Assembly (NCBI GenBank): GCA_023957315.1
Contig: JAMLHE010000006.1
Coordinates: 196,408 to 260,407 of the forward strand
Source of the DNA: Candidatus Kapaibacterium sp.
GTDB lineage: Bacteria; Bacteroidota; Ignavibacteria; Kapaibacteriales; UBA2268
DNA length: 64,000 bases
Reading direction: 5' to 3'
The translations under genes and the position numbers were made by a program. The notes under the pieces are model-generated. The model worked only from the letters and a program-made list of their open reading frames with translations. It did no database searches and had not been told where the DNA came from. Positions 1 to 64,000 of this stretch are shown in pieces. Position 1 is the first letter of the stretch. Every line of letters begins with the position of its first letter.

Positions 1-1094
1 ACATTCGAGATTTGTTGAAGTCTGATTATGATTGGCTCTGTGATTTCTTTATCCTTTTTGAACAACACAGTATCGCGGTCATCAACAATGTCCTTAGCAG
101 CAACCATTCCACCCTTGAGCTCCATAAGCTGGATTTGTTTGATTTTCCGTTTATTATCGGAGCCAACAACTTCCGTAAGAAGCAATTCTAATAACTTAGG
201 GTCGTATTGATAGTACAATTCAAGCATTTTCTCATAAGCTTCGAGAGGGGTTTTGTTCGATTGAATGAGTTGGATATAATCATTAGAAACTTTGAGAATC
301 CTCGAATAGAGCGGAATAGATTCGTTTGCAACATTTCTGTCAATTTTACTTCCAAAATTATCATTCATATGCAAAATAGCATCCGATATTTTCTCAAATC
401 TTGGAATATTTGCGAGTAATTTTGCACCTAATTCAGGAAGATTACTGTAAACAGCTACTTCATTTGAAGTCAATTCTTTTCCGTCAGCTTTCTTTTGTAT
501 AATTTCGTTTGGCAGCATCAAGAGACCAATATTTGAAAGTAATGATGCAACTTCGAGCTCCCACAATTCAATTTCTCCGGTTTTAACACCAATTTTGCGG
601 GCAACCAGACGAGCTTGCGAACCAATATTCAGTGATTGCGGAATAGACAATGAAATTAGGTCGATTAACAATTTCAAAGTGCCTTTTAAGGTATTGTTCA
701 GCAGTTCCTTCTCATTTTTTTTCAAATTATATTGAACTAAAGCATCTTGAATAATCTGTTTCAATTCAGGAGTGGGCATTGGTTTGGTTAAAAATCTGAA
801 AATTGAACCCTCGTTGACAGCATTAACCGCAATTTGCATATCTGCAAAACCGGTAATCATTATTCTTATAGGATCGGGGTAAATTTGGCGTATCATTTTC
901 AACAAGTTTATGCCATTTACATCTGGCATTTTGTAATCAGTTACGATTACACCTATGTCAGCTTCTTCTTTAAGAATTTCCATTGCCTGATTGGCATTGG
1001 ATGCAATTCTAACGATAAAATCTTTACGCAAATTAACTTGATAGGATGCTAAAATATCCTTATCATCATCAATCATCAATATCTTTCTTGTCAT
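1..1094 (-). CDS. Response regulator with degenerate HD-GYP-like output domain (3' end off window)
   Basis: Starts at the ATG at 1092-1094 and stays open to the window edge, so at least 364 residues are present and the C-terminus is missing. The N-terminal ~120 residues are a CheY-like receiver: acidic pair MIDDD, phospho-acceptor Asp in VTDYKMP, and the conserved Lys in FLTKP. The rest aligns by eye with an HD-GYP phosphodiesterase, but the catalytic signatures are altered: LLHDIGK-type motif reads LLSNIGL, HHE reads HMN, and no GYP is visible. It therefore probably does not hydrolyse c-di-GMP and may act through protein contacts. It lies 21 bp behind a histidine kinase on the same strand, its likely cognate sensor. 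Confidence 0.85.
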   Translation of the reverse strand, partial: MTRKILMIDDDKDILASYQVNLRKDFIVRIASNANQAMEILKEEADIGVIVTDYKMPDVNGINLLKMIRQIYPDPIRIMITGFADMQIAVNAVNEGSIFRFLTKPMPTPELKQIIQDALVQYNLKKNEKELLNNTLKGTLKLLIDLISLSIPQSLNIGSQARLVARKIGVKTGEIELWELEVASLLSNIGLLMLPNEIIQKKADGKELTSNEVAVYSNLPELGAKLLANIPRFEKISDAILHMNDNFGSKIDRNVANESIPLYSRILKVSNDYIQLIQSNKTPLEAYEKMLELYYQYDPKLLELLLTEVVGSDNKRKIKQIQLMELKGGMVAAKDIVDDRDTVLFKKDKEITEPIIIRLQQISN

Positions 1095-1115
1095 CAATTT
1101 TCCAATAAAAATATA

Positions 1116-2303
1116 TTATTTAGGAATTTTAATGGTCACCGTAGTTCCGTAACCGTATTCCGATTCTAAGTAAATTTGTCCGCCATGTTTAGTGACTATC
1201 ACATCATGCGAAAGCGATAAACCTTGTCCTGTACCTTTACCCGGGTCCTTTGTCGTAAAGAATGGGTCGAAAACTTTATCCATGTTTTCAGGCAAAATCC
1301 CTTTTCCTGTGTCAGAGACTGTAATTTTGCAATCGTTACCCTCGATTGAAGTCGTTATTGTTATTGTTCCATCTGTTTCTGTCATTTCTTTTTTATCAGC
1401 TATAGCATGAGAAGCGTTAACAATAAGATTGATTAGCACTTGATTGATTTCGTCAACTAAACAAAAAACCAAAGGCAAATCTTCGGCAAGATTTAGTTTC
1501 ATATCAGCAACATATTTCCATTCATTTTTTGTCAGTATGGTTGCCATTTCAATTTCTTGATTTATGTCCGTCAATGATTTCTCATTTTGACTCGAATGGG
1601 TGAAACGTTTCATCGCTGTTATGATTTTATTCACTCTGCCTAAGCCGTTCGAAATTCTATTAAATGCATCGGGTACTTCATTGAGTACAAATTCTAAATC
1701 CAAATTTTCTTTCAAAGACTGTAACGAATTGTTCAATTCTTCATAATTTTCAATACTTTCGGCATTGTTCTTAATGTGGTTTTCGATAGTTTTGATATAC
1801 ACTATCATGTCGTTGAATGAAATATCGAGAAAATAGATGCTGTCATTGACAAATTGCAGTGGGGAATTAATTTCGTGAGCAATACCAGCTGCCAAATGTC
1901 CGATTGATTCCAATTTCTTAGAAATCGTTCGTTGGTTTTCAATTTTAATTCTCTCAGTAATATCATCCTTGATAATCACATAAAAATTGCGGTATGATTC
2001 TTCATCTCTTTGGGCATAAATCGAAACCGACTCCCAAAAATAATTACCATTCTTCCTAATATTTTTGGCTTGTCCGTGCCATTCTTTTTCGCTTAATAAT
2101 ATTTCCCATACACTATTATCGGCAAATTCGCACATGTAAGGCAAGTTGTCCTTCACATTCCTATTTAGGACTTCATTAAATTTGAATAATGTAGTCGTTG
2201 TAAATTTCTTATTTACATACAATATTTTCCCTGCCGAATTCAATATCACTATTGAATTCGGGCTCAAATCTAATGCACCTTTGTATAAATGTTCTTGCAT
2301 CAT
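1116..2303 (-). CDS. PAS-domain sensor histidine kinase
   Basis: 395 residues with no membrane segment or signal peptide, so probably a cytoplasmic sensor. Residues ~5-120 form a PAS/PAC module ending in DDITERI. The HisKA helix carries the phospho-acceptor His143 in [12 protein letters not shown]. The HATPase domain shows the N box (LIVNASHAI), G1 (DTGKGI), F box (DPFFTTK) and G2 (GTGQGLSLS), so it looks catalytically intact. It starts 9 bp after valS stops and ends 21 bp before a receiver/HD-GYP-like gene, so valS, kinase and regulator probably share a transcript. The signal sensed cannot be read from sequence. Two adjacent ATG codons could serve as start. Confidence 0.9.
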
Positions 2304-2312
2304 AATTTTAAG

Positions 2313-5018
2313 CTACAAGCTATTTAAATTACTTGCTGCTAATGTTAAAGATACTTTCAAGCTTGCGAGTTTCTCCTGTTCGCTTCGGATTATTTCGGGC
2401 GCTGCGTTACTCATGAATTTCTCGTTGCTCAATTTTTTCTCACCGGATATAATCAAATTCTTCAACCGTTCAATTTCTTTCGATAGTTTGATTTTCTCTT
2501 GTTCGATATCAATGGCTTCACCAATTTCGAGATACAATTCGATTTCATGTACAATGGTCGTCAAACAAATCAAAGGGCGGTCCACATTAACACCGACTTT
2601 TACTTCCGAGCAACGCCCGAGAAATGCAACAATTTCATTCTCAGATTGGAAGAATTTAGCGATTTCATCATTTTTGCAAGAAATTGTCAAAGGTAATTTT
2701 TTCGACGGTGGGATATTTTTAGATGCCCTCAGCTTTCTGGTTTCTTCGATAATTGTTTGCAACAGAATGAAATTACTCTCAATTTTTGTATCAATCAACT
2801 TCTCATCAAAATCGGCGATATTGTGAGTGCTGATTGACTCATTTTCAGGCTTTTGATTGAGCAAATGCCAAATTTCTTCTGAGATAAACGGCATAATTGG
2901 ATGAATCAACTGCAATATAGTTTCATAAACATGAATTGCAAAATTTATAGTTTCAATTCTTCTTTCAGGTGCTGCATCTTGCCCGGTTTGAACTTTGACT
3001 ATTTCAACGTACCAATCGCAGAAATCTCGCCAAATAAAGTCATAAAGTGCTTTAGAATAATCGTTAACCTTGTAATTAGAAAGCATTAACTCGGATGACT
3101 TAAGAACATTGTTTAAGCGAGAAGCAATCCATTTATCAGAAGTTGAATAATCTTTAGCTTGCAATATTGAATCATTATTTAATCCGGTATCAGTAACAAT
3201 TTGTTCCTTTTTCATTAATAAAAATCTACCGGCATTCCAAATTTTATTGCAAAAGTTTCGCCCTATTTCCATCGAAGGTATGTCTTGAGATTCGATGTCA
3301 ACTTCCATACGGACATCTAATCCCAATGGTGATAAATAAATCATTGTAAATCTGACAGCATCAGCGCCATATTTATCAATTACATTCAACGGGTCAGGAG
3401 AATTGCCGAGAGATTTTGAAAGTTTGCGTCCTTTGCCGTCTCTAATCAAACTCGTGAAATAAACATCGGTAAACGGTATCGTATTTTTGAAATGGGAAGT
3501 AGCCATAATCATTCTTGCAACCCAGAAAAAGATGATGTCCGGTGCAGTAACGAGCAAATCTGTCGGCAGGAATCGTTTCATATCGTCTGGTTCGTCAATA
3601 ACTCCATCGTGAAGCCATTGCATGGTTGTCATGGGCCAAATCCATGATGAAAACCAAGTATCCAATACATCAGCGTCTTGGCTTAAAATAGCACTATCAT
3701 CAAGATTAAGTTTGACCCTTGCTGATTGCTCATTATGTGCTGCCACGAATCTGCCGTCTTCCGAATAATATACCGGAATACGGTGTCCCCACCAAAGTTG
3801 TCGGGAAATACACCAATCTCTAATATTATGCATCCAATGTTCGTATGTTTTTACCCAATGATTAGGGTGGAATCTAATTTGTCCTGACGTAACTTTTTCG
3901 AGAGCTTCGGCAGCAAGTGGTTTCATATTCACAAACCACTGGTCGCTTAGATATGGTTCAATTGGTTCGCCGCCCCTCTGGGAAAAGCCAACATTATGTA
4001 CATAGTCTTCAGTTTTTTCAATCAAATTGTTCGCATTCAAATCTTCAACAATTTGCTTACGTGCTACGAATCTATCCAAATTAGCATACTTTCCGGTCAT
4101 TTCATTTAATGTGCCGTCCGGATTGATAGTATTGATTATCTCAAGATTGTGGCGTAGTCCAACTTCAAAGTCATTAGGGTCGTGGGCAGGAGTGATTTTA
4201 ACACATCCCGTTCCGAATTCGGGGTCTGCATATTCATCGGCAATGATTGGGATTCGCCTTCCTACTAATGGCACGTTTACAAATTGTCCGAGCATATGTT
4301 TGAAACGTTCGTCATTTGGGTTGACTGCAATTGCAATATCACCAAAAATTGTTTCTGGGCGGGCAGTAGAAACAGTGATATAATCAGTACCATTATCGAA
4401 ATAGTACTTCATGGTATAAAGATGCTCTTTAACTTCTCTGAAATCCACTTCTTCGTCCGAGAGTGCTGTTTGAGACAGGGGAGACCAATTGATGATTCTT
4501 TTGCCTTTATAAATCAAACCTTCTTCGAACAATCTTATAAAGACTTCCCTGACAGCATGACTTGGGGCTTCGTCCATCGTAAATATTTGCTTATTCCAAT
4601 CGCAGGAAGCACCGATTGTTTTGATTTGCTCTATTATTATACTTCCGTACTTTTCTTTAAATTGCCAGACTCGCTCGAGAAATTTTTCCCTGCCTAAGTC
4701 ATATTTTGTCAGCCCTTCAGCCGCAATCTCTTTTTCTACTCTGGTTTGGGTTGCAATTCCGGCATGGTCAGTACCCGGAAACCAGCAAACGTTGTAGCCT
4801 TGCATCCGTTTTCTTCGGATTAACATATCTTGAATGGTCATATTCAATACATGTCCGAAATGAAGAATGCCTGTAACATTGGGCGGAGGCATGAGAATAC
4901 TGTAATTTTTAGTTGAATCTAACCGATTAGAATCAAACAGATTATTATCGTTCCAGATTTTATACCATTTACTCTCTACAGAGTTTGGTTCATATGCTTT
5001 AGGAAATTCATTTATCAT
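2313..5018 (-). CDS. valS: Valine--tRNA ligase
   Basis: 901 residues, normal for bacterial ValRS, a cytoplasmic class Ia synthetase that charges tRNA-Val. The HIGH motif is HFGH (residues 53-56) in PPPNVTGILHFGH. The KMSKS loop is KLSKS (532-536) followed by LGNSPDP. Between them lies the CP1 editing domain, which clears mischarged threonine. An anticodon-binding domain follows, and the last ~70 residues form the charged coiled coil typical of ValRS (repeated KLSKEIERLKN-like heptads). It is the first gene of a minus-strand group with a histidine kinase and receiver protein, and is divergent from the lipoprotein gene at 5254. Confidence 0.97.
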   Translation of the reverse strand: MINEFPKAYEPNSVESKWYKIWNDNNLFDSNRLDSTKNYSILMPPPNVTGILHFGHVLNMTIQDMLIRRKRMQGYNVCWFPGTDHAGIATQTRVEKEIAAEGLTKYDLGREKFLERVWQFKEKYGSIIIEQIKTIGASCDWNKQIFTMDEAPSHAVREVFIRLFEEGLIYKGKRIINWSPLSQTALSDEEVDFREVKEHLYTMKYYFDNGTDYITVSTARPETIFGDIAIAVNPNDERFKHMLGQFVNVPLVGRRIPIIADEYADPEFGTGCVKITPAHDPNDFEVGLRHNLEIINTINPDGTLNEMTGKYANLDRFVARKQIVEDLNANNLIEKTEDYVHNVGFSQRGGEPIEPYLSDQWFVNMKPLAAEALEKVTSGQIRFHPNHWVKTYEHWMHNIRDWCISRQLWWGHRIPVYYSEDGRFVAAHNEQSARVKLNLDDSAILSQDADVLDTWFSSWIWPMTTMQWLHDGVIDEPDDMKRFLPTDLLVTAPDIIFFWVARMIMATSHFKNTIPFTDVYFTSLIRDGKGRKLSKSLGNSPDPLNVIDKYGADAVRFTMIYLSPLGLDVRMEVDIESQDIPSMEIGRNFCNKIWNAGRFLLMKKEQIVTDTGLNNDSILQAKDYSTSDKWIASRLNNVLKSSELMLSNYKVNDYSKALYDFIWRDFCDWYVEIVKVQTGQDAAPERRIETINFAIHVYETILQLIHPIMPFISEEIWHLLNQKPENESISTHNIADFDEKLIDTKIESNFILLQTIIEETRKLRASKNIPPSKKLPLTISCKNDEIAKFFQSENEIVAFLGRCSEVKVGVNVDRPLICLTTIVHEIELYLEIGEAIDIEQEKIKLSKEIERLKNLIISGEKKLSNEKFMSNAAPEIIRSEQEKLASLKVSLTLAASNLNSL

Positions 5019-5253
5019 AAAATCATTTTTGAATTAGTCGTTACACAAACTTTAAATTTACCAAAAAATCAAGACTTATTGATACATATTTGCAAATACT
5101 ACGTAAATGTCACCGAATTTATAATATTTTTGTATATATATTCGTTTCAGATTAGGTTAAAATAAAAATTATTACGATATTTGCGTACTATTAAATATAT
5201 TGTTAATTAGAAAAAATGAGAAACTTGTTATATTATTTTACAATGGAGGCTAT

Positions 5254-5559
5254 ATGAATTTGAAGAGATTCGCAATTGCTTTAGGTTTAAGCTCTGCAAT
5301 CCTTTTTTCAACCATGTCGTTTACAAGCTGTACTTCAAAAATAACAGAAGAACAACTTGCACAATTGGCTGAACTGAGAAAGAAAGAGAACCAATTAAAC
5401 CAGTCTATCACTACTAAGCAATCTGAAGTACCAAAATTGGAGAGCGAAATAAACTCTCGCCAAGCTGTACTAAACGATTGCAATAAGGACAGAGATTTTA
5501 TTAAAACCAAGTTGTCGCAATGGCCCAATGTTTGGCCTGATTACAATCCTAATAACTAA
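5254..5559 (+). CDS. Small coiled-coil lipoprotein
   Basis: 101 residues. The ATG at 5254 is chosen over an upstream in-frame TTG at 5200 because GGAGG lies just before it and the protein then begins with a clean signal peptide. A hydrophobic stretch ends in the lipobox-like FTSC, giving a lipidated Cys near residue 26. The mature part is a charged coiled coil (ITEEQLAQLAELRKKENQLN onward) ending in a Trp/Pro/Asn-rich tail. No named family recognised. It sits 29 bp ahead of a secreted coiled-coil LysM protein and shares with it a short L-x-DC-(N/E) pattern. A role as a periplasmic or outer-membrane spacer is inference. Confidence 0.75.
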   Translation: MNLKRFAIALGLSSAILFSTMSFTSCTSKITEEQLAQLAELRKKENQLNQSITTKQSEVPKLESEINSRQAVLNDCNKDRDFIKTKLSQWPNVWPDYNPNN

Positions 5560-5588
5560 TTATGTTAAACATTTAAAGACAGAAAACT

Positions 5589-6377
5589 ATGAAAAACTTG
5601 TTAATAATTTTTGCCTTATTGATGATTGCATCTGTAGCAATCCAGGCACAGGTGGTTCCGCCACCGGCAAACAAACCCGATGTTGATTTGACGAAAGATG
5701 AAGCTACTTTAAGAATAAACCAATACCTTCAGGTCGTTCAAGATCTTGAAAAAAGATTGAATGATGCAAATGTTAAGGTAGATGGCTTGAAAGCTAAACT
5801 TGAAGAGGTAAACAAGCAACTTAGGGATTGCGAAGACGAAACTAAGCGTCTTTTGGGTGCAACCGATGCTGATATTGCTGCTTTCAAACAAAGATTGGGC
5901 GTTATCGAAAACAAAGTTCGCGAAATGCAAAGACTATCAGATAGTCAACTTGCTGACCGTCAAGACGAAGTCCGCCAATTGGAAGCTGATTTGAACGAAC
6001 TTCGCAACAATAAAATTGCTTTGATACCTGAATTTTACAATAAAATTATTTCATTGGCAAAAGATATCAAAGGGCTTTACAGAGAAAAGAAAATCACTAC
6101 TTATACAGTTGGCACATGGGCTGAAAATCGCGACTGTTTGTGGAATATCGCAGGCAAAATCGAAATTTACGGCGACCCATTCATGTGGCCTAAAATCTGG
6201 CAAGCAAATACTGACCAAATCAGAAACCCTGATATTATCCATCCCGGTCAAGTATTGCAAATTCCTGTCAAAGGACCCAAATCCAGCGAAGAAATCAAAG
6301 CTGAGCGTACTTACTGGAGAATGAAGAAAGAAGCTCAAGCTGAAAATGATGCTGCTGTACAACCCGGCGTAAATTAA
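5589..6377 (+). CDS. Secreted coiled-coil protein with C-terminal LysM domain
   Basis: 262 residues. A Sec signal peptide (MKNLLIIFALLMIASVAIQAQ) would be cut after AQA. Residues ~35-155 are a long coiled coil. Residues ~170-225 form a LysM fold: YTVGTWAENRDCLWNIA, then GDPFMWPKIWQAN, and HPGQVLQIP at the end. LysM domains bind N-acetylglucosamine polymers, in bacteria normally peptidoglycan, so the protein is probably periplasmic and wall-associated. It follows the coiled-coil lipoprotein by 29 bp and ends before a good hairpin terminator, so the two probably form one transcript. Function beyond glycan binding is unknown. Confidence 0.85.
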   Translation: MKNLLIIFALLMIASVAIQAQVVPPPANKPDVDLTKDEATLRINQYLQVVQDLEKRLNDANVKVDGLKAKLEEVNKQLRDCEDETKRLLGATDADIAAFKQRLGVIENKVREMQRLSDSQLADRQDEVRQLEADLNELRNNKIALIPEFYNKIISLAKDIKGLYREKKITTYTVGTWAENRDCLWNIAGKIEIYGDPFMWPKIWQANTDQIRNPDIIHPGQVLQIPVKGPKSSEEIKAERTYWRMKKEAQAENDAAVQPGVN

Positions 6378-6404
6378 TGATTATTGAATTATTTTGAAAA
6401 AGAA

Positions 6405-6436
6405 GCCCTGTTTCGTTTACGAAGCAGGGTTTTTAT
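6405..6436 (+). terminator. Rho-independent terminator after LysM gene
   Basis: CCCTG (6406-6410) pairs with CAGGG (6425-6429), and the pairing continues through TTTCG/CGAAG-type bases to give a stem of about 10 bp with a very small loop. TTTTT follows at 6430-6434. The position, 28 bp after the LysM stop and before phoH, fits the end of the 5254-6377 transcript. Confidence 0.8.
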
Positions 6437-6495
6437 TTGGTACTCTGAAACTTAGTTCTTATTTTTAAAGATTATTCAAAGTGGAGTAATTAAAA

Positions 6496-7482
6496 TTGAC
6501 AGAGAAGCGCATTGAATTTGAAGACATTGAACCGGTCGCCCTTTTTGGGACTAACGACATTTATATCAATATGATTGAAAATCGTTTCAAAGCCGGAATC
6601 ATAGTTAGGGGCAGTAGTCTAATACTGAAAGGTGAGGAAAATGAGATTGAAAAAATCGAGAAGATTTTGAACGAAATGAATTATATGCTGAAGCGAAATA
6701 AGAATCTGACCGAAAGCGATGTCAAAACGGTTATTGATTTGGTTGATAACAAGCCAAAAGGTTCTGATAGCCAGTCAGCGAGATTTATGAATCAAGTTAT
6801 TTTCCAAGGAGTGAAGGATTCCATCAGAGTTCGGAATGCAAAGCAACATGATTATTTCAAATTAGTTCAGCAAAATGACCTCGTGTTTGCAATTGGTCCG
6901 GCAGGTACAGGAAAAACTTTCTTAGCAGTAGCAATGGCATTAGCATCACTACGAAATAATGAAGTAACACGAATTATATTATCAAGACCTGCTGTTGAAG
7001 CCGGAGAATCCTTGGGATTTTTACCCGGAGATTTGCAAGAAAAAATTGACCCTTACCTTAGACCATTAATGGATGCTCTGCATTTCATGATTTCAGCAGA
7101 AAAAGTTAAATCGCTAATCGAAAAAAATGTAATCGAAATCACTCCTTTAGCATATATGCGGGGACGTACTTTGAGCAACTCATTCATCATTTTGGATGAA
7201 GCCCAAAATGCAACCGCTACACAGATGAAAATGTTTCTAACACGCTTAGGACCTAATTCTAAAGCAATTGTAACGGGAGATATTACACAAATTGATTTGC
7301 CACATCATGCAATCTCAGGGCTGAAAGAAGCTCAAAGACTGCTCAAAAACATTGATGACATCGGATTCATTTATTTCGATAATAAAGACGTTGTCCGACA
7401 TAAACTCGTAGCCGAAATCATTAAAGCTTATGAAAATGACATTGCCAAGAAAGATGCTATTGAAAATAAGAGCGAAAAGTAA
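6496..7482 (+). CDS. phoH: PhoH family ATPase
   Basis: 328 residues. It starts at a TTG; GGAG lies 10-13 bp upstream and no ATG gives a full N-terminus. Residues ~10-65 are a KH-like segment, as in PhoL/YbeZ-type PhoH proteins. The ATPase domain has Walker A GPAGTGKT (134-141) and Walker B IILDEAQ (Asp234, Glu235), so it should bind and hydrolyse ATP. PhoH proteins are linked to RNA metabolism, often beside ybeY. Here the downstream neighbour is instead the diadenylate cyclase gene, 12 bp away, and no ybeY is visible nearby. It probably heads an operon running through cdaA, pcm and miaA. Confidence 0.93.
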   Translation: MTEKRIEFEDIEPVALFGTNDIYINMIENRFKAGIIVRGSSLILKGEENEIEKIEKILNEMNYMLKRNKNLTESDVKTVIDLVDNKPKGSDSQSARFMNQVIFQGVKDSIRVRNAKQHDYFKLVQQNDLVFAIGPAGTGKTFLAVAMALASLRNNEVTRIILSRPAVEAGESLGFLPGDLQEKIDPYLRPLMDALHFMISAEKVKSLIEKNVIEITPLAYMRGRTLSNSFIILDEAQNATATQMKMFLTRLGPNSKAIVTGDITQIDLPHHAISGLKEAQRLLKNIDDIGFIYFDNKDVVRHKLVAEIIKAYENDIAKKDAIENKSEK

Positions 7483-7494
7483 AAATAAAAGATA

Positions 7495-8262
7495 ATGACA
7501 CTATTCAAAATTGGCTTTCTGACCTTCACTTTGGTTGATTTGTTCGATATAATTATCGTAGCTTTGATAATTTATTGGGTCTATCGCTCATTGAAGAATA
7601 CAGTTGCAGTACAGATTCTTTTTGGAATGGTCATTATAATAGGTTTGCAATTCATTACTGAAGCAGTGAACTTTAAGTCACTGAATTGGATTTTGCGTAC
7701 AATATCGGATATTTGGCTGATTGCATTCATAATATTGTTCCAGCCGGAACTGCGGAAATTGCTGATGATAATTGTTCGAAGTCCGATTTTTAGGGTATTT
7801 GTAAAGCCCAAAATCTCCGAAACAGTTGATGAAGTAATCGAAGCAGCTATTGAAATGTCTGAAAAGCATGTTGGAGCCATAATTGTTTTCACTCGTTCAC
7901 AAAATGTTCAAATGACGGTAGATACGGGTATTCCGCTCCAATCCATGGTATCGAAGGAATTACTGCTATCGATTTTCAATACTAAATCGCCTCTACATGA
8001 TGGCGCTGTAATAATAGACAATAATATGATTGTAGCTGCGAGATGTATTCTGCCACTAAGTTCACAAACAAAATTTGGGAATAAAAATCTTGGTACGCGT
8101 CATCGGGCGGCATTAGGATTATCTGAACAAGCTGATACTATTGTGCTTGTAGTTTCGGAGGAAACCGGTGGTATTTCGATTTCCGAGAGTGGAGACATGA
8201 CTTTGAACATACAACATGACGAAATTGGTGATATATTGACAAATAGTCTTTCGCAGACATAG
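7495..8262 (+). CDS. cdaA: Diadenylate cyclase CdaA (c-di-AMP synthase)
   Basis: 255 residues. Three N-terminal membrane helices (~13-30, 38-57, 66-86) anchor it in the inner membrane. The cytoplasmic DAC domain carries both catalytic signatures: DGA (169-171, in LHDGAVIID) and RHR (202-204, in TRHRAALGL). It condenses two ATP into c-di-AMP, a messenger controlling potassium, osmotic balance and wall homeostasis. Unlike Firmicutes, no cdaR/ybbR or glmM gene follows; instead pcm begins 2 bp downstream. No c-di-AMP phosphodiesterase is visible in this window. Confidence 0.95.
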   Translation: MTLFKIGFLTFTLVDLFDIIIVALIIYWVYRSLKNTVAVQILFGMVIIIGLQFITEAVNFKSLNWILRTISDIWLIAFIILFQPELRKLLMIIVRSPIFRVFVKPKISETVDEVIEAAIEMSEKHVGAIIVFTRSQNVQMTVDTGIPLQSMVSKELLLSIFNTKSPLHDGAVIIDNNMIVAARCILPLSSQTKFGNKNLGTRHRAALGLSEQADTIVLVVSEETGGISISESGDMTLNIQHDEIGDILTNSLSQT

Positions 8263-8264
8263 TT

Positions 8265-8933
8265 ATGCTGAATGATTTTCTTAGTTTGAACCCCGAAGCT
8301 CGGGCAAAATTAGTCAAAGACTTGAGAAAAAAGGGTATTTTTGACAATAATGTCTTGAATGCTTTATTGCAAATTCCGCGTGAACTTTTCTTAGACCCGT
8401 CTCTTTTCGAGAGAGCTTATGAGGATGTGGCACTCCCAATTGAATTCAACCAAACTATATCGCAACCATATACCGTCGCATTTATGACTCAGCTATTGGA
8501 ATTGAAGCCTAGCAATAAAGTATTAGAAATCGGCACGGGCAGCGGTTATCAAAGTATGATTTTGAAATTATGTGGTGCCGAAGTTTTTACTATAGAACGA
8601 ATTTCGCAACTATACAACAAATCTAAAGCCTTATTCGAAATGTTAAATTTCAATATTCATATCGAGTTGGGAGACGGTAGTGTGGGATTGACTGAATTTA
8701 TGCCTTATGACGCAATAATTGTAACTGCCGGAGTGCCTTCAATACCAAATGATTTGGTGAAGCAATTGAAAATCAAAGGCAAACTTGTTGCTCCTGTTGG
8801 GGATTTGAAATCGCAGACTATGACAAAGTTAATACGCACTGACGAAGAAAAATTCACAATTTCCGAACATAGTAAATTTCGTTTTGTTCCACTAATTGGT
8901 GATAAAGGTTGGGATATTGATGACCGAAATTAA
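8265..8933 (+). CDS. pcm: Protein-L-isoaspartate O-methyltransferase
   Basis: 222 residues, the normal length. It methylates L-isoaspartyl residues in aged proteins using S-adenosylmethionine, starting their repair. The SAM-binding motif I is VLEIGTGSGYQS (around 86-97). The N-terminal part has the family pattern PRELFLDP and the substrate-site stretch QTISQPYTVAFM. The C-terminal part ends with FRFVPLIGDKGW, as in Pcm. It begins 2 bp after cdaA stops and its 3' end overlaps miaA by 14 bp, so translation is probably coupled across the three genes. Confidence 0.95.
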   Translation: MLNDFLSLNPEARAKLVKDLRKKGIFDNNVLNALLQIPRELFLDPSLFERAYEDVALPIEFNQTISQPYTVAFMTQLLELKPSNKVLEIGTGSGYQSMILKLCGAEVFTIERISQLYNKSKALFEMLNFNIHIELGDGSVGLTEFMPYDAIIVTAGVPSIPNDLVKQLKIKGKLVAPVGDLKSQTMTKLIRTDEEKFTISEHSKFRFVPLIGDKGWDIDDRN

Positions 8934-9837
8934 GTCTATAGCAATCCCTGTCATCATTGGTCCTACAGCCTCAGGCAAAACTAATATAGCCCTCGAACTT
9001 GCAAAAATTGCACCAATAGAAATTGTGTCTGCAGATTCGAGGCAGATTTATAAATATATGTCTATTGGGACTGCTAAACCGACAAAAGAAGAATTGTCGC
9101 TCGTCAAACACCATTTGATTGATTTTCTTTTCCCAAACCTTGCATATAGTGCCGGAAAATTTGCTGAAGATGCACTCATAGCTATCAATGATATTATCAG
9201 TCGTGATAAAATACCGGTGATTGTCGGCGGCACAGGATTTTACATCAAAGCATTTTTCGATGGACTATCTGACGAACCTGTTAGCGAGTCTCGAGATTTG
9301 ATAAGAGAAAATCTGAATAACATGCTCAAAGACAAAGGCAGAGAGCATCTTTATCAATTGCTTAAACAAATTGACCCCGTTTCGGCTGAGAAAAACCGCG
9401 ATATGAATCCGCAGCGAATTGTCAGAGCTATTGAATTTTATTATTCGTTTGGAATTAAATTTTCCGAATCACCCGAATCGGAGAAGAAACATAATTTCCT
9501 TCCTAAATATTTCGGATTGTTCCCCGAAAGAGATTACTTATACCAAAAAATCAACTTACGAGTGGATAAAATGATTGAGAGCGGACTTGTAGATGAAGTG
9601 AAATATCTGCTGTCACTCGGTTTCGACCTCAAATTCAATTCGATGAATACAGTTGGTTACAAAGAAATCATCAATTATATAGACGGGCAATCAACACTTG
9701 AGCGAGCTATTGAACTGATTAAGCAAAATACAAGACGTTATGCCAAGCGCCAATTTACTTGGTTTAACAAAATTGAGGGTGTAATTGATATTACAAATGA
9801 CATTGAACGCTTAAAAAATGAATTTAATCTTTTGTAA
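8920..9837 (+). CDS. miaA: tRNA dimethylallyltransferase
   Basis: 305 residues from the ATG at 8920. An in-frame upstream TTG would only add residues not seen in the family. MiaA transfers a dimethylallyl group to N6 of A37 in tRNAs reading UNN codons. The P-loop is GPTASGKT (14-21), followed by the DSRQIYK and GTAKPT motifs that bind tRNA and pyrophosphate, then VGGTGFYIKA. The C-terminal region keeps TVGYKEI and QNTRRYAKRQFTWF. It overlaps the end of pcm by 14 bp. A partner MiaB gene is not in this window. Confidence 0.96.
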   Translation: MTEIKSIAIPVIIGPTASGKTNIALELAKIAPIEIVSADSRQIYKYMSIGTAKPTKEELSLVKHHLIDFLFPNLAYSAGKFAEDALIAINDIISRDKIPVIVGGTGFYIKAFFDGLSDEPVSESRDLIRENLNNMLKDKGREHLYQLLKQIDPVSAEKNRDMNPQRIVRAIEFYYSFGIKFSESPESEKKHNFLPKYFGLFPERDYLYQKINLRVDKMIESGLVDEVKYLLSLGFDLKFNSMNTVGYKEIINYIDGQSTLERAIELIKQNTRRYAKRQFTWFNKIEGVIDITNDIERLKNEFNLL

Positions 9838-9890
9838 TTCAAATGATTTTTGTTAATTTGTAGTAGCAGATAAAGAGAATTTTAAAAAGT

Positions 9891-11432
9891 ATGAAAACCA
9901 GACTACCAATAATTATAATTTGTTTTTGGGCATTGACTTTTTCGGGCAAAAGCCAAAACGATATAGATGCAGCCCAAATCTACCGTGAGACATTCTTTAC
10001 CGGATTCAACGAATTAGACAGCGTCTATTCATTAGGGCTTCTTGTCCGGGATATAGAACGGACTATCGCTCAATCAAAAATCGGTAAAACCGAGTTCGGT
10101 ATAGCCATTCATTCGCTAAATAACAATAAACCTTATTATTCGCATAATTTAACAAAACCTCTCACTCCGGCTTCAGTTACAAAACTATTTACATCATTTG
10201 CCGCTCTCAATCTGTTTGGTTCGGAATATATGATTCCCACGAAAGTATTTACCGATGGATATATAAGCTCAGATTCCATATTGAAAGGGAACCTATACTT
10301 GGTGGGCTTTGGAGATGGCATCTTTTCTTTACGTGATTTGGAGCAATTATCGGATAATGTTAAAGAATTGGGTGTGAAAGTAATTCATGGCAATATTTAT
10401 GTTGATGGAAGTTATTTCGACGGAATCTATGAACGCTTGACATATAGCGGCGATAAAGATGTAGTTGTCCAACTTCCGCCGATTTCAGCTGTAAGTTTGG
10501 ACAGGAATGTAGTTCAGGCTATTGTATCATCAGGCTCGAAAGCGGGGACTCCACTCAGAGTGCAGTATATGCCCTCATCTGAGCATTTTTCAACAATCAA
10601 CTCTGCAACTGTAAGAGGTGGCAAGAAAAGAGCTTCTAAACTCAGGGTGATAACGAAAGCCGGGCAAGATGGCAAACAAGTATTTACAATCTCAGGGAAT
10701 TTGGCTGCAAATCGAACATCTTCATATGGTCACAATTTAACTTTTCCCGAGATGGCAATTGCCGGAGCATTCAAAAGTCGCTTAGAAGCCGGTGGGATAA
10801 AAATTACCGGTTCAAGCTCTGCCACAGAAGCATATCATAAAGATACTTCAATTTTATTCACCGCTGTTACCGAATTCAGAAGACCAATTATGGATATACT
10901 CAACAAAGTGAATAAGGATAGTGATAATTATTTGGCTGAGACTTTGTTCAAAATTGTTGGTGCTCAAGCAGACTTAGACGACGATAATGCAAAATCGGCA
11001 CGTTTGTTTTATAATGAACTTTTTGGCAAATACGAAATCAATTGTGAAAAATGTATGTTGAACGACGGCTCCGGGCTATCTCGACGAAATTTAGTAACTC
11101 CCGAATCTGTCATAAAAGTGTTACAAGAGTCTTATAAAAGCAGTTTTAGAGATGAATTCCGACGTTCCTTTTCATTAGCCGGAAACGACGGTACGCTCAA
11201 AAAAAGACTTAAAAGTGCAAATGGAAATGGAAATATCACCGCCAAAACCGGCACTTTACGCAATGTCAGCGCCTTAGCAGGTTATATTGATACAGTCGAG
11301 GGCGATACTATTGCTTTTGCTTTCATTTTCAATGGTCCAAATGTTGGGATTTATAAGGATTTGGAAAATAAATTAGCCCAGCTTTTATCAGATTTCACTT
11401 ATCGTTTTTCAGTCACAGATTCTTATGAATAG
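9891..11432 (+). CDS. dacB: D-alanyl-D-alanine carboxypeptidase/endopeptidase, PBP4 (S13) type
   Basis: 513 residues. An N-terminal signal peptide ends around SGKSQN, so the enzyme acts on peptidoglycan in the periplasm, trimming terminal D-Ala or cutting cross-links. All three penicillin-binding motifs of family S13 are present: SVTK (Ser95 nucleophile, Lys98), SDN (344-346) and KTG (452-454). The long segment between the first two matches the inserted domains of PBP4. It starts 53 bp after miaA. Its last 8 bp overlap the start of an ABC permease gene, which suggests coupled translation although no functional link is obvious. Confidence 0.93.
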   Translation: MKTRLPIIIICFWALTFSGKSQNDIDAAQIYRETFFTGFNELDSVYSLGLLVRDIERTIAQSKIGKTEFGIAIHSLNNNKPYYSHNLTKPLTPASVTKLFTSFAALNLFGSEYMIPTKVFTDGYISSDSILKGNLYLVGFGDGIFSLRDLEQLSDNVKELGVKVIHGNIYVDGSYFDGIYERLTYSGDKDVVVQLPPISAVSLDRNVVQAIVSSGSKAGTPLRVQYMPSSEHFSTINSATVRGGKKRASKLRVITKAGQDGKQVFTISGNLAANRTSSYGHNLTFPEMAIAGAFKSRLEAGGIKITGSSSATEAYHKDTSILFTAVTEFRRPIMDILNKVNKDSDNYLAETLFKIVGAQADLDDDNAKSARLFYNELFGKYEINCEKCMLNDGSGLSRRNLVTPESVIKVLQESYKSSFRDEFRRSFSLAGNDGTLKKRLKSANGNGNITAKTGTLRNVSALAGYIDTVEGDTIAFAFIFNGPNVGIYKDLENKLAQLLSDFTYRFSVTDSYE

Positions 11433-12249
11433 ATTCCCAATCCGGAAAATATTACTCTACGGATTGTTGTTCCTCATAGCAATTGGAATGATTTTCCCGA
11501 TATTTTGGATGCTATTATTATCGCTAAAAGAATACCCTGAAAAATATCAAACTTTTCAAGAACTTTTATTTTCGGATTTCACGCTTAATAATTTCGTTGA
11601 TGCTTTGCAATCGGATTCATTTGATATATACTTCCTGAATTCCTTGTTCGTAGCCACTTTAGTTACTGCCGGAAATTTACTTTTTTGTACTTTGGTGGCT
11701 TATGCCTTTGCCAGAAAGGAATTCATCGGGAAAACTGTTTTGTTTGCCACATTGCTTGGTGTGATGATAATTCCGCCACATGTCATCATGATTCCTTTGT
11801 ACAGAATGATGGTCGGATACGGCTGGATTAATTCATATTATAGTTTGGTCTTGCCATGGCTCGTGACGCCATTTGGCATATTTTTGATGAGGCAATATAT
11901 CATGACAATTCCACGCGAGATTGAAGATGCTGCCAAAATTGACGGTGCAGGGTTTTGGTACATAATTTTTAGGATTATAATGCCACTTAGCAAACCAATG
12001 CTTACTGTTTTAGCAATTTATACTTTCTTGTCCAATTGGAATTCTTTCCTTTTTCCGTACTTATTCACAAATACAGAGAAATTCAGAACTTTGCCCGTGG
12101 GATTAGCATTTTATCTGGGAAAACAATCAATTGATTGGGGACATTTGATGGCTGGAGCTGCCATTTCAGCTTTCCCTATCATTGTAATTTTTATTATTTT
12201 TCAACGTCAAATCATAAAAGGCTTAACTTCAGGAGCACTCAAGGAATAA
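11425..12249 (+). CDS. Carbohydrate-type ABC transporter permease (MalG/UgpE family)
   Basis: 274 residues with about six membrane helices, the first at ~8-30. The cytoplasmic coupling (EAA) loop reads EIEDAAKIDGAGFWYII followed by FRIIMPLSKP, diagnostic of binding-protein-dependent permeases of the sugar class; PGIFLMRQY-like residues precede it. Such permeases normally pair with a MalF-like partner, an ATPase and a substrate-binding protein, none of which is present here. It overlaps dacB by 8 bp and is followed 3 bp later by a small conserved gene. The substrate is unknown; partners probably lie elsewhere in the genome. Confidence 0.9.
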   Translation: MNRFPIRKILLYGLLFLIAIGMIFPIFWMLLLSLKEYPEKYQTFQELLFSDFTLNNFVDALQSDSFDIYFLNSLFVATLVTAGNLLFCTLVAYAFARKEFIGKTVLFATLLGVMIIPPHVIMIPLYRMMVGYGWINSYYSLVLPWLVTPFGIFLMRQYIMTIPREIEDAAKIDGAGFWYIIFRIIMPLSKPMLTVLAIYTFLSNWNSFLFPYLFTNTEKFRTLPVGLAFYLGKQSIDWGHLMAGAAISAFPIIVIFIIFQRQIIKGLTSGALKE

Positions 12250-12252
12250 ATT

Positions 12253-12486
12253 ATGTTAGACAAATTTGAAATTAGAGAACTTGCAAAAGCAATAGTCGAA
12301 GAAATGGACAGGTCGCATTCGGCAGAATTAGCACCAAAATGGGAGGGAGGCTCAATTTTCTTCATCCCGAAAAGTTCCGATACGAAAGAACACGAAATGG
12401 GCATTGATAAAATTATGCACAAAATTGTGATGATTCGCGATAATTTGCGTGTTTTGAGCAACAAATCAATTCCAATGATAACTTGA
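12253..12486 (+). CDS. Small conserved hypothetical protein
   Basis: 77 residues, soluble, with no signal peptide. It begins 3 bp after the ABC permease stop, with AGGAA upstream, so it is probably translated with it. The N-terminal third is helical and charged (KFEIRELAKAIVEEMD). A middle stretch IFFIPKSSD is followed by an acidic linker and a second helix DKIMHKIVMIRDNLRVLSNKS. The helix-strand-helix pattern and clean start make it look like a real gene. No function or named domain is recognised. Placement right after a transporter gene does not by itself imply a transport role. Confidence 0.65.
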   Translation: MLDKFEIRELAKAIVEEMDRSHSAELAPKWEGGSIFFIPKSSDTKEHEMGIDKIMHKIVMIRDNLRVLSNKSIPMIT

Positions 12487-12599
12487 CCGACGGTGAGAAG
12501 TTAAAGTACCAAGGGTATGTTACAAATGCACGGCTCGTTGACATCTTTTAATTTCCTATTTCGGGAAGAGGAAGATAAATTTTCCTCTAAAAAATAGCT

Positions 12600-15047
12600 T
12601 TATCGCTCGGGTGAAATGCTTACTGCAAGTCTGTAATTTTCAGCTGGAGAACTCCCAAAAGGTATTTTCAAGTAGCCACCGTTAAGCCATATTCTAACTT
12701 GGTCACTAAAATTTGGTGATGCCGGGTCGCCGGAAGCACCTCCGGGCACGACAGTGAAAATGAAATCTTCGTTCATATCAGCTATAAAACGCATGGAAGC
12801 ACCAATTACCATGGCATACGGGTTTGTAAAATTCCATTCGGTATTATTTACAGTTGTGTTATTACCACTCATTTCAAATGGACCTAAAGTTACCGAGGGT
12901 GATAGAAATTTTTGGCGGCTGAACACATGATTGATATTTAATTGGTGTATGTTGCCGTATTTCCAATCATTTATCTTGCCTGAGTTGAAGTGTTTTATCA
13001 GATGATTTATACTAGCTCTGTAAGTTTCAAATATGATATCATCAATTATTTCAGTTTCATTTGTTCTTAAGTTATCTATGAAAGTATCATATTTGGAATT
13101 AGTTAGGACGTCCATAACTAATCGTGTAGGAATGCTGCTTACGAAAGTAAATTTATTGTACAGCAATGGACCAAAATCATCATGAAATATATTATAAATG
13201 AATTGGTTAGTATAAACATTGATGAAAGAACTCAAACCAATGTCGGTTAATATTATATAGTCCCAATCATTTAAACTATTCAGAACCCTAAGTTCATTTA
13301 CTGTCATCAATGATGAGTATTTGTCCAAAATTGGTACTATAATATCCGACATTTTCTTGGCAAAATCCGAATAATAATCATTTTGCAAATATTGGGCTTC
13401 TCGCCAACCATGCTTATCTTCGAGAGTCAGAACTTCGTTTATTCTATTGATTCGAGATTCCGGCTCCCAATAATTTGAAATATAGTTCACATTTTCAATT
13501 TTCTCGTTTGCAGAAGCTATAAATTTAGCCTCTTTTGAACTTCGGGAAACTTTTTCGTTTTCAAGTCTATTAAATCCTTTCCATTGATAAGTATCAATCC
13601 ATGCAGGATTCGGCAAATTGGGGTCGCAATCTTTACCACGGGCTGGGATGTCTGCCGCTGATTTCAATCCAATATTTCCGGCATTATCAGCATAATGAAA
13701 ATTCAATCCCGGATTAGACCAATGATTGCAAGCTGATTTGAACTCATCATAATTGTCGGCTCGTGCTAATTTATAAAGCGTCAAAATTTCATCAGAAATG
13801 TTATTTCCAACCCATCTGAACGACATAGCATTTTGAACAAAGAAGCTTGTATCTGTTTTACCCGGCAAATTTAACAAAATGGAAGGGTCGCGATTGATAT
13901 GAAAATCAGAAATTATAGGCGAAGTCTCCGTAAATCTCTGGTAATACACGTGTGGCTCTTTGTCTTTAACAAAAATTGTGTCAACGTGGAATCTGATTTT
14001 CTTCTTGTTTTCGCCAACATAATAATGTTCGTTTTCGATTCGTTCTACGAAATAATCGAAGTCGTCTGCCATGATATTGCTGATTCCCCACGCAATATTA
14101 TCATTTCTGCCACTCATAAGCAAAGGAATTCCCGGCAGAGAAAGCCCTACAGCATTGATGCCCTTGGTTGTGAATTGCATTTGCAACCATCGCGCCGGAA
14201 TTGTGAGTGGCAAATGGGCATCATTTGCCAGAATTGCACTTTGCGAAATTGAGTCCACATTTCTGAAAACCCAGCAATTGCTTCCCGATGATGAACCTAC
14301 TATACCAACATCATTTCGAATTTTAGTAAGTTTGTCAGAGTAGAGGCTCAAATCTTGGTCAAAAGTTGTCGAAAAGATATTGCTGTCAATTTGCGTTGGC
14401 TTTGGTTTATCAAGTCCGGGAATTAACAATCTTGCTTTTTCATAACCGAATTTCGATGCAATTTCACCATATGCAGCATCAGCCCAAATTCCTAAAGATA
14501 GTTCAAAAGTCAGCACACGCCCAATAAGTATCGAATGATAGGGAAGCCATTCGTCCGGTTGGTATGCCAAAGCTCCAAATTCGAAAGGCATTTTGTTCCT
14601 ATATTCGCTCATATAAAAGTTGACACCTTGGCTGTAGCGCTGCAGAACTGCTTTGGATTGCTCCGACATGTTGTCGTAACATTTTTGAGCAGTGCTGTCA
14701 ATCATAAAGCATCTCAAAAATTTATCAACAAGTATAGATTCGTCCCCGAAAATTTCGGATAATCTCCCTTGAGAAAGACGCCTATAATAATCCATTTGCC
14801 AAAGCCTATCGGAAGCGTGGTAAAAGCCCATGGCGAAAAACAAATCGCTTTCGTTATCAGTGATTATATGTGGAATGCCATAATAATTTTTAAAAATTTT
14901 CACTTCTCCCGTGACTAAAGGAGTATCAAAATTTTCAAAATCTTTTGGCAAAGAAGCCTTAATCAAGCCGTCAGAAAATCGAATAACTGCTATTACAATG
15001 ATTATAAATGCCAATCCTACAACCAATATAACCGGGATTCTATTCAT
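12600..15047 (-). CDS. Penicillin acylase family Ntn-hydrolase
   Basis: 815 residues. An uncleaved anchor or signal segment occupies ~5-24. Members are made as a precursor that cuts itself into alpha and beta chains; the new beta N-terminal Ser is the nucleophile. Here that site is G255-Ser256 in SSSGSNCWVF, giving an alpha part of ~230 residues. Family motifs follow: NDAHLPLTIPARWLQM, WGISNIMADDFDYF and the alpha-chain FFAMGFYHASDRLWQMD. These enzymes cleave amide bonds in acyl-amides, including quorum-sensing acyl-homoserine lactones in some members; the substrate here cannot be told. It starts 4 bp after the SDR gene, so both are probably co-transcribed. Confidence 0.93.
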   Translation of the reverse strand: MNRIPVILVVGLAFIIIVIAVIRFSDGLIKASLPKDFENFDTPLVTGEVKIFKNYYGIPHIITDNESDLFFAMGFYHASDRLWQMDYYRRLSQGRLSEIFGDESILVDKFLRCFMIDSTAQKCYDNMSEQSKAVLQRYSQGVNFYMSEYRNKMPFEFGALAYQPDEWLPYHSILIGRVLTFELSLGIWADAAYGEIASKFGYEKARLLIPGLDKPKPTQIDSNIFSTTFDQDLSLYSDKLTKIRNDVGIVGSSSGSNCWVFRNVDSISQSAILANDAHLPLTIPARWLQMQFTTKGINAVGLSLPGIPLLMSGRNDNIAWGISNIMADDFDYFVERIENEHYYVGENKKKIRFHVDTIFVKDKEPHVYYQRFTETSPIISDFHINRDPSILLNLPGKTDTSFFVQNAMSFRWVGNNISDEILTLYKLARADNYDEFKSACNHWSNPGLNFHYADNAGNIGLKSAADIPARGKDCDPNLPNPAWIDTYQWKGFNRLENEKVSRSSKEAKFIASANEKIENVNYISNYWEPESRINRINEVLTLEDKHGWREAQYLQNDYYSDFAKKMSDIIVPILDKYSSLMTVNELRVLNSLNDWDYIILTDIGLSSFINVYTNQFIYNIFHDDFGPLLYNKFTFVSSIPTRLVMDVLTNSKYDTFIDNLRTNETEIIDDIIFETYRASINHLIKHFNSGKINDWKYGNIHQLNINHVFSRQKFLSPSVTLGPFEMSGNNTTVNNTEWNFTNPYAMVIGASMRFIADMNEDFIFTVVPGGASGDPASPNFSDQVRIWLNGGYLKIPFGSSPAENYRLAVSISPER

Positions 15048-15051
15048 TCAA

Positions 15052-16038
15052 TCATAGCCATTTATTTTGTTTATACCAATTAACCGTCTCTTGAATAGCT
15101 TCCGGAATAGTATATTCGCATTTGAAACCGAGCTCGGTTTGAGCCTTGTTTGCAGAGCATATCCAAAACTCTTGAGTGAAATCAATCGCTTTATCACGGT
15201 TGAAAATTGGGGCTTGTTTTAAAAATCGACCAAACCATTCTGTGGTTGCACCCATCACCATTACAATACTGTCGGGAATTCTAATGTTGAAAAAGAACCT
15301 TTTCCCCAGAGCATCTTTAATAATTTTGATGAGTTCGTCCCAATTGTATATTTGATTATCGGCTAAAAAGTATGATTGCCCTATTGCTTTTTCAGATTCA
15401 CCGGCTAAAATAGTACCACGAGCCAAATCCAATCCATATATAAGATTCAGATATTTTTTGTTCAAACCGATTAAAGTACCGAGCCCCATGTTAGCAGTCT
15501 TGAAAATCGAATATATCGCAGTATCGCGTGGACCGAAAACCGCCGGCGCTTTAATAATAGTCACAGGAATTTTATCCTTGTATGACAAAACAAGCTCTTC
15601 GCCTGCATGTTTGCTCTTAGCATACGCAGTCAATGGTTTGGGTATTGAAATCTCGTCCACCGGACAATCCAAAGATAGGGCAGGACCCGAAACGGTAAAG
15701 CTACTCATATACACGAATCGTTTCAAATTTGGGCTATATTTGATAACTTGGTCAATCAATTCTTTAGTTGCTAAGGCATTGCTTTTGTAAAATTCGTCAT
15801 AATCACGAGCAAAAGTAGCACCGGCTATATGATACACTGCGTCAAGATTGCTGAAAATCTTTTCGGCATGATTGTCATCAATGGCAGGTAATTGTTCAAT
15901 AATAAAATTTTTATCTTTCAGCCATCTCAAATTACTTGATTTTCTAACCGTGCAAACAACTTCATATCCTTTGTCCAATAGCATATCGGCAACATGACTC
16001 CCTATAAAACCCGTCGCTCCTGTCACAAGAACTTTCAT
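15052..16038 (-). CDS. NAD(P)-dependent epimerase/dehydratase (extended SDR)
   Basis: 328 residues. The Rossmann motif is TGATGFIG (6-13), typical of extended short-chain dehydrogenases acting on nucleotide sugars or sterol-like compounds. The active-site pair is Tyr139/Lys143 in YAKSK, with Ser in VYMSSFTVSG. The C-terminal half has FTQEFWICSANKAQTELGF, as in dihydroflavonol-reductase-like and 3-beta-HSD-like members. Without a better match the substrate is open. It lies upstream of the penicillin acylase on the same strand with a 4 bp gap, and is divergent from the nucleotide-sugar fusion gene at 16182. Confidence 0.9.
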   Translation of the reverse strand: MKVLVTGATGFIGSHVADMLLDKGYEVVCTVRKSSNLRWLKDKNFIIEQLPAIDDNHAEKIFSNLDAVYHIAGATFARDYDEFYKSNALATKELIDQVIKYSPNLKRFVYMSSFTVSGPALSLDCPVDEISIPKPLTAYAKSKHAGEELVLSYKDKIPVTIIKAPAVFGPRDTAIYSIFKTANMGLGTLIGLNKKYLNLIYGLDLARGTILAGESEKAIGQSYFLADNQIYNWDELIKIIKDALGKRFFFNIRIPDSIVMVMGATTEWFGRFLKQAPIFNRDKAIDFTQEFWICSANKAQTELGFKCEYTIPEAIQETVNWYKQNKWL

Positions 16039-16181
16039 TTTAGTCTATCCTTAATTTAATAAATACAAAAATAAGCATTAAAAAGATTACAGAATGTTCA
16101 AATTTTATTTGACGGGTCAGGATAAAAATATAAATTGCTTATAATCTTTTGACAAATTTTAATTTTTTGTTTGGAAATAAT

Positions 16182-18680
16182 ATGAATAAAGCAATTATTA
16201 TGGCAGGTGGCTTTGGTACAAGGCTTCGACCATTAACGATGAGCATACCTAAACCTATGGTTCCAATTTTGAATAAACCTATGATGGACCATATAGTATC
16301 CTTACTAAAGAAGCATAATATCAATGATGTAGTATCACTGCTGTATTTTGAACCTGATAAAATCAAATCCTACTTTGGTAACGGCGAAGCGTCCGGTATA
16401 AACATGAATTATGTAATAGCTCAGGCTGATTACGGTACTGCCGGAGCAGTCAAAAATGCTTACGAGCTTGTCAAGGATAGATTTATAGTCATCAGTGGTG
16501 ACGTTCTGACTGATTTCGATATCACTGCTGCACTTAACTTTCATGAAGAGAAGAAAGCGATAGCAACTGTTCTGCTAACGCGAGTACCGGCACCATTGCA
16601 ATATGGAATAGTAATGACCGATAATGATGGCAAAATCACTCGTTTTTTAGAGAAACCATCTTGGGGGCAAGTCTTTTCAGATACTATCAACACAGGCATT
16701 TACATCTTCGAACCCGAAGCTTTGGACTTGATTCCCTACCGAGAGGATTTTGACTTCAGCAAAGACCTATTCCCGTTGATGTTGCAAAACGATATGCCAC
16801 TATACGGATACATTGCAAGCGGATATTGGCGAGATGTGGGTAATTTGAACGAATATCAATCCGGTCAATTCGATGCATTGAAAGGCACCGTTAACCTCGA
16901 AGAGTCTAAAAAAATCATCAATAATTTATCAATTGGTCAAAATACATTTTTGCCAGATAGTGTATCATTAATCGGTAAAAATGTAATCGGCAATAATTCT
17001 CAATTTGGCGAAAACTGCGAGATTAAAGATTCTGTTATCGGCAATAATGTAATAATCGGCAACGGTGTAAGATTGAATGGTGTTACACTTTGGGACAATG
17101 TCGAAATAGGCGATTTCGCAGAACTAACCGACGATGTGGTTTGTAATAATACTAAGATTGGTGATTTTGCACTTATCGCTGAAAATGTATTTATAGCTGA
17201 AAATTGTCAAATCGGCAGTCATGCAAGGCTTTTTTCAAACATAAAACTTTGGCCCAACAAAATCGTTGAATCAGGTTCGCAATTATCACGTTCACTTGTG
17301 CAAGAAGAGAAATGGCAAAGGGAATTGTTTACCGATGCACGTATTTCGGGGCTTTCAAATATTGAAATCAATCCCGAATTTGGTGCTAAACTTGGCTCTG
17401 CTCTCGGGTGTACCTTTGGAAAAGGTACGACATTACTTGCAAGTCGCGAACCGGATTCCGTATCTCGAATTATGAAACGTTCGATTACTGCTGGCTTGTT
17501 ATCAGTTGGTGTATATATTAATGATTTACAACAAATTTCGATTCCACAAAATAGACAGGAATTACGGATTGGGAAATATGCAGGCGGATTCCATGTCAGG
17601 CGTTCACCACGAAATCCCGACATTACTGACATTATAATATTCAATAAAGACGGTCGAGACATTTCGATTGACACAACTAAGAAGATTGAAAGATATTTCT
17701 TTGGCGAAGACATTGAAAGAGTAGCTGCAAGTGATGTTGGAGAGATTTACTTCCCGGAAAGAACAAATGAAATTTATTTCAGCAGGTACTTGTCATCTTT
17801 GGATATTGAAGCAATCAAAAGCCGCAAATTCAAATTACTAATGGATTATTCATTCGGTTTGGCATCTTCGATTTTCCCCGGGATTCTGGGCAAATTAAGT
17901 GCTGAAGTTTTATCATTGAATAATTATATTGATGGCTCACGTTTTCATCCCGACCCAAATGAAATTGAAGGTGATACAGACAATACCGGTAGAATCATGA
18001 GTTCATTGGGATACCAACTTGGATTTAGAATGCAGGGTGGTGCCGAAAAAATTTCTGTGATTGATGAACGTGGCATTTGGTACACACACATCAGATTGCT
18101 TACAATACTTACGAAACTATTTCTTGAAACAAACAAACAACGTCAACCGTATAAGATAGCAGTTTCAATTGTTGCTCCATCAGAGATTGAAATGATTGCA
18201 AAAGATTATGATGTCGAAGTTATACGTATTAAAAATTCGCACTCAGCAATGATGGAAGCGACCTTAGACGATAAAGTGCTGTTTGTTGGCGGAATTTATG
18301 GCGGATTTATATTCAGAGATTTTCTTTTTGCGTCTGATGGTATGTACACAGTGGGTAAAATGCTCGAAATGCTTGCCATAACTGATTTGACAACATCTCA
18401 GCTTGATGAAGTATTGCCGAGAAGGTTCCAATGTGGAATCAATGTGTCTGTTCCTTGGGAATTTAAGGGAACTGTTATGAGAAATGCAATGGAATTCTCG
18501 GATAAGTATAAACGTGAATTGGTTGATGGAGTAAAAATCTATGAAAACGGAGAATCAGTTTTGCTTATGCCGGATAAAGAAAAAGCTGCTTTCATCGTAT
18601 ATGGTGAAGGCGATACTGAATTAAAAGCTAGAAGAATCGCTGAAAAATATGCGAGTTTGATTAATAAATGGAAATCCTAA
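16182..18680 (+). CDS. Nucleotidyltransferase / left-handed beta-helix / phosphomannomutase-like fusion (GDP-mannose pyrophosphorylase type)
   Basis: 832 residues from the ATG at 16182; an upstream TTG only adds unrelated residues. Domain 1 (1-235) is a sugar-phosphate nucleotidyltransferase with GGFGTRLRPLT (9-19), KPM, and a GDVLTD metal site. Domain 2 (~246-356) is a left-handed beta-helix of isoleucine-rich hexapeptides. Domain 3 (~370-825) aligns with phosphomannomutase, but its four catalytic loops are altered: RRSPRNP (473-479) for TASHNP, QGGAEK (618-623) for DGDADR, GGIYGGF (703-709) for the GExSGH loop, and no RPSGTEP at the end. It should make an NDP-sugar; mutase activity is doubtful. 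EIIA follows 24 bp later. Confidence 0.9.
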   Translation: MNKAIIMAGGFGTRLRPLTMSIPKPMVPILNKPMMDHIVSLLKKHNINDVVSLLYFEPDKIKSYFGNGEASGINMNYVIAQADYGTAGAVKNAYELVKDRFIVISGDVLTDFDITAALNFHEEKKAIATVLLTRVPAPLQYGIVMTDNDGKITRFLEKPSWGQVFSDTINTGIYIFEPEALDLIPYREDFDFSKDLFPLMLQNDMPLYGYIASGYWRDVGNLNEYQSGQFDALKGTVNLEESKKIINNLSIGQNTFLPDSVSLIGKNVIGNNSQFGENCEIKDSVIGNNVIIGNGVRLNGVTLWDNVEIGDFAELTDDVVCNNTKIGDFALIAENVFIAENCQIGSHARLFSNIKLWPNKIVESGSQLSRSLVQEEKWQRELFTDARISGLSNIEINPEFGAKLGSALGCTFGKGTTLLASREPDSVSRIMKRSITAGLLSVGVYINDLQQISIPQNRQELRIGKYAGGFHVRRSPRNPDITDIIIFNKDGRDISIDTTKKIERYFFGEDIERVAASDVGEIYFPERTNEIYFSRYLSSLDIEAIKSRKFKLLMDYSFGLASSIFPGILGKLSAEVLSLNNYIDGSRFHPDPNEIEGDTDNTGRIMSSLGYQLGFRMQGGAEKISVIDERGIWYTHIRLLTILTKLFLETNKQRQPYKIAVSIVAPSEIEMIAKDYDVEVIRIKNSHSAMMEATLDDKVLFVGGIYGGFIFRDFLFASDGMYTVGKMLEMLAITDLTTSQLDEVLPRRFQCGINVSVPWEFKGTVMRNAMEFSDKYKRELVDGVKIYENGESVLLMPDKEKAAFIVYGEGDTELKARRIAEKYASLINKWKS

Positions 18681-18704
18681 AGGTGAAAATCTCAGGTAAA
18701 TAAA

Positions 18705-19166
18705 ATGAAAATCAACGAAATTATAAATATTAAATCTATCGTATTAGACTTGGAAGTTGACAGCAAGGCTGATTTGCTTGCTAAAATGGTCGAATTTGCT
18801 TCATACAGCGGCAAAGTAAACGATGTCAACGCCGTTTTGAAAGCTGTTAATGAGCGTGAAAAAATCATGTCAACAGGTGTCGGGAAATCAATCGCTTTGC
18901 CACATGCTAAAACTCACAATGTTAGCGAGCCAGTCGGGTCTTTGGCAATTTTGAAAGAACCGCTTGACTACGATTCACTCGATGGCGAACCCATAAGAAT
19001 AGTGTTTCTGCTCTTAGGTCAGGAAGCGAACGTAGGCTTTCATCTTCGGGTTTTGAGCAAAATTTCGAGGCTCATGAATAACGATAGCTTTAGATACCAA
19101 CTGTTAGATTGTCGTTCATCCAAAGAAGTTCTCGACATTTTCAATAGCATGGAAGAAAATGACTAA
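18705..19166 (+). CDS. PTS EIIA (fructose/nitrogen, PtsN-like) domain protein
   Basis: 153 residues, a single EIIA type-2 domain. The phospho-accepting His is His67 in SIALPHAKT, within the standard GVGKSIALPH context. Classical EIIA proteins pass phosphate from HPr to a sugar permease; stand-alone PtsN-like proteins instead regulate potassium, nitrogen or envelope functions. No EI, HPr, EIIB or EIIC gene is visible in the window, so a regulatory role is more likely, but this is inference. It starts 24 bp after the nucleotidyltransferase fusion and ends before a strong terminator. Confidence 0.92.
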   Translation: MKINEIINIKSIVLDLEVDSKADLLAKMVEFASYSGKVNDVNAVLKAVNEREKIMSTGVGKSIALPHAKTHNVSEPVGSLAILKEPLDYDSLDGEPIRIVFLLLGQEANVGFHLRVLSKISRLMNNDSFRYQLLDCRSSKEVLDIFNSMEEND

Positions 19167-19193
19167 ATAAACAATTTTTGATTTTGAATTTTG

Positions 19194-19228
19194 GCAGCTG
19201 TCTAAATTATTGGACAGCTTTTTTTTTG
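19194..19228 (+). terminator. Rho-independent terminator after EIIA gene
   Basis: AGCTGTC (19196-19202) pairs perfectly with GACAGCT (19213-19219) around a 10-base AT-rich loop, and is followed by about ten T. It closes the nucleotidyltransferase-EIIA transcript before kgd. Confidence 0.85.
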
Positions 19229-19422
19229 AGTTGTGGTCTAAACAAGTGATTATTGACACATTTTTCAAACTTAATGCGACTAAATTAATCGAATATGTGA
19301 ATCTTTTATGTCATAAATAAATTTTCCACTATTATTTCAAAAGTCGCATATTTACTCAAAATTAAGTATTGAATACATCGTTTCTATTTTTTATATTTGT
19401 TACATTTTTGGCATCTTTTGAG

Positions 19423-22400
19423 ATGATAAATCTTAACTCTGCTTTTGAAGATGAATTGTATTTTAGTTTTTTAAAAGACCCTGATTCTGTCAGCAAGGAA
19501 TGGAAAGAGTATTTCCAGAGTATTCACGGGAAATCAATTTATGTGATTGATGAAGGCAATAGACCAATTCCTTCGAGTAGTCGAGAAAATGTTGATATAA
19601 AAACTTCTGCTTGGAATCACGGCAATTCCGGTTTTAAAAAGAATGGTGGTTTCAATAAATCCGGCGGCGAACTTACTCCGCTGAATGAGATGGAGCAAAG
19701 CAATGCTTATCAAATGTTGGAAAGCTTGGAAGTTCCCACAGCTTCATCAACGAGAACCATTCCTGTCAAAGCATTAGACGAAAATAGAAGAATTATAAAT
19801 CGTTACTTAGTCAAACTAAAGCGTGATAGGGTTTCCTTTACGCATTTATTGGCTTGGGCAACCATCAAAGCCTTAATGAAATTCCCAAATCTAAATGATA
19901 CTTTCGAGGTAATTGACGGAAAGCCTTACCGCGTAAAACGAAGTGCCATTAATGTTGGTTTGGCAATTGATGTCATTGCAAAAGATGGTGTAAGATTGCT
20001 TGTTATCCCAAATATCAAAAACGTTCAAGATATGAAGTTTGATGATTATATCGAAGAATTTAATAACTTGATTGAAAGGGCGCGAGCTAACAAATTGGAA
20101 TACAACGATTTTGTGGATACCACTTTCACTTTGACTAATCCGGGTATGATTGGGACAACATCATCGCAACCGAGATTATTCAAAGGGCAGGGTGTGATTG
20201 TTTCCACCGGGTCAATTGATTACCCGACAGAATTACAAGCTGTTCGCCCGGAAGTGCTGACTACTCTTGCGGTTTCCAAAGTTGTCAATATCACTAATAC
20301 TTATGACCATAGGATAATTCAAGGTGCAGAATCTGCGGAATTTTTGGCTCAAATCAACAAATTATTCCTTGGTGAAGAGCAGTTCTATGACCAGATGTTC
20401 TATAGTCTGAAAATTCCATTTGAGCCGATTAAATGGGCAAAAGACAGTTCTAACGGAAAATTCAGCTTTTTCAATGTCGAAAATGAAGTTGAAAAGGGTG
20501 CTCACGTAATTCAGATGTTGAATGCTTACCGAGTTCGTGGGCATTTGCTTGCTTCCGTCAATCCATTGGGGCTTCAAACATATTACTATCCCGAGTTAGA
20601 CCCCGCATATTATGGATTCACTATTTGGGACCTTGATAGGGTTTTCCATGCAGACGACAATTGGGACGAAAATAATTTACCGCTCCGTGATATAATCGAA
20701 ATTTTGCGAGAGACTTATTGTGGCTCGACAGGAATTGAATTTATGCACATCCAAAGTCCCGAAAAGAAAGATTGGATAAAGCGAAGATTGGAAACTACAC
20801 GCAATACAATCGAATACTCCCAAGACGAGAAAATCGGTATAATGCATAAATTGATTGATGCTGAAGTTTTCGAAAATTATTTACATACAAAGTTTGTAGG
20901 TAGCAAGAGATTTTCAATCGAAGGCGGCGAAGCTGTTATAGTTATGCTTGATAAAATTTTCGAAGCCGCCGCAGAAGCAGAATTAAGCACAGTTGTGTTG
21001 GGTATGGCACATCGGGGCAGACTCAACGTGCTTGTAAATAATATCGGCAAAAAATACAACAAAATTTTTAATGAATTTGAAGGAATTATTGACCCTAAAT
21101 CTTACCAAGGTTCGGGCGATGTCAAATATCATTTGGGTTCTAAAGGAACTTATACAAGCGAAAATAACAAATCAATCAAAGTCATTCTATCTCCGAATCC
21201 ATCGCATCTCGAATTAGTTGACCCGGTCATTGAAGGCATGGCTCGCGCACTCGAAAATGAAATAGGGGACAGGTCATACTCCAAAGTATTGCCTGTGCTC
21301 GTTCATGGAGACGCCGCTTTTGCCGGACAAGGAATTGTAGCCGAGACTTTGAATATGTCCGAATTAGATGGTTACAAAACCGGTGGTACAATTCATGTGA
21401 TTATCAATAATCAAATTGGATTCACAACAACGATAGATTCAGCAAGGTCGAGTATTTATGCAACCGATATTGCTAAAATGATTCAAACTCCAATAATTCA
21501 TGTTAATGGCAATGACCCCGAAGCAGTAAGTTCAGCTGCAAAATTCGCCTTTGAATACAGGAGTAAATTCCGTTCTGATGTGATTATTGATATTTTATGC
21601 TACAGAAAATACGGACACAACGAAGCCGACGAGCCAAGCTACACACAACCTTTGCTCTACAAAAAAATCAAATCTATGCAGAATGTTGCCAAACTTTATG
21701 AGCAACAACTTATACATGAAAATGTTGTCTCACGTGAGCAAATCAACGAGTACTACGACCAATTGAAAGAAAAACTCGATTCAGCTTATGCAAACCGCAA
21801 GGACATTGCTCTCAGTAGTTCTCTACAGTTATTGAATAAACAAGAAACGATTTTCGATGATTTTGACAGCAAAGTATCTGAGGAAATTATAAATGAAATA
21901 ACTCATGCTTTGACAAATGTCCCCGAAGGATTTAAAATTAATCCAAAGTTGGCTACTTTATTGCAAAAACGTGCCGATATGGTCAATGCCGATAAGCCGC
22001 AAATAGATTGGGCAATGGCTGAGTTACTGGCATTTGGTTCGCTGCTCCTCGAAGGGAAAGAGGTCAGATTTTCGGGGCAAGATTCAAGACGCGGCACTTT
22101 CAGCCAACGTCACGCTGTGTTGACTGATATGATTACCGAAATTGATTACGTATCGCTTAATCACATAAGAAAGCAACAAAGTGTTCTACGAATATTCGAT
22201 AGTCCTTTATCGGAAGTAGCTGTCTTAGGATTTGAATACGGTTACAGTGTTATTTCTGCGAATGGGTTAACATTATGGGAAGCACAATTTGGTGATTTTG
22301 CAAATAATGCGCAAACCATTGTTGACCAATATATGGCATGTGGTGAAGTAAAATGGGGGCAAACCTCGAATTTGGTCATGTTGTTGCCTCATGGCTATGA

Positions 22401-23028
22401 CGGACAAGGCTCAGAACATTCGAGCGCCAGATTGGAGCGCTATCTGCAGCTATGTGCTGAATATAATTTGATAGTGGGGAATTTCACCACTCCTTCAAAC
22501 TATTTCCACGCTTTACGTCGCCAAACATTGACACCATACAAAATGCCGATGATATTGATGACACCAAAGGGCATGCTAAGACATCCACTAAAAGTAGCAT
22601 CAATGGACGACCTGACAAAAGGCAAATTTGTTCATATCATTGACGACAACTTAATTGAAAAAAGTCAAGTCCGAAAAGTTTTGCTTTGTACAGGTAAAAT
22701 TTATTTTGACATTGAAACTGAAAGACGTAAACGAAATATCAGCGATATTGCGATAGTTCGGATTGAGCAACTCTATCCATTCCATCAAGTATTATTCAAT
22801 GAAATCATTGCCTCATTCAAAAATGCCAAAGACATTTGTTGGGTGCAAGAAGAACCCAAAAACATGGGTGCTTGGAACTATCTGCATCAGATTTTTATCG
22901 AAAGCGATTCGCTGTCATCTGCAAAAGTCAAGTACATTGGCAGAAAAGCCAGCGCTGCAACCGCTACAGGAATTCACCAAATTCACTTAGCCGAACAACA
23001 CGAAATTGTAGAAACGGCTCTGAGCTAA
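19423..23028 (+). CDS. kgd: Multifunctional 2-oxoglutarate dehydrogenase/decarboxylase (KGD-type E2-E1 fusion)
   Basis: 1201 residues from the ATG at 19423. An in-frame TTG at 19369 would add a hydrophobic stretch foreign to the family. The N-terminus (NSAFEDELYFSFLKDPDSV) is the E1o helical tip. Residues ~105-315 are a dihydrolipoyl succinyltransferase catalytic domain with His296 in YDHRIIQGAESAEF. Residues ~360-1200 are the thiamine-diphosphate E1 with GMAHRGRLNVL, the ThDP-site region HGDAAFAGQG and the loop YRKYGHNEADEP. No lipoyl domain is present, as in mycobacterial KGD. It oxidises or decarboxylates 2-oxoglutarate in the TCA cycle; E3 and the lipoyl carrier must lie elsewhere. It is flanked by its own terminators. 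Confidence 0.95.
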   Translation: MINLNSAFEDELYFSFLKDPDSVSKEWKEYFQSIHGKSIYVIDEGNRPIPSSSRENVDIKTSAWNHGNSGFKKNGGFNKSGGELTPLNEMEQSNAYQMLESLEVPTASSTRTIPVKALDENRRIINRYLVKLKRDRVSFTHLLAWATIKALMKFPNLNDTFEVIDGKPYRVKRSAINVGLAIDVIAKDGVRLLVIPNIKNVQDMKFDDYIEEFNNLIERARANKLEYNDFVDTTFTLTNPGMIGTTSSQPRLFKGQGVIVSTGSIDYPTELQAVRPEVLTTLAVSKVVNITNTYDHRIIQGAESAEFLAQINKLFLGEEQFYDQMFYSLKIPFEPIKWAKDSSNGKFSFFNVENEVEKGAHVIQMLNAYRVRGHLLASVNPLGLQTYYYPELDPAYYGFTIWDLDRVFHADDNWDENNLPLRDIIEILRETYCGSTGIEFMHIQSPEKKDWIKRRLETTRNTIEYSQDEKIGIMHKLIDAEVFENYLHTKFVGSKRFSIEGGEAVIVMLDKIFEAAAEAELSTVVLGMAHRGRLNVLVNNIGKKYNKIFNEFEGIIDPKSYQGSGDVKYHLGSKGTYTSENNKSIKVILSPNPSHLELVDPVIEGMARALENEIGDRSYSKVLPVLVHGDAAFAGQGIVAETLNMSELDGYKTGGTIHVIINNQIGFTTTIDSARSSIYATDIAKMIQTPIIHVNGNDPEAVSSAAKFAFEYRSKFRSDVIIDILCYRKYGHNEADEPSYTQPLLYKKIKSMQNVAKLYEQQLIHENVVSREQINEYYDQLKEKLDSAYANRKDIALSSSLQLLNKQETIFDDFDSKVSEEIINEITHALTNVPEGFKINPKLATLLQKRADMVNADKPQIDWAMAELLAFGSLLLEGKEVRFSGQDSRRGTFSQRHAVLTDMITEIDYVSLNHIRKQQSVLRIFDSPLSEVAVLGFEYGYSVISANGLTLWEAQFGDFANNAQTIVDQYMACGEVKWGQTSNLVMLLPHGYDGQGSEHSSARLERYLQLCAEYNLIVGNFTTPSNYFHALRRQTLTPYKMPMILMTPKGMLRHPLKVASMDDLTKGKFVHIIDDNLIEKSQVRKVLLCTGKIYFDIETERRKRNISDIAIVRIEQLYPFHQVLFNEIIASFKNAKDICWVQEEPKNMGAWNYLHQIFIESDSLSSAKVKYIGRKASAATATGIHQIHLAEQHEIVETALS

Positions 23029-23047
23029 GAAATACAGAAAATTTAAG

Positions 23048-23076
23048 AAGCTGTCCAATTGGGCAGCTTTTTTTTT
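23048..23076 (+). terminator. Rho-independent terminator after kgd
   Basis: AAGCTGTCC (23048-23056) pairs with GGGCAGCTT (23061-23069, one G-T pair) around AATT, followed by a run of T to 23076. The open frame of the truncated downstream gene begins almost exactly where this terminator ends. Confidence 0.87.
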
Positions 23077-24087
23077 AGGACGAGACAGTGCCGATAATTT
23101 AAATTGCATATCAGTAGGAAACAAAGGTAGTGGCATGGTAAATGCTCGAACAACCGACGGAGGTTATAATTGGTTCATTCAAACTGCTGATACACAAAAA
23201 GTTGTATACAACGATAAAGGACAAGTAGTAGAAGTAATTGGCACAAAATATAAAGGAGCACGTTGCTTAGACTATGTCACTCCGGATTTTGCCGTAATTG
23301 GTCATATTGAAGGTCAAATTACAATATCAAGAGATGGTGGTGATTCATGGGATTCACTCAGTTTAAATACAATTCAAGATATAAAAATTATTAGATTCGC
23401 AGACTCATTATCAGGAATTGCGCTTACAAACAATTTTATTTTTTTAACAACAGATGGTGGGGTCACTTGGGAAAATATTACAAGTAATCTTAATTATTCC
23501 GGTGCTATATATTTCCAATCAGCATTTATGAGAGATGATTTTATTTATGCAGGAGGATTTTTTTCATTGGATAAAGGGAATACTTGGACAAAAAGTAATC
23601 CAATATTGAATATTAACGGTATGCATGGTGTTAATTTTATAAATAATTACGAGGGTTGGTGTTCTGGGAGACGTCAGATTGTACCAAATCAATTTCAATA
23701 TGTCGATGTTATTCTCCATACTACAAATTCGGGATTAGACTGGGTGACTCAATTGGATACAGTTTTAGAACCTCATTTTCCATTGACGGGTGATATATAT
23801 TTTGCAAATAGTTCAGAAGGTTTGGCTTATGGTGAAGGTGGAAAGATATGGCGTACAAGTGATGGCGGTCAATATTGGGATTTAGATAAATCTTTTCCAA
23901 TTGAACAAAGTGACCATTTTACAAAATTGGCTTTTCCTAATGGGAATTTAAACAAAATACTTGCAAATGTTTATTTTATTGGTGATATCTGGATGTTTAC
24001 TGACCCAACATCTATAGAGGAAAATGTAATAGGTACAAATGATATGAGTATTTTCCCCAATCCCGCAAGCGAATATATTACAATTAC

Positions 24088-24123
24088 GAAACCTTCCGAA
24101 GGTTTCGAACCTTCGGAAGTTTC
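24088..24123. repeat. Hairpin repeat inside T9SS sorting-domain codons (first)
   Basis: GAAACCTTCCGAAGGTT (24088-24104) is an inverted copy of AACCTTCGGAAGTTTC (24108-24123) with one bulged base and a TCG loop. Each arm is itself a near-palindrome of the form ACCTTC-N-GAAG, related to the intergenic AGACTTC-N-GAAGTCT family. In the reading frame it adds KPSEGFEPSEVS between two strands of the sorting domain without breaking it. Confidence 0.85.
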
Positions 24124-24172
24124 CGGTGTTCAAATTTTCAATACTTTGGGTGAATGTGTTCTTAAGGAATCA

Positions 24173-24205
24173 ATTCATCCGATGACTCCAAGTCATCGGA
24201 TGAAT
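24173..24205. repeat. Hairpin repeat inside T9SS sorting-domain codons (second)
   Basis: ATTCATCCGATGACT (24173-24187) and AGTCATCGGATGAAT (24191-24205) are perfect 15-bp inverted arms around CCA. In frame the element encodes IHPMTPSHRMN, just before NVEHLPSGVYYL. The sequence differs from the first hairpin, but the design, two near-palindromic arms centred on CCGA/TCGG, is similar. Confidence 0.87.
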
Positions 24206-24284
24206 GTAGAACATTTACCATCAGGCGTGTATTATCTGCGTATTGGTAGCAGGACGCAGATGTTTGTGAAGATGTGACAGATGA

Positions 24285-24299
24285 AGACTTCGGAAGTCT
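24285..24299. repeat. 15-bp palindromic repeat AGACTTC-G-GAAGTCT
   Basis: Seven-base arms around a single G, 7 bp after the stop codon of the truncated T9SS gene. It is one of six copies in the window (centre base G here). Confidence 0.85.
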
Positions 24300-24348
24300 A
24301 ATTTTCTAAAGTATATGAATGTAATAAGCTTCTTGAAGTTAATTATAA

Positions 24349-24363
24349 AGACTTCCGAAGTCT
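24349..24363. repeat. 15-bp palindromic repeat AGACTTC-C-GAAGTCT
   Basis: Exact reverse complement of the copy 50 bp upstream (centre C rather than G), so the two copies are inverted relative to each other and could pair into a larger stem. Confidence 0.85.
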
Positions 24364-24374
24364 AACTCCAAATT

Positions 24375-24503
24375 TCTGAACTATGATTTGTTTGATTAAG
24401 ATGATTTGTGTGATTTTCAATATTGAATTCATATTCATCATATCAATCACACAAATCTTATGAATCATAGTTCAGACAATAATCACAAAAATCATAGTTC
24501 AGA
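24375..24503. repeat. Inverted repeat built on TCTGAACTATGATT
   Basis: TCTGAACTATGATT (24375-24388) recurs inverted as AATCATAGTTCAGA at 24463-24476 and again at 24490-24503. The first pair extends inward: GATTTGTGTGATT near 24403-24415 matches AATCACACAAATC near 24445-24457, with small internal indels. The whole could fold as a long imperfect hairpin. With the two 15-bp palindromes beside it, this fills the 286-bp gap between the truncated T9SS gene and the lipoprotein gene at 24564; no ORF or RNA gene is seen there. Confidence 0.8.
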
Positions 24504-24504
24504 C

Positions 24505-24541
24505 ATAAAAAAAAGACTGACTCTTTGAAAGTCAGTCTTTT
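24505..24541 (-). terminator. Bidirectional terminator between convergent genes
   Basis: AAAAGACTGAC (24511-24521) pairs with GTCAGTCTTTT (24531-24541) around a 9-base loop. Read on the minus strand, the stem is followed by eight T, matching the end of the lipoprotein transcript at 24564. The plus strand also ends in TTTT. Confidence 0.83.
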
Positions 24542-24563
24542 ATTATAAAATTTCTAAGCAAGA

Positions 24564-25301
24564 TTATTGATTGGGTTGTGCGTTAACATTTTCGGATAAT
24601 GTGTTTGCTACACTGATTTTTGTGCCATCAGCAAAGTTGATTTCCGTTGGAACCCAGATTCTTCTCATTTGGTCCCATTGTGTGCGCAATGTCATGTCAT
24701 TATTATTATTGGGGTCATGAACAAATGGATAAACGATGCGTCTTGTTTCGCCGGCTTTGATTGGCTGATTGCTCAATACCACAGGGATTTTGCCCATTAT
24801 GAAGTTTTTGACGAGTTGGCGATTTTGAGTGTAAATTTGCAAAGCACCCTTGAAATCGACGATGTCTTTGTCCGAACGGTTTGTAAATTCAAATACAATC
24901 GAATTCAACTCTCTGTTGTTAACCGAATCTGCTTGTGGAGCTAATCCAACCAAAAGGAATTTATGGTTGAGCACTAATTCGGAACGAGTAGCAACGTTTG
25001 CCAAATTTGCAGACATCTGATTTCTCTCGTTTTCAATCTCGAATTCAATAACTTGGGCGAGAGTTTTCCCTACGAGCGAATCTACGCTTTTTGATAATAA
25101 GGTGGTCATCCCGGTTGATAGATATCTCATTTCATCAGCAGTGAGAAGTGGGTCTTTTCCCGCTTTAGTGATAATTTGGACCAAATTATCTTTAGTAATA
25201 GATTCGTTCAAAAGCGGTGATTTTTTTGCTTTTTGTTCGCATCCGGTAAAAATTACAAAAGCAATTGCAATGATTGTAAGCAATTTAATTGTAATACGCA
25301 T
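24564..25301 (-). CDS. Hypothetical lipoprotein
   Basis: 245 residues. A signal peptide ends in the lipobox FTGC, giving a lipid-modified Cys near residue 21. The mature protein begins with a Lys-rich helix (EQKAKKSPLLNESI), then a helical half to ~110. A beta-rich half follows, with SIVFEFTNRSDKDIVDFKG and TRRIVYPFVHDP, resembling immunoglobulin-like or FxLYD-type folds in which a conserved hydrophobic strand precedes an Asn/Asp turn. No firm family match. It stands alone between a terminator and the ppx/gppA gene, 86 bp away. Location is probably periplasmic or outer membrane. Confidence 0.8.
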   Translation of the reverse strand: MRITIKLLTIIAIAFVIFTGCEQKAKKSPLLNESITKDNLVQIITKAGKDPLLTADEMRYLSTGMTTLLSKSVDSLVGKTLAQVIEFEIENERNQMSANLANVATRSELVLNHKFLLVGLAPQADSVNNRELNSIVFEFTNRSDKDIVDFKGALQIYTQNRQLVKNFIMGKIPVVLSNQPIKAGETRRIVYPFVHDPNNNNDMTLRTQWDQMRRIWVPTEINFADGTKISVANTLSENVNAQPNQ

Positions 25302-25387
25302 GTTTAGACTCCAAATAGAATTTCAAAAATGTTTTATTAAGCTTACAAAAATAACTTATATTTTAGTTAATACAAAAATTCAATTTT

Positions 25388-26299
25388 TTAAAGCATTCCA
25401 AGCAAGTGTCCTTGGATAACTCCGTATCTCAATCCTTTGGCACTTACGACACATTCCGCGATTTTGAATTCTTCAAAAATTGTTCGCAAAATCAATGTGC
25501 CTGCGAGTATCAGGTTAGCCCTGCCCGGGCTAACGAGATGTTTGGTAGCGATTTCTTCGACTGTTGAGCCATAGTACAAATTAAAAAGCTCATTGAGCTT
25601 TTCAATTGTCAAATTGTAGTTGTCAATTTCTCTCACTTTATAATCATGTACTCTGCAAGCGGTAGCAGCGAGTGTAGTTGCAGTGCCTGCCACAGCATAG
25701 ATTTGATCATATTTTGGAATTTCCGCTTTTACATCATCCAGCAAAGAGCGAATATAGCGGACTGTTTCATCAATTTGCGATTGAGTAGGAGGGTGGTTCA
25801 TATTGAAAAATCTTTCGAAAATCCTGACTGCACCTATATCAAGACTTTGTTTAAACAAAATTTGTTTGTCTTTGCCGATGATAATTTCTGTACTGCCACC
25901 ACCAATGTCAATCACCAGCGATGTTTTCGGGGAATTAACTGTACCAATAAAACTCAAAGTCGCTTCCTTTTTGCCATCAATAATGAACACCGGGTGTTGG
26001 AGTATGGATTCGAAAGACATTTTGACTTGAGCACTATTCTTAGCGTCTCGCATAGCGCTCGTTGCAACGGTAATTATGCTCTGTACATCGAACTTTTTGC
26101 AAACGTTGACACATTTTTGAAGAATTTTCTCGGCTCTCAGGATAGCTTGTTCGTTTATCAACCCTGTTTTGTCGGTATCTTCACCAAGTCTGGCGATTGC
26201 ATACTCCTCGTGAAGAATTTTAATCTCATTATTTAGTGATATTTGAGCAACAAGCATCAAAATTGTGTTTGTACCAATATCAATCGAAGCTAATCTCAT
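25388..26299 (-). CDS. Ppx/GppA family exopolyphosphatase / pppGpp phosphohydrolase
   Basis: 303 residues from the ATG at 26299, 2 bp after prmA ends; a longer in-frame start would overlap prmA. It has the ASKHA ATPase fold: SIDIGTNTILMLVA at the N-terminus (phosphate 1 motif), EKILQKCVNVC and ATSAMRDAKN in the middle, and VIDIGGGSTEIIIG (phosphate 2). At ~300 residues it is the short two-domain form, without the C-terminal HD-like domains of E. coli Ppx. Short forms hydrolyse polyphosphate, (p)ppGpp, or both; which applies is not clear here. It is probably co-transcribed with prmA. Confidence 0.92.
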   Translation of the reverse strand: MRLASIDIGTNTILMLVAQISLNNEIKILHEEYAIARLGEDTDKTGLINEQAILRAEKILQKCVNVCKKFDVQSIITVATSAMRDAKNSAQVKMSFESILQHPVFIIDGKKEATLSFIGTVNSPKTSLVIDIGGGSTEIIIGKDKQILFKQSLDIGAVRIFERFFNMNHPPTQSQIDETVRYIRSLLDDVKAEIPKYDQIYAVAGTATTLAATACRVHDYKVREIDNYNLTIEKLNELFNLYYGSTVEEIATKHLVSPGRANLILAGTLILRTIFEEFKIAECVVSAKGLRYGVIQGHLLGML

Positions 26300-26301
26300 A
26301 C

Positions 26302-27150
26302 TTATTCCGCTATAAATTGAAAAGCAACCCATTCATCGTCATACATTGTTTCATTCAGCTTGAAACCGGCTTTTAGAGCACTTTTGACAACGGTTTCTTC
26401 GTCATATTTCAATATCCCCGATACAAGCAAAATTCCTTTCCTTTGCTTTAGCGAATCATACATTTTGCTGAATGAATCTATAACTAAATGAAGGAACAAA
26501 TTTGCAAAAATCCCGTCTGATTCTGGCAAATCAACTTTGTAAACATCTGCATTTTCCACTTTGATGTTAGACACACCATTCAAGACGATGTTTTCATTTA
26601 TATTCAACGTTGACCATTCGTCATTATCGAATGCAAAAACTTCCTTAGCGCCAAGTTTAGAGGCTAAAATAGCTAATAATCCGGTGCCTGAACCTGCATC
26701 TATCCAAAAACTATCAGCTTGGACATATTTTAATGCTAATTGGGACATCATCTTAGTAGTAGAATGATGACCCGTACCGAATGACATCTGCGGATTAATA
26801 ATAATTTTCATGTCTGCCTCAACTTCATTTGCTTTCCATTCGGGCGTAATAACGCAATTATCATCAATCCAAACAGGCTCAATCGAGTTCTCCCAATCTT
26901 CATTCCAATTTTTTTCTTCGATTTCGATTGTTTCAACAAATTTTGCCTTTGGATAGACTCCCTTGATAATTTCAAACAAATTAGCTAAGACTTCCTCATC
27001 GAATTTATGTGAATGAAAAGTAATTTTGAAAATATCATGGATGTGTTCAACACCCACAAAATCCATCTCGCAAATCAAGCCTAAAGCCAAATCATGAAGT
27101 TCTTCGGGGAACTCAAATACTACTACTTTATAAGTGTTCTTCAATTGCAT
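26302..27150 (-). CDS. prmA: Ribosomal protein L11 methyltransferase
   Basis: 282 residues from the ATG at 27150; the longer frame adds residues unlike the family. The protein has the PrmA layout: an N-terminal alpha/beta substrate domain with the EIEEKNWNEDWE signature, then a SAM-dependent methyltransferase domain. That domain carries NPQMSFGTGHHSTTKMM, motif I DAGSGTGLLAI, and ANLFLHLVI where NIxANxL is usual. It trimethylates ribosomal protein L11. It is divergent from kdsC, and the two genes are only 73 bp apart. Confidence 0.93.
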   Translation of the reverse strand: MQLKNTYKVVVFEFPEELHDLALGLICEMDFVGVEHIHDIFKITFHSHKFDEEVLANLFEIIKGVYPKAKFVETIEIEEKNWNEDWENSIEPVWIDDNCVITPEWKANEVEADMKIIINPQMSFGTGHHSTTKMMSQLALKYVQADSFWIDAGSGTGLLAILASKLGAKEVFAFDNDEWSTLNINENIVLNGVSNIKVENADVYKVDLPESDGIFANLFLHLVIDSFSKMYDSLKQRKGILLVSGILKYDEETVVKSALKAGFKLNETMYDDEWVAFQFIAE

Positions 27151-27223
27151 ATCCAATAATTGTGTGACATATACTTTAATAATAAGGTATCTCGTTAAAT
27201 TCAAAAATATGTTTTTTAAGAAT

Positions 27224-27760
27224 ATGAGTGACATAAAAGTTACTGACGAACTAAATCACAAGCTGAACAAAATAAAGCTATTAGTGATGGATGTTGACGG
27301 AACACTGACAGATGGTACAATGTATTATTCCAAAAGTGGGGAAGAACTCAAGAAATTTTCAACACGAGACGGAATGGGAATAACATTACTACGAAAAAAT
27401 GATATTGAGAGTGCAATCATAACAAGCGAATATTCGCAAATTTCGGAACAAAGAGCTATCAAATTACGTATTGAACATGTTGTACTTGGAAGTCGGAATA
27501 AAACCGAATCACTTTTAGAATTATCAAAAAAATTGAATCTAGAATTGAATGAAATCGCTTTCATTGGCGATGATATTAATGACGAGCATGTAATGAATAT
27601 TGTAGGAGTCTCGGCTTGTCCGGCAGATGCAACTAAATCAATTCAACAAATTGCTGATTACATTTGCTCGTCCAATGGTGGAAATGGTGCAGTCAGAGAA
27701 TTTGTAGAAGCTATTTTAAAATCACAAAATAAAACTATTTCATTAACAGAAAATTGGTAG
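27224..27760 (+). CDS. kdsC: 3-deoxy-D-manno-octulosonate 8-phosphate phosphatase (KdsC-like HAD)
   Basis: 178 residues from the ATG at 27224, matching the compact KdsC length. An ATG at 27209 is also possible; the longer frame overlaps prmA. HAD motif 1 is DVDGTLTDG (23-31), motif 2 is the Ser/Thr in AIITSE, Lys lies in SRNKTESLLE, and motif 4 is FIGDDINDEHVM. The capless, tetrameric KdsC family removes phosphate from KDO-8-P during LPS inner-core synthesis. It fits the LptD gene further right as evidence for an LPS outer membrane. It precedes ytxH by 8 bp. Confidence 0.88.
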   Translation: MSDIKVTDELNHKLNKIKLLVMDVDGTLTDGTMYYSKSGEELKKFSTRDGMGITLLRKNDIESAIITSEYSQISEQRAIKLRIEHVVLGSRNKTESLLELSKKLNLELNEIAFIGDDINDEHVMNIVGVSACPADATKSIQQIADYICSSNGGNGAVREFVEAILKSQNKTISLTENW

Positions 27761-27768
27761 GAGGATTT

Positions 27769-28194
27769 ATGTCAGGTAACAATGATTCTGGAAATTTCAC
27801 ACGCGGATTTATAATCGGCGCAGTTGTCGGTGGCTTATCGGGAGCAATCGCTGCTCTATTGTTAGCACCAAAATCAGGCGAAGAACTTAGGAAGGATATC
27901 GCTGACCAATCGGTAGATTTCTACTCGAAAACAGCTGATTATTTCAAGACTATGGAAGGTAAAATCGAAGATGGTATCAACGAAGGCAAAAACAAAGCAC
28001 AAGATATCATGGAAAGCGCTCGACACAAAGCAGAAGATATTTTGCACGATGCAGAAAGTGTACTGAAAGATGCACGTATGAAAGCGTCTAATGCGAAAGA
28101 ACATATTCAGGACAGGATTGAAAATATTCGAGATGCGGCTAAAGCCGGTACGGATGCCTTCAAAACTGAAATGAAATCAATCGATAACAAATAA
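27769..28194 (+). CDS. YtxH domain protein
   Basis: 141 residues from the ATG at 27769, which has a strong GGAGGA site; the upstream in-frame GTG-type start lacks one. Residues ~10-33 form a glycine-rich membrane helix (GFIIGAVVGGLSGAIAALLLAP) followed by KSGEELRKDI, the YtxH signature. The remaining ~100 residues are a long amphipathic helical tail rich in Ala, Lys, Asp and Glu, resembling stress-related apolipoprotein-like helices. In Bacillus ytxH neighbours ytxG (DUF948), and here too the next gene is DUF948-like. Function is poorly defined; it is a small inner-membrane protein. Confidence 0.87.
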   Translation: MSGNNDSGNFTRGFIIGAVVGGLSGAIAALLLAPKSGEELRKDIADQSVDFYSKTADYFKTMEGKIEDGINEGKNKAQDIMESARHKAEDILHDAESVLKDARMKASNAKEHIQDRIENIRDAAKAGTDAFKTEMKSIDNK

Positions 28195-28208
28195 TAAGTG
28201 GGATTATC

Positions 28209-28346
28209 ATGGATGACGCGCTTAGAATCACAGGTTTGTTAGCAATTGTTTCATTCATAATTTTGTCTTGGGTCGGAATTGTTGTTGTAGTTAAATCAGG
28301 GAAACTCTTTGGGAATATGTCACTTACCTTGGATATCAAGAGATGA
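28209..28346 (+). CDS. N-terminal membrane half of a split DUF948-like protein
   Basis: 45 residues from an ATG 14 bp after ytxH. It is one membrane helix (residues ~7-29, LLAIVSFIILSWVGIVVVV) followed by KSGKLFGNMSLTLDIKR and a TGA stop. DUF948 (YtxG-like) proteins start with just such a helix and then continue into a coiled coil. The coiled coil is present immediately downstream in another frame, overlapping as ATGA. The two ORFs therefore look like one gene disrupted by a small frameshift, although translational coupling of two short proteins is possible. Confidence 0.55.
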   Translation: MDDALRITGLLAIVSFIILSWVGIVVVVKSGKLFGNMSLTLDIKR

Positions 28347-28684
28347 TGTTGGTGATATGCGCTAAAGCAATCGTTTTATTTGATGATTTACATAGCATGA
28401 AATTTAGATTAGAACGTACTTTAGACGATTTTACCGAACTTAAAGAGCATATAACAGTTTCGCTTGGAAGTATAAATGATATGAGCGAACAGATAACAAA
28501 ATCTGTCGATAACATCGAGAGACGTACTGATAAATTTATCAGTATTCTCGAACCAATTGAAAAAGTTGTTGGACAATTTGTTAATTCTATTTCGCCGACA
28601 TTAAATTACACAGGTGGCGTGATAAACGCTTTTTCAAAAGCTATTTCTGCATTTTCAGGCAAGTTATTAAAGGGCAAAGGTTAA
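28343..28684 (+). CDS. C-terminal coiled-coil half of a split DUF948-like protein
   Basis: 113 residues by its first ATG, which overlaps the stop of the preceding 45-residue ORF (ATGA). The first ~15 residues (MMLVICAKAIVLF) look like read-in sequence. From about residue 20 the protein is a regular coiled coil (RLERTLDDFTELKEHI, SINDMSEQITKSVDNIERRTDKF) and then a hydrophobic C-terminal segment (ISPTLNYTGGVINAFSKAISAF). This is the usual arrangement of DUF948/YtxG proteins minus the membrane helix, which lies in the other frame upstream. Treat the pair as one gene, probably frameshifted. Confidence 0.6.
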   Translation: MMLVICAKAIVLFDDLHSMKFRLERTLDDFTELKEHITVSLGSINDMSEQITKSVDNIERRTDKFISILEPIEKVVGQFVNSISPTLNYTGGVINAFSKAISAFSGKLLKGKG

Positions 28685-28705
28685 ACTTTCCTGCAAAAAA
28701 AAAAT

Positions 28706-28741
28706 GGGCTGACTCGTAAGTTACGATTCAGCCCTTTTTTT
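28706..28741. terminator. Bidirectional terminator between convergent genes
   Basis: GGGCTGA-C-TCGTAA (28706-28719) pairs with TTACGA-T-TCAGCCC (28721-28734), a 13-bp stem with one mismatch and a minimal loop. T runs follow on the plus strand (28735-28741), and A runs precede it (28695-28704), so it works on both strands between the DUF948-like and DUF6580 genes. Confidence 0.88.
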
Positions 28742-28755
28742 ATAGCTTTTGCTTT

Positions 28756-29337
28756 TTACTTTTTTGCTAATTCTGCTTTTGTTGAGAAGACATACTTTTC
28801 AGCAGCTATCCAAACTCCAAACATGATGCCCGAATAGAGTAGGGTCGAAGCTAAAGTATATCTGAAAAATGGAAGTGCTTCAGCAAAACAATACAAAAAT
28901 CCGGCTAAGGACTTCTCGTAAGGAGTGTTTGTAATATCCAAACCGAAAAGCCAAGAACCCATATTTGTCAGCAAAAAGAAAATCAGAGCACTTGCCAAGG
29001 ATGTAAGTGTTACATTTTTGAAGTTAATAGTCTTTATTCCAACCATTCCCATGAAAGCAATTACTACAATTGCAAAGTAAACTATCAATGTGCTGTAATG
29101 AAATCCTGCATAATAACCCAACAAACTTTCGCTAAAGAAATGTAAAAGTACATCGCTCAAAAACATTACCGAAATAGGGATTAAGATAGCAAATTTTCTG
29201 TTAGAAGCAAAAATTGCTCCGGCAAATAATGCTAGCGCTGTTACCGGCTGAAAATTTGGGAAAACGGGAAAAAGTCTCGATAAAGCCATTACTAATATTA
29301 GCCCGATTGCAAAAAGCATTTTATTTTGCGTTGTCAT
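28756..29337 (-). CDS. DUF6580 family integral membrane protein
   Basis: 193 residues from the ATG at 29337. Five to six hydrophobic helices cover nearly the whole protein. The N-terminal stretch FPNFQPVTALALFAGAIFASNRKFAILIPI followed by SDVLLHFF matches the DUF6580 pattern (N-F-x-P-V-x-A-L-A-L-F-x-G). These proteins are annotated as putative transporters resembling ECF S-components, but the substrate is unknown. It is monocistronic here: a terminator lies downstream and ~140 bp of AT-rich DNA separates it from the small ORF at 29478. Confidence 0.8.
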   Translation of the reverse strand: MTTQNKMLFAIGLILVMALSRLFPVFPNFQPVTALALFAGAIFASNRKFAILIPISVMFLSDVLLHFFSESLLGYYAGFHYSTLIVYFAIVVIAFMGMVGIKTINFKNVTLTSLASALIFFLLTNMGSWLFGLDITNTPYEKSLAGFLYCFAEALPFFRYTLASTLLYSGIMFGVWIAAEKYVFSTKAELAKK

Positions 29338-29477
29338 AATTTTATACTCAATTTTAGTTAACAATACTATCAGATACAAAAATATTCAAAATAAGTCATA
29401 AACACAAATATTAAACTGAATAGGGTAGAAACTTTAAAAACTTTAGTTTACATAATGTTGATTATATTGCATAAATA

Positions 29478-29654
29478 TTAATCTTGATTTTTCAAAATCG
29501 TCTTAAAAACCTTCAGAAAGTTCCTGTCATTAGTTTCAATTTTATTTTGAATCCTTCTCAACATATCTTTATTCATCATGTTTTTCAGAATATTATCTTC
29601 CGGATTTGATTTCACAAGTTTGTTGTCCGGATTCTCTTTGTTTGATTTACTCAT
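29478..29654 (-). CDS. Tiny charged ORF directly behind pyrC
   Basis: 58 residues, ATG at 29652-29654, TAA at 29478-29480. It begins 5 bp after pyrC stops, on the same strand. The composition is strongly Lys/Asn/Asp-rich, with two predicted helices (NPEDNILKNMMNKDMLRRIQ and DRNFLKVFKTILKN) and no hydrophobic segment. No Shine-Dalgarno site is evident and no family is recognised. Tight spacing behind pyrC and regular helical periodicity favour a real small protein, but chance cannot be excluded. Confidence 0.45.
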   Translation of the reverse strand: MSKSNKENPDNKLVKSNPEDNILKNMMNKDMLRRIQNKIETNDRNFLKVFKTILKNQD

Positions 29655-29659
29655 GGCAA

Positions 29660-30943
29660 TTAAAGGTTACATTCAATACATTGGTTGTTGTTTATCGAAA
29701 AGATTGGTTTGCCTTTCAAAACTAATTTATCAAATGGTGTATTTGGAGACTTCGATTTAAATAGTTTTTTATTTACAGTCCATTCTATTTCGGGATCGAA
29801 AATCGTAAGATTTGCTCTTTCACCTACATTGAATTCAATAGATTCCAAATTCAAAATCTTTCGTGGATTAACAGACATTTTTTCGATAATTTGATTCAAA
29901 GTTAGATGTCCTGCATGATAAAGATACGTCAGCGAGAGCCCCAATGAAGTCTCTAAGCCAATAATACCGTTTGGAGAATTTTCCAATTCTACATGCTTTT
30001 CATGCAAACTATGCGGCGCATGGTCAGTAGCAATACAATCAATCGTTCCATCTTTCAATCCTTCGATAATAGCTTCCACATCTGATTTGGTTCTCAATGG
30101 CGGATTCATTTTATAATTTGAATCATAAGTGGTCAGATACTCATCTGTAAGGACAAAATGGTGTGGAGCGGCTTCAGATGTTACTCTTTGTCCGTCAGCT
30201 TTAGCTTTTCTGATTAATTGCACAGTTCCGGCAGTACTGATATGCTGAGGATGATAACGGCGGTTGCCTGTATAACTTGCAATCATTAAATCCCGAGCCA
30301 CTATCATTTCTTCAGCTATACTCGGGTATCCTTTCAATCCAAGTCTGTAAGCCAAAGCACCATCATTCATTGCAAAATTCTTTGTCAAAGAGTGCTCTTC
30401 GCAATGCTGAGACAAGAGATAATCAAAAGGTGCAGCATATTCAAAAGCAAGTTTCATCACATCAGCACGGCTTACGGCGGAACCATCATCGGTAAAAAGT
30501 ACGACACCAGAATCGCTTAATTCAATCATCGGTGTAATATGGTCGCCTTTGCGTTCTTTCGTGATTGCTGCCGATATATAAACATCCGTAAGTAAGCCTT
30601 TGGACTTGCTTTTGATATACTCTACAACAGTAACGTCGTCAATTGTCGGTTCAGTATTGGGCATACAAACTACGCCAGTAAAACCACCATTAGCTGCCGA
30701 ATCTGTTCCTGTTTGGATTGTTTCTTTATGCTCTTGTCCGGGTTGTCTGAAATGCACGTGCATATCAAATAATCCCGGTGAGGCTACAAAATCTTTCGAA
30801 TCAACAATTTGTGTTTGTGAATCTGCATTTATCGCAGAACTTGTCATTTCCGCTATGAATCCATCTTTTACTAAGATATTAAGCCGAGTATCAAGTTTTT
30901 GACTCGGTGATATTACTCTGATGTCATTGAATAATATATTCAT
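29660..30943 (-). CDS. pyrC: Dihydroorotase (class I)
   Basis: 427 residues from the ATG at 30943, the usual size of class I dihydroorotases. The enzyme interconverts carbamoyl-aspartate and dihydroorotate in pyrimidine synthesis. Zinc ligands are His62 and His64 in DMHVHFRQPG, and the catalytic Asp lies in DHAPH (307-311). Other hallmarks are SQHCEEH, ISTAGTVQLI, TSEAAPHHFVLTDE and KMNPPLR, all matching the active family rather than the inactive PyrC' paralog. No other pyr genes lie nearby. Confidence 0.95.
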   Translation of the reverse strand: MNILFNDIRVISPSQKLDTRLNILVKDGFIAEMTSSAINADSQTQIVDSKDFVASPGLFDMHVHFRQPGQEHKETIQTGTDSAANGGFTGVVCMPNTEPTIDDVTVVEYIKSKSKGLLTDVYISAAITKERKGDHITPMIELSDSGVVLFTDDGSAVSRADVMKLAFEYAAPFDYLLSQHCEEHSLTKNFAMNDGALAYRLGLKGYPSIAEEMIVARDLMIASYTGNRRYHPQHISTAGTVQLIRKAKADGQRVTSEAAPHHFVLTDEYLTTYDSNYKMNPPLRTKSDVEAIIEGLKDGTIDCIATDHAPHSLHEKHVELENSPNGIIGLETSLGLSLTYLYHAGHLTLNQIIEKMSVNPRKILNLESIEFNVGERANLTIFDPEIEWTVNKKLFKSKSPNTPFDKLVLKGKPIFSINNNQCIECNL

Positions 30944-30994
30944 CAATTTTCCGGTTCTTGTACATAATAAGTTTACAAATTTAACATAATTATA

Positions 30995-31522
30995 TCAAAA
31001 TGGCTCTGATTCGCTTTGTTTAGTGCAAATCTTATCATAAAAACGAGTTGCTTCCATGTTGCCCATTTCTGAAGCAGTTCTCCAATCTTTGCAAGCAGAT
31101 TCTAAATCGTTCATTTCGTAGTATGCCCTGCCCCGCTCAAATATTGCATCTGTGTCATCATTGTAAATTGATAACAGTATCGTGTAATCTTTGACTACAT
31201 CTTTGAAATTCCCGATTTTGGAATTCAATTGTGCCCTACTGTGAAAAGCCCTGACATAATTAGGTTTAATTTCAATTGTTTTCGTATAACATTCAATTGC
31301 CTTGTCATAGTCTTCAAGACCTTCACATGCAACACCGCTATAATAATGTGCTTCTGCGTAACTTGAATCTTTCGATATGATGTCCGCAAGCTTGGCAAGG
31401 GCGCTCTCGTATGATTTTGAATTGATTAATCCGACAGCGATTTTAATTTTTTCTTCTTTCGTTTCCGAACAGGAGAACAAAACTGAAGCTAAAAGCAAAA
31501 TAGGTAAAATTTTATAAAACAT
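30995..31522 (-). CDS. TPR-repeat lipoprotein
   Basis: 175 residues. A signal peptide ends in the lipobox LFSC (Cys near residue 18). The mature protein contains about four tetratricopeptide repeats: YAEAHYYSGVACEGLEDYDKAIECYTKTIE, the next unit YVRAFHSRAQLNS, then DAIFERGRAYYEMNDLESACKDW. TPRs form a superhelix for protein binding. It is probably periplasmic or outer-membrane attached. It lies between rnhB (46 bp upstream) and pyrC (51 bp downstream), all on the minus strand. The binding partner is unknown. Confidence 0.88.
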   Translation of the reverse strand: MFYKILPILLLASVLFSCSETKEEKIKIAVGLINSKSYESALAKLADIISKDSSYAEAHYYSGVACEGLEDYDKAIECYTKTIEIKPNYVRAFHSRAQLNSKIGNFKDVVKDYTILLSIYNDDTDAIFERGRAYYEMNDLESACKDWRTASEMGNMEATRFYDKICTKQSESEPF

Positions 31523-31568
31523 TTTCTCCTCGTCATAAAAATATTTGTAAAATTACGTAATTTCGGAG

Positions 31569-32147
31569 TCAAAATAAAGAGATTTGTTTGGTGAAGAATT
31601 TTTTTAGAAATGTCATTCGATGCAAAGGACAAATTCCATACTTGGCTATAGCGTCAAAATGCTCTCGAGTAGCGTAGCCTTTGTGTTTTGCAAAGTTATA
31701 CTGAGGATATAATTCGTGAGCAACATCAGTCATCCAATTGTCCCGATGAACTTTTGCCATAATTGACGCCGCTGAGATTTGCGAAATGAAAGTATCCCCT
31801 TTCACGACAGCTTCAGCCTTGTAGGGCAAAGTTTTTGGAATGCTGTTTCCATCAATATAAATATAATCTGGTTTGATTTTAAGCATTTCAACAGCCATGA
31901 CCATAGCTTTATGGGTTGCTTTAAGTATGTTTATTTCATCAACAACAATATTATCCAACTCGGCAATTGAAAAATCAATAGCGATATCTTGAATTTCTTT
32001 AGTAAGTTGAAGTCGACGAGAATGTGAAATTTTTTTAGAATCTGTAATTTGGGAATTATCATAATCATCCGGCAATATTACGCACGCAACAACAACAGGT
32101 CCTGCTAAAGGACCTCTCCCTACTTCATCAATCCCGGCTATAATCAT
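31569..32147 (-). CDS. rnhB: Ribonuclease HII
   Basis: 192 residues if the ATG at 32147 is used; a GTG at 32183 is possible but would start at the edge of a palindromic repeat. RNase HII cleaves RNA in DNA-RNA hybrids and initiates removal of misincorporated ribonucleotides. The signature GIDEVGRGPLAGPVV carries the catalytic Asp and Glu and the GRG motif that senses the ribonucleotide junction. Further catalytic acidic residues lie in YIYIDGN and near ISAASIMAKVHRD. The C-terminus HKGYATREHFDAI matches the family. Confidence 0.94.
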   Translation of the reverse strand: MIIAGIDEVGRGPLAGPVVVACVILPDDYDNSQITDSKKISHSRRLQLTKEIQDIAIDFSIAELDNIVVDEINILKATHKAMVMAVEMLKIKPDYIYIDGNSIPKTLPYKAEAVVKGDTFISQISAASIMAKVHRDNWMTDVAHELYPQYNFAKHKGYATREHFDAIAKYGICPLHRMTFLKKFFTKQISLF

Positions 32148-32182
32148 GACATTTTTAAACTCATAATTTTGTATTCTAATCA

Positions 32183-32440
32183 CAAAGACTTCTGAAGTCT
32201 AATTTTCCAAATTATTTGTTAACCCAAAGACTTCTGAAGTCTAATTAGTATCAAACATCTATCAACATGGATTAACTAAACATGCTAATATTATTTATTT
32301 CCAATGAGTTTGCAAAGACTTCGGAAGTCTGATTGTCCATATTATTTGTTAACCCAGACTTCCGAAGTCTAATTACTATCAAACATTTAACAATATGGAT
32401 TAACTAAACATGCTAATATTATTTATTTTCAATGAGTTTG
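32183..32440. repeat. Tandem duplication (130 bp + 128 bp) carrying four palindromes
   Basis: Unit 1 (32183-32312) and unit 2 (32313-32440) align end to end with about 90% identity: roughly a dozen substitutions and one 2-bp gap. Each unit holds two AGACTTC-N-GAAGTCT palindromes: 32186-32200 (centre T), 32228-32242 (T), 32316-32330 (G) and 32356-32370 (C). Unit 2 includes the last seven codons and stop of folE (minus strand, KLIENK); unit 1 keeps a decayed copy reading KLIGNK and stop. The duplication thus fills the gap between rnhB and folE; no other gene is seen there. Confidence 0.88.
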
Positions 32441-33057
32441 AGGAATTCATTTCTTAAATTCAAATCATCAAGCAAATAGCCTCTAAGCACTGAAGTCGTC
32501 ATAAAAGAGTTTTCTTCAGAAGAGCTGACGCCACGTGCTATCATGCAGTAATGCTTGGCATTTATCACAACCCCGAGTGCCTTGGGTTTGAGCAAATCTT
32601 CTAAATAATCAGCAATTTGTTCTCCCATTTCTTCCTGAATTTGACCACGCCTGGAGAACCAATTTACAATTCTGGTAAGTTTCGACAGCCCTATTATAAA
32701 TTTTCCGGGAATATATCCAATTGCACAATTGCCTGAAATTGTTTGCCAATGATGCGAACAAACCGACATCACTTCTATCCCCTTACTAATAATCAAATTA
32801 TTGACATGGTTTCGGTTAGGGAATACAGTCAATTGCGGCGCTTCAGTGTATCTGCCTTCAAACAACTCGTTGACATACATTTTGGCGAGTCTTTTGGGAG
32901 TATTTGTAGAATTTGGGTCATCCGATGAAATTTTCAAGATTTCAAAAACTTCCGCGAATTTTTTTTCAAGCTGACTTATCATTTGCTTGAGTTCAGCTTC
33001 AGTCTGAGGTTTATTACCATTAGAGTCAAAGGCATCTGTAGTTTGATTTATTTCCAT
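32419..33057 (-). CDS. folE: GTP cyclohydrolase I
   Basis: 212 residues. FolE converts GTP to dihydroneopterin triphosphate, the first step to folate, biopterin and (through QueD) 7-deazaguanines. Zinc ligands are Cys100 and His103 in VCSHHW and Cys171 in HYCMIARG. The signature IGLSKLTRIVNWF and the GYIPGKF strand are intact. The last seven codons lie inside unit 2 of a tandem duplication, and a decayed copy of them sits downstream. The PTPS gene ends 6 bp upstream, so the two enzymes are probably made together and act in sequence. Confidence 0.95.
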   Translation of the reverse strand: MEINQTTDAFDSNGNKPQTEAELKQMISQLEKKFAEVFEILKISSDDPNSTNTPKRLAKMYVNELFEGRYTEAPQLTVFPNRNHVNNLIISKGIEVMSVCSHHWQTISGNCAIGYIPGKFIIGLSKLTRIVNWFSRRGQIQEEMGEQIADYLEDLLKPKALGVVINAKHYCMIARGVSSSEENSFMTTSVLRGYLLDDLNLRNEFLKLIENK

Positions 33058-33063
33058 TTTGTT

Positions 33064-33501
33064 TTATTTTAAGTCGTAAATAGGTATTTCAATCGGGTCT
33101 CCGAAGTATTCAACCCAGCTGCTGTCAGATTCAAACAATCGAATTTTAAAAAGCCTTCCTGAAGTGATTTTTGGCGAAAGTATATTCCAAAAAACCACAG
33201 CAATATTTTCAGCGCTTGGTATTACTCCCTTCAAAAAAGGTACATCATGATTGAGGTGCTTGTGGTCAACGTATTCGAAGATTTCATCTTTAAGAATTTG
33301 TTTCAATTTCTTAAGGTCAATTACGTAGCCTGTGCTTGGGTCAGGGGTTCCGGCTACAGTTACTTCTAATGTATAATTGTGACCATGTCCCATGATGTTA
33401 TTGCACTTATCAAATATTTCTTCATTTTTCGCATCTGTAAATGTCGGATTGAATAATCTGTGCGCAGCAGAAAATTTAATCTTTTTTGTAACATAGAGCA
33501 T
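33064..33501 (-). CDS. 6-pyruvoyl-tetrahydropterin / 6-carboxytetrahydropterin synthase family
   Basis: 145 residues from the ATG at 33501, which has AAGG upstream; an ATG at 33558 is also possible. Zinc ligands are His14 in SAAHRL and His39 and His41 in GHGHNY. The catalytic Cys33 sits in KCNNIMGHGHNY, five residues before HGH. Bacterial QueD usually has CxxxHGH; the CNN-x-x-GHGHNY form resembles eukaryotic PTPS. The acid/His pair near YVDHKHLNH and the Glu in PSAENIA complete the active site. With folE directly downstream it should use dihydroneopterin triphosphate; product (biopterin or queuosine route) is undecided. Confidence 0.9.
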   Translation of the reverse strand: MLYVTKKIKFSAAHRLFNPTFTDAKNEEIFDKCNNIMGHGHNYTLEVTVAGTPDPSTGYVIDLKKLKQILKDEIFEYVDHKHLNHDVPFLKGVIPSAENIAVVFWNILSPKITSGRLFKIRLFESDSSWVEYFGDPIEIPIYDLK

Positions 33502-33613
33502 TTGAAGCCTTATATATTGATTGAAATCGTCATAACTAATACGTGTTAAAGACGTCATAAATTATCATATATTTAGTATTTTTGATGTTTATCCAAATGG
33601 GGAAATGCAATTA

Positions 33614-34363
33614 ATGAAAAAGATAATATACATAATGCTTTTAATGCTTATCTTTTCATGTTCAAGCGTGAAAGACAAAAGCTCAGGAACCGCTTTAGAG
33701 CTTGATAAATTAGCAAAATCAGATTTGAACGTCATGATTGTAACCGGAAAAATGGATGCAGCATTAGAATCTACAAGTTACAATTTTGCTTTCAAAATGG
33801 TGATTGGTCATAATGATTCGCTTGAAATGGAAGTCATTGGACCATTTGGTGTGTCTTTGGGCAAATTATTTGCCGATGAGAATAATTTCACATTCCTCAA
33901 CTCATTTGAAAATCGGATTTATAAAGGTAAATCATCACCTGAAAATTTCAAACGAGCATTTCGGATTATGATTTCAATCAAAGAACTCATTGCATTATTG
34001 AGAAATTCTCTGCCCTATCCCCAATCTGAATACGCGATTTCAGAATCAACCGAAGCGGGTAATTTATATAAATACATAGCTCCATCAGGCGAATTCGCTG
34101 ATTTTCTTTTTGTGAACAATAGCGGAATTTCAAAATTCCAACGGAAAGAAACCGGAAATATACTTTCAATGAATGCCGATATGTCCAATTTTGAACTAAT
34201 CGATAATTACAGTTTAGCGAAAACGATAGATTGGTCATTTCCTGCGGCAAAAGCAAATTTGAACTTAAAGATTGATAAATTTACGATAAATCCCGGAGTC
34301 AAACCGAAAATGTTCACATACAGTAGTAGCATGACTGTAATCGATTTGGACACCATTGAATGA
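33614..34363 (+). CDS. Outer-membrane lipoprotein, LolB/DUF4292-like
   Basis: 249 residues from the ATG at 33614, with GGGG upstream; an ATG at 33605 would leave no room for a ribosome site. The signal peptide ends in the lipobox IFSC (Cys18). The remainder is beta-rich: MVIGHNDSLEMEVIGPFGVSLGKL, FTFLNSFENRIYKG, then RKETGN and later strands. This pattern of a half-barrel starting with a small-molecule or lipid-binding sheet is that of LolB/LppX-like and DUF4292 proteins. It overlaps lptD by 4 bp (ATGA), so a role in lipoprotein or LPS delivery to the outer membrane is a reasonable inference. Confidence 0.8.
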   Translation: MKKIIYIMLLMLIFSCSSVKDKSSGTALELDKLAKSDLNVMIVTGKMDAALESTSYNFAFKMVIGHNDSLEMEVIGPFGVSLGKLFADENNFTFLNSFENRIYKGKSSPENFKRAFRIMISIKELIALLRNSLPYPQSEYAISESTEAGNLYKYIAPSGEFADFLFVNNSGISKFQRKETGNILSMNADMSNFELIDNYSLAKTIDWSFPAAKANLNLKIDKFTINPGVKPKMFTYSSSMTVIDLDTIE

Positions 34364-37050
34364 TTAAATCATTTGCAATAATGATATTTTTGATACTGAT
34401 TGGTAATGGTACTCTGAATGCACAGGATACCTTAATAATCAATGATAGTCAAATATCTATTGCAATTGATGATACCTTGAATCCACAGAATCGAGTGGAT
34501 TCTATCCAATATGAATATCTGAGAGCTCAAGCCATGAATAAAGCAAAAAGTTCAGGTTTGGATACTACAGTTTATTACAAATCTGAAGATAGCATCTCCT
34601 TTAACGTCAAAACTCAAATTATGAGATTGAAAACTGAAGCTAAGATAAAATATAAAACCCAAACTTTGGAATCAGACGAAATTGAACTCGAATTCAAAGA
34701 ATCGCTTCTCAGGGCTAAAGGCACTATTGATAGCACCGGTAGATTGAAGGGCTACCCAAAATTTGATGATGACGGAGAAACATTTTATGGCGAAAATATC
34801 AAATTCAATTTCCGGACAAGCCAAGGCGTAATCAATGTTGGCGAGACTCAAATCAACGAAGGATTTTATTACGGCACTAAGATAAAACGAGTTTCCGATG
34901 ACCAACTTTTCGTTGAAGGAGGTTATTACACTACTTGTGATAATCCTGAACCGCATTTTCATTTTGCTTCGCAACATATGAAAATTATTACCGAAGATAG
35001 AGTTTTCTTAGACCCATTGGTGCTTTATATCGAAGATTTGCCCGTATTGATGATACCATTCGGACTGTTTTTCCCGAGTAAGGGCGGCAGACAAAGCGGA
35101 TTGATAGTTCCTTCATTCTTCTTTTCAAAAAGTCGTGGCGTCGTATTTCAAAATCTTGGCTTCTATTGGGCTGCTTCAGACTATTGGGACTCACAAATCA
35201 CTACTGATATTTATTCAAAGGGCGGATACATGCTCAAGAATTCTACTCGCTGGGCTTTGCGGGACTACTTTACGGGCAATTTAAATGTGGAGTATGGCAG
35301 AACTCGTTTCAATGTGGAAGAAGAATATCAAACGAATTGGAAATTTATTCTCAATCACAATCACACCATAACTCCACAAGATAATTTGGTAGTCAATCTT
35401 GATTTTTCATCGCAAAATTTCAACAAAAACACGCTCATTAACAATTATGATTTTATCAAGCAATCAATTACTTCTAATGCTTCATATACCAAACAATTCG
35501 ATAATAGAGCTTCATTATCATTATCTTTCGGACGTGACCAAAATATCATAACCGATGAATATAACCAAAATTCAAATCTAAGGCTAAATTTTCCATCATA
35601 TAAATTTTTGAATTCCATCAAAACTGCCCCGCGTTGGGTTCAAGATGTGCAGGTCAACTACTCTTTCAACGCTAATTATTCAACAAACAAAAGAGCAACC
35701 ACTGTCATTGACACTGCTTTCAATGATACTACTGACTCGTTTATTTTTGACAATCGTTATAGAATTGAGCATCGCCCGGGAATAAGTATATCGCCGAAAT
35801 TAGGCTTCTTTACTGTTAGTCCGGCAGTTTCATTTTCAATGAATAACTATTTCAGGAAGGTTGATAAAACTTATAATCCATCGGATTCGACAGTCACAGC
35901 CGATACTACAGACGGTTTTTTTACCGAGTACACCTATGGATTTAGCCTCTCCACAACGACGAAAATATACGGTATGATGGATGACCAAAGACCTTTTCTG
36001 GGATTTATCAAACCTACAATGTTAGGTTTCAAAGCATTACGTCATACGTACAATCCAACATTTAGCTGGCGAATCACACCTGACCAATCTTCGGGTGATA
36101 GCCCTTTTTTCGGTAAATATTATGATGAGCGGAGCCAGCGAGAAATTGTGTATTCGCGGTTTGAAATTGATGGTGGCGGAATTGCTTCGAGAAATTTTTC
36201 GAGTATGATAAACTATAGCGATTTGCATAGCTTTGAAATCAAAGTCAAACAAGGCGACACATTACCTGACAAAAATTTAGAATTATTGAGGCTGAATACA
36301 TCAACATCGTGGAATTTTACCGATAATAAACTGAGTGATATTGGACTTCAATTCAGGTCTCCTGCATTGAATTTTGTTGAGTTCTCGGGGAATGCTCGTT
36401 TTACTGTATATGATGAAGAAATTCAATTAGTGCAGGATACGATAACAGGAAATGTTAGCCGACGTTATGCACCGACAAAGAATTTTTTGATTAGCGAAGG
36501 CAAAGGTTTGGGCAGACTTACAAATCTATCTTTGAGCCTTTCGACAAGTTTCTCGTCCAAAGGTATAGTCGTTGGGTCGGGATTTGGCTCTCCTGATTCT
36601 GATACAACTCAAATAGAAGATGTAGAATTTGGGCAGCGATTCCAACAAAGGCATGATTACCAGTATTTAGAACCTGATATATTTGGCGATAGAAGCCCGG
36701 GATACACACCGCTAAGTGTTCCTTGGAGTATGAACTTTAGATTGAGTTATAGTTATTCCCGCCCTTCAATCAATCCCGATTCACGGTCGGAATCAATAAG
36801 CTTGACTTTTGGTGCAACGGCAAGCCTCACCGAGACTTGGTCTTTAAACACTTCAGGCGGCTATGATTTCATCAATAAAGAGTTCAATATCCCTCAGATG
36901 AATCTTGTCAAGGACTTGCATTGCTGGGAATTGATTTTCAATTGGACTCCGATTGGAAGAAATTCAGGTTTTTACCTAAAAGTCGGCATCAGGACTCCTC
37001 AGTTAAAAGATTTGAAATATGAAATGAGAAATAACCCAATGTTGAGATAA
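34360..37050 (+). CDS. lptD: LPS-assembly outer-membrane protein LptD-like
   Basis: 896 residues. A signal peptide (to about LNAQ) is followed by an OstA/LptA-like periplasmic domain (LKTEAKIKYKTQTLESDEI, LRAKGTIDSTGRLKG, DGETFYGENIKFNF). From ~210 on there are aromatic-rich amphipathic strands typical of a large beta-barrel (VLYIEDLPVLMIPFGLFFPS, RQSGLIVPSFFFS). The order matches LptD, which inserts LPS into the outer leaflet. As in other Bacteroidota-type LptD the disulfide cysteines of E. coli are not evident. It overlaps the upstream lipoprotein gene by 4 bp. LptE and the Lpt ABC genes are not in view. Confidence 0.87.
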   Translation: MIKSFAIMIFLILIGNGTLNAQDTLIINDSQISIAIDDTLNPQNRVDSIQYEYLRAQAMNKAKSSGLDTTVYYKSEDSISFNVKTQIMRLKTEAKIKYKTQTLESDEIELEFKESLLRAKGTIDSTGRLKGYPKFDDDGETFYGENIKFNFRTSQGVINVGETQINEGFYYGTKIKRVSDDQLFVEGGYYTTCDNPEPHFHFASQHMKIITEDRVFLDPLVLYIEDLPVLMIPFGLFFPSKGGRQSGLIVPSFFFSKSRGVVFQNLGFYWAASDYWDSQITTDIYSKGGYMLKNSTRWALRDYFTGNLNVEYGRTRFNVEEEYQTNWKFILNHNHTITPQDNLVVNLDFSSQNFNKNTLINNYDFIKQSITSNASYTKQFDNRASLSLSFGRDQNIITDEYNQNSNLRLNFPSYKFLNSIKTAPRWVQDVQVNYSFNANYSTNKRATTVIDTAFNDTTDSFIFDNRYRIEHRPGISISPKLGFFTVSPAVSFSMNNYFRKVDKTYNPSDSTVTADTTDGFFTEYTYGFSLSTTTKIYGMMDDQRPFLGFIKPTMLGFKALRHTYNPTFSWRITPDQSSGDSPFFGKYYDERSQREIVYSRFEIDGGGIASRNFSSMINYSDLHSFEIKVKQGDTLPDKNLELLRLNTSTSWNFTDNKLSDIGLQFRSPALNFVEFSGNARFTVYDEEIQLVQDTITGNVSRRYAPTKNFLISEGKGLGRLTNLSLSLSTSFSSKGIVVGSGFGSPDSDTTQIEDVEFGQRFQQRHDYQYLEPDIFGDRSPGYTPLSVPWSMNFRLSYSYSRPSINPDSRSESISLTFGATASLTETWSLNTSGGYDFINKEFNIPQMNLVKDLHCWELIFNWTPIGRNSGFYLKVGIRTPQLKDLKYEMRNNPMLR

Positions 37051-37146
37051 TCTTAATATGCTTTTAACACTTTAATTTAAGCGAAAACTATTTATTTTTC
37101 GTATATTTAAATTTTATAATTTATCAGAATGACGGACTTTCCGAAT

Positions 37147-39105
37147 ATGAAACAAAGCTTATTTTTCTTTACAATAATCTTACTTATAAATTCATCATCT
37201 TTTGCTACCCAAGCCGCTGAATACCCGTTCCCTGAAGAATTGTTGGGCGTCCATCCCAAAGGTGGTTTGCTTTACAACGGCTATAATGCAAATTTTCAGA
37301 GTTTCGAAGGAGCCGTTGATTGCGGAATATTCGAAACCGGAAACGGACTCGGCTGGTCTGGAGGCCTATTTTTGGAAAAATACATCGGAAATGATTTCTT
37401 CGTTGGATTAGGAGTAGCATATACAGACCGTTCCGGGGAATTGACTGTCGAGAACAGATTCCCTTCTCGAGACCTAAGCACCAATCAAATCGTTACAATT
37501 ACCACTGAAAATTTCATTACGACTTCGCTTTCTTATATCGAATTTCAACCTGAATTCCGTTGGATTGCACTCGATAAATTGATTAACGGACCCTTGAGAA
37601 CTCTTGCAGCATTGAGATTTTACATACCGATGACAAAGACATTCGAACAAAAGGAAAGAATCGTATCGCCCGACAATGCTGTATTTATAAATGCAGGGGA
37701 TGTCCGAACTCAGCAAAGAGACATTTCCGGAGGTGAGATGACAAGTATATCCGGATTTGGAATGGGATTGACATTTGGGGTTGAGAATATGCTCAAAATC
37801 AGCGATAAAAATTTCCTGACTCAACAATTATCATTCGATTATAATTTTGGAAACGTCACAAATGATGCTGAGTGGTCAATTTGGGCTGTAAGATTTGAGG
37901 TTGGATTAAGATTCTCGGTATTCGATGCTGAAGAAGAAGAAATTGAATATATCCCAATTGAAGAAGAAGAAGAACCCGAACTTGAAATTATTGTCGAAGA
38001 AAAGCCTAAACCACCCACATTGGATTTAACCATAACATCAGTTAGGGATATGAAGTTGAACGTTGGTGAGGAGCTTTTGGCAACAGTCCCAATAGTAAAT
38101 GCAGTATTTTTTGACAGAAATTCATACGAAATTCCAGATTTTTATTCTACCCAAGCTTTGCAAGATGATAATTTCTTCAAAGGAGACCCGGTTGAAAGTC
38201 ATAAATTCATTATCCCGAAAATTGCTTATTTGATGCAAAAAAATCCCGATGCTACGATTATTATCGAATCAGCAACATCCGGAGCTGAAAATGAACCGGC
38301 AGGTTTGGAATTGGCAAACCAAAGAGCGTCAGAGATTAAAAAAGCCTTCCTCGATTTGGGTATAGCAGAACGAAAAATCAAAATTCAAGCTCGTTTAGCT
38401 CCGAGATATATTTCTAATCAGGATTTCCCCGAAGGCGTTATTGAAAATCAAAGGGCTGATATTTTGCTTCTTAACGCACCATTGCAAGAGTTTGTGGACA
38501 TCAGAACCTACTCAGAATTGCACGGTAATATTGATGTAAATGTAGATTTTGCAAATTTACCACCGACGGACAATGTATCAATTTTCAATGATATAGCAGA
38601 TACAATATTTGCGGCTCCTCGCTCCGGTAAATATGAAATTAAAGTTAAACAACGTGTTGATGTAGCAAATCAAAACATATTGCCAATCAACACTACAGCA
38701 AGAGCCGGAAAATTATCGAAGACTGAAACTTCGGAAGTAGATTTGAGTTCACTCCCTGTAGAAAATAAAGAATTGACTTTGGATAATTTCGAAGCTGTGC
38801 TCAGATTCAACTACAACAGTAATGAATTAAGCGATGATACAAAAGCTTTGTTGAAGCAACTAACAGAGAAATTGCCCACGGGAGCAACTATATATATCAT
38901 TGGAAGTACTGATATACTAGGAACAACTGAACGCAATATTGAACTTGCAAATGAGCGTGCTGCATCAACTGAAAATTATTTGAAATCAGTTGCGGGCAAT
39001 AAATTCACTATCACCACATCAATTGCAACAACGGATAAATTCAGCGACGAAACGCCACAAGGCAGATTCTTGAATAGGTCTATCAAAATTAGGGTGAAGA
39101 AGTAA
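37147..39105 (+). CDS. OmpA-like outer-membrane protein with two OmpA C-terminal-type domains
   Basis: 652 residues from the ATG at 37147, which gives a clean signal peptide ending SSSFA. Residues ~25-250 look like an outer-membrane beta-barrel (GGLFLEKYIGNDFFVGLGVAY ... RFEVGLRFSVF). An acidic linker (EEEEIEYIPIEEEEEPE) follows. The last ~100 residues are an OmpA peptidoglycan-binding domain (LRFNYNSNELSDDTKALL, GSTDILGTTERNIELANERA, NRSIKIRV). A similar block lies at ~310-450 (VFFDRNSYEIPD, LELANQRASEIKKAF), so the domain appears duplicated. It probably tethers the outer membrane to the wall. Confidence 0.85.
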   Translation: MKQSLFFFTIILLINSSSFATQAAEYPFPEELLGVHPKGGLLYNGYNANFQSFEGAVDCGIFETGNGLGWSGGLFLEKYIGNDFFVGLGVAYTDRSGELTVENRFPSRDLSTNQIVTITTENFITTSLSYIEFQPEFRWIALDKLINGPLRTLAALRFYIPMTKTFEQKERIVSPDNAVFINAGDVRTQQRDISGGEMTSISGFGMGLTFGVENMLKISDKNFLTQQLSFDYNFGNVTNDAEWSIWAVRFEVGLRFSVFDAEEEEIEYIPIEEEEEPELEIIVEEKPKPPTLDLTITSVRDMKLNVGEELLATVPIVNAVFFDRNSYEIPDFYSTQALQDDNFFKGDPVESHKFIIPKIAYLMQKNPDATIIIESATSGAENEPAGLELANQRASEIKKAFLDLGIAERKIKIQARLAPRYISNQDFPEGVIENQRADILLLNAPLQEFVDIRTYSELHGNIDVNVDFANLPPTDNVSIFNDIADTIFAAPRSGKYEIKVKQRVDVANQNILPINTTARAGKLSKTETSEVDLSSLPVENKELTLDNFEAVLRFNYNSNELSDDTKALLKQLTEKLPTGATIYIIGSTDILGTTERNIELANERAASTENYLKSVAGNKFTITTSIATTDKFSDETPQGRFLNRSIKIRVKK

Positions 39106-39168
39106 TGTTGCATATCATATTCTTAAGACAATGTATTAAATAAGCTTATTCAACCCATTGATATATAA

Positions 39169-39207
39169 AAAGAAGTCATTCCTTTGTGAAATGACTTCTT
39201 TCATTTT
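39169..39207. terminator. Terminator after the OmpA-like gene
   Basis: AAAGAAGTCATT (39169-39180) pairs perfectly with AATGACTTCTTT (39190-39201) around a 9-base loop, followed by CATTTTT. The AT-rich flanks suggest it may also end the minus-strand transcript that stops at 39241. Confidence 0.8.
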
Positions 39208-39240
39208 TAGCTCATATTTATTAAAAAGCTTTAGTTAATT

Positions 39241-39726
39241 CTAACCTTGTTCTTGAAACTCGTTGACCAATTTTCCTGCGCCGAGAGATACTATTTCATT
39301 TGCATAGTGGTTCGAAATAATTGCAACAGCGTTTATGGAAGTGAGCAATTCGTTAGAATCTACATTTGAACCTGCAATTGTGTATTGGAATATAATAGTA
39401 TCATCGAATAATACACCAAAAGCACCAAAATGTAATTCGGCATTTTTACGAAGTAAAAATTGCATCAATTCCGATGTTAGTTTAGATTCATACGCAACGT
39501 TAGAGACAAACTCAATGCATGATTCTGTACCGGTAAAAGGTCTTATAGCTATCATAACTTGCGAATCACCGCGATTAACAGTAAAAGTGCCATTTTCAAA
39601 ATTTAAGTAATCAGGAAAATGTGATTTAAGAAAATTCTCTACTCTGGCTATTGTCGCATCAATTAAAACTTGTGGAGTCTCTATCATCGCTTCATCTCCT
39701 TCTTTATGAAAATTATTTTCATTCAT
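39241..39726 (-). CDS. YbjN / type III secretion chaperone-like small protein
   Basis: 161 residues, cytoplasmic, no signal peptide. The predicted helix-strand-strand-strand-helix order (IDATIARVENFLKSHF, GTFTVNRGDSQVMIAIRPF, CIEFVSNVAY, LMQFLLRKNAELHFGAFGV, TIIFQYTIAG) resembles the chaperone-like fold of YbjN and CesT-type proteins. Its start overlaps the end of pspA by 8 bp, so the two are translated together. A role in membrane-stress response with PspA is inferred from that arrangement only. Confidence 0.72.
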   Translation of the reverse strand: MNENNFHKEGDEAMIETPQVLIDATIARVENFLKSHFPDYLNFENGTFTVNRGDSQVMIAIRPFTGTESCIEFVSNVAYESKLTSELMQFLLRKNAELHFGAFGVLFDDTIIFQYTIAGSNVDSNELLTSINAVAIISNHYANEIVSLGAGKLVNEFQEQG

Positions 39727-40429
39727 TGTTATTCTCCTTTTTATTTTCTTCTATTGAACCGGATTCTAAAAGTCCCATCTTAGCTTTCAAAGCTAACAAG
39801 TCTGTCTCGACTGTAGTTGTAGAGCCGAGTTTCTTGAATTCGTCGTCTAATGCTGTATTTTCGCCTGCGAGTTGTTCGAAAGCAGATGCTTCAGCTTCGA
39901 GTTTTTCGATTTTACCTTCAAATTTATCAAATTTACCAAAAGCGTCACCACCGATGCCACTCAAATTTTTGGCAATTTCTTTCTGAGCTTTGGCAGCTTG
40001 GGAACGAGCTATCAAAGTGCTCTGTCTTGATTTGGCTTCATCAAGTTTTGCTTTGAGCGAATCTAATTGTTGGCGCAATTTATTGGAGGTTTCGCGTGCT
40101 TGGACATGAATTGGTATCAAGTCACTTAAATTACGCTCCGAAATAGATTTTTTTTCTAACGCAGCTCTGGCAAGGTCTTCCCTACTTGCATTTAAAGCCT
40201 GCATCGCTTTATTTTCCCATTCATCTTTGTCTTTACGGGCTTTTTCGATTTTCCGTTCTAAACTTTTTTCGTTTGCAATTGCCTGAGCTACAGCGAGTGT
40301 GGTCTTGTTGACAGATTCCTCCATCTCGATGACCATTTGCTTTAGCATTTTCTCAGGGTCTTCTACCTTGTCGAGCATGTCATTGACGTTAGCCTTGAAG
40401 ACATCAGCTATTCTACTGAATAAACTCAT
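39719..40429 (-). CDS. pspA: PspA/IM30 family protein
   Basis: 236 residues, almost entirely coiled coil, as in PspA and Vipp1. The N-terminus (MSLFSRIADVFKANVNDMLDKVEDPEKMLKQM, seen in short segments) is the amphipathic helix that binds membranes, followed by the family pattern DPEKMLKQMVIEME. These ESCRT-III-related proteins assemble on the inner membrane and maintain it under stress. No pspF, pspB or pspC is adjacent. Downstream it overlaps by 8 bp a YbjN-like gene. It is divergent from ybaB with ~146 bp of AT-rich DNA between, where promoters probably lie. Confidence 0.92.
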   Translation of the reverse strand: MSLFSRIADVFKANVNDMLDKVEDPEKMLKQMVIEMEESVNKTTLAVAQAIANEKSLERKIEKARKDKDEWENKAMQALNASREDLARAALEKKSISERNLSDLIPIHVQARETSNKLRQQLDSLKAKLDEAKSRQSTLIARSQAAKAQKEIAKNLSGIGGDAFGKFDKFEGKIEKLEAEASAFEQLAGENTALDDEFKKLGSTTTVETDLLALKAKMGLLESGSIEENKKENNNE

Positions 40430-40575
40430 TAATCCACCTTATTTATTAATTTAACAGCACTTTGTGTTTTGAATTCCTTAGTTTTGTAAACTTATGAAAA
40501 AAAAATTAAATAAAAAACAAAAGACTATTATTGAACGTTTTATATTTTATAATTTTTAAATAAATTGGGAACATT

Positions 40576-40902
40576 ATGAAATTCGATATTCAAAGCATTA
40601 TGCAACAAGCACAAAAGATGCAAGAAGAAGTGGAACGCATCAAAAAAGGGCTCGAAAATATTACTATGAAGTCTGATTCCGGCGGCGGAATGGTGGTAGT
40701 GGAAATCACTGCGTCGGGCAAAATACTTAATATTTCGATAGCTCCTGAACTTATCAAAAATGATGATATTAGTATGCTTGAAGATTTGGTAGTTGCAGCT
40801 GTAAACAAAGCACAAGAAAATGCTTCGAGAGTAGCTGAGGAAGAAATGAAAAAAGTACGAGGGATGTTGCCAAACATTCCGGGTATGAATTTGGGATTTT
40901 GA
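40576..40902 (+). CDS. YbaB/EbfC family nucleoid-associated protein
   Basis: 108 residues, the usual length. The N-terminal helix (FDIQSIMQQAQKMQEEVERIKKGLENI) and the three-stranded sheet with SGGGMVVVEITASGKILNISI are diagnostic of YbaB/EbfC, a dimeric DNA-binding protein. The gene sits 13 bp before recR, the conserved ybaB-recR pairing seen across bacteria. It should act on the nucleoid, possibly in recombination-linked processes. GGGAAC precedes the start weakly. Confidence 0.93.
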   Translation: MKFDIQSIMQQAQKMQEEVERIKKGLENITMKSDSGGGMVVVEITASGKILNISIAPELIKNDDISMLEDLVVAAVNKAQENASRVAEEEMKKVRGMLPNIPGMNLGF

Positions 40903-40915
40903 GAATACAAACTAT

Positions 40916-41509
40916 ATGAATTACACATCTGAATCAATTGAAAAAGCTATCGAAATCTTTTCATCTTTCCCGTCAATAGGTAAGAAAACTGCTCAGCGAC
41001 TTACATATTACTTACTTCGCCAAGATGACAGCTTTGCGGAGAAAATGTCTAAAGTCATAATTGACTTAAAGCATAATGTTCGCTTTTGTTCAATATGTTT
41101 TAATTATACGGAACGCGACCCCTGCCCTATTTGCAGCTCGACTAAGCGCGACCGTTCAATCCTTTGTGTAGTCGAAGAGCCGAATGATGTAGTTTCGATT
41201 GAAAAAACAAACGATTTTTACGGACTTTATCACGTTCTGCATGGGGTTATGAATCCATTGGAAGGAATTTCTCAAGATGATATAAAAGTTGTGGAATTGA
41301 TTTCTCGATTGCATGATGTAGAGGAAGTAATATTTGCCCTGAATCCATCTGTAGAAGGAGAATTGACCACTCATTATATAGCAAAATTAATAAAGCCCTT
41401 TGACGTGAAAATTTCGCGAATAGCAAGCGGAGTTCCGATGGGTTCCTCACTCGAATTTTCTGATGATGCCACAATAGCTCGTGCTTTAGAAGGAAGGATT
41501 GCGATTTGA
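40916..41509 (+). CDS. recR: Recombination protein RecR
   Basis: 197 residues, standard for RecR, which with RecO and RecF loads RecA at gapped DNA. The helix-hairpin-helix FPSIGKKTAQRLTYYLL lies near residue 20. A C4 zinc finger follows (CSICFNYTERDPCPIC), then the Toprim domain beginning ILCVVEEPNDV, with HVLHGVMNPLEGI and ALNPSVEGELTTHYIA. The Walker-like tail RIASGVPMGSSLEF is intact. Its stop codon overlaps the TTG start of the next lipoprotein gene (TTGA). Confidence 0.96.
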   Translation: MNYTSESIEKAIEIFSSFPSIGKKTAQRLTYYLLRQDDSFAEKMSKVIIDLKHNVRFCSICFNYTERDPCPICSSTKRDRSILCVVEEPNDVVSIEKTNDFYGLYHVLHGVMNPLEGISQDDIKVVELISRLHDVEEVIFALNPSVEGELTTHYIAKLIKPFDVKISRIASGVPMGSSLEFSDDATIARALEGRIAI

Positions 41510-42108
41510 GAATTTTGGTTCAAATATTGTTTATCGCTTATTTAAGCATGTTAGCAGGATGCGAATTATTCACAACGCGTGAGCCCGAAAAGCCCGACAC
41601 AGGAAATACGGGTTACATCCCTCCTACTGAACCTGATATTTTGCTGCTGAATTTTGAAAATTCGATTCGAAGTTTGAATGCTGATAATTATTACAAATGT
41701 TTTTATGATGAAATTGGAGACCAGCCCTTTAAGTATAAGTTTTTTCCGGCGTCTTCTGCATTAGCTTCATATCCGTCGCTTTTTGATGATTGGAATATAG
41801 AATCTGAACGCAGATTGATAAACAGATTAGCCTCCCAATATGGCTCGGAGCGTATTCAGATTAGTTTCCCAAATCGCAAACCGATTTTGGAAACGCCGGA
41901 TTCTTCGATTTTTTCGGCTGATTATGTTTTAACATTGCCTGAAAAAAATATAAGCCAAATCACTGAGTTCAGAGGCAGAATCCAATTAACATTGATAGCG
42001 AAATCAAACGGATTATGGTATATTTCGCGGTGGTTTGATTATCAAAATAATGAAGTAGAGAACGAAAATAATACATGGAGTATTTTGAAGGCAATTTACA
42101 GCAACTGA
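41506..42108 (+). CDS. Lipoprotein with NTF2-like fold (first of a pair)
   Basis: 200 residues. The start is a TTG overlapping the recR stop; AGGAAGG lies about 8 bp upstream, and the signal peptide then ends in the lipobox LAGC (Cys19). The mature protein opens with an acidic, Pro-rich spacer (TTREPEKPDTGNTG). The core runs from LNFENSIRSLNADNYYKCF through to IQLTLIAKSNGLWYISRWFDYQN. Helix-then-sheet order and a final Trp strand resemble NTF2-like/limonene-hydroxylase folds. The next gene encodes a second lipoprotein with the same pattern; both may have arisen by duplication. Function unknown. Confidence 0.8.
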   Translation: MRILVQILFIAYLSMLAGCELFTTREPEKPDTGNTGYIPPTEPDILLLNFENSIRSLNADNYYKCFYDEIGDQPFKYKFFPASSALASYPSLFDDWNIESERRLINRLASQYGSERIQISFPNRKPILETPDSSIFSADYVLTLPEKNISQITEFRGRIQLTLIAKSNGLWYISRWFDYQNNEVENENNTWSILKAIYSN

Positions 42109-42109
42109 G

Positions 42110-42613
42110 ATGAGAACTAATATTATAATAGCGGTACTAATTATATTTGTCTTTGGGTGTACAAATCCTTTTGCTCCCAAGTTGGCTGATGTTGACAATC
42201 AAAATAATATTCTTGGTGACCAAACTTTGGTTGACGGTGTGTTCAAAAACTTTCGTTATGCCTATATTTTCAAAGATACTCTTGTTTATGGAAATTTATT
42301 GGCTGACGATTTTAGGTTTACCTTCCGAAATTACGAAAAAAGCGTTGACGAATCTTGGGGACGTCAAGACGATATGCTAACAACATCACGATTGTTTCTC
42401 TCAACTCAAAATATTGATTTGGCTTGGAATGACGTTGTTGTAGAAATTGGCGATTCATTGACTAAAGATATTTCTCGCGGATTCAATCTTTCGATAGTTT
42501 TTAGCCCCACAGATGCCGTCAATATTAGTGGCAGAGTCAATTTGCGAATTACACGCAACTCCACTGCCGATATATGGAAAATAATCCAATGGCGAGACGA
42601 ATCTACTTTTTGA
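42110..42613 (+). CDS. Lipoprotein with NTF2-like fold (second of a pair)
   Basis: 167 residues, beginning 1 bp after its neighbour. The signal peptide ends in the lipobox VFGC (Cys17) followed by TNPFAPKLAD. The core (GNLLADDFRFTFRNYE, SGRVNLRITRNSTADIWKIIQWRDE) has the same order as the upstream lipoprotein, ending in W-x-I-x-x-W-x-D, so the two are probably diverged paralogs. Its 3' end overlaps the 3' end of the convergent histidine-kinase gene by 11 bp. No function is assigned. Confidence 0.8.
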   Translation: MRTNIIIAVLIIFVFGCTNPFAPKLADVDNQNNILGDQTLVDGVFKNFRYAYIFKDTLVYGNLLADDFRFTFRNYEKSVDESWGRQDDMLTTSRLFLSTQNIDLAWNDVVVEIGDSLTKDISRGFNLSIVFSPTDAVNISGRVNLRITRNSTADIWKIIQWRDESTF

Positions 42614-43892
42614 GGTTCAAAGGTAATTCAATTCCAAAAGTTGTTCCTTGCCCTACGACTGATTCTTTAACATAAATCTTGCCATCGTGATATTCTTCGA
42701 TTATTCGCTTACATAAGCTTAAACCTAATCCCCAACCACGCTTTTTGGTACTAAATCCGGGTCTAAATATTTGTCTTTTAAGCTTTGGAGTCATACCTTT
42801 GCCTGTATCTTTCACAAAAATGTAAAGCTTTTTATTCGGATTGATTCTCATATAAATAAAAATTGTGCCTTGTTTTTCTTCAATTGCTTCCGCTGCATTT
42901 TTCAATAAATTTTCAATCACCCATGCGAAAAGTTCTACGTTAATGTCTGCGTAAAGACTATCGTCTAAGCTACGAATAATTTCCACCCTCTTGCCGAGAT
43001 GAGGCAATCGTTTATCAAAATAAGTACATACATTTTCAATCATTCTCGAAATATTAACATTCTCTTTTTCGGGAGTAGAGCCAATCTTCGAAAATCTCGT
43101 GGCGATTGTGTTCAGCCTTTCGATATCTTTCTCCATTTCTGATACAGTTTCTTGGACAGAAATGGTGTCATCGTTATATTTAATGATTTCAATCCATGCC
43201 AACAAACTCGACAATGGCGTACCCAACTGATGGGCAGCCTCCTTCGACATTCCGACCCAAACTTTTGTCTGCTCATGATTTCGAGCGGAATTGAAAGAAA
43301 AATACCCAATGAAAACGAAAACTCCAATAATGATTAAAGCTACAACAGGGAAATACCTCAGTTGGTCAACTAACGATGAATGAGTATAGTAAACCTTGCT
43401 TATGATTTTTTCATCTCTATCTTTGACAAGTATCGGCGGATAGTTACTTTCCATCACACTTAGCATCGTTTTCACTTTCTCGCGTTGTTCGGGAATTGTC
43501 ATCGTAGGGTCGAAATCGATGTTCAAAGTCCATTGCTCATATGGTTCGGTTGGTTCGCCGTTTTCATCAGTCAGTATAATAGGGAAATTGATAACTCTCG
43601 GAATAACAACATCCAGAAAAAAGACATAATTGTCTATTAAGGAACCATATCTCATAGTATCCAATTCCGAAGATGGCGAATTGATTAGTTCTATGAAATT
43701 TTCAGTTATCTCGGCATAAAGCAGTACTGCGTTTTGGTCGCGTGTAATTAATTCTTTGACAATTGATTGAGTAAAGAAAACAACCGAAAGAACAATCAAA
43801 AATGCAACTATAGCCAAAATCAACTTAACTTGCCATTTGGATAAATAGCGGTTGAAAAAGTCCGTGTTTGAAAGTTCCTTCGTTAGTTTCAT
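42603..43892 (-). CDS. Membrane sensor histidine kinase (AHQLGTP type)
   Basis: 429 residues. Two membrane helices (~20-42 and ~180-200) flank a ~135-residue periplasmic sensor segment of no known family. The H box has His221 in KEAAHQLGTPLSSLLAW, a variant common in Bacteroidota kinases. The ATPase domain is intact: N box NLLKNAAEAI, G1 DTGKGM, F/G2 FSTKKRGWGLGLSLC. No receiver gene is adjacent, so the partner must be elsewhere. It begins 2 bp after hisS stops and its last 11 bp overlap the convergent lipoprotein gene. Confidence 0.9.
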   Translation of the reverse strand: MKLTKELSNTDFFNRYLSKWQVKLILAIVAFLIVLSVVFFTQSIVKELITRDQNAVLLYAEITENFIELINSPSSELDTMRYGSLIDNYVFFLDVVIPRVINFPIILTDENGEPTEPYEQWTLNIDFDPTMTIPEQREKVKTMLSVMESNYPPILVKDRDEKIISKVYYTHSSLVDQLRYFPVVALIIIGVFVFIGYFSFNSARNHEQTKVWVGMSKEAAHQLGTPLSSLLAWIEIIKYNDDTISVQETVSEMEKDIERLNTIATRFSKIGSTPEKENVNISRMIENVCTYFDKRLPHLGKRVEIIRSLDDSLYADINVELFAWVIENLLKNAAEAIEEKQGTIFIYMRINPNKKLYIFVKDTGKGMTPKLKRQIFRPGFSTKKRGWGLGLSLCKRIIEEYHDGKIYVKESVVGQGTTFGIELPLNLKK

Positions 43893-43894
43893 TT

Positions 43895-45148
43895 TTATCT
43901 GAACGAAATCGTATGCAACAAATCAATTTTGATTTCAACTTGTTCGCTTGTAATCATATTTTTGATTGTCACGGCATTACGTTTGATTTCGTCATCTCCG
44001 ATTATTATACAATGTTTAGCGTTCAGTTTGTTAGTTTCGCGCATTTGTGCTTTCATCGAACGACGTTGCAAATCGCAAAATGTTCGATAGCCTTTTGCAC
44101 GCAACATTTCACTTATTTTGAAAGCATCTTTAAGCAAATTTTCATTCATACTTACGATAAATACATCACAATCGGATTGCTGTATGCCTTGTTCTTTCGC
44201 AGAGTTTTCGATTATCAGCAAAAGTCGCTCAACGCCCATTGCAAAACCAACTGCAGGAGTGATTTTGCCACCTAATTGCGAAAACAACCCATCATATCTG
44301 CCACCGCCGCCGAAGGCATCTTGAGCACCCAATGCACCGCTTTTGAATTCGAATACTGTGTGGCAATAATAATCCAAGCCTCTGACCAATTTCGGGTCAA
44401 TTACATACAGAACTTTTGCATCATCTAACATTGATTTTACGACATCGAAATGGTTTCTGCTTTCATCATCTAAGAAGTCAAGAATTGATGGTGCGGATTC
44501 GATAATGAGCTTATCATTTTCAGATTTTGAATCCAATACCCTTAACGGATTTGTTTCCAAACGAAGCTTGCTCTCTTCGGATAATTGTTCCTTATTTGCG
44601 GTCAAATACTTTGTCAGTTCGTCTTTGTAGAGAGCACGCGAGGCTTCATTACCCAAAGTGTTAATATTAAGCTGATAGTCACTTATGCCCGCTTTACGAA
44701 CAAGTTGGTTAGCCAACAAAATTATTTCTACATCGCTTTCCGGATATGGAGATGCAATGCATTCTGCACCAAACTGGTGAAATTGTCTGAGTCTCCCCTT
44801 TTGTGGACGCTCGTATCTAAAAAAAGGACCGAAATACCATAATCGGAGCGATGAAACTTCTTGAGTGAGTGAATTTTGAATTACAGACCTGACCAATGCT
44901 GCGGTCATTTCCGGTCTCAATGTGACTGATTCGCCACCTTTATCAGTGAAAGTGTACATTTCCTTATTCACAATATCGGTATTATCGCCGATACTGCGCG
45001 AGAAAACTTCAGTTTTTTCAAAAATCGGAGTTCTAAGCTCTTTATATCCGTATAAAGTTGTCACTTCGTTAAAAATGCGTTCTAAATTTTGCCACTGACT
45101 GATTTGGTCAGGCAAAATGTCCTTTGTGCCTCTAATGTTTTGTATCAT
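43895..45148 (-). CDS. hisS: Histidine--tRNA ligase
   Basis: 417 residues, normal for bacterial HisRS, a dimeric class II synthetase. The N-terminus GTKDILPDQISQWQ matches the family. Class II motif 2 is WYFGPFFRYERPQKGRLRQF, the histidine-A motif is LVRGLDYYCHTVFEF, and motif 3 is GFAMGVERLLLII. The C-terminal anticodon-binding domain is present (FIVSMNENLLKDAFKI to the end). It is followed 2 bp later by a histidine-kinase gene and lies 11 bp after the large T9SS gene on the same strand. Confidence 0.97.
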   Translation of the reverse strand: MIQNIRGTKDILPDQISQWQNLERIFNEVTTLYGYKELRTPIFEKTEVFSRSIGDNTDIVNKEMYTFTDKGGESVTLRPEMTAALVRSVIQNSLTQEVSSLRLWYFGPFFRYERPQKGRLRQFHQFGAECIASPYPESDVEIILLANQLVRKAGISDYQLNINTLGNEASRALYKDELTKYLTANKEQLSEESKLRLETNPLRVLDSKSENDKLIIESAPSILDFLDDESRNHFDVVKSMLDDAKVLYVIDPKLVRGLDYYCHTVFEFKSGALGAQDAFGGGGRYDGLFSQLGGKITPAVGFAMGVERLLLIIENSAKEQGIQQSDCDVFIVSMNENLLKDAFKISEMLRAKGYRTFCDLQRRSMKAQMRETNKLNAKHCIIIGDDEIKRNAVTIKNMITSEQVEIKIDLLHTISFR

Positions 45149-45159
45149 TTTGCTTTAAA

Positions 45160-48100
45160 TTAATTTTTAATTTCCATTTTTTTCATAATTGTCTGAGTTG
45201 GAGTTTCTAAGATATAAAAGTAAACTCCCGAACTCAAATCACCCGTAAATACTGAGAATTGATGTTCACCCGGACTTAAGGAGCTTTCAACAACATTCCT
45301 AACAACTCTACCAAATATATCCGAAATATAAAGTTTAGTAATACCGGTTTCAACTACTTCGATTGTGATATTCGTTTTTTCAACAGCAGGATTTGGTTCA
45401 TTTTGCGAAAGTGAAATTCTGCCATTGGGGTCGAATAATCTTGGACCGCCATCAATGCAGTAACCTGTCAAAGTAAATGAACCGGCTATGTCGGTAATAT
45501 TCACACGCCCAAAACCAATCGGATAAGTGAATTCCGGTGTCAATGCAGTAATCGAGTCATTGCCTAATCCGACCTTGAAAGTCAAAGTTTTCAATACAGA
45601 ATCTGCACCAAATGTAGTCGGCAAATCCACATCAATGAAATTTTCGCCGTTTATAATTGTTGATTTTGTAAAACCATCAAGTGGTTCGAGCATTGTGGCA
45701 TTGAATTTCACTTTGGTTCTGAAGCCTTCAATTGAAGGTGCTATGCCATATTCGCCGATTCCCGTAATTTTGATTGGAACTTGTATTACATCACCATCTT
45801 CGGCAGTATGGTCGCCAATGTAAATTGTAATAGAATCATTTCGAGCAAAAACTCCTTCGCCAAATAAATTCACAATTGTAGGCGAACCAAGTCCATCGTG
45901 CTCAAAATATACTTGAGCATTTTTTCGCCCAATCAACTTAGGCGAGAATCGAAGCGTCATCATCAAATCCGAACCTGCCGGAATAGTTGCAATTTTATCG
46001 CCTATTGCCCCGAAATCAAAACGATAGGAACCTACCAAGCCAACGTTTGTAATATTCACCGGAGAACTGCTTGTATTGGTTACCAGAGCAATAAACGTGG
46101 AGTCCTTTATGCTTCCTACATCTATGAGTTTAAAATCAACTAAGCGATTATTTGCCTTCAAAGTTCGTTCAATTCCGAAACCTGTTAACGTTGTTTCGAT
46201 AATTCGTCCAGGAATTTGGAATTCAAGTTTACCACTTCTCATGCCAAGCCCTTTGGGCATAAATCTCAGTTCCAAACTTAATGTATCTCCGCTTTGAAGT
46301 AGCATAGGTAATTCTAAGTCGGAATTTATTTCAAAATCTGCAGCGTGATTGCCACCAATTCTGATATTGCGAATATTATAAGCGAATTTCGATTCATTTA
46401 TATAAACATATTGGAAAACCGAATCAATTAATTCATCAACAACGACTTCTCCAAATTCATGTTCAAATCCTTTGCCCTCGGCAAAAGCTATTGTAAAGAC
46501 CGAATCGGAAACATCTTGCTGAAGTTCCTTTTGGTCGAGATTCCATATTTTAGCAGTCGAATCCCAACTTGAAGTCATTACTCGGGAACCAAATCTGTCA
46601 AAAACTGCAGTAGTTACCGAATTTTTATGTTCCTTGAAAACATTGTCTGTAATAAAATCATTGATGCGTTCAGGGCTGCCGTCACTTGCATCCCACAAAC
46701 GAGCCGTTTGGTCTGTACTCGTAGTTAACAAAACTTCCCTACCCAAGTCAGGGTGCATAAAAAAACTGGAGAAGTTGATTGAATTATTATCTCCCGGCTC
46801 AAGGTTGTGCGTGATTGAGTACAATGGTGGATCTGTTGTATTAACATCCCATACATATAATACTTTTGGTTCACCCGAACTTGTCGCAGCAGCAACTTTG
46901 GTGGCATCGGTGTTATAAGTCACATGAGTACACTCTATGCTCTTTGTATCATATACAACCAAGGGCATATCTCCCAATTTGTAATCCACCCAATTAAATA
47001 CCTTGACTTTACCCCCCTGGTTGGCAGTAATAATTAGATTTTCATCAATAGGATTGAAGTCTGCAAACCACGTAACCCCACTGTTTGATTGAACTCTTTT
47101 TGCTATTTCCCAGTTAGTATTCCAAACGATTACGTTGCCAAGAAAATCTGAGGATACTAAGTAATCACCGGTGCTTGACCAGTTAACCGATTCGACCCTT
47201 GTTGCATGTGCGTCTAAGACTGCAACAAGTGAGCCGTCTTCCAAGCTCCAAATCATAATCATCGAGTCAGTACTCGAAGTAGCAACGAAATTATCATTTG
47301 GGTCAAATGATGCCCATGTCAAGGGTTTAGTATGACCTTTCAATATAAATTTCTTTGCTCCTGTGTTAGCAACCCAAACGACAGCAGTTGTATCACTACT
47401 TGCTGTAACTACCAAATCACCTTCACGATTGAAAAATCCTGAATTGACTCGACCATTATGTTTCAAATCAAGTGTGAATCCAACATTATTGGGCCATAAT
47501 TGTAAAATCTTGACAAGACATGAATCGCTGGGTTTGTTTGGAACTACCCAATCTTTTCTAAGTCCTGTAACGTTAGTAGCTAATGTATCCCATTTTCGTC
47601 CGTTATCAATAGAATATTGCAACTGAATTACATCTTTAGGCAACAAGCCAATCCATTCGACAAATGAAGTATCTCCGATAATCAAATATTCACCGCCGTT
47701 AGGATGCACAATTTTTACAGTTTTTTCGATAGGTTTTGTATTCGGGAATCCACCGGTGATATAAATTGGGACTATATCGCAAGCATCCGATATCACCTTC
47801 AATTCCGTAAAAACTATTGCTTCGTGTTGTGGTTCATATTCGATTGTCAGGTTTAGAAAATCATTTTGAGCTAAAAGATAATTTGTGACATTACCTTCAA
47901 CTACGAAAAAAGGCTCGTTGATTTGAAGTTCTTGAATCAAAATATCACGATTACGAGCTGTGATAGTCAAACTCAATCGCTTTTTGTTACCTATGTCAAC
48001 TGAACTGAATCCAATAAATTGAGGTTCAGATACAATTGATGCCTTCTGAGCATTAAGAAAGCTGAAATTGAAACTATCTCGTAAGTTGAGTGATGGCAAT

Positions 48101-48948
48101 ACAATCTCGGCTGTGTGTTCATCATCGCAAGATACAAAATTATCCCATTGTAAGACGCATGGTTTATGATTTTGAGCCAATGCCATCATTACATTTATCG
48201 AAACATCAATTTTATCGGCTTCAATATTATCTAAATACCATCCACCTGTTTCTACGCTGACGCTCTTAAGCTTTTCAGGGATTTTTCGACCAATACAAAG
48301 TGTATATACCTGTATATCATTGGCTTTGCACTGATTGATGATTTCGGTTTCGTTTATTGCTCCTGCACCATCCGTAATGAAAAATATAACTTTTTTATTT
48401 GTTCCCCTATTAATGATTTTGATACCATTTGCAGGTTCACTCAGGAAAGCAATATCGAAAAGCGACCCACGTGACGGCTGCAAAAGATTAATCTCGTTCA
48501 ATAAGTTGCTTCGCGATGTATCAATTTCGCGATTCAAATAGCTTCTGATGTCATAAGTAGAAATCGCACATTCATCACCGGGGAACTTCAACCTATTTAC
48601 TATTTTGGTTGCAATTTGCTTTCCGAGGTTAAATGGGTTGTCGAGATTCTCGTTATGATTAAGAGCCAAATCGAACAATATATTTACGGATAAGTATGTT
48701 GTGTCCGGAATCGCGCTGCATACGTAAGAATTTGTAGTCGGTACGTTCAAACCATTATCGCGTACAACGAAATTATTCTTATTCAGATTATAAACCGGGT
48801 TGCCATTTGCATCAAACACGAATACAGATGCACTCATTGCCGGATATTTGGAAAAATCCTTTGTGACTATGCTCATAGTACCTTGAGCGTTAGCACAAAC
48901 ATTGTAAAAAATCAGAAAAACTGAAAATATTAGAATTTTACCTAACAT
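45160..48948 (-). CDS. Giant secreted protein: VWA-like, WD40, ASH and cohesin-like domains with T9SS sorting signal
   Basis: 1262 residues, with an unusually strong ribosome site (AGGGGGG) for this genome. A signal peptide ends CANAQG. Residues ~30-270 resemble a von Willebrand A domain, but the MIDAS Asp-x-Ser-x-Ser is not evident. From ~490 to 800 there are about seven WD40-like blades (GHTKPLTWASFDPNDNFVAT, SSTDSMIMIWSLEDGSL, VNWSSTGDYLVSSDFLGNVI). Two ASH/choice-of-anchor D modules and a cohesin-like segment (VIQVPIKITGIGEYG) follow. The C-terminus is a T9SS type A domain (NEPNPAVEKTNITIEV ... GVYFYIL). It is probably displayed on or released from the cell surface. Confidence 0.85.
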   Translation of the reverse strand: MLGKILIFSVFLIFYNVCANAQGTMSIVTKDFSKYPAMSASVFVFDANGNPVYNLNKNNFVVRDNGLNVPTTNSYVCSAIPDTTYLSVNILFDLALNHNENLDNPFNLGKQIATKIVNRLKFPGDECAISTYDIRSYLNREIDTSRSNLLNEINLLQPSRGSLFDIAFLSEPANGIKIINRGTNKKVIFFITDGAGAINETEIINQCKANDIQVYTLCIGRKIPEKLKSVSVETGGWYLDNIEADKIDVSINVMMALAQNHKPCVLQWDNFVSCDDEHTAEIVLPSLNLRDSFNFSFLNAQKASIVSEPQFIGFSSVDIGNKKRLSLTITARNRDILIQELQINEPFFVVEGNVTNYLLAQNDFLNLTIEYEPQHEAIVFTELKVISDACDIVPIYITGGFPNTKPIEKTVKIVHPNGGEYLIIGDTSFVEWIGLLPKDVIQLQYSIDNGRKWDTLATNVTGLRKDWVVPNKPSDSCLVKILQLWPNNVGFTLDLKHNGRVNSGFFNREGDLVVTASSDTTAVVWVANTGAKKFILKGHTKPLTWASFDPNDNFVATSSTDSMIMIWSLEDGSLVAVLDAHATRVESVNWSSTGDYLVSSDFLGNVIVWNTNWEIAKRVQSNSGVTWFADFNPIDENLIITANQGGKVKVFNWVDYKLGDMPLVVYDTKSIECTHVTYNTDATKVAAATSSGEPKVLYVWDVNTTDPPLYSITHNLEPGDNNSINFSSFFMHPDLGREVLLTTSTDQTARLWDASDGSPERINDFITDNVFKEHKNSVTTAVFDRFGSRVMTSSWDSTAKIWNLDQKELQQDVSDSVFTIAFAEGKGFEHEFGEVVVDELIDSVFQYVYINESKFAYNIRNIRIGGNHAADFEINSDLELPMLLQSGDTLSLELRFMPKGLGMRSGKLEFQIPGRIIETTLTGFGIERTLKANNRLVDFKLIDVGSIKDSTFIALVTNTSSSPVNITNVGLVGSYRFDFGAIGDKIATIPAGSDLMMTLRFSPKLIGRKNAQVYFEHDGLGSPTIVNLFGEGVFARNDSITIYIGDHTAEDGDVIQVPIKITGIGEYGIAPSIEGFRTKVKFNATMLEPLDGFTKSTIINGENFIDVDLPTTFGADSVLKTLTFKVGLGNDSITALTPEFTYPIGFGRVNITDIAGSFTLTGYCIDGGPRLFDPNGRISLSQNEPNPAVEKTNITIEVVETGITKLYISDIFGRVVRNVVESSLSPGEHQFSVFTGDLSSGVYFYILETPTQTIMKKMEIKN

Positions 48949-49112
48949 ATATAAAAATCCCCCCTAATGTCCCAAAAACATCTACAAATTTATACATTTA
49001 TAATGATTTAACGCTCAAATTATGTTCCAAATATTCAACTCAAACGTCTTAAAATAAAAAGATGCTTCAATAGTGTATTTATAAATATTTATTATGAAAA
49101 AAAGTGATTTAT

Positions 49113-50066
49113 ATGCTAAAATTTCTCATGATTCTCACAATACTATCGACACTATCAATACAATTAACGTATAGCCAAATTTTTTATGATGAAAGCGATG
49201 TGGACGAAAATTACGACCCAAAGCAAGACATGATTATACATGAAATCCAAGAGTTCAAACTCAAGTTCTTCAAAGGCGACACAATCAGATATAGAGTCTC
49301 ATCTCACGACAGCATAATTGTAGATTATGATGCTGCTATTGTCAAAACACGATTCGAGTTATATGAAGTAATTTGTGATTCGGTAACTCAAAACAACCTA
49401 TTCCATCTAAGGATGAGGCTCAAAAGCTATATTGCAGATGAGCGAAAAGGGAAAATGGCGCCCGTTCGGAGAGAAACCCATACTTGGATTGGTCGTGAAG
49501 TCTATCTGACCTTAGATTCTCTCGGTAGAAGGCATGGCGTAGGAATTGATGATTCAACTTTATATTCAATGTCACCGGGAGGTGCATTTCAGCCTTCGCT
49601 ATTTGTCCCATTTGGCGATACTTATAAATTCATCAATGAATCATGGTCAATCAACAGCTTAGATACATTAGTAGAAAACGGGTGTCCTCTCCCACTTGTC
49701 AGGCAGGCTTTCCTCTTCAGAGCCGAACATCCGATCGATACATTAGACCACGAATCAGTAAGATTCAGATTTATTCGGACAGCCCAAGGAGCCGTAACCG
49801 TTATATCCGATGATACAAAAATTAGGATTGATGCAGTATTGAACGGTTCGGGGAATATGATAATTTCAACACTTGATTATTTACCTATTCATCAATTTGC
49901 CAATATCGAACAAAAAATGAAATTGAAATACCCGGACGATACCGAACTTCCAATTTGGCATTTTAATTCTACAGATTTTGTGATTGATGATATAAAACCC
50001 GGTCCCGGCAGGTTAGCTTTCCGCGAACAGAATAAGAAAGCAAAAATCGAATTGGAGAAAAAGTAG
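49113..50066 (+). CDS. Hypothetical secreted protein
   Basis: 317 residues from the ATG at 49113; a GTG at 49104 is the only longer option. The signal peptide ends around LTYSQ. The mature part is beta-rich, with strand-like runs (FKGDTIRYRVSSHDSIIVDYD, LFHLRMRLKSYIADERKG, VRRETHTWIGREVYLTLDS, SVRFRFIRTAQGAVTVI) and no cysteine-rich or catalytic motif recognised. The pattern is vaguely that of large-sheet periplasmic proteins measuring or binding lipids. The C-terminus is basic and coiled. It ends 5 bp from the convergent DAACS gene. Function unknown. Confidence 0.8.
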   Translation: MLKFLMILTILSTLSIQLTYSQIFYDESDVDENYDPKQDMIIHEIQEFKLKFFKGDTIRYRVSSHDSIIVDYDAAIVKTRFELYEVICDSVTQNNLFHLRMRLKSYIADERKGKMAPVRRETHTWIGREVYLTLDSLGRRHGVGIDDSTLYSMSPGGAFQPSLFVPFGDTYKFINESWSINSLDTLVENGCPLPLVRQAFLFRAEHPIDTLDHESVRFRFIRTAQGAVTVISDDTKIRIDAVLNGSGNMIISTLDYLPIHQFANIEQKMKLKYPDDTELPIWHFNSTDFVIDDIKPGPGRLAFREQNKKAKIELEKK

Positions 50067-50071
50067 GAAAT

Positions 50072-51559
50072 TTATTTTTCAGAATCGGCTACAGCAACAG
50101 TAACAGCCGCATCGCCTGAAACATTGCTTATAGTTCGTGCCATATCCAATATTCTGTCCACGCCTATAATCAGAGCGATTCCTTGCGGTGGTATATGTAC
50201 AGATTGCAGTATCATCACAAGCATAATGATGCCAACTCCAGGCACAGGTGCAGTACCGATAGATGCTAAAACTGCCGTTATAACAATCGTCAATTGGTCC
50301 GTAATTGACAAATCAATTCCATAAACTTGAGCGATAAAAACAGCCGCGACACCTTGGTATAATGCAGTGCCGTCCATGTTAATCGTTGCTCCGAGCGGAA
50401 GGACAAAGCCTGAAATACGTTTTGGAACTTTCAAATTATCTTCAACACATTCCATAGTTATCGGCAGTGTAGCAGCACTTGAGCTTGTTGAAAATGCGAT
50501 AATCTGAGCGTCACGAATCCCCACGAAGAAATCTTTTATTTTTCGTTTTGTAAAAATTTTCAATATTGAAGGGTAGATTATCAAGGTTTGAATTGCTAAT
50601 CCAAGTAAAACTGCGAAAATATACCAAACGAGCGTTGAGATGATTTCAAATCCGAAATCGGCAACTGTGGCGGCAATTAATGCAAATACACCATATGGAG
50701 CCATAATCATAATGAAATCAACCATTTTGACCATAACATCGCTCATTCCCGCAAAAAATCCTATGACCGGTTGGGCATTCTCCTTTTTTATGAATGTCAG
50801 CATCAATCCAAAGAAAACTGCGAAAAACACTATCTGAAGCATATTCCCGCTTGCTATAGCTTCAAATGGGTTCTTAGGGACGATATTCACTAAAAAATCT
50901 ATAATATCAACTTCAAGATTTGAAACGATTTTTTCGGAAGATTCCTCGCTATATGCAGCCATGAGCCTATTTTTGGTTTCCTCATGAATTCTTTCGCCAG
51001 GCTGAATCACATTTGCCAAGACTAAACCAATTGTTATGGCTATTGCGGTTGTAGTTAAATAGAGAGCGAATGTCTTAGTACCAATTCTGCCCAGTTTTTT
51101 GATATCCTCCAGACTTGAAGCTCCAATAATCAGCGATGAGATAACAAGCGGTATTGCCAAAAAACTCAGAAGTCGGATAAACAAATCACCAAGTGGTTTC
51201 AGTCGAGTGGCTATTGTGGGTTTCTTTTTGATGCTTTGTATAGATTCAATCGTGCTTTGCTTTCCATCTATATGCACAATTTTAATTGATAGGTTTGATT
51301 GATTTGCATACTTTTTGAAAAATCGGATGATTGCTTGTTGGTTGATTTTGTCAAATTTGACCAAAACACTATCGGGAATTGCAATATCTACAAATGAAAT
51401 ACTATTCCATTCTTCGACTATGGATTCCATTTCATGTTTTTCGTGGGAATGATTGACAATGAGTGCGCTTTGGTCAACCTTGAAAATTGCACCGAAAATT
51501 GCTCCGAGTACGAGTGCCAAAAGAATTTGATAATGTAGAGCAATTTTAGGAAATTTCAT
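50072..51559 (-). CDS. Dicarboxylate/amino acid:cation symporter (DAACS, GltP-like) with large insertion
   Basis: 495 residues, ~60-90 more than usual for this family. The core is intact: the HP1 serine-rich tip FSTSSSAATLP, TM7 INMDGTALYQG, HP2 GTAPVPGVGI and TM8 DRILDMARTISNVSGDA. The Arg in DMART is the residue that binds the side-chain carboxylate of aspartate or glutamate, so acidic amino acids or dicarboxylates are likely. The extra length lies between the first helix (~8-25) and KPLGDLFIRLL, about 85 residues probably facing the periplasm. It overlaps the TPR gene by 4 bp (ATGA). Confidence 0.93.
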   Translation of the reverse strand: MKFPKIALHYQILLALVLGAIFGAIFKVDQSALIVNHSHEKHEMESIVEEWNSISFVDIAIPDSVLVKFDKINQQAIIRFFKKYANQSNLSIKIVHIDGKQSTIESIQSIKKKPTIATRLKPLGDLFIRLLSFLAIPLVISSLIIGASSLEDIKKLGRIGTKTFALYLTTTAIAITIGLVLANVIQPGERIHEETKNRLMAAYSEESSEKIVSNLEVDIIDFLVNIVPKNPFEAIASGNMLQIVFFAVFFGLMLTFIKKENAQPVIGFFAGMSDVMVKMVDFIMIMAPYGVFALIAATVADFGFEIISTLVWYIFAVLLGLAIQTLIIYPSILKIFTKRKIKDFFVGIRDAQIIAFSTSSSAATLPITMECVEDNLKVPKRISGFVLPLGATINMDGTALYQGVAAVFIAQVYGIDLSITDQLTIVITAVLASIGTAPVPGVGIIMLVMILQSVHIPPQGIALIIGVDRILDMARTISNVSGDAAVTVAVADSEK

Positions 51560-52845
51560 CTTTGATTCGAGATTTTATCCGCAATTTTAAGTTCAAGATT
51601 TTTAATTTCAATTTCAACCGACGGAACAAATGATACTAACTTATTATCGTATCTTGCCATATCAAGGAATTGTCTAAAATCTTCGATAGCATTTTCGAAG
51701 TCGTTGATTTGCTTATAGGCATTTGCACGATTGAAGTATAGTTCTGCATTTTTCTTGTCCAAATTTATTGCTAATGAATAGTCTCCAATAGCTTTGTCAT
51801 ATTTACTCAGATTAAACAATGCGTTTGCACGATTTTGGTAATAGCTTGAATTATTTGGGCTTAAATCAATCAACTTGTTATACATCATTATAGCATCGTC
51901 GTAGTCCTTTGATTCGTAATAAATTATCGCAACATTGCCCAAAGCATCTTGTTCATTCGGTTCAATTTTCAACACAGCATTGTAATCTTCTAAAGCTCTA
52001 TCAAATTGACCCAAATTATAATATATAACTGCACGATTGAAGTATGATAGCTTGGGATTGAATCCTATATTAATCAAATGCGAAAAATCTTGGATAGCCA
52101 AATCATGATGTTCTAATTCGGAATTAGCAATGGCACGGTTGAACATTGTGTTGTTTTCGTGTTCTCGTTCCAAAACTCTGTTATAATCAAGAATAGCAGC
52201 TGGTAGATTGCCCAACTTATGGAAAATTGGACCACGAAGTTGGTAAGCTTCAACAAATTGCGAATTAAGCTCAATAGTCTTGTTCAAATCAATCAGTGCC
52301 TTTTCCAATTCGTTAGTTTCATAAAATACCGTAGCTCGAGTATAGTATGCCTTATAATCATCGGTTTGAATGGAAATCACTTTATCCAAATCATTCAAAG
52401 CTAAATCAAATTTACCCATTTCGGCATAAAAATTCGCTCTGCTGTAATATAAATTATGGTTGCCGGGTTCGATTTCAATCGCTTTTGCCAAATCTGATTG
52501 AGCCTTATCGGCAATCTTCAATTCCCGATAAGTCGAAGCACGATTATGGTATGCACCGGAAAATGAGCGTTTGAGTTCGATTGCAATAGTGAAATCATTC
52601 AGTGCATCTTCGTACTTTTTTATATTGAAAAGTGCAGAGCCACGGGCGTTGTACGCTTCCGCAAAAGTTGAATCTATAGCGATAGATTTGTTCAAAAATT
52701 CTATTGCCTTCTCATTGTCACCATCTTGCAAATAGCCCAAGCCCTCGTTGTAGAACTCAATCGCTTGATTGTCATATTGGCTGTACAATTTCGGCAATAT
52801 GAACAAGGATAACAAAAAGGCATATATAATGATATTAGTTTTCAT
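51556..52845 (-). CDS. TPR-repeat secreted protein
   Basis: 429 residues from the ATG at 52845; a TTG at 52869 would extend it. The signal peptide ends LPKLYSQ. About ten TPR units fill the rest (AIEFLNKSIAIDSTFAEAYN, DALNDFTIAIELKRSFSGAYHNRA, DYNAVLKIEPNEQDALG, DAIMMYNKLIDLSPNNSSYYQNRA). Each shows the W/L-G-Y-A-F-A-P pattern. It should be a periplasmic scaffold for a protein partner. It overlaps osmC by 11 bp upstream and the DAACS gene by 4 bp downstream, so the three are translated together and may work together at the envelope. Confidence 0.9.
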   Translation of the reverse strand: MKTNIIIYAFLLSLFILPKLYSQYDNQAIEFYNEGLGYLQDGDNEKAIEFLNKSIAIDSTFAEAYNARGSALFNIKKYEDALNDFTIAIELKRSFSGAYHNRASTYRELKIADKAQSDLAKAIEIEPGNHNLYYSRANFYAEMGKFDLALNDLDKVISIQTDDYKAYYTRATVFYETNELEKALIDLNKTIELNSQFVEAYQLRGPIFHKLGNLPAAILDYNRVLEREHENNTMFNRAIANSELEHHDLAIQDFSHLINIGFNPKLSYFNRAVIYYNLGQFDRALEDYNAVLKIEPNEQDALGNVAIIYYESKDYDDAIMMYNKLIDLSPNNSSYYQNRANALFNLSKYDKAIGDYSLAINLDKKNAELYFNRANAYKQINDFENAIEDFRQFLDMARYDNKLVSFVPSVEIEIKNLELKIADKISNQR

Positions 52846-53251
52846 CGGCGAAACTGAAAATTGGTTCAAAAATAACTTTGGGGTCTAAACTTCGAGTAAC
52901 TGGACAAATCTTGACAACATTATTCAAGATTTCTTGAGTTTTAGGCTCGTATCTGTGAGGATATTGAATTTCCAATGTTAATTTGCCGACACGTCGATGT
53001 GGGTCGTGCACCATTTCTTTAGTAACATCAATCTTCAAGCCCTCCAAATCAACGCCCAAATCACGAGCTTTAATTCCCATGATAGTTGCGATACAAGAAC
53101 CAATAGATGCAGCCAGCAAGTCCGTAGGCGAAATGTACTCGGCTTTACCCTGGTTATCAAGAGGTGCATCTGTCAAAAAACTCTGTCCCGAAGGACCATG
53201 AGTTACTATGCAGTGCAAATCATTTAAGTATTCTACATGTATCTTAACCAT
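52835..53251 (-). CDS. OsmC family peroxiredoxin-like protein
   Basis: 138 residues. The OsmC/Ohr fold uses two reactive cysteines to reduce organic hydroperoxides. The first Cys lies in SIGSCIATIMGIKA and the second in KICPVTRSLD. Other family marks are TDAPLDNQGKAEYISPTDLLAAS and RYEPKTQEIL. It could belong to the YhfA or OsmC branches. Its 3' end overlaps the TPR gene by 11 bp and it heads the short osmC-TPR-DAACS group. Confidence 0.9.
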   Translation of the reverse strand: MVKIHVEYLNDLHCIVTHGPSGQSFLTDAPLDNQGKAEYISPTDLLAASIGSCIATIMGIKARDLGVDLEGLKIDVTKEMVHDPHRRVGKLTLEIQYPHRYEPKTQEILNNVVKICPVTRSLDPKVIFEPIFSFADEN

Positions 53252-53373
53252 AGCCTACTAATATAGTAAATATTTTTAATAAAAACAAAACTCGTGCCAC
53301 CATAATGAACGATTATGTGTGGACATTGTTAAATTGTATTTAAAAAATTAATATTAGTAGAAAATATTGGTTA

Positions 53374-54336
53374 TTAAGTACGGATTTCTACTTTGACATG
53401 TTCATGAGCATGATATGAACTTCGAACAAGTGGACCTGATTCGACATGACCTATGCCATTTTCTTCCCCTACTCTTTTGAACTCTCTGAATTGGTCGGGA
53501 GTTACGAAGCGGTCGACCGGTGTATGGTTGACTGATGGCTGAAGATATTGCCCAATCGTCATAATGTCAAGTTTGATATTTATCAAATCTTTCATCAGTT
53601 CATAGACTTCGTCATCCATTTCGCCAATTCCAACCATTATACCGGATTTTGTTCTAAGTCCTGCTGATTTGCAATAACTTAAAACATCGAGTGATTGTTG
53701 GTATTTGGCTTGTGGTCTGATTTTTTTGTAAAGTCTTGGGACTGTTTCCATGTTATGATTCAAAATATCGGGAGCAGCTTGAATAACTCTATCCAAGCAT
53801 TTTGTATCGCCCTTGAAATCGGGAATCAAAACTTCGATTGTAGTTTCGGGATTTAACTCACGAATTCGGTAAATAGTTTCAGCCCAAATTGTGGAACCTT
53901 GGTCTTTAAGTTCGTCACGATTGACTGAAGTAACTACGGCATGTTTGACACCCATTTTTCGGACAGACATCGCAACATCATAGGGTTCATTTTTATTGAT
54001 TGTGTGTGGAATGCCGGTTTTGATGGCGCAAAAACTACATGCACGAGTACAAGTATCTCCAAGAATCATGAAAGTTGCTGTTCCGTGCGCCCAACATTCG
54101 CCGATATTTGGGCAATGTGCTTCTTCGCAAACAGTATGCAAAGACTTGCTCCGCATCAAATTTTGGATAAACGCATACGAGTCGCCGCCGGGTGCTTTAA
54201 CCTTGAGCCATTCGGGGCGTTGTCCGACAGTAGTTTTTAATTCGGGGTTGTTGCGCTTAGCTTTTACGGGGATATTGAATTTAGGTTTTTCAATTATTTC
54301 GTCTCTGTGTGGCAACAAATCTATTTTATCATTCAT
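53374..54336 (-). CDS. lipA: Lipoyl synthase
   Basis: 320 residues. LipA inserts two sulfurs into octanoyl-protein using radical SAM chemistry. Both clusters' ligands are present: the auxiliary cluster C70/C75/C81 in CEEAHCPNIGEC and the radical-SAM CxxxCxxC as C96/C100/C103 in CTRACSFC. The terminal RSSYHAHEH has the conserved RSSY Ser. It supplies lipoate to the 2-oxoglutarate and pyruvate dehydrogenase complexes, so it is functionally tied to kgd. It starts 6 bp after the sigma-factor gene ends. Confidence 0.97.
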   Translation of the reverse strand: MNDKIDLLPHRDEIIEKPKFNIPVKAKRNNPELKTTVGQRPEWLKVKAPGGDSYAFIQNLMRSKSLHTVCEEAHCPNIGECWAHGTATFMILGDTCTRACSFCAIKTGIPHTINKNEPYDVAMSVRKMGVKHAVVTSVNRDELKDQGSTIWAETIYRIRELNPETTIEVLIPDFKGDTKCLDRVIQAAPDILNHNMETVPRLYKKIRPQAKYQQSLDVLSYCKSAGLRTKSGIMVGIGEMDDEVYELMKDLINIKLDIMTIGQYLQPSVNHTPVDRFVTPDQFREFKRVGEENGIGHVESGPLVRSSYHAHEHVKVEIRT

Positions 54337-54342
54337 TAATTA

Positions 54343-55203
54343 TTAGCCTAAATATGACCTTAAAGTTTTTGAGCGAGAGGCGTGTCTGAGCCTCCTGATA
54401 GCTTTTTCTTTTATTTGGCGAACTCTTTCACGTGTAAGATTAAATTTTTCGCCGATTTCTTCGAGAGTAAGGCATTGTCCGTCTAAGCCAAAATAATATT
54501 TGATTACGTCAGCTTCGCGTAACGACAATGTTGTTAGCACTTGTTGTACTTCCACTCTAAGTGATTCTCTTATAAGCTCGGAATCCGGTGGTGGTTGTTG
54601 CTCATTCGGCAATACATCAAGTAAGCGATTATCTTCGCCTTGCACAAATGGAGCATCAACCGAAAGGTGTCTTCCGGAAATTTTGATTGTCTCCGATATT
54701 TCATTAACACTCATATTGAGTTGTTCTGCCAATTCCGCAGCAGTTGGCTCACGTTCAAATTCTTGCTCTAATTCGGAGAATTTTTTCCCGATTTTGTTTA
54801 GTGCACCAACACGGTTGAGTGGCAATCTTACGATACGAGATTGCTCTGCAAGAGCTTGTAAAATTGATTGGCGAATCCACCAAACTGCATATGAAATAAA
54901 TCTGAATCCACGAGTTTCGTCGAAACGTTTTGCAGCTTTAATCAAACCCAAGTTGCCTTCGTTGATTAAATCGCCCAAACTTAAACCTTGATTTTGATAT
55001 TGTTTTGCAACAGATACAACAAATCGCAAATTCGCTTTTACAAGTCTTTCGAGTGCAAAATACCCTTCGCTCCCACCCTTTTTGATAAGCTGAGCAAGTG
55101 TAATTTCATTATCGGTAGTTAGTAGATCTACTCTGCCGATTTCTTGCAAGTATTTGTCTAATGACTGACTTTCACGATTTGTATATTGTTTTGTGATTCT
55201 CAT
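54343..55203 (-). CDS. rpoD: Primary-type RNA polymerase sigma factor (RpoD/SigA, short form)
   Basis: 286 residues. Region 1.2 begins at [15 protein letters not shown], region 2 carries [28 protein letters not shown] (2.3-2.4), region 3 follows, and region 4.2 is [27 protein letters not shown]. Region 1.1 and the non-conserved insert of gamma-proteobacterial RpoD are absent, as in the primary sigma of Bacteroidota. Group-1 identity is inferred from region 2.4 conservation. It is followed 6 bp later by lipA and preceded by the S41 protease gene, all on the minus strand. Confidence 0.92.
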
Positions 55204-55268
55204 TTTTTCAGATACCCAATTATGTAATGAAGAAAAGACGCTTTATGTCTATGTATATTTTGTAAATC

Positions 55269-56912
55269 TTAGTCGTTTTCTCTGCTTAACAAAGTTTTGT
55301 AAGTATTGTTGCTCATCAAACTAACAGCTGATTTGACATACCTATCTCGGCTCATAACAAACGAATAAAAATCTTCTTCATTCATTGAGCGACGATAAAT
55401 CTCATATTCGAGTATTTCAGTCAAATCTTCTCGTAGATTTTTTATCAGCTTTTCGTCTTTTTTTGCTAATTCAGTTTTCAATTGCTCGATAATTTTTGTA
55501 GAAGATGCAGATTTTAATCCCTGTTTCTCAAGTTCGGAATTGATTTCATCCAATTCTTCTTCATATCGGAACTTAAAATCATACTTAACGTCTTTCAAAT
55601 ATTTCAAAAATCTTTCGTATGACTTTTCGGGAACAAATTCTGTTCCGTTCATTCTTAATGATGTAGCGTATTGATTTGCAAAATCGAAGAAGACCTGTTT
55701 CATATTCATATCATAAATCAAATCTTGTGGTACTCGGGGGCTGATAACGCTATCAGGTTTGATTCCTGTTGACTCGTAAACTATTCTGCCATTTTTGGTC
55801 TGAAATTGTGTCGAATCAACGATTGATTGTATTTTCAAGTCTGAATATTGTTCAGCAAAACCAATTCTCTGAATACATCTCCCTGATGGAGTATAATATT
55901 TTGCAGTGGTGATTTTAAGATTTCCGCCGTATGGAAGGCTCACAACTGATTGAACAAGTCCTTTACCAAATGACTGTTGACCAATTACCAATCCTCTGTC
56001 ATGGTCTTGAATTGCCCCGGCAACTACTTCGCTTGCACTTGCTGATGATTGATTAATGAGTACAGCTAATCTGACGTTTGTATCAAGTGGGATTTGGCGA
56101 GAAATGTACTCGTAGAGCACTTCATTTTCACGCGATTTAGTAGTTACAATCAAGCTATTCGACGGCAAAAATAATTCACAAATGGATACTGCTTCTTCAA
56201 GTAATCCACCGGGATTATCACGCAAATCAATTACTAAATTTTTGAGTTTATTTGAATTGTGAAGTTTATTGAAAGCACTTCGGAAGTCTTTGTACGAATC
56301 TTTTGTGAATCTTTCGAGTATGATTATGCCCGTCGAATCGTTCAGAAATCCTGAATATGGCACATTTGGCAACTTGATATTTTCGATGACAACATTAACT
56401 TGGAGAGTATCATTTGTATTTAAAGATTTTCGAATAACAGTCAAATTTAACTCAGTTCCGGGGTCGCCTTTGGTAAACTCTCTAAGTTCTGACGAAGATT
56501 TGTTGATTACTACATTTGAATCAGCTTTGTATATATAATCGCCAATTTTCAAACCGCCTTTTTGTGCAGGGTAGCCATGACGTACGTCCACAATTATCAA
56601 CATACTGTCATGTACACCTACTGTAATCCCAAGTCCTGAATAAGTTCCGGATGAAAGGAAGTCAACGTCTTGTAATTGTTTTTCGCTGAAGTATTCTGTA
56701 TATGGGTCAAGCGAGGAAATCATGCCTTCAATTCCGGCGCGTATAAGTATTTCGGGATCTAAATCAACGACATAGCCGTTAAGTAACTCGTTAAATACTG
56801 CTCCCTGAATATTGAACGACTTGTTGATTTTATAATATACATCTTCATTCGCAATTAAACTATTGATAAATAGTGTGCTTACAACAAAGACATAAAATAT
56901 GTATCTTAACAT
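55269..56912 (-). CDS. C-terminal processing peptidase (S41A, CtpA/Prc-like)
   Basis: 547 residues from the ATG at 56912, which gives a normal signal peptide ending SLIANED; the longer frame adds a second hydrophobic run. A PDZ domain occupies ~85-175 (YSGLGITVGVHDSMLIIVDV, PAQKGGLKIGDYIY). The protease core has the Ser near residue 292 in NQSSASASEVVAG and Lys near 315 in QSFGKGLVQS, the Ser/Lys dyad of S41. The C-terminal ~170 residues are a helical extension. It acts in the periplasm on protein tails. It lies 65 bp upstream of rpoD. Confidence 0.93.
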   Translation of the reverse strand: MLRYIFYVFVVSTLFINSLIANEDVYYKINKSFNIQGAVFNELLNGYVVDLDPEILIRAGIEGMISSLDPYTEYFSEKQLQDVDFLSSGTYSGLGITVGVHDSMLIIVDVRHGYPAQKGGLKIGDYIYKADSNVVINKSSSELREFTKGDPGTELNLTVIRKSLNTNDTLQVNVVIENIKLPNVPYSGFLNDSTGIIILERFTKDSYKDFRSAFNKLHNSNKLKNLVIDLRDNPGGLLEEAVSICELFLPSNSLIVTTKSRENEVLYEYISRQIPLDTNVRLAVLINQSSASASEVVAGAIQDHDRGLVIGQQSFGKGLVQSVVSLPYGGNLKITTAKYYTPSGRCIQRIGFAEQYSDLKIQSIVDSTQFQTKNGRIVYESTGIKPDSVISPRVPQDLIYDMNMKQVFFDFANQYATSLRMNGTEFVPEKSYERFLKYLKDVKYDFKFRYEEELDEINSELEKQGLKSASSTKIIEQLKTELAKKDEKLIKNLREDLTEILEYEIYRRSMNEEDFYSFVMSRDRYVKSAVSLMSNNTYKTLLSREND

Positions 56913-56996
56913 TTGATATAAACTATATGTAAATAAGAAAATTAGCCTAAAAACACAGAAAAAATCATAATTCACACTTTATGGACTAATTATCAA

Positions 56997-58415
56997 TTAG
57001 TATATTTTATCGTTAATGTAGTTTTTGATTTTATCAATTGATATTCTTTCTTGCTTCATCGAGTCTCTTTCGCGAATGGTTACTGTATTTTCGGTCAATG
57101 ACTCGCCATCAATTGTAATGCAAAAGGGCGTACCGATTTCGTCTTGACGGCGATAGCGTCTGCCAATAGCACCCGATGAATCATACTGAACTTTCATCGA
57201 TTTTTGCAAATCTTTATAGACTGATTGCGCCAATTCCGGCATTCCATCCTTATTTACAAGTGGAAATACAGCGGCAGTTATAGGAGCTAATTTGGGACTG
57301 AATCTTAAAACTGTTCGTACTTCTGTTTTGCCTTTTTCGTCTGTAACGTGTTCCTCGCTATAAGCATTGCACAAAAAAGCCATTAAGCCCCGTGAAACAC
57401 CACCGGAAGTCTCAACCACAAATGGCAGATAGCGTTCGTTATTGACAGCATCTACGTATTCCATCTTTTTACTGGAAAATTCCTGATGATTTCTTAAATC
57501 AAAATCAGTTCGCGAATGTATTCCTTCGATTTCTCCCCAACCGAATGGAAATTCAAACTCGATGTCAACAGCATGATTAGCGTAGTGAGCTAATTTGTCA
57601 TGATTTTTCCAACGCATCTTAGATTCATCCATTCCCAAATCTATGTACCATTGCCATCTTTGCTTTTTCCAATAATCGAACCAATCAAGCTCGGCACCCG
57701 GTTTTACAAAGTATTGCATCTCCATTTGTTCAAATTCTCTTGTTCGGAAAAGAAAATTCTTAGTGTTGATTTCATTTCTAAATGCTTTCCCGATTTGGGC
57801 TATACCAAATGGAACTTTTTGACGTGCAGTTTCGGCAATATTCTTAAAATTCACAAAGATTCCTTGTGCAGATTCAGGGCGAAGATATACCACGCTGCTT
57901 GCTTCTTCCAATGGACCGATGAATGTTTTGAACATAAGATTGAAATTTCGTACTTCAGTCCATTCCGTAGTCCCCGAAACAGGGTCTTTGATGCCGTGTT
58001 CAAGTATGATAGTCAGATAATCATTGTTTTCCTTGATATTCGCAAGTTTTTGTTCAATTGTGTCGGCTTCATCATTTTTATTTTTAGAACGCAACTTGAT
58101 GATGTGTTCTTCAATCAAATTATCGGCACGAAAACGCGCTTTGCTGACTTTGTTGTCAATCATCGGGTCGCTGAATTGCTTAGTATGTCCGCTCGCATCC
58201 CAAGTTCTGGGGTGCATTAAGATTGAAGCATCCACACCTTCGATATCATCTCTGAAAGTCATCGCTTTCCACCATGAATCTTTGATTTTGAGCAGCAACT
58301 CAACACCGAGCGGACCGTAATCCCAACAGCCGTTCAATCCACCATAAATTTCAGATGACTGGAATACGAAGCCTCTTCTTTTGGCTAATGATATTATTGT
58401 TTCTAATTTATACAT
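56997..58415 (-). CDS. glyS: Glycine--tRNA ligase (dimeric, eukaryote-like type)
   Basis: 472 residues. This is the single-chain alpha2 GlyRS also found in eukaryotes and many Bacteroidota, not the alpha2-beta2 form. Class II motifs are motif 1 GCWDYGPLGVELLLKIKDSWW region, motif 2 IGKAFRNEINTKNFLFRTREFEQ and motif 3 ETSGGVSRGLMAFL. The C-terminal anticodon domain starts near LAPITAAVFPL. It charges tRNA-Gly in the cytoplasm. It lies 84 bp from the protease gene and is divergent from the NA37 gene. Confidence 0.96.
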   Translation of the reverse strand: MYKLETIISLAKRRGFVFQSSEIYGGLNGCWDYGPLGVELLLKIKDSWWKAMTFRDDIEGVDASILMHPRTWDASGHTKQFSDPMIDNKVSKARFRADNLIEEHIIKLRSKNKNDEADTIEQKLANIKENNDYLTIILEHGIKDPVSGTTEWTEVRNFNLMFKTFIGPLEEASSVVYLRPESAQGIFVNFKNIAETARQKVPFGIAQIGKAFRNEINTKNFLFRTREFEQMEMQYFVKPGAELDWFDYWKKQRWQWYIDLGMDESKMRWKNHDKLAHYANHAVDIEFEFPFGWGEIEGIHSRTDFDLRNHQEFSSKKMEYVDAVNNERYLPFVVETSGGVSRGLMAFLCNAYSEEHVTDEKGKTEVRTVLRFSPKLAPITAAVFPLVNKDGMPELAQSVYKDLQKSMKVQYDSSGAIGRRYRRQDEIGTPFCITIDGESLTENTVTIRERDSMKQERISIDKIKNYINDKIY

Positions 58416-58559
58416 ATTTTTCCTAAATTTTCGTTTCTATTACAATCTTACAAAAATACGACATTCTATTAAACTGATGTTTGCAGATTATCAATTATCT
58501 TTGTAAGATTTGCTTTTACAACACAAGAAAAATAATATCCAAAGAATTAGGAGAGAAAT

Positions 58560-59639
58560 GTGACTAACTTTTATAATATTACTATCAATCGAATTATCTT
58601 GCATCAGATTGTTGCCAAAAATGATGGACTTGAGCATGCAACAGTCATTACTGACGAAAATTTATTCCGCTTTTCGGACCAAGTGCTGAAGGTAATCATC
58701 GAAAGGCTTGCAAAAGCGTCGCAAAAGAAGGGCAAATCATTTGAATTGCTAATTAGCGACTCCTACTCTGACTCTTTTTTCGGTTTGGTAAATGAAGTGA
58801 ACGAACATTCGGACGAAAGATTCATACATGCTTCAATCAAAGTGGCTATGAAACTTGCTCAAGCTCAAACGGTGAACACAATTCCCGGTGGCTATCTAAT
58901 AATGATTGACGCTAAGGATGAAAACGGTTATCCTTTGCCGATAGTTATAAAAGCAGAATTGCTCTCGGCTTTGAGATATGAAATTCACAATCGCGAATCA
59001 ACTATCAAATATCTTGATGATATTTTTCTCGACCCATCGTCTAAGAAGTTCAAATTTGCGCTAATGCAAAGGCGTGTTGAAGATGAGATGCAACTCGATT
59101 ATCCGAATAGCCAATGGAAAGCATTCATTTATGATGAGCAATTTTCGGTAGATTCCAAACCTGCGGAATATTTCTACAAAGATTTTCTCGGCTTCTCGGT
59201 TGAAACTAACAGCAAAATTCAATCAAAGCGTTTTTATGATGCAACCGATGATTTCATAATGAAATTTGTTGAAAATTCGAGCGAAAAAGACGATTTAATC
59301 AAGCTCTTGAAGCAGGAATTCACTGTAAACGATGAAACGGAAGTTAAGCCCGACGAATTTGCAAATGCTTATTTGCATGATGACGCCATTCGCGAAATTT
59401 ATATGAACGAGATTGTGCCCTATTTGCCGACTACGATTGAAAAAGATGCTTCATTATTCAAAGCAAAGTTAGAAAAAAAGCAAATTCATTTTCCGAATGA
59501 TATTTTGCTTACAGGACCTAACAAAACTTTTGAATATAGCGTAGAGATAGTAAATTCTACTGACAAATTGGAAAAATTAGATACAAGCAGCCTTGATTAC
59601 ACAATATTGAAAATCAAGGGCAAACCTTACAACAAGTAA
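58560..59639 (+). CDS. Nucleoid-associated protein, NA37/NdpA (YejK-like) family
   Basis: 359 residues. The start is a GTG with AGGAGA 6-7 bp upstream; the overlapping ATG at 58558 runs straight into TGA. The N-terminus INRIILHQIVAKNDG matches the opening strand of NA37 proteins. The segment ISDSYSDSFFGLVNEVN and the later FYKDFLGFSVETNSKIQSKRFYD also match; I saw no membrane segment. NA37 proteins bind the nucleoid and are often annotated without known function; some sit in defence or mobile regions, but here it is beside uvrA and glyS. Family match is by eye and moderate. Confidence 0.7.
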   Translation: MTNFYNITINRIILHQIVAKNDGLEHATVITDENLFRFSDQVLKVIIERLAKASQKKGKSFELLISDSYSDSFFGLVNEVNEHSDERFIHASIKVAMKLAQAQTVNTIPGGYLIMIDAKDENGYPLPIVIKAELLSALRYEIHNRESTIKYLDDIFLDPSSKKFKFALMQRRVEDEMQLDYPNSQWKAFIYDEQFSVDSKPAEYFYKDFLGFSVETNSKIQSKRFYDATDDFIMKFVENSSEKDDLIKLLKQEFTVNDETEVKPDEFANAYLHDDAIREIYMNEIVPYLPTTIEKDASLFKAKLEKKQIHFPNDILLTGPNKTFEYSVEIVNSTDKLEKLDTSSLDYTILKIKGKPYNK

Positions 59640-59697
59640 AAGTTTTGGACAGAATTTATAAAATCACTTTTAATAGCATTTCATTCAAACAAAATTT

Positions 59698-62601
59698 ATG
59701 ATTAACGAATCTGATTCAAATATTTCCGAATTTGGCAATTATGCTGACGAAATCACAGAAATCACTATCAAAGGTGGACGTGAGCATAATCTTAAAAATA
59801 TTGATTTAATCATTCCGCGCGATACGTTGACTGTTGTAACCGGATTATCAGGCTCGGGGAAGTCCACTTTAGCATTCGACACTTTATATGCAGAAGCTAA
59901 TAGGCGATACGTTGAATGCCTTAGTCCATATGCAAAGCAATTTTTGGGTATGATGCAAAAGCCCGAAGTTGATATTATCGAAGGGCTTTCTCCGGCAATT
60001 TCAATCGAACAAAAGTCAATCAGTCACAATCCACGTTCAACAGTCGGCACAGCTACCGAAATTTATGATTATATGCGCCTTCTTTTTTCCAAAATTGGAG
60101 TGCAGCACTGCGTCCGTTGCGATATTCCTGCAATAAAGCGTACTGTTGAAGACATAATTCAAACGATACTGACTGAATACAACGATAAAAGAATTCAAAT
60201 CCTGGCGCCGATTATCAAAAGCCGCAAAGGGCATTATCGTGAACTTTTTGAATTGCTTACCAAACAAGGCTTCACAAAGGTAAGAGTAGATAAGAAAATT
60301 CGCGATTTAGTTGTTGGAATGAAGCTCGAACGCTATAATATTCATGATATCGAACTTGTTATAGACCGATGTCTTATCAATGCAAATCATACAAATAGAA
60401 TTCGTGAATCAGTCGAATTGGCACTAAATCGCGGCGAAGGAAATCTCATAATTTTAGCTGAAACAAATACTGATGAATTTATAGAAGTGTTATACAGCAC
60501 AAAATATTCCTGTCCGAATTGTGGTGATTCGTATGAAGAACCGGCACCAAATATGTTCTCATTTAACTCACCAAATGGAGCTTGTGCCACGTGCCAAGGG
60601 CTTGGGGTAATTAAAGATTTTAATTTGCCGGCAATTCTCGAAAATACTAAGCTTTCGATTTATGATGGTGCTATTGCTCCATTAGGAAAAAAGAGTTTGA
60701 GTTGGTTGTGGACTCAATTAGATGTTTATGCCGAAAAACACGGCATAGATTTGAGCCTCGCGATGGAACATTTGGAACAAGACAAACTGCAAATGATTCT
60801 TTACGGCAATGAAGATTCTATCGAATTGGACCATGATTTCGAAAGAACCGGATTGAAATATAAGCATAAATTTCTGGGCGTATTGCCAACTTTGAAGCAT
60901 ATTTATGAAAATCCGACAACATACAACCAGAAAAAAAATATTGAGCCTTATTTGACAGACATCACATGTCCGACATGTGCTGGGGGAAGGCTCAAAAAAG
61001 AGACTTTGAAAATCAAATTGTACGGTACAAATATCAAAGAGCTTTGTGATTTGGATTTGTCCGATTTGCGAGTTTCGATTAAAGCTATTGAAAAAAAGTT
61101 GAACAAGAGAGAAGTTTTGATTTCGCATCTAATTTTCAAGGAAATTAACAACAGATTGAGTTTTCTCGAAAACGTGGGTCTTGCATATATTCACCTGAAC
61201 CGCCCACTTCGTACTTTATCTGGTGGTGAATCCCAACGTATAAGATTGGCATCACAAATCGGCTCGCAGCTTGTGGGCGTATTGTATGTGCTTGATGAAC
61301 CAAGTATTGGATTGCACCAACATGACAATAATCGGCTTATAAATTCGCTGAAGGAATTGCGTGATTTGGGGAATTCTGTGATTGTGGTCGAGCACGATAA
61401 AGCGATGATTGAAAGTGGCGACCACATTGTTGATATTGGTCCCGGAGCAGGTATTCACGGAGGTGAAATAATTTTTTCCGGCACGATGAAACAAATGAGC
61501 AAACTGAGCACCAAAGCACTCAAAAATTCTCTCACTGCTCAGTATTTGTTAAACATCAAATCTATAACAATTCCTACCGAACGACGCAAAGGAAACGGGA
61601 AATATATAATTTTGCAAGGTGCCACAGGCAATAATTTGAAAAGTGTAACGCTGAAAATTCCATTAGGAACATTTGTATGCATCACAGGAATGAGTGGCTC
61701 AGGCAAAAGTTCCCTTATCAATGATACATTGTACCCAATACTTTCGCGATATTTGAATAAAAATAGCAGTTCTGTGCCTCTACCCTATACATCCGTTGAT
61801 GGCATTGATAATATTGACAAAATAATCGAAATAGACCAATCTCCAATTGGCAGAACTCCTCGCTCTAATCCTGCTACTTACACAGGTTTATTCACTTTGA
61901 TTCGAGACCATTTTGCCGAATTGCGTGAAGCCAAAATCAGAGGCTACAAATCAGGTAGATTTTCATTCAATGTTGAAGGTGGCAGATGTGAAGAATGTCA
62001 GGGTGCAGGAATCAAAAAAATTGAAATGAATTTTCTTCCTGATGTTTATGTTACATGCGACGAATGCAAAGGAAAACGATATAATTCGGAAACTTTGCAA
62101 GTCAAATTCAAGGGCAAATCAATTGCAGATGTGCTGAACATGACAGTTGAAGAGGCGAACGAATTTTTCACCGATATTCCGAAATTGAAAAAGAAAATCA
62201 AAACGATGTTTGAAGTCGGGCTTGGGTATATTAAATTAGGGCAACAAGCTCCTACCCTATCCGGTGGCGAAGCTCAAAGAGTCAAACTTTCGGCGGAATT
62301 ATCAAAAGTTTCGACAGGTAAAACGTTATATTTATTAGATGAACCCACAACAGGACTGCATTTTGAAGATATAAATATGCTATTGGCAATGTTGCACAAA
62401 TTAGCCGACAAAGGCAATACAGTTGTTGTCATCGAACATAACCTTGATGTAGTTAAAAATGCTGATTGGATAATTGATTTAGGTCCCGAAGGTGGTAAAT
62501 TTGGAGGACAAATTATTGCCGAAGGAACTCCCGAAAGTATTATCAAAAAGAGAAAAAGTTTGACGGCAAAATACCTTAAGGAGGAAATGAAACAAAAATG
62601 A
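59698..62601 (+). CDS. uvrA: Excinuclease ABC subunit A
   Basis: 967 residues, normal for UvrA, the damage-sensing ATPase of nucleotide excision repair. Two ABC modules are present: Walker A GLSGSGKS (49-56) and GMSGSGKS (~664-671), with signature motifs LSGGESQRIRLASQ and LSGGEAQRVKLSAEL. Zinc modules are seen in CPNCGDSY ... CATCQG and CEECQGAG ... CDECKGKRY. DEPSIGLHQHD and DEPTTGLHFED are the two Walker B/D-loops. Its end overlaps the next small gene by 4 bp (ATGA). uvrB and uvrC are not in view. Confidence 0.97.
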   Translation: MINESDSNISEFGNYADEITEITIKGGREHNLKNIDLIIPRDTLTVVTGLSGSGKSTLAFDTLYAEANRRYVECLSPYAKQFLGMMQKPEVDIIEGLSPAISIEQKSISHNPRSTVGTATEIYDYMRLLFSKIGVQHCVRCDIPAIKRTVEDIIQTILTEYNDKRIQILAPIIKSRKGHYRELFELLTKQGFTKVRVDKKIRDLVVGMKLERYNIHDIELVIDRCLINANHTNRIRESVELALNRGEGNLIILAETNTDEFIEVLYSTKYSCPNCGDSYEEPAPNMFSFNSPNGACATCQGLGVIKDFNLPAILENTKLSIYDGAIAPLGKKSLSWLWTQLDVYAEKHGIDLSLAMEHLEQDKLQMILYGNEDSIELDHDFERTGLKYKHKFLGVLPTLKHIYENPTTYNQKKNIEPYLTDITCPTCAGGRLKKETLKIKLYGTNIKELCDLDLSDLRVSIKAIEKKLNKREVLISHLIFKEINNRLSFLENVGLAYIHLNRPLRTLSGGESQRIRLASQIGSQLVGVLYVLDEPSIGLHQHDNNRLINSLKELRDLGNSVIVVEHDKAMIESGDHIVDIGPGAGIHGGEIIFSGTMKQMSKLSTKALKNSLTAQYLLNIKSITIPTERRKGNGKYIILQGATGNNLKSVTLKIPLGTFVCITGMSGSGKSSLINDTLYPILSRYLNKNSSSVPLPYTSVDGIDNIDKIIEIDQSPIGRTPRSNPATYTGLFTLIRDHFAELREAKIRGYKSGRFSFNVEGGRCEECQGAGIKKIEMNFLPDVYVTCDECKGKRYNSETLQVKFKGKSIADVLNMTVEEANEFFTDIPKLKKKIKTMFEVGLGYIKLGQQAPTLSGGEAQRVKLSAELSKVSTGKTLYLLDEPTTGLHFEDINMLLAMLHKLADKGNTVVVIEHNLDVVKNADWIIDLGPEGGKFGGQIIAEGTPESIIKKRKSLTAKYLKEEMKQK

Positions 62602-63020
62602 AAGAAAGTAAATTAGACCGCTTTTGCGTCATTAGCAACAAGGAATCTGAGGTCACAGTTACTATGACTGCATCGCCGAATATTGTTGTCGGTGCTGAAT
62701 TCACTCTTTTTAATGAAGCTGCCGATACTCCACTTAAGACTTGGAAAATGGCAATTCAAAAAAAGGAATCTGTCTATAAAATTATCACAGATAAGCCCGC
62801 AGAAATCGAGAAATGTATTTTGGTATGGCAAATTTTGTATTGTAGCGATAAAATCAACATTGTTGATGGCGAAATCAGCTTGATTTTCAAACAAGATGGT
62901 GCATCTTGTACAGTTAATCATCCTGTCTCGTGGCATTTGAAAGATATTCCCCCATGTGCAGTTAAAGCCTATTCAAAAATTGATGATTCTATTATGTTCC
63001 TCTTGAAAAAGTCCAAATAA
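62598..63020 (+). CDS. Hypothetical protein translationally coupled to uvrA
   Basis: 140 residues. Its ATG overlaps the uvrA stop (ATGA). No signal peptide. The sequence is beta-rich: SEVTVTMTASPNIVVGAEFTLFNEA, TWKMAIQKKESVYKIITD, KCILVWQILYCSDKINIVDGEI, all suggestive of a small beta-sandwich. Four cysteines are scattered without a zinc pattern. No family recognised. Tight coupling implies co-regulation with uvrA, but not a repair role. Confidence 0.75.
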   Translation: MKESKLDRFCVISNKESEVTVTMTASPNIVVGAEFTLFNEAADTPLKTWKMAIQKKESVYKIITDKPAEIEKCILVWQILYCSDKINIVDGEISLIFKQDGASCTVNHPVSWHLKDIPPCAVKAYSKIDDSIMFLLKKSK

Positions 63021-63119
63021 GAACTATAATTTACCATTCAAATTAAAATATCTTACTTTAAATACGTTTTTACCTTTTATAAAATTTTAGAAATGATATT
63101 TGAATTAGATGGAGAAAAA

Positions 63120-63866
63120 ATGAACTTACTCGTATGTGTATCACGTGTACCTGACACAGCTACTAAGATTTTTGTCGGTCCTGACGGAAAGACAATTGAC
63201 AGTAAAGGCGTCAAGTACATACTAAACCCTTATGATGAATTTGCATTAGAAGAAGCTATTAGATTGAAAGAAAAAAACGGTGGTGAAGTAACTGCATTAA
63301 CAGTATCCGCCGACGATGCGACTGATATATTGCGCAATGCTTTGGCTATGGGCGCTGATTCGGCAATTTTCATCAAAGCCCCGTCTGAGCCTGATTCATA
63401 CCAAGTTGCCCATAATATTGCTAATAGCGTAAAAGATAAAAATTTCGATATTATATTTTTCGGTCGCCAAAGTGTTGATTTCGATTCATTTCAAATTCCA
63501 TCCATGGTGGCTGAGTTATTGAATATTCCATCTGCTTCAGTAGTTTCCAAACTCGAAGTTAACGGCACTAAAGTCATAGCCGAACGCGATATCGAAGGTG
63601 GCAAAGAAACTGTTGAGCTCTCAACTCCATGTGCAATTAGCGCCCAAAAAGGATTGAATGAACCACGTTATCCAAAATTGCCTGACATTATGAAAGCTAA
63701 AAAGAAACCAATAGAAGAAGTTCCCTTTTTCCCCGTTGAAGCCGCTGTTGAAGTCATTTCAATTGCATTACCCGTAAACAAACGCGTTGGCAAAATCCTT
63801 GGTGATTCAGATGCAGACATTAACGAAATAGTTCGCTCTTTGCACGAAGATGCGAAAGTAATTTAA
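63120..63866 (+). CDS. etfB: Electron transfer flavoprotein beta subunit
   Basis: 248 residues from the ATG at 63120, preceded by GGAG; the longer frame has no such site. The start MNLLVCVSRVPDTATKI and the following KGVKYILNPYDEFALEEAIRLKE are diagnostic. AMGADSAIFI, IIFFGRQSVDFDSFQIPSMVAELL and AERDIEGGKETVELSTPCAIS match the ETF-beta family. Together with etfA, which begins 14 bp after its stop, it shuttles electrons from acyl-CoA and similar dehydrogenases to the quinone pool through ETF-QO. Confidence 0.96.
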   Translation: MNLLVCVSRVPDTATKIFVGPDGKTIDSKGVKYILNPYDEFALEEAIRLKEKNGGEVTALTVSADDATDILRNALAMGADSAIFIKAPSEPDSYQVAHNIANSVKDKNFDIIFFGRQSVDFDSFQIPSMVAELLNIPSASVVSKLEVNGTKVIAERDIEGGKETVELSTPCAISAQKGLNEPRYPKLPDIMKAKKKPIEEVPFFPVEAAVEVISIALPVNKRVGKILGDSDADINEIVRSLHEDAKVI

Positions 63867-63880
63867 TATAAGGAATGAAA

Positions 63881-64000
63881 ATGAAAAAAATATTAGTATA
63901 TCTTGAGCCACAAAATAACAGTTTCAAAAGAGTTTCAAATGAATTGATAACTGCGGCTAATAATTTAGCACAATCAAGCGGCTCAGAAATTGTCGGATTA
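63881..64000 (+). CDS. etfA: Electron transfer flavoprotein alpha subunit (5' part)
   Basis: 40 codons before the window ends. AAGGA lies 6 bp before the ATG. The visible N-terminus (MKKILVYLEPQNNSFKRVS, then LITAANNLAQSSGSEIVGL) matches the opening strand and first helix of EtfA, and the gene follows etfB as usual. The FAD-binding C-terminal domain lies outside the window. Confidence 0.85.
   Translation, partial: MKKILVYLEPQNNSFKRVSNELITAANNLAQSSGSEIVGL

Follow-up and report, generated by a model that had tools for sequence, protein, structure and literature searches.

In-frame palindromes, probably REP/REPIN-like elements moved by RAYT transposases, in two loops of T9SS type A sorting domains

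The window analysed here, a 64-kb stretch of DNA from a genome of 3.55 Mb (designated G000 and placed in the genus of its relative G002), contains a gene whose product ends in a T9SS sorting domain. The C-terminus was matched by both PF18962 (47.8 bits over residues 306-378; cut-off 27) and TIGR04183 (34.8 bits; cut-off 23), above the curated cut-offs in each case, indicating membership of type A. An AlphaFold2 model of the domain showed seven strands but had a low-confidence mean pLDDT of 60.8; an Ig-like sandwich is expected for type A. The strand numbering used below, with loop A as b2-b3 and loop B as b4-b5, is taken from this low-confidence model. The features of the locus are as follows.

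23135..24277, plus strand: host gene (380 aa), with a YCF48/BNR-type passenger and a T9SS type A sorting domain
24050..24268, plus strand: sorting domain (CTD) of the palindrome-carrying subfamily, PF18962 residues 306-378, strands after the low-confidence AlphaFold2 model
24090..24122, plus strand: palindrome A in loop A, KPSEG family, 15+3+15, peptide KPSEGFEPSEV; the same family adjoins the RAYT gene of genome G012
24173..24205, plus strand: palindrome B in loop B, IHPMT family, perfect 15+3+15, peptide IHPMTPSHRMN; the same family lies both beside and inside the RAYT genes of genomes G017 and G021
24281..24365, plus strand: intergenic element directly after the stop codon, with two AGACTTC[G/C]GAAGTCT palindromes 64 bp apart; recurs behind other CTD genes
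24508..24544, plus strand: putative terminator-like hairpin, arm 15 with 1 mismatch, loop 7, next to a T run

An earlier sequence-only reading had placed two hairpins within a single T9SS sorting domain without loss of frame, and we found both of them in frame in the PF18962 domain of this gene. Its 17-bp hairpin at 24088-24123 was roughly right: hairpin A has 15-bp arms with one mismatch around a 3-nt loop (24090-24122) or, when widened to 24087-24125, 18-nt arms that are 89% complementary. The perfect 15-bp hairpin at 24173-24205 and its peptide were as that reading described them. Eight hairpins were listed across the window, another strong one (2234-2261, 12-bp arms) lying within a different ORF.

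Among the 150 PF18962 matches listed for G000, 29 carried a hairpin whose net arm measured at least 10. Almost all of these belong to a single subfamily with the strand sequences SEYIEI, EIKIFNTLGECV and RIDISHLPRGVYYLRIG; loop A falls between SEYIEI and EIKIFNTLGECV, and loop B between EIKIFNTLGECV and RIDISHLPRGVYYLRIG. A search of six relatives, each from the same genus or family, gave 324 matches, part of which were analysed. The domain set comprised 170 domains of at least 55 bits, selected from 235 profile matches in 7 genomes, and the 136 of them that came from the relatives showed the same two loops, with overlapping yet different sets of palindromes. A hairpin score of at least 12 was reached by 101 of the 170 domains, as compared with 22 of 3400 synonymous-codon resamplings of the same proteins, none of 156 segments taken upstream in the same genes (those among 170 that were available and stop-free), and 1 of 117 further sorting domains, drawn from G000 alone; the lone positive of the latter was judged to be a contig-end fragment (C28:4165). 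Ancestral protein sequence with incidental palindromy is ruled out by the resampling. At a score of at least 9, hairpins were found in 27/34 domains of G000, 14/24 of G001, 31/35 of G002, 6/6 of G015, 5/17 of G020, 12/18 of G021 and 26/36 of G034. The hairpin centres lay in the loops in 176 of 177 cases (108 in loop A and 68 in loop B). Within 369 kb of G000, a sample picked around CTDs with genes from a simple ORF caller, hairpins scoring at least 12 occurred 32 times in sorting domains (33.2 kb), 36 times in intergenic DNA (40.8 kb) and once in the remaining coding sequence (295 kb), so that their density in the sorting domains was about that of intergenic DNA. Because the copies are not independent, these enrichment counts overstate the number of insertions.

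The loops are common to dozens of paralogous sorting domains and are filled by various peptides. Loop A in G000 holds INPTVNRRVD, KPSEGFEPSEG, QTSEVSKTSEV or RWTPxSRWSPS, and loop B holds VETRHAVSLQ, IHPMTxSHRMN, HPSTGSGSG, ALRQAQG or PLNPPLPKRE; the relatives add NKGLQPFA, SIGACSNE, VETGLRPVST, DVQHLGDVGHL and others. We count about ten distinct kinds of palindrome, in many combinations; families were assigned with our own peptide patterns, which left 32 loops A and 26 loops B of 169 unclassified. Some families are akin, KPSEG and QTSEV sharing a TTCSGAA core, and VETRHAV and VETGLRP a GTAGAGAC foot. A 5' GTAG/GTGG foot stands at both ends of the VETRHAV family and is absent from the 33-bp families. 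The elements in the CTDs are mostly 20-42 bp long, and, like REPs, they are short palindromes that are repeated in the genome and common to relatives. The sites read for context in G000 were 39 of 44 for ACTTCSGAAGT, 14 of 19 for CCCTTCGACARGCTCAGGG and 6 of 9 for IHPMT. A search of the genome and its relatives for the peptides and hairpins, as the sequence-only reading had proposed, yielded many families at the same two loops; that reading had not mentioned the many paralogs and families, the RAYT genes with the same palindromes, or the conversion that moves loops.

We found several of these palindromes at RAYT transposase genes. The RAYT of G017, which matched NF047646 with 54.5 bits, below the cut-off of 80, has copies of the IHPMT family at both ends and internally, and its relatives occurred in 14 of 60 genomes. 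The IHPMT palindrome itself, CATCCGATGA(n)TCATCGGATG, was present in 14 of the 60 genomes, with 39 copies in G017, and a reversed control gave no matches in the same genomes. Strong hairpins lay within 500 bp of the RAYT in 13 of 20 loci (37 in 29.5 kb), and none was found in 31.2 kb beyond 700 bp of these loci; 7 of the 20 loci had none, and the RAYT of G002 has no strong hairpin nearby. An 11-mer in common with the palindromes of the CTD loops was seen at 7 of the 20 loci, as compared with a mean of 0.32 and a maximum of 2 for shuffled arms (200 rounds). A cognate RAYT was found for the IHPMT (G017, G021), KPSEG (G012), RWTP (G034) and DVQHLGDV (G017) families and for the GTAGAGAC family (VETRHAV/VETIHEL), with a VETIHEL-like match in G005; the match at G015 concerned one domain only. 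A RAYT of G001 contains VETRHAVSLQ in frame, with DNA identical to that of a CTD loop B, and its motifs NHIH and YIVNNP are consistent with subclass 2.4 as set out in the accessible part of PMC6006769.

In a scan of named genomes the IHPMT pattern occurred in 120 stretches, 9 of which contain a RAYT relative; among the 9 are Bacteroidales bins and Alkaliflexus imshenetskii DSM 15055, and, judging from the coordinates, the element lies beside or inside the RAYT relative in most of the 9. The RAYT genes of four Bacteroidales loci (L425, L455, L485 and L489) and of G017 (L462) each contain an in-frame copy of their own palindrome, similarly positioned behind the HuH strand and read as SHPMT/THPMT or SSDD; the copy may correspond to the short insertion that has been described for subclass 2.6. 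In the genome of the window, no RAYT was detected with the G017 query, and the matches to NF047646 and PF01797 were only of IS200 size. The window's genome is therefore without a clear RAYT, and copying there is probably over or continues only by recombination. Pfam Y1_Tnp was considered as a mobiliser; it gave three IS200-size matches in the window's genome and none in G001, and was not used as evidence.

The IHPMT element is also found outside the sorting domains. REPs are mostly extragenic; of the 26 copies examined in G017, 7 lie within ORFs of more than 200 aa, in two frames; these ORFs include a histidine kinase, a guanylate-cyclase protein and the RAYT, and the one element is read as IHPMT or SSDD in unrelated proteins. 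Another element is likewise read in two frames, as HPSTGSGSG or ALRQAQG. The other frame of the IHPMT element is used in a CTD loop B of G011, next to a domain with KPSEG in loop B, and in a CTD loop A of G017, a paralog of which in the same stretch is without the element. Two proteins, a histidine kinase (L374) and the product of L413, have two tandem in-frame copies in the SSDD frame.

The loops were compared between 35 ortholog pairs, defined as reciprocal best matches by the passenger part with at least 75% identity over 100 aa. The loop A family differed in 26 pairs, agreed in 8 and was unclassified in 1; for loop B the corresponding numbers were 21, 11 and 3, pairs with one loop unclassified being counted as different. 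The window gene has three orthologs, none with empty loops: that of G020, which is 62% identical, has the same two families, with the same peptides and near-identical palindromic DNA, and those of G015 and G021 have other families. Recurrence of the same peptides in unrelated codons, which the sequence-only reading had named as a sign of ancestral protein sequence, was not seen. In one pair with a rare VQIYDVLG backbone, one species has INPTVN and the other KPSEG, and between well-matched strands an INHTVN palindrome is present in G000 (C5:270505) and missing in G002 (C12:21311). Inspection of 21 pairs showed 89% identity for the 200 bp upstream and about 80% for the strands flanking the loops. 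Since the strands are less alike than the upstream DNA, conversion between sorting domains is taken to be part of the process, and many loop swaps would be larger conversion tracts rather than clean insertions. A backbone tree of 169 of the 170 domains (144 nt) required at least 40 and 49 changes of loop family, which conversion blurs, and was given no weight. Contigs C33, C36 and C41 of G021 carry isolated sorting-domain fragments in open frames of 55-66 aa, possibly relics or donors for gene conversion.

These data bear on an alternative that we regard as unlikely, in which each palindrome entered a CTD once long ago and was afterwards spread by duplication and gene conversion, with no further mobility. 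The INPTVN family would fit it, all of its 17 sites in G000 being coding and inside CTDs; for INPTVN, NKGLQP, HPSTGSGSG and others, no RAYT partner was seen among the RAYT loci examined. For INPTVN, with no site outside CTDs and no such partner, copying of whole CTDs is an equally good explanation, and plain mobility is not claimed for this family. The mosaic identity among orthologs and paralogs and the lack of a clear RAYT in the window's genome are also consistent with copying. It is, however, at odds with IHPMT, which is read in two frames in loop B and, in another genus, sits in loop A, with KPSEG in loop B of G011, and with palindromes inside RAYT genes and unrelated proteins.

We therefore prefer the hypothesis, which we consider likely, that the two hairpins are REP/REPIN-like elements moved by RAYT that entered in frame in two long, dispensable CTD loops of one type A subfamily. 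The RAYT matches, the two reading frames and the loop differences between orthologs all argue for the earlier proposal of small mobile palindromes that supply peptide loops to the CTD. REP/REPIN-like palindromes would be small, non-autonomous DNA moved by RAYT/TnpA_REP, whose action would bring them, repeatedly and in frame, into loops b2-b3 and b4-b5. The insertions would survive if the secretion signal withstands changes in both loops, the loops being either targeted or only tolerant of insertion. Gene conversion among dozens of paralogous CTDs may then spread and shuffle the loops, and old copies would decay slowly.

Two further explanations fare worse. Selection might keep the hairpins as mRNA structures, for instance for translation pacing or 3'-end protection, and the perfect stems of 54 of 93 distinct CTD hairpins, together with stem variation on both arms, could be read in this way. 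This seems quite improbable to us, as mismatches tolerated by RNA are not favoured (A-C 18 versus G-U 10), decayed copies exist (for example, loop B of G000:C8:154054), and 69 of the 170 domains are without a hairpin scoring at least 12. Template switching at small quasi-palindromes, a known mutational process, could keep stems perfect and create palindromes in place, with loops that merely tolerate the result, but the same sequences recur in numerous genera, in intergenic DNA and at RAYT genes, which makes this highly improbable.

The RAYT-moved elements preferred here have much in common with known systems. In-frame REPs (PMC3733652, PMC6006769) and Rickettsia palindromic elements (RPEs; PMC10969869) are already described in the accessible parts of these papers. 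As in REP/REPIN and RAYT systems there (PMC6006769), the palindromes are short, the transposase gene is flanked by its own palindromes, and there are many families per genome. The GTAG double foot of the VETRHAV family and the in-frame REPs inside the transposase gene resemble subclass 2.4, for which the same part of PMC6006769 describes both; the absence of a foot from the 33-bp families recalls the atypical structures that flank subclass 2.6 there. Unlike in the REP/REPIN systems of that text, the elements are concentrated in coding DNA for a single secretion-signal domain, in two loops and at roughly intergenic density, and several families are without a transposase partner in our data. Intragenic GTAG and CGTC REPs occur in frame in many proteins, whose loops and linkers were already suggested to be tolerant in the available portion of PMC3733652; those REPs are scattered over unrelated proteins, whereas here many families trade places in one domain family. 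RPEs, as described in PMC10969869, are likewise palindromic repeats in frame in protein genes, but they are about 150 bp long, keep one conserved peptide frame and lie in many unrelated genes. Most of the present elements measure 20-42 bp; some of them have two reading frames in use, and several correspond to palindromes of RAYTs.

The apparently new feature is the hot spot, where many families of palindromes occupy two loops of one secretion signal and turn over fast. We found nothing in the literature on T9SS or sorting domains together with palindromic elements, most subscription journals and preprints being outside the scope of the search. According to the accessible part of PMC11285876, the b3-b4 loop and the C-terminus of CTD structures are essential, other loops vary widely, and an 11-residue replacement in b5-b6 had no effect; the palindrome loops map, with low confidence in the model, to b2-b3 and b4-b5. 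Cleavage of the CTD after export is possible in cultured Bacteroidota (PMC4804311, as far as its available text goes), which would further lower the cost of altered loops. With these probably mobile palindromes in place, the two loops vary from one species to another, and the remainder of the protein is largely conserved. 'Extragenic' palindromes live in coding DNA at about intergenic density where a protein has dispensable loops, and the many loop variants form a natural experiment that maps the changeable parts of the T9SS signal. Whether mobile repeats do no more than shelter at permissive sites in coding DNA or supply material for new peptide loops is a testable question. It is doubtful that palindromes and CTD gene conversion form a working loop-diversification system, faster than protein change and used by selection; if so, diversified loops might serve in choosing a shuttle, in attaching to surfaces or in evading phage or predators.

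Finally, the 3' flank of the window gene contains further repeats. The two palindromes behind its stop codon (24285-24299 and 24349-24363) show the same layout behind other CTD genes of the genome, and the element of about 85 bp that contains them trails the stop codons of several such genes, as if domain and 3' flank had been copied jointly. Farther downstream, at 24375-24500, inverted repeats that are imperfect and AT-rich represent a separate repeat family; their motif CTGAACTATGATTT recurs behind other genes of the genome.
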